Shown: positions 1 to 12,208 of the stretch, in pieces
Numbering within the stretch: the first letter of the stretch is position 1
Layout: every line of letters starts with the position of its first letter
NCBI GenBank assembly: GCA_026987255.1
Contig: JALSNA010000229.1
Span: 1 to 12,208, forward strand
From: Hyphomicrobiales bacterium
GTDB lineage: Bacteria > Pseudomonadota > Alphaproteobacteria > Rhizobiales > Aestuariivirgaceae
Direction of reading: 5' to 3'
DNA length: 12,208 nucleotides
Translations under genes and position numbers: made by a program
Notes under the pieces: model-generated
What the model saw: only the letters and a program-made list of their open reading frames with translations
Databases searched by the model: none
What the model was told of the DNA's origin: nothing

Positions 1-14
1 TTCTTGTTATACAT
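1..14 (-). CDS. Possible first codons of the gene after rseP (bamA expected), partial
   Basis: An ATG on the minus strand at position 14 opens a frame reading M-Y-N-K before the window ends. In Alphaproteobacteria the gene after rseP in this cluster is normally bamA, the outer-membrane beta-barrel assembly factor. A purine-rich GGGGA lies about 12 nt upstream, which is farther than ideal. Other nearby GTG and TTG candidates run into stop codons within a few triplets. The identity rests only on gene order, since four codons cannot identify a protein. Confidence 0.3.
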
Positions 15-226
15 CAGACAGTTACGTCCCCAATTCTGCGCACCCCAACCCAGGATGAATGAATCACCCGTTCGTTTTACGCTGTTTCACCCCCATTGAA
101 AACAGTTTTGGGGCATTTTTTTGTTCCAGCCATGGCCTTCGGTTGCCCATGCAAGTTGCTCCGAAAATCCTTGCCCTGCAACAGGTTCCTTCCGGTGTGA
201 TACAGGTTGCCTTGCAGCACGAAGCA
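15..226. other. Intergenic gap after rseP with no supported gene
   Basis: About 210 bp separate the rseP stop from the likely start of the next gene. A minus-strand frame of 63 codons ends at 64, but its composition (Cys-rich, no recognisable domain) and its overlap with the rseP end make it unconvincing. At 91-113 there is an imperfect inverted repeat (CCCC...AAAA, loop CAG, TTTTGGGG) followed on the plus strand by seven T residues at 116-122. It resembles an intrinsic terminator for plus-strand transcription, but no plus-strand gene enters from the left. I see no copy of the palindromic repeat found elsewhere in the window. Confidence 0.5.
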
Positions 227-1345
227 TCAGGAAGAAAACAGTCTGAGCACATCATTCAAGGTTGCCGCCACCATCAGGGACAGAACCAGCGCCAGCCCCA
301 CCTTGAAGCCCAGTTCCTGGGCGCTCTGGCCCAGCGGCTTGCCGCGCACTGCCTCGATGAGATAATAGAGCAGATGCCCGCCATCCAGCATGGGGATGGG
401 CAAAAGATTGACAAAACCGATGCTCACCGACAGCACCGCCGCCAGCTGCACCAGCGCCATGAAGGACACCGACGCCGCCTTGGAAGTCACCTGGGCAATG
501 GTGAGAGGTCCGGCCAGCTGTCCTGCATCGCCCTGGCCCACCACCAGCTTTTTCAGGAAATGCACCGTCCCGGTGATGATCCGCCAGGTATGCTGGACGC
601 CCAGCCCCAAAGCCTCGATGGGCCCTTTGCGCTCATAGCGAAAATCCCTGGCCACGTTGTGCGACACGCCCAGCATGCCCACCTTGACCTTGCCACCGAG
701 CCCATCGGGCACTTCGCGCACCTTGGGGGTGACGAAGAAACTCTCCTTGCGCCCGTCGCGCAGGACGGTCACCTTCAGGCGCTCCCCGGCATTCATCGAG
801 ACGATGCGCCGCAAATCCATGAACGAATTGATCTTCTCGCCGCCAATGGCGACAATCCTGTCGCCCGGCTTGATCCCCGCCTCCGCCGCCGCCGAGGCCG
901 GCATGACGGAATCCACGACAGGTTCGGAAACCGGCACGCCAATGAACATGAAGGTGGCGGCGAATATCACGATGGCGAGAATGAAATTGGCCACAGGCCC
1001 GGCGGCGACGATCAGGGCGCGCGCCCACAAGGGCTTGGTGTGAAAATTGCCATCATCATCGGCCTTTGCCGCTTCGGCGGAAGGCATGGAGGCGGCATTT
1101 TCGTCACCGGCAAACTTGACATAACCGCCCAGCGGCAGCCAGGCGATCTTCCAGCGCGTGCCATGCTTGTCATGCCAGCCGAAAATCTCGCGCCCGAAGC
1201 CGATGGAAAAGGCCTCGACCTTCACCCCGCACCAGCGCGCCACCATGAAGTGGCCCAGCTCGTGAAAGAACACGATGAAGGTCATCACGCCCAGAAATGG
1301 CACGATGTATCCCAAGGGGGTGGAAATCAGACTCGAAAAGTCCAT
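227..1345 (-). CDS. rseP: RIP metalloprotease RseP (site-2 protease, M50)
   Basis: This is an inner-membrane zinc protease of 372 aa. In well-studied relatives it makes the second, intramembrane cut of anti-sigma factors such as RseA and clears leftover signal peptides. HELGH at residues 28-32 lies in the first membrane segment and supplies two zinc ligands and the catalytic Glu. The third ligand region is the LDG of NLLPIPMLDGGH, near 320-322. A PDZ domain spans roughly 128-210, with GIKPGDRIVAIGG as its clearest part. Only one PDZ domain is evident, whereas E. coli RseP has two. The frame stays open upstream to 1447, but those 34 codons run into repeat copy A. I chose the ATG at 1345 because it has a GGAGA about 7 nt upstream and gives the usual hydrophobic N-terminus. 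It follows dxr after an unusually long 448-bp gap. Confidence 0.95.
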   Translation of the reverse strand: MDFSSLISTPLGYIVPFLGVMTFIVFFHELGHFMVARWCGVKVEAFSIGFGREIFGWHDKHGTRWKIAWLPLGGYVKFAGDENAASMPSAEAAKADDDGNFHTKPLWARALIVAAGPVANFILAIVIFAATFMFIGVPVSEPVVDSVMPASAAAEAGIKPGDRIVAIGGEKINSFMDLRRIVSMNAGERLKVTVLRDGRKESFFVTPKVREVPDGLGGKVKVGMLGVSHNVARDFRYERKGPIEALGLGVQHTWRIITGTVHFLKKLVVGQGDAGQLAGPLTIAQVTSKAASVSFMALVQLAAVLSVSIGFVNLLPIPMLDGGHLLYYLIEAVRGKPLGQSAQELGFKVGLALVLSLMVAATLNDVLRLFSS

Positions 1346-1403
1346 GAAGGTCTCCGGAAAAATTGCGTCGTCTCCCTTGTGGGAGTCACTCGTGGCGAAA
1401 TTA

Positions 1404-1653
1404 GGGTCTGGTCTCAATAAAGGCGTGGATGCCAGCGGCAAATGCACAAGATATCAGCGGCCTTGTCTTGCCCGCCGATAGTTGCGCTATTGGCAGGCAA
1501 GACAAGGCCGCCAAGATGCAGTGCTTTTGTCGCCCGAAGGGGATGGCGGCCAGCAACAGAAGAGAAGCACTTACGCTTGTAATTGCACATTTTTTCATGG
1601 TCTCCTGTTGCTGGCCGCCAGACTGGCGCCACGTTTTTATTGAGTCCGGACCC
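1404..1653. repeat. Palindromic dispersed repeat, copy A (longest form, about 250 bp)
   Basis: The left end reads gggtctggtctcaataaa. The reverse complement of the right end reads gggtccggactcaataaa, so 16 of 18 positions agree. TA dinucleotides flank both ends (1402-1403 and 1654-1655). The interior holds two further inverted repeats. One has 25-bp arms (1457-1481 and 1487-1511, loop 5 nt) with one wobble and one mismatch. The other has perfect 16-bp arms (1544-1559 and 1605-1620, tggcggccagcaacag). Positions 1601-1638 are identical to 11995-12032 in copy D, and 1419-1436 to 11930-11947. Paired ends plus TA flanks fit a non-autonomous, TA-targeting miniature element, but that class is inferred. 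Transcribed with the operon, it should fold into long stems. Confidence 0.85.
1457..1511. repeat. 25-bp-arm inverted repeat module inside copy A
   Basis: The arms at 1457-1481 and 1487-1511 enclose a 5-nt loop. They begin gcggccttgtcttgcc and match at all but two positions; one of these is a wobble in RNA and the other a mismatch, on either strand. The module is missing from copies B, C and D. It is therefore either a separate insertion into the basic element or a part the shorter copies have lost. There is no T-run on the minus strand after it, so it is unlikely to be a simple terminator. Confidence 0.85.
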
Positions 1654-1655
1654 TA

Positions 1656-1719
1656 GGGTCTGGTCCCGATCAAGGCATGGATGCCGGCCTGGCGCCATGT
1701 TTTTGTTGAGTCCAGACTC
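1656..1719. repeat. Palindromic dispersed repeat, copy B (minimal form, about 64 bp)
   Basis: It begins gggtctggtcccgatcaa. The reverse complement of its right end begins gagtctggactcaacaaa, so the two ends are inverted repeats. Almost nothing lies between them except the paired core catgg-atgcc / ggcgccatg. It is flanked by TA at 1654-1655, shared with copy A, and at 1720-1721. The A/B junction reads ccctaggg. It is best explained as an internally deleted relative of copy A inserted next to it, or as the product of a local duplication. Confidence 0.8.
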
Positions 1720-1793
1720 TAGGATACAAGCCGTTAAGGGAAGTTGAAAATCCCGTTTTGCACCCCGGAACGGAACACTTTTCTTCCCCGCGC

Positions 1794-2978
1794 TCAGGAT
1801 TGCAATTCGCGGGCCAGTTCACGCGCCTTTTGCCGCCCGTAAGCATCCGCCGCCCAGACGTCATCCAGATCTCGCAAATGCCCGAAAACGCCATCCGGGC
1901 CGGCCCGCTCCAGCACCTCGGCCACCAGCGGCACGATGCGCACAAAGCCGATCCGCCCTTCCAGGAAGGCGGCCACCGCAACCTCGTTGGCGGCATTGAG
2001 AATGGTGGTGGCGTTGCCCGCCTTCTCCAGCGCCGCAAGCGCCAGGGAGGGGGCCGGAAAGCGCCCGGCATCCACCGGCTCGAAGGTGAGCGCGCCCAGC
2101 TCCACCAGATCGAGGCGCGCAACCGGCGCGCTGATGCGCTGCGGCCAGGCCATGGCGCAGGCGATGGGCGTGCGCATGTCCGGCATGCCCAGTTGCGCCA
2201 GGGTGGAGCCGTCCACGTAGGAGACCAGGGAATGGATGATGGATTGCGGATGAATGACCGCATCGAGCTGGCCGGCCTCCACGGGATAGAGATGATAGGC
2301 CTCGATGAGCTCCAGGCCCTTGTTGGTCAAGGTGGCCGAATCGATGGTCACCTTGGCCCCCATGTCCCAGTTGGGATGCTTCAGGGCCTCTTGCGGCGTC
2401 ACGTTGCGCAGCGACTCCAGCGAGCGGGTGCGGAACGGCCCGCCGGAGGCCGTCAGGGTGATCTTTTCGATCTGGCGCGCGTTGTGCGGTTCGAAACACT
2501 GAAAGATGGCGCTGTGCTCCGAATCCACCGGCACGACATCCACCCCCAGCTGCCGCGCCCGGCCCATGAACAGCTCTCCGGCGGAGACCAGGCACTCCTT
2601 GTTGGCCAGGGCGATGGTATTGCCCGCCTCCAGCGCCGCCAGCGACGGTTTCAGCCCCGCCACCCCGACGATGGCCGCCATGACCATGTCCACCGGGCGC
2701 GCCGCCGCCTCAAGCACCGCCGCCTCCCCGGCCGCCGCCGCGATGCCGGAGCCGGCCAGCGCCTCCCGCAGCGGCTCCAGAAGACTTTCGTCCGCCGTCA
2801 CCGCCACCCTGGCGCCGAATTCCCTGGCATCGGCGGCCAGCCGCCCGATATTGGCATTGGCCACCAGCGCCTCGATGGTGAAGCGCTCCGGGTGATGGCG
2901 CACGATGTCCAGGGTCGATTGGCCGATGGAGCCGGTCGATCCCAGGATGGTCAGTCTCTTGCAAGCCGTTTGCGCCAA
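1794..2978 (-). CDS. dxr: 1-deoxy-D-xylulose 5-phosphate reductoisomerase
   Basis: This cytosolic enzyme converts DXP to 2-C-methyl-D-erythritol 4-phosphate with NADPH, the committed step of the MEP isoprenoid pathway and the target of fosmidomycin. At 394 aa it has normal length. The NADPH-binding GSTGSIG is at residues 13-19, the metal ligands are in VDSEHS (D152, E154) and NKGLE (E223), and the substrate-loop TASGGPFR is near 176-183. The frame has no ATG at the right place. The start is a TTG at 2978, preceded by AAGGAG with an ideal 6-nt spacer and 16 nt downstream of the cdsA stop. Its product feeds the UppS step encoded two genes upstream. The gene (symbol ispC in some genomes) is followed by the repeat-filled gap. 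Confidence 0.97.
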   Translation of the reverse strand: MAQTACKRLTILGSTGSIGQSTLDIVRHHPERFTIEALVANANIGRLAADAREFGARVAVTADESLLEPLREALAGSGIAAAAGEAAVLEAAARPVDMVMAAIVGVAGLKPSLAALEAGNTIALANKECLVSAGELFMGRARQLGVDVVPVDSEHSAIFQCFEPHNARQIEKITLTASGGPFRTRSLESLRNVTPQEALKHPNWDMGAKVTIDSATLTNKGLELIEAYHLYPVEAGQLDAVIHPQSIIHSLVSYVDGSTLAQLGMPDMRTPIACAMAWPQRISAPVARLDLVELGALTFEPVDAGRFPAPSLALAALEKAGNATTILNAANEVAVAAFLEGRIGFVRIVPLVAEVLERAGPDGVFGHLRDLDDVWAADAYGRQKARELARELQS

Positions 2979-2994
2979 TGATGTCTCCTTCGCC

Positions 2995-3843
2995 TTACCA
3001 GATCAAAAGGCCGCGCGCCGCATCCCAGATACCGGCCCGCCAGGCGCCGATGAGCAGGGCCAGCACGGCCGCCGCCACCAGCCCGTCCACCCGGTCCAGA
3101 ATGCCGCCATGGCCGGGGATGAGGCGGCCAGAATCCTTCACCCCGAAGCGCCGTTTGGCGGCGCTCTCGAACAGATCGCCCATCTGCTCGAAACCGCCCA
3201 TGAGCGCCCCCAGCATGAACAGGGCCAGGGCGGACAATCCGGCAAAAATCGCCACGATCCCCCCCGCCAGCGCCCCGCCGAGAACCGCGCCGAAAAACCC
3301 CGCCCAGGTCTTGTTGGGCGAAATGCGCGGCGCGAACCTGGGCCCGCCGATGCTCTTTCCGGCAAAATAGGCCACGGTGTCGGCGCTCCACACGGCGGCA
3401 AAGAGGAACAGAACGGCCGCCAGCCCCTGTTCCCCGCTGCGCAAGGCGGTGAGCGCAAAGGCGGGCAGCGCCAGATAGGGAACGCCCAGCACATGATGGA
3501 GCGTGAACCCGCGCCTGTCCCAGGCGGTGAGCAGAATGGAGGCCACCCAGCAGGCGGCCACGATCAACCCGGCCAGCGCCAGCGGCACAGCCGCGATGCC
3601 GCCAAGCGCCCCGCTCACCCCCGCCATGGCCAGCAGGATGAATTGCCCGGTGTCTCCCTCATGGACGATTGCGGCCCATTCATGGGCCATGAGCAGGCTC
3701 AAGGCCGCCACCAGCAGGGCAAAGGGCACAGGACCTGCCCAGGTGATCAGCAAGACGGCCGGAATCAGCACGGCTGCGGCAATGATGCGCACTGTCAGCT
3801 TGCCGCCCTTGCCCGGCAGGCGGGATGACTCCTGCTTCTTCAT
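2995..3843 (-). CDS. cdsA: Phosphatidate cytidylyltransferase (CDP-diglyceride synthase)
   Basis: This inner-membrane enzyme makes CDP-diacylglycerol from phosphatidic acid and CTP, the branch point for all glycerophospholipids. The protein is 282 aa with about seven or eight hydrophobic segments. The family signature is complete near residues 227-253: S-x-x-K-R, then K-D, PGHGG and DRxDG (ending D250, D253). An upstream SPNKTW element corresponds to the conserved SPKKTWEG region. The frame stays open to 4098 across uppS, but that N-terminal part is low-complexity Ser/Arg/Pro shadow sequence. The ATG at 3843 has GAGGG about 9 nt upstream and starts a normal hydrophobic N-terminus. Its ribosome-binding site overlaps the last codons of uppS, which suggests coupled translation. 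Confidence 0.96.
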
Positions 3844-3856
3844 GATCGCTACCCTC

Positions 3857-4705
3857 TCAAGCCCGGCCGGCCAGTTTGCTCCGCGTTGTCCGCCCGGACG
3901 GCTCGGCCTGCCTGGCCGGCTCGGCCTGCCCGGCCGGCTCGGCCTTGAGGCCGCCAAAACGGCGCTCGCGGCGGGCATATTCCTGCACTGCGGCGCGCAA
4001 GGCTGCGGCATCGAAGTCCGGCCAGAAGCCGGGCACGAAGACCAGCTCAGCATAGGCCGCTTGCCACAACAGGAAGTTGGACAGCCGCTTTTCATCACTG
4101 GTGCGGATGAACAGGTCCGGATCGGGCACGTCCGGCGCGTAAAGATGGGCGCAGATGGCCTCCGGCGTGATCTCTTCCGGTTTCATCCTGCCAACCGCCA
4201 CCGCCGCGGCCAGTTTGCGGGCCGCCGCGGCGATTTCCTGCCGTCCGCCATAGTTGAAGGCGACGATGAGAGTCAGCCCGCTATTGTCGCGGGTCAGTTC
4301 CTCGCAGTCCTCCAGCAGGCGGACGATGTCCGGCTCCAGCCCCTTGCGCTCGCCGATGATGCGGATGCGCACGCCCATCTGGTGCATCCTGGCCACGTCA
4401 TGATGAACGAAATGGCGCAGGAGCGAAAAGAGATAGGAGATTTCCGCCTTCGGCCTGCTCCAGTTCTCCGAGGAAAAGGAATAGATGGTCAGAAATTCGA
4501 TGCCCAGCTCATCGGCCGCGCGCACGGTGCGCCGCACCGCTTCCATGCCCGCCTTGTGCCCGGCGGTGCGCGGCAGGCCGCGCGCCTTGGCCCAGCGGCC
4601 ATTGCCATCCATGATGATGGCCACATGACGCGGCAAGGCATCGGGCGCACCCTGCCCCCCATGCGCATTTTCAGCCTCCTGGCCCATGGATTTCGCGCCT
4701 GTCAT
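3857..4705 (-). CDS. uppS: Isoprenyl (undecaprenyl) diphosphate synthase
   Basis: This cis-prenyltransferase extends farnesyl diphosphate with isopentenyl diphosphate to C55-PP, the lipid carrier for peptidoglycan and O-antigen. The catalytic MDGNGRWA is at residues 32-39 (D33), followed by the SSENWSRP loop near 78-85. Diphosphate-binding R201, R207 and S209 lie in [15 protein letters not shown], where many relatives have a Gly in place of this Asp. At 282 aa it is about 30 aa longer than usual. The extra part is a Pro/Ala/Arg-rich C-terminal tail with three near-identical hexapeptides ([18 protein letters not shown]). The start is the least certain in the cluster: the ATG at 4705 has AAGG very close upstream, and an in-frame ATG at 4687 is the alternative. 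The core fold begins at about residue 25 either way. Confidence 0.95.
3894..3947. repeat. Three tandem 18-bp repeats in the uppS 3' end
   Basis: Units 3894-3911, 3912-3929 and 3930-3947 follow the plus-strand pattern c-y-g-g-m-c-g-g-c-t-c-g-g-c-c-t-k-s. Each unit encodes one hexapeptide of the UppS tail (residues 255-272). A length of 18 bp keeps the reading frame, so copy number could vary without breaking the protein. Confidence 0.85.
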
Positions 4706-4753
4706 TGCCTTGCCATTGTTGCTCTTGCGGTCTGCCGCCGTGCGCAGGAGCGC

Positions 4754-5320
4754 TCACACCTGCATGATTTCCTCATCCTTGCGCGCCAGAAGCTCATCGA
4801 TTTCCTTGATGAAGGTATTGGTCAGCTCCTGCACCTTTTCAGCCAGATCGCGATGCTCGTCCTCGCTGATCTGGTGATCCTTCTCCAGCTTCTTGAGGGT
4901 TTCCATGCCATCGCGGCGCACGTTGCGCACCGCCACCCTGGCCTGCTCGGCATATTGATGCGCCACCTTGCCCAGCTCCATGCGCCGCTCCTTGGACAGC
5001 TCGGGGATCGGCACGCGAATGACATTGCCCTCGGTCTGCGGATTGAGCCCCAGGTTGGATTCGCGGATCGCCTTGTCCACCGCGGGCGCCAGCGAGGCGT
5101 CCCACACCTGCACCGAGATCAGCCGCGGCTCGGGCACCGAGATGGTTCCCACCTGATTCATCGGCATCTTGGAGCCATAGGCATTGACCTGAATGGGCTC
5201 CAGAAGCGAGGCCGAGGCGCGCCCGGTGCGCAACCCGGCGAACTCCTCCTTGAGCACATTGACCGCCCCCTGCATGCGGCGTTTCAGATCCGCCATGTCG
5301 AGATTGCCGGTATCGGACAT
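4754..5320 (-). CDS. frr: Ribosome recycling factor
   Basis: RRF splits post-termination ribosomes together with EF-G, so that subunits can start a new round of translation. The 188-aa protein matches the usual length of about 185 aa. Domain I helices carry LRTGRAS at residues 30-36 and the conserved RNVRRD at 132-137, which faces the peptidyl-transferase centre rRNA. The middle beta-domain spans roughly 40-105, including [19 protein letters not shown]. The frame is open to 5365, but the ATG at 5320 has GGGGAG 9 nt upstream and gives the family's normal N-terminus; the in-frame ATG at 5329 lies directly on that site. It sits 60 bp after pyrH and 48 bp before uppS. Confidence 0.97.
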
Positions 5321-5380
5321 TGTCTTCATCTCCCCTGTCATTCCGGGTTGCGCCTGGCAGAGCACCAGGCCTTGCGGCCG

Positions 5381-6103
5381 TCAGGCCGTCACCGTGGTGA
5401 AAGTTCCCCTGCCCTGCAGGACATCCAGCAAGGCCCCCTCATCGCGGATCGAGAATACGGCCAAGGGTATGCCATTGTCACGCGCCAAGGCAATGGCGGC
5501 GGCGTCCATGACCTTCAGATTGCGCCGCAGAACCTCGTCATAGGTGATGGTGTCGAAGCGGGTGGCCTGCGGGTGCGTCTTGGGATCGGCGCTGTAGACT
5601 CCATCGACGCTGGTGCCCTTGAGCAGCGCATCGCAATGCATCTCCGCCGCGCGCAGCGCCGCGCCGGTGTCGGTGGTGAAATAGGGACTGCCGGTGCCCG
5701 CGGCAAAGAGCACCACCTTGCCCTTTTCCAGGTGCCGCTCGGCGCGCGCGCGGGCAAAGCTTTCGCACACCGTGGGCATGGGAATGGCCGACATGACGCG
5801 CGCATCCAGCCCCTTTTTCTCAAGAGCGTTCTGCATGGCCAGGGCGTTCATCACCGTGGCCAGCATGCCCATGTAATCGGCCGAGGCGCGCTCCATGCCG
5901 CCCGCGGCTCCGGCCACGCCGCGAAAGATGTTGCCGCCACCGATGACCAGGCCGATCTGGTGGCCGCGCCCGTGGGCGGCGGCGATTTCTCCCGCCACCC
6001 GCTCCACCATGGCCATGTCGATGCCGAAGGGCTTGCTGCCCATGAGGGCCTCGCCGGAAATCTTCAGCAAAACGCGCTTGAACCCCTGCCCAGCCTGCGC
6101 CAT
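5381..6103 (-). CDS. pyrH: UMP kinase
   Basis: PyrH phosphorylates UMP to UDP with ATP. It is the hexameric bacterial enzyme of the amino-acid-kinase fold and is usually regulated by GTP and UTP. The 240-aa protein shows KISGEAL at residues 14-20, the glycine-rich GGGNIFRG at 55-62, the UMP-binding [11 protein letters not shown] near 136-146, and VDGVYSADP at 166-174 in the ATP site. The start at 6103 is preceded by AGGAGG with a spacer of about 10 nt. The order tsf-pyrH-frr is widely conserved in bacteria. A hairpin in the 108-bp spacer to tsf could adjust how much transcription reaches this gene. Confidence 0.97.
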
Positions 6104-6137
6104 CCCCTGCTTGCCTCCTGATCAAATCGCCCATGAG

Positions 6138-6165
6138 AAAGGCCCTGCCTTCCAGCAGGGCCTTT
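6138..6165 (-). terminator. Hairpin between tsf and pyrH (partial terminator or processing site)
   Basis: A perfect 11-bp stem (aaaggccctgc / gcagggccttt) encloses a 6-nt loop. In the minus-strand transcript it is followed only by TTTCTC-like sequence, a weak U-tract. It could be a leaky intrinsic terminator that lowers expression of the downstream genes relative to rpsB-tsf, or a stem that protects the upstream mRNA. The stem is seen directly, and the effect is inferred. Confidence 0.6.
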
Positions 6166-6211
6166 AGCATATTCGCCCGCCCTTAACCAGCGCGGGACAA
6201 ATCTGGCAGGA

Positions 6212-7138
6212 TTACACGCCCGCGGTCTTGGCGACCTCGGCGGCAAAATCCTCCTGCTTCTTCTCCACGCCCTCGCCAAGCTGCATGCGGGTAAACCCGG
6301 TCAGCTTGATGGGCGCGCCCACCTCGGCCTCGGCCTCCTTGATGACCTTGGCGATGGGGGTCTCGTTGTCCATCACGAAGATCTGCGACAGCAGCACCGA
6401 TTCCTTGAAGAACTTCTTCATCCGGCCTTCCACCATCTTCTCGATGATGTTCTCCGGCTTGCCCGATTCGCGCGCCTGCTCCACGTAGACGGCTCTTTCG
6501 CGCTCGGCCACATCGGCGTCGATGTCCTCCTCGCTGAGCGCCAGCGGGGCGGCGGCGGCCACGTGCATGGCCAGCTTCTTGCCCAGCTCCTCCAGCTTGG
6601 CCGTATCACCGGCCGATTCCAGGGCCACCAGAACGCCGATCTTGCCCAGTCCGGGCGCGGCCTGGTTGTGCATGTAGGCCACCACGGCGCCTTCCGGCAC
6701 CTCCTGGTAGGCGGCCCGGCGCACCGTCATGTTCTCGCCGATGGACCCGACCATCTCCTTGACATGCTCCTCGACGGACTTGCCCGCACCGGGGAACGGG
6801 GCCGCCTTGAGGGCCTCGACATCGCCCCTGGTCTCCATGGCCACGGAAGTGATCTTGCTCACCATGTCCTGGAACTGGTCGTTGCGGGCCACGAAATCGG
6901 TCTCCGAATTGACCTCGACCAGCACCCCGCGCTTGCCATCGGTGGCCACGCCCACCAGACCTTCGGCGGCGGCGCGGGAGGACTTCTTGGCCGCCTTGGA
7001 AAGACCCTTGGCGCGCAGCCAGTCCACGGCCTTTTCCATGTCGCCATCGTTTTCCGTCAGCGCCTGCTTGCAGTCCATCATGCCGACGCCGGTCTTTTCG
7101 CGCAGCTCTTTCACCATGCTTGCGGTGATCTTGCTCAT
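6212..7138 (-). CDS. tsf: Translation elongation factor Ts
   Basis: EF-Ts is the nucleotide-exchange factor that releases GDP from EF-Tu. The 308-aa protein is full length. The N-terminal UBA-like domain carries [18 protein letters not shown] at residues 10-27. The EF-Tu-contacting TDFVARN motif is at 80-86, matching the family's key Asp-Phe pair. Two further core subdomains and a coiled segment follow. The ATG at 7138 has AAGGAAGG upstream at normal spacing. It lies 49 bp after rpsB, its usual partner, and both are probably transcribed from the promoter upstream of rpsB. Confidence 0.98.
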
Positions 7139-7187
7139 TGTCTCAACCTTCCTTGAAAATTCAGCTCTTCGGCGCCCATCCGCCGCA

Positions 7188-8291
7188 TCAGCTCCTGGCC
7201 GCCTTGGCCTGATCCGTCTTGGCGCGCGGGGCCTTGCCGGCCATCAGCTCCCTGGCCTGCTCGATCCACTCCTCGCGCTCGATGCGCCCGCGCAAGGAGA
7301 GCTTCTCGTCCAGCTCCCTGGCCGCCTCTTCGGTCAGCTCGGCAATCTGCCTGAAGGTGGTGAACCCGGCATCGGCCAGCTTCTTGACCAGCACCGGCCC
7401 GACGCCGGAGAGCAAGGACAGATCGTCCCCCTGCCCGGCTTCCGCGGCGGGGGCCTCTTCGGCCTGTGCGGCCTGCGGCGCAGCCTTGGCCTCTTCGGCA
7501 GCGGCAGGCTCTTCGCTGGTGGCGGGCTCCTCGATCTCCACCAGCGCCTCTTCCACCACCGGCGTTTCCATCTCGCCGATGTCCTCGCCGGAGGCCGCCG
7601 CCGACATGGAGATGCCGTCGATGGCCGCCTTGGAGACAAGATCGCAATAGAGCGCAATGGCGCGCGAGGCATCATCGTTGGCCGGAATCGGGAAATCGAT
7701 GCCCTTCGGATCGCAGTTGGTGTCGAGGATGGCGACCACCGGGATGTTCAGGCGGTTGGCCTCCTGGATGGCAATCTGCTCCTTGTTGGTGTCGATGACG
7801 AACATGATGTCGGGAATGCCGCCCATGTCCTTGATGCCGCCAAGGGCGCGCTCCAGCTTGTCGCGCTGGCGGGTGAGCTGCAAAAGCTCCTTCTTGGTAT
7901 AGGCATCCGCCTTTTCCGAATCGAGAATGTCTTCCAGCTTGCGCAGCTTGCGGATGGAGTTGGAGATGGTCTTCCAGTTGGTCAGGGTGCCGCCCAGCCA
8001 GCGGTGATTGATGTAATACTGGGCGCAGTTCTTCGCCGCCTCGGCAATGGGCTCGGAGGCCTGCCGCTTGGTGCCGACGAAGAGCACCCGCCCGCCCTTG
8101 GCGACGACATCGCGCACCTTCACCAGCGCCTGGTGAAACAGCGGAATGGTCTGCGACAGATCAATGATGTGAATCCCGTTGCGCGCCCCGTAGATATAGG
8201 GGGCCATCTTGGGGTTCCAGCGGTGTGTCCTGTGGCCGAAATGCGCACCGGCTTCCAAAAGCTCGCGCATGGAAATTTCAGGCAATGCCAT
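7188..8291 (-). CDS. rpsB: 30S ribosomal protein S2 with acidic linker and helix-hairpin-helix tail
   Basis: S2 is a late-assembling small-subunit protein located between head and body. The family core covers residues 1 to about 225, with [15 protein letters not shown] (15-29), LFVGTKRQA (70-78) and [10 protein letters not shown] (97-106). At 367 aa it is about 125 aa longer than E. coli S2 (241 aa). Residues 233-290 form an Ala/Glu-rich acidic linker. Residues about 291-351 resemble a helix-hairpin-helix unit ([20 protein letters not shown], then [14 protein letters not shown]), followed by a basic end. Similar units occur on other alphaproteobacterial proteins, such as bL21 and some NuoE proteins, as I recall the families. 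The frame is open to 8336, but the ATG at 8291 has GAGGAGA at good spacing and the standard [15 protein letters not shown] start. Confidence 0.97.
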
Positions 8292-8423
8292 GGCCTGGTC
8301 TCCTCGTTTTCCGGTTGAACCTCCACGCCCGGACATGCATCCCCTTCGAGGGACACCGGACGGCCCATGCGCTATGTGGGGAGCCTCCTCCCGTGCGCAT
8401 CAGCCAGCCAGGCGCGTGTGAAT

Positions 8424-8456
8424 TGACCGCGCAAGGCATCGGGCCCTGCACGGTCA
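8424..8456 (-). promoter_or_regulatory. Leader hairpin of rpsB mRNA (candidate S2 autoregulation site)
   Basis: On the minus strand, arms TGACCGTGCAGGGC and GCCTTGCGCGGTCA pair over 14 bp, with two G-U wobbles, around loop CCGAT. The hairpin begins almost exactly at the start site predicted from the upstream promoter, so it would sit at the 5' end of the message. E. coli rpsB is repressed by S2 binding to its leader, but I do not recognise this structure as that one. A second small stem (GGGAG/CTCCC) lies near 8381-8394. A regulatory role is inference. Confidence 0.5.
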
Positions 8457-8462
8457 CGCGTT

Positions 8463-8491
8463 GTCATATGGCAAGAGGCGGCACATTGCAA
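8463..8491 (-). promoter_or_regulatory. Candidate promoter of the rpsB-tsf cluster
   Basis: On the minus strand, TTGCAA (8486-8491) is followed after 17 nt by TATGAC (8463-8468). Each matches the sigma-70-type consensus at four of six positions, at ideal spacing. Just upstream is a small perfect inverted repeat, GCGGA-TTG-TCCGC (8492-8504), between the tRNA 3' end and the -35 box. It could be part of tRNA termination or an operator. Transcription would start near 8456, about 165 nt before the rpsB ATG. Confidence 0.5.
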
Positions 8492-8516
8492 GCGGATTGT
8501 CCGCAAAAGCGAAAAA

Positions 8517-8604
8517 TGGCGGAGGGGGAGGGATTCGAACCCCCGGAGGCTTTCGCCTCAACGGTTTTCAAGACCGCCGCATTCGACCACTCTGCCACCC
8601 CTCC
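8517..8604 (-). tRNA. tRNA-Ser (anticodon UGA)
   Basis: The 88-nt gene includes an encoded CCA (8517-8519) after discriminator G. The acceptor arms GGAGGGG and CCCCTCC pair fully. The anticodon stem GCGGT/ACCGT encloses the loop CTTGAAA, giving anticodon TGA (8568-8570). The long variable arm (GAGGCGAAAGCCTC) marks a class II serine tRNA, and the T-arm carries TTCGAAT. It reads UCA and related serine codons. Five T residues follow the CCA on the minus strand, and the rpsB promoter starts within 30 nt. Confidence 0.97.
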
Positions 8605-8653
8605 GGCTCCGGCTGGACATATGCCCGTCCAGAGAGCACCTTGACCACTGGCC

Positions 8654-8682
8654 ATAGATAGCGATTTGCGGACGATTGACAA
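8654..8682 (-). promoter_or_regulatory. Candidate promoter of tRNA-Ser
   Basis: On the minus strand, TTGTCA (8677-8682) and TATCTAT (8654-8660) are separated by 16 nt, with a start expected about 40 nt before the tRNA. A 9-bp inverted repeat (GGCCGCCGC / GCGGCGGCC, 8684-8692 and 8707-8715, loop 14 nt) lies just upstream. It could end tolC transcription, although no T-run follows it. Confidence 0.45.
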
Positions 8683-8737
8683 GGGCCGCCGCGTCCACCT
8701 TGTCAGGCGGCGGCCGCAAATCTCTCCGGTAGCCTGG

Positions 8738-8810
8738 AGCTCTGGTCTCAATAAAGGCGCATTTGCGGCCCCTTGGGGGCTGGCGCCACGCTCTTGCTGG
8801 GCCCGGACCC
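8738..8810. repeat. Palindromic dispersed repeat, copy C, touching the tolC stop codon
   Basis: The left end agctctggtctcaataaa matches the copy A left end except in its first three bases. The right end, read in reverse, starts gggtccgggcccagcaag and continues into the shared gcgtggcgcca core. The interior is only about 30 bp. TA follows the right end (8811-8812). The left boundary is ambiguous, because there is no TA directly beside it and the nearest one is at 8730-8731. On the minus strand, the flanking TA plus the first G of the repeat make the TAG stop of tolC. Confidence 0.75.
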
Positions 8811-10216
8811 TAATCGTGGGTGCCGAAGAGCCTGGACTTCACCATCCGGTAGTGGCGGGCCGGGTCGTAGGCCGCCGCCTTCAGGCGCAAGCGGTAGGCT
8901 GTCAGATCGCCGATGGCCGCCAGCAGCGAATAGGCCGCCGTCATCTCTGCCGCGCGGGCCGAAACGCTGGCGACGCGCGCATCCAGCAGCTCCTGGCGCG
9001 AATTGAGCACATCCAGCGTGGTGCGCGAGCCCACCTTGTATTCCTGCCGCACGCCATCGAGCGCCAGCCGCGCCGCCTTGACCCGCGCCCTGGTTGCGGC
9101 GATGACCTGCCGCGCCGCCACCAGGTTGTTCCATGCCGCCACCACCTGGCGGCGCACCGCGCGGCGGGCCACCAGAACGCCGAGCCGCGCCGCATTGGCC
9201 TTGTGGCGCGCCTCGCGCACCGAGGAATAGACCAGCCCGCCCTGATAGAGCGGGATGGAGATGGAGCCCATGATGCGCGCATCCCTGGTCTTGGAGGCAG
9301 CAAAGCCTTCCGCCTTGTTGCGCGAGGCCGAAAGCTGCGCCTGCAAGGATACCGACGGCAACAGATCGCCAAAGGCCACCTTCACGCCATGGCGCGCCGC
9401 TTGCGCGTTGTAGGAGGCCGCCAGAATGCTGGGATTGAGCCGCCCGGCGCGCCCCAGAGCGGCACGCAGGCTGCGCGGATGTTTCGGGCAATGGCGGGGG
9501 AAATAAAGCTTTCCGGGCTTGTGCCCCACCGCCTGCGCATAGGCCGCCTCGGAGGCCGCCAGCTGGGCCCGCGCCTGGGCCGCGTCGGCGCGTGCCTTGG
9601 CCACTGCGGCGCGCGATTGCGAAACATCCGTGCGGGTGATCTCACCCACCTTGAAGCGCGCCTCGGTGGCCTTCAATTGCTCGCGCAGCACCGCGATGTT
9701 GCGCTGCCTCAGGGCCAGGATCTGCCGGTCGCGCACCACGTTGAGATAGGCCACCGCGGCATCGAGCAGAACCTTCTGCTCCACCGCCAGCAGATTCTGC
9801 CGTCCGGCGCGCACCGCCGCCTTGGCGCGCTTGACGCCCTCCACCGTCTTGAAGCCATTGAACACCGGCTGCGTCAGGGTGATGGACACGCTTTCCGAAT
9901 CATAGTTCTGGCCAAAGCCTGGCATGGGCGTCGTTTTCTTGTGACCCACCGCCAGCGAACCCTTGGCGAAAACCTGTGGCCGCCAGCCGGACTTGGCCTT
10001 GGCCACGCCTTCGTCCACCGCCCGCAAGGAGGCGCGCTCCGCTGCGATCTGCGGATTGTTCAGATAGGCGCGCGTCAGAGCCGCCGAAAGGCTCTCCGCC
10101 TGCGCCGCCAGGGAAGGAAACAGCGCCGCCATTCCGGCAAGGGAAGCCACGGCAAGCCGCCGCATCCGCATCTTGCCCGCCTGCCGGGCGCGCCGCGCTT
10201 TGGTGTCAGGATACAT
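8810..10216 (-). CDS. tolC: TolC-family outer membrane efflux / type I secretion protein
   Basis: This is the outer-membrane channel-tunnel that completes tripartite drug efflux pumps and type I secretion systems. The 468-aa protein has normal length, with two internally repeated halves. Recognisable parts are the N-terminal SLSAALTRAYLNNPQIAAERASLRA, the strand ITLTQPVFNGFKT, its second-half counterpart SISIPLYQGGLVYSSVREARHK, and long Ala/Arg/Gln-rich helices typical of the tunnel. A signal peptide (basic MRMRR, then a hydrophobic stretch ending LAAQA|ES) begins at residue 16. The true start could therefore be the ATG at 10171; the ATG at 10216 has a GGGGACGGG upstream. The stop codon is formed at the edge of repeat C, so the original C-terminus may have been different. 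No partner pump genes are in view. Confidence 0.92.
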   Translation of the reverse strand: MYPDTKARRARQAGKMRMRRLAVASLAGMAALFPSLAAQAESLSAALTRAYLNNPQIAAERASLRAVDEGVAKAKSGWRPQVFAKGSLAVGHKKTTPMPGFGQNYDSESVSITLTQPVFNGFKTVEGVKRAKAAVRAGRQNLLAVEQKVLLDAAVAYLNVVRDRQILALRQRNIAVLREQLKATEARFKVGEITRTDVSQSRAAVAKARADAAQARAQLAASEAAYAQAVGHKPGKLYFPRHCPKHPRSLRAALGRAGRLNPSILAASYNAQAARHGVKVAFGDLLPSVSLQAQLSASRNKAEGFAASKTRDARIMGSISIPLYQGGLVYSSVREARHKANAARLGVLVARRAVRRQVVAAWNNLVAARQVIAATRARVKAARLALDGVRQEYKVGSRTTLDVLNSRQELLDARVASVSARAAEMTAAYSLLAAIGDLTAYRLRLKAAAYDPARHYRMVKSRLFGTHD

Positions 10217-10386
10217 CTAACCCGTCCCCTGCTTTCAACTGTTCGAACGCTCATCCCGCAAGGATGCCGCCAGTCTTGTGCCGCCAGCGCTCATCCGTGA
10301 CGCCAGCCAAGGACACCTTGACCCACGTCTTCGCCCTGTGGGCGCACCTTGCCCCCATGCAGCCTTCACGGCCACATCAGAGTGAC

Positions 10387-10392
10387 AGTATA
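10387..10392 (-). promoter_or_regulatory. Possible -10 box for tolC
   Basis: The minus-strand hexamer TATACT matches TATAAT at five of six positions and lies 171 bp upstream of the tolC start. No good -35 box is seen at 16-18 nt. The promoter may be activator-dependent, or the match may be chance. Confidence 0.3.
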
Positions 10393-10617
10393 GCCGATTC
10401 CCGCCCATGCCGCGCAAAAAGGTTTGCAATGGCTCGCCACCTTGCGGCAAGGCCCGGCTGTCATCGCCGCTCATGAATACAGCATGAAGAGCCCCCCTGC
10501 CAACACCCATCACGGCCTGCGGGGGCAAAAAGGGCGCGCCTGTTGCCCCCTTGCCACGGCCACGAGCGGGCCGGAAGGGGAAAACCTCGCCTCATTTGCA
10601 AAAATGACGCAAATCCG

Positions 10618-10646
10618 TTGTCAAGTCCCGGGCTTTGTCATATAGA
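10618..10646 (+). promoter_or_regulatory. Promoter of tRNA-Cys
   Basis: TTGTCA (10618-10623) and TATAGA (10641-10646) are separated by exactly 17 nt. The predicted start is about 15 nt before the tRNA. This is the best promoter match in the window. Confidence 0.7.
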
Positions 10647-10667
10647 AACCGCATCACTCTTCGGAGC

Positions 10668-10741
10668 GGCCTCGTGGCGGAGTGGTGACGCAGCGGACTG
10701 CAAATCCGTATACCCCGGTTCGATTCCGGGCGAGGCCTCCA
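10668..10741 (+). tRNA. tRNA-Cys (anticodon GCA)
   Basis: The 74-nt gene includes encoded CCA. The acceptor arms GGCCTCG and CGAGGCC pair fully, with discriminator U as expected for cysteine tRNAs. The anticodon stem GCGGA/TCCGT encloses the loop CTGCAAA, giving GCA. The T-arm is CCCGG-TTCGATT-CCGGG. It is the only complete plus-strand gene in the window and converges with the deacetylase gene 41 bp away. A 5-bp GC stem (10757-10770) in that gap is the only terminator-like structure. Confidence 0.97.
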
Positions 10742-10782
10742 TCTTCCCCCTCGGCACGCCGCGACCGGCGAACCACGATCCT

Positions 10783-11835
10783 TCAGGCCACCTTCAGTCT
10801 GCGCAGCCCGTTGAACAGGGCAAAGGGCGTGCCGGTCAGCAGCGCATCCACATAGCGGATCTTCTGGTAAAAGCCGTTCAGCGACACCCTGGGCAGTGCC
10901 GTGAGATGGTCTGCGTGCCCGGCATGCAAAAGCCCCTTGCGGGTGGTCACCGCCGCCGCGAAGCCAAGTTCCGCCGCCAGCCGGAAATCCCGCCGGCCTG
11001 CCGTTTCCTCGTCGCCATAGGGATAGGCGAAGGTGTCCACCACCTCCCCCAGTTCCGCTTCCAGCCGCGCCCGCGAGGCCGCCATTTCATGGCGCGCTTC
11101 ATCCTCCGGCAACAAGGAGAGTGCATAATGGCGCATGGTATGGGCTCCGATGGAGCACAAGGGATGCGCGGCGATTTGCCGGATTTCCTCCCAGCCCATG
11201 ACCTGCTCCCGGCACAGGGCCGCGAGATCCACCCCATGGCGCGAAGAAAACTCCCTGATCCAGCGCCTTTGCGCATGCTGCTCCATGCCCCTCACCGGCC
11301 AGTAAAGGGCATCCCAGGCAGCTTGCCGCTCTGCATCGCCGGCGCATGAAAGCACCTCCGGCAGGCCTTCAAGGCCTGGCCTGATTTCCTCGTTTTGTGC
11401 CATGGCGCGTTCCAGCGCATCCCACCACAGTTCACCCTTGCCATCGGCATAATCCGGGGCAATGAAAATCGTGAAGGGGCACTCCTGCGCCGCAAAGACC
11501 GGCAGAGCATGTTCCAGATTGTCACGAAACCCGTCATCCAGCGTGAACACCGCAAAGGGCCGCTCCAGGGCTCCCCCGGCCAGCCGCCTGGCCGCGTCAC
11601 GCAAGCTGATCAGTTCCCAGCCGCGCGCCTTGACGAAGCCGATGACCGCATCGAGAAACTCCGGCGTGACATCCAGCCCCGCATTGGGCGCAAAGGTGCT
11701 TTCCGTGGCCTTTTGCGGGCGCACGTGATGGAGCATGAAAATGGCCCCCGCCCCGCCGAACAGGGGCGCACCGGCCCTGGATAGGCCGGAATAATGCAAA
11801 AAATCGAGACTGGCGCGCATGAGGGCTGGGTTCAT
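10783..11835 (-). CDS. Polysaccharide deacetylase family protein (NodB homology, CE4)
   Basis: Members of this family remove acetyl groups from N-acetylated (sometimes O-acetylated) sugars in cell-wall, exopolysaccharide or chitin-type polymers, using a bound metal. The 350-aa protein shows motif 1 as FTLDDGF at residues 97-103 (catalytic-base and metal Asp100/101), motif 2 as H-T-M-R-H (metal His232 and His236) and motif 3 as FAYPYGD at 269-275. A segment of about 100 residues (130-228, with WWDALERAM) separates motifs 1 and 2, longer than in minimal NodB domains. No signal peptide or membrane segment is evident, so the site of action and the substrate are unclear. The start at 11835 has AGGAAG about 9 nt upstream. 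No glycosyltransferase or other sugar genes are visible alongside to suggest a pathway. Confidence 0.88.
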   Translation of the reverse strand: MNPALMRASLDFLHYSGLSRAGAPLFGGAGAIFMLHHVRPQKATESTFAPNAGLDVTPEFLDAVIGFVKARGWELISLRDAARRLAGGALERPFAVFTLDDGFRDNLEHALPVFAAQECPFTIFIAPDYADGKGELWWDALERAMAQNEEIRPGLEGLPEVLSCAGDAERQAAWDALYWPVRGMEQHAQRRWIREFSSRHGVDLAALCREQVMGWEEIRQIAAHPLCSIGAHTMRHYALSLLPEDEARHEMAASRARLEAELGEVVDTFAYPYGDEETAGRRDFRLAAELGFAAAVTTRKGLLHAGHADHLTALPRVSLNGFYQKIRYVDALLTGTPFALFNGLRRLKVA

Positions 11836-11914
11836 GGCTTCACGCTTCCTTTCAAATCATCCCGAACAGACCATGCATGTCACACAAACCTTGATTTTGC
11901 GCTAACCGCCTCCA

Positions 11915-12047
11915 GGGTCCGGCCTCGACAAAGGCGTGGATGCCAGCAAAACGAGAAAAACACTCAAGAATTGCAATTGCACACCTTTCCCTTCTCTCCT
12001 GTTGCTGGCCGCCAGACTGGCGCCACGTTTTTGTGGGTCTACGCCCC
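11915..12047. repeat. Palindromic dispersed repeat, copy D (intermediate form, about 133 bp)
   Basis: The left end is gggtccggcctcgacaaagg. Positions 11930-11947 are identical to copy A 1419-1436, and 11995-12032 are a perfect 38-bp match to copy A 1601-1638. The A block containing the 25-bp-arm hairpin is absent, so D looks like A with that module missing. The right end (gtgggtctacgcccc) is degenerate, and TA is not kept on either side, which suggests an older copy. Confidence 0.8.
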
Positions 12048-12067
12048 GGGGACAGATCACGCTGCCC

Positions 12068-12096
12068 TTGCCCCTGCTCCGGCAAGCCTATATAAG
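12068..12096 (+). promoter_or_regulatory. Candidate promoter for the downstream plus-strand gene
   Basis: TTGCCC (12068-12073) and TATAAG (12091-12096) are 17 nt apart, and the -10 is embedded in tatataagg. A 6-bp inverted repeat, CTTGCC / GGCAAG (12067-12072 and 12081-12086), overlaps the -35 and spacer and could be an operator. Confidence 0.5.
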
Positions 12097-12101
12097 GCAG
12101 C

Positions 12102-12145
12102 GCAAAAGCCGCGCCCGCACCTGGTCCGGGGCCGCGGCCTTTTGC
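12102..12145 (+). promoter_or_regulatory. 5' leader hairpin (possible attenuator) before the last gene
   Basis: GCAAAAGCCGCG pairs with CGCGGCCTTTTGC with a single bulged base, and there is further C/G pairing inside. The next bases are CTTTTGACC, a short T-run. The stem begins where the promoter predicts the transcript to start. It may be an mRNA-stabilising 5' stem or a weak attenuator. Confidence 0.5.
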
Positions 12146-12156
12146 CTTTTGACCCG

Positions 12157-12178
12157 GCAACCATCAAGCAACCATCAA
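12157..12178 (+). repeat. Perfect 11-bp tandem direct repeat in the leader
   Basis: The unit gcaaccatcaa occurs twice back to back (12157-12167 and 12168-12178), 6 nt before the ribosome-binding site. It may be a slippage duplication or a binding site. Confidence 0.8.
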
Positions 12179-12196
12179 AACTCGAGGAACACCGCC

Positions 12197-12208
12197 ATGA
12201 CCGAGCGC
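12197..12208 (+). CDS. First four codons of an unidentified gene (partial)
   Basis: The ATG at 12197 reads M-T-E-R and runs off the window. A GAGGA (12184-12188) lies 8 nt upstream, and a promoter, leader hairpin and repeat precede it, so a real start is likely. The product cannot be named from four codons. Confidence 0.55.

Follow-up and report, generated by a model that had tools for sequence, protein, structure and literature searches.

The four repeats A, B, C and D that lie in the analysed stretch of DNA (the window, 12,208 nucleotides) are very probably non-autonomous MITEs, served in trans by an IS5 transposase of the IS427-group type and made of a hairpin interior with exchangeable ends. 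They represent one dispersed repeat, small and non-coding, and their coordinates agree with those given for them in a sequence-only reading of this DNA, apart from the last base of D, which now falls at 12046. The bacterium that hosts them is akin to hot-vent species. The features in the window are as follows.

1402..1403, no strand: TA flank on the left of copy A, read from the sequence; the empty site of the relative G062 has one dinucleotide (TG) here
1404..1653, + strand: copy A, full-length MITE of 250 bp, type 1 at both ends
1427..1544, + strand: conserved structured core and base stem of copy A (covariance model R1, 92.6 bits; the model was built from 18 sequences, one of them a piece of copy A)
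1654..1655, no strand: single TA common to copies A and B, read from the sequence
1656..1719, + strand: copy B, putative 64-bp deletion form consisting of ends only, a length expected from the GCCAG repeats in A
8738..8810, + strand: copy C, odd putative deletion form, left end decayed
11915..12046, + strand: copy D, putative 132-bp deletion form and hybrid, type 1 on the left and type 3 on the right

Copies A and B are arranged head to tail, with a further TA at 1720-1721 on the right of copy B, and the stop codon TAG of tolC is formed by the last base of the right end of copy C together with the adjoining TA. The modular interior described earlier was recovered in our analysis, while the type-1-like right end then ascribed to D proved to be wrong, this end being of type 3, GGGCGTAGACCCACAAA.

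The high copy number that had been anticipated from the window was confirmed genome-wide. The 18-bp end pattern, searched over the 2.5-Mb assembly as had been recommended, gave 36 matches with up to 2 mismatches against 0 for the reversed control, and A+B used as BLAST query returned 77 matches, self included; from the end-pattern and BLAST searches 23 copies or fragments were counted in the organism's own genome, so that the outcome of few further copies was not seen. In total, 115 different elements with paired ends, 62-494 bp in length, were collected, short, devoid of a transposase gene and bounded by terminal inverted repeats, with two exceptions that are not plain MITEs, namely L146/L109, an internally deleted IS, and L117, which was dropped as an apparent hybrid because it spans two neighbouring elements.

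TA, with a share of 0.94% among the window's dinucleotides, precedes 94 of 132 type-1 ends at all fetched loci (the next most frequent being CA with 22 and TG with 7) and 92 of 127 type-2 ends at fetched loci; it is rarer at type 3 (10/18 ends) and at the type-3 variant of G059 (5/9). The earlier statement that every well-preserved end adjoins TA is correct for copies A and B on either side and for C on the right, but the left end of D, with 2 mismatches, adjoins CA; the left end of C is decayed. Furthermore, the A+B insertion in the gap between rseP and dxr is absent from all seven relatives, out of ten, that were readable there, the gap measuring 448 bp in the window versus about 80-227 bp in these seven. 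G062, the sole relative aligned, crosses the A+B junction without a gap, with an alignment score of 57.5, while the best of 500 base shuffles reached 52.5. The proposed comparison with empty orthologous sites was therefore borne out as to the absence of the insertion and the presence of one dinucleotide in G062, but this dinucleotide reads TG and not TA. A second candidate empty site (G067, L232) turned out to be a synteny break. Identical repeats at the same positions across distant species, named beforehand as an outcome against a mobile element, were not seen.

Among sampled genomes, searched with strict filters and at most 14 or 9 candidates scored per genome, the model of the inner hairpin matched only 1 genome out of 385 in the class, the organism's own, and the longer model matched 8 out of 397 in the order, 4 of these 8 belonging to the genus. 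A widespread RNA was rejected on these counts. A strong match with type-2 ends was found in G115, which belongs to another family; G084, G186 and G220 are not claimed because their matches are weak and stand in different surroundings. Plasmid records gave no match to A+B.

In copy A, whose folding energy is -160.4 kcal/mol (z = -14.4), GCCAGC occurs at offsets 27 and 145 and the shorter GCCAG at offset 213, which predicts products of 132 and 64 bp; both sizes were found, 132 bp twice (133 bp twice) and 64 bp six times. The sizes 250, 132 and 64 bp are thus compatible with deletions between direct repeats of GCCAG(C). The interior is a nested set of near-perfect palindromes with these direct repeats at the bases of the arms, and the loss of arms between them, probably through replication slippage on the hairpins, would generate the series.

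Evidence on the helper transposase comes from sister genomes. Elements in G061, G063 and G066 that have the same 18-bp end carry pieces of an IS5-family transposase, and at 7 of the 39 scan loci assigned to G061 the type-1 end runs on into the transposase start, MSELFWLSDGQW. A C-terminal transposase piece beside a type-1 end at L199 matches NF033580 IS5 (8.2e-11) and a remnant in G063 matches DUF4096 (6e-10, over the cut-off) and NF033580 (9e-12), both pieces falling below the whole-protein cut-off of NF033580. An IS5-type transposase with the same ends is hence present in these genomes in pieces, the type-1 IS copies being all cut at contig ends or decayed and none whole. The type-2 partner L154, a copy cut at a contig end, showed matches to DUF4096 (2.1e-25), DDE_Tnp_1 (1.3e-18) and NF033580 (2.6e-34 and 1.4e-37), all over the cut-offs; its two frames adjoin each other close to an A/G run. 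Types 1 and 2 share their ends with IS5-type elements; for type 3 no IS was found. When the DUF4096 loci L152-L164 were searched by pattern for type-1-like ends, the known one (L162) and one chance-like site (L153) were recovered. The organism's own genome (98.8% complete, 529 contigs) gave 0 matches to DUF4096, and therefore no partner is demonstrated in the organism itself; it may have been lost from this genome or be missing from the 529-contig assembly. The interior does not derive from the IS stretches with which it was compared: 1 of 101 interiors matched, over 21 bases (E = 7e-4). According to our model, a transposase of the common IS5 family and of IS427-group type, supplied in trans, would recognise the inverted ends of about 18 bp and insert the element at TA, which would thereby be duplicated.

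The repeats had originally been assigned to MITEs of an IS630/Tc1-mariner element because of TA alone, and TA flanks are indeed compatible with that family. However, a 2-bp duplication is also made by IS5 elements of the IS427 group, the elements with the same ends encode IS5-type transposase pieces, and a profile search confined to the organism's own genome gave 0 matches to DDE_3 at E <= 0.001. No IS630 partner was thus found in this genome, and we consider the original assignment highly improbable. Two further end types (2 and 3) carry the same kind of interior. A tree of the interiors, computed like the identity table from 52 of 90 core rows after removal of near-copies (14 of the 104 best core rows, without paired ends, had been left out beforehand), rejects one origin for type 1 (AU p = 0.001) and for type 2 (AU p = 6.5e-32), and it follows that an interior has changed its ends. 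Some elements are mixed, copy D being one. End types might instead have shifted by point mutation following the transposase, given that types 1 and 2 are only about 3 substitutions and one indel apart and that one mixed end, GGGTCTGGACTCATAAA, occurs in G061; yet within G060 nearly identical interiors are bordered by type-1 pairs, by type-2 pairs and by mixed ones, and its mixed element fits both end patterns with 0 mismatches and has TA on both sides, so that we regard such a shift as unlikely, though far from negligible. In our reading, one folded interior lineage occurs in related species with different IS5-type ends (types 1, 2 and 3).

The core of this interior folds into an imperfect hairpin whose internal loops are conserved and whose covariation is strong (98 double-change cells versus 34.5 in shuffles and <=32 when slid, the pairs being counted on the alignment that also gave the structure), and it is kept over species. 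In alignment A3, fitted to model R1 and used for core rows, identity table and loop conservation, internal-loop positions of 14 diverged interiors are conserved at 0.82 versus 0.78 for paired positions. The covariation, the loops that are at least as conserved as the pairs, and the excess of 3' ends (40, against 24 5' ends) among the 64 gene ends that lie no more than 60 bp from an element would suit a structured RNA (a regulator, terminator or mRNA stabiliser) spread by transposition and itself under selection. Nevertheless, the core has no fixed strand relative to transcription, the counts being 23 sense versus 18 antisense for tandem gene pairs (p = 0.53) and 21 versus 19 at gene 3' ends (p = 0.87), with genes predicted by a small codon model that had been trained on 10 genes of the window, and not taken from annotation; at several loci of the organism's own genome a contig end leaves a gene on just one side. 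The A+B copies moreover lack a conserved position, and the core is absent from short copies such as B, which makes selection on an RNA improbable. At gathering score Rfam returned two tRNAs only in the window and no match for A-D, consistent with the earlier impression of an unrecognised family; a relaxed search of A/B gave 8 miRNA-type hairpin matches, all below their cut-offs. The covariation could also be purely mutational, with template switching in palindromes keeping the arms complementary without selection. Such a process agrees with the loop CACCA of the C124 copy, the reverse complement of the loop TGGTG of the C45 copy (a template-switch signature), with the nearly perfect arms of type-1 copies in the organism's own genome and with a structure derived from the very alignment on which pairs were counted; template switching should, however, erase internal loops too, whereas loops of the AAA and GCA type persist over species and end types, and we rate this explanation as less likely than not. 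A tentative proposal, which we would not yet call probable, is that the interior is the persistent unit, a folded DNA 'chassis' in which selection maintains an imperfect hairpin and its fixed internal loops, and which may outlive the loss of a given IS by adopting the ends used by an IS5-type transposase active at the time; one MITE lineage would then change helpers repeatedly and cross species and perhaps family borders.

Among known systems, Correia-type MITEs of IS630/Tc1-mariner elements resemble the present ones in their TA flanks, short inverted ends, many intergenic copies and hairpin interior; their ends look unrelated to those described here, and they differ in that the partner here is of IS5 type. 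REP, BIME and REPIN sequences are likewise intergenic palindromes with imperfect hairpins, but these are tagged palindromes with a tyrosine transposase, whereas our elements have TA flanks and inverted ends that they share with a DDE-type IS. Bacterial MITEs in general are presented, in the portion of a review considered here, as stable stem-loops that lie between genes and are mobilised in trans by IS elements (PMC10969869); the present elements are also intergenic stem-loops and were probably mobilised in trans, while one interior with several end types is not described in that portion. For IS427-group elements listed from Paracoccus, a 2-bp duplication is given in all but one (4 bp), with inverted repeats of 13-21 bp and lengths of 832-865 bp, and the group is characterised as about 830-865 bp long, often with two ORFs and a frameshift motif (PMC3281130). 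The TA (2-bp) duplication, the inverted ends and the IS5_3/DUF4096/DDE_Tnp_1 transposase of the partner agree with the IS427 group of the IS5 family. Unlike MITEs derived from IS5/IS427 elements, ours have a conserved nested hairpin as interior, found with several end types. The usual view of a MITE is that it arose by deletion from a single IS. In the present elements the history of the interior differs from that of the ends, which offers a natural system for asking how non-autonomous elements change their helper transposase and whether selection or palindrome repair maintains the hairpin core of a MITE.

All four copies of the hairpin miniature element (MITE) that the sequence-only reading had placed in the window were found at their positions:

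1404-1653, copy A
1656-1719, copy B
8738-8810, copy C
11915-12046, copy D

The high copy number expected for the genome was borne out as well. In its assembly (2.5 Mb in 529 contigs, the window being contig C229), the 18-bp end pattern of A and B (end type 1) occurred at 36 places with up to two mismatches against none for the reversed control, and A plus B as a BLAST query gave 77 matches. Pattern search, BLAST and inspection of copies led to a tally of 23 copies or fragments, whose overlap with predicted genes never exceeded 15 bases. At window 8810-8812, tolC takes its TAG stop from the right end of copy C; likewise, beside the copies on contigs C124 and C469 the adjoining predicted gene stops at a TAG made of the element's first G and its TA flank. 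Contig C371 (locus L313, G000:C371) begins with the same 127 bases that close the window (12082-12208), so that C229 and C371 are probably adjacent.

Copy A is a nested palindrome (folding energy -160.4 kcal/mol, z = -14.4) with direct repeats, GCCAGC at offsets 27 and 145 and GCCAG at offset 213. Losing the stretch from the first to the second repeat is predicted to leave 132 bp, the length of D, and losing that from the first to the third is predicted to leave 64 bp, the length of B. The set of 115 distinct paired elements includes six of 64 bp, two of 132 bp and two of 133 bp, every one of them in this genome. The loop of the 250-bp copy on C124 is inverted relative to the copy on C45, suggesting template switching at the hairpin.

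In the fetched loci, TA, which makes up 0.94% of window dinucleotides, preceded 94 of 132 type-1 ends, followed by CA (22) and TG (7); it preceded 92/127 type-2 ends, 10/18 type-3 ends and 5/9 ends of a variant in the relative G059. The A+B insertion was absent from all seven relatives readable at this place: their rseP-dxr gap measures about 80-227 bp, versus 448 bp in the window (three others gave no reading). Base alignment of the empty site comes from one of these seven, G062, chosen for its similar-looking flanks: the joined window flanks pass the junction gap-free (AAAT-TA-GGATAC versus AAAT-TG-AGATAC), with a score of 57.5 versus 52.5 for the best of 500 base shuffles. Of the single TA anticipated at an empty site, the single dinucleotide was thereby found, and it reads TG instead of TA. 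Elements also abut end to end, with one common TA at 8 of 12 junctions counted; A-B is an additional junction, overlooked by the count because the left end of B has diverged. The two sides of a type-2 element in the relative G067 (L232:1501-1644) match different contigs in all six relatives searched, as if it marked a rearrangement point.

Two further end types were abundant in the genome at up to two mismatches: type 2 with 86 matches and type 3, GGGCGTAGACCCAYAAA, with 37, each against one in the control. Elements of all end types have a core in common, in most cases 74-76 nt long and bounded by the same motifs. In the relatives G060 and G068, interiors bearing type-1, type-2 or mixed ends share 0.89-0.96 identity between groups, and type-2 interiors of G060 and G061 only 0.56; interior identity does not follow end type in these comparisons. 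A tree of 52 interiors rejected a single group of all type-1 rows (AU p = 0.001) and of all type-2 rows (AU p = 6.5e-32), and end type still clustered on it (6 changes; least possible 4; shuffle mean 21.5). Mixed-end elements were as follows:

D, window
L100, G060
L093, G066

In loci L187, L199 and L213, insertion sequence (IS) copies abut MITE ends across one TA, an arrangement that suggests a route for end replacement. A second repeat of this genome, TCTGAAGACCATCCTCACCCCCTGCC, was noted at nine places in fetched loci (up to four mismatches; some positions on the reverse strand), lying within one 388-bp type-3 element in L252 and directly adjoining a type-1 copy in L016:

L252:198
L230:247
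L256:302
L263:1574
L008:2060
L016:1612
L069:4656
L340:574
L345:1385

RNAalifold analysis of 18 chosen cores from seven genomes (MAFFT alignment) revealed 38 pairs, 26 of them changed on both sides. Double-change cells numbered 98 versus 34.5 (sd 4.4) in shuffled alignments and at most 32 when slid, a count favoured by deriving the structure from the same alignment of related sequences. Inside the outer stem, unpaired positions were as conserved as paired ones (0.82 versus 0.78; 14 diverged interiors). Nearly all core-bearing elements (89/90) lay outside predicted genes, and the even strand of the core relative to genes (23 versus 18 in tandem pairs, 21 versus 19 at 3' ends) speaks against an mRNA element, leaving a role at the level of DNA or plain maintenance of the palindrome.

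A scan that took a single genome per species from 84,980 species, and that may leave out records near this genome, placed the exact pattern TAGGGTCTGGNCTCAATAAA at 52 loci. These belong to four MAGs, of which one is titled Thermopetrobacter sp. and the rest are titled Hyphomicrobiales or Alphaproteobacteria bacterium. With up to one mismatch, the end pattern occurred in 9 of 69 family genomes, namely 7/11 of the genus, this genome included, and 2/58 outside it (G003 and G033, one match each, without a partner end). Of the 397 genomes sampled from the order, 8 matched the core model: the genus members G000 (this genome), G059 and G064 and, from another family, G115 did so strongly, and G063, G084, G186 and G220 weakly (32-38 bits). 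The core elements of G115 have type-2 ends and TA flanks and closely resemble those of G064 (L317, L324, L329, L334, L339, L344), which suggests horizontal transfer or a binning error. G084 (L320, L333, L338, L343) carries a palindromic repeat of a different kind; its ends read AGAGCATGTTTTGGCTAGATAG, and its inner hairpin resembles the core (CCGCAGGCAATA...TATTGTCAAGG) at weak scores of 32-38 bits. The inner-hairpin model matched one genome out of 385 sampled across the class, and A+B had no match among 72,556 plasmid records. The family was undescribed among the matches listed for MITEs, IS5/IS427, hairpins and end swapping, by titles and abstract openings, and Thermopetrobacter literature had none on repeats at the same level.

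The inverted ends with TA flanks had been read as the mark of an IS630/Tc1-mariner-type element. This assignment gave way to a probable IS5-family helper, consistent with the IS427 group, since transposase pieces beside the same end in sister genomes match IS5-family models. In this genome itself, the domain search found neither DDE_3 (IS630) nor DUF4096. Of the 39 scan loci assigned to G061, 7 pass from a type-1 end into MSELFWLSDGQW and stop at the contig end; the right end of the type-1 IS was seen in L199. G066 has a copy that kept both ends after an internal deletion, and G063 a decayed copy with one end. The C-terminal piece in L199 matched NF033580 (IS5 family) at 8.2e-11 and the G063 piece matched DUF4096 at 6e-10 and NF033580 at 9e-12, both pieces being short and below the whole-protein cut-off of NF033580. 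Locus L154, bordered by the type-2 end GGCTCAGGACCCATAAA, matched in two frames DUF4096 (2.1e-25), DDE_Tnp_1 (1.3e-18) and NF033580 (2.6e-34 and 1.4e-37); for type-3 ends, no corresponding IS turned up. As far as the compared IS stretches indicate, MITE interiors are not IS remnants, with 1 of 101 having a match (21 bases, E = 7e-4). According to PMC3281130, some Paracoccus IS427-group elements have two ORFs with a frameshift motif, and those listed there make a 2-bp duplication with one exception. Since IS427-group IS5 elements also duplicate 2 bp, TA alone does not point to IS630.
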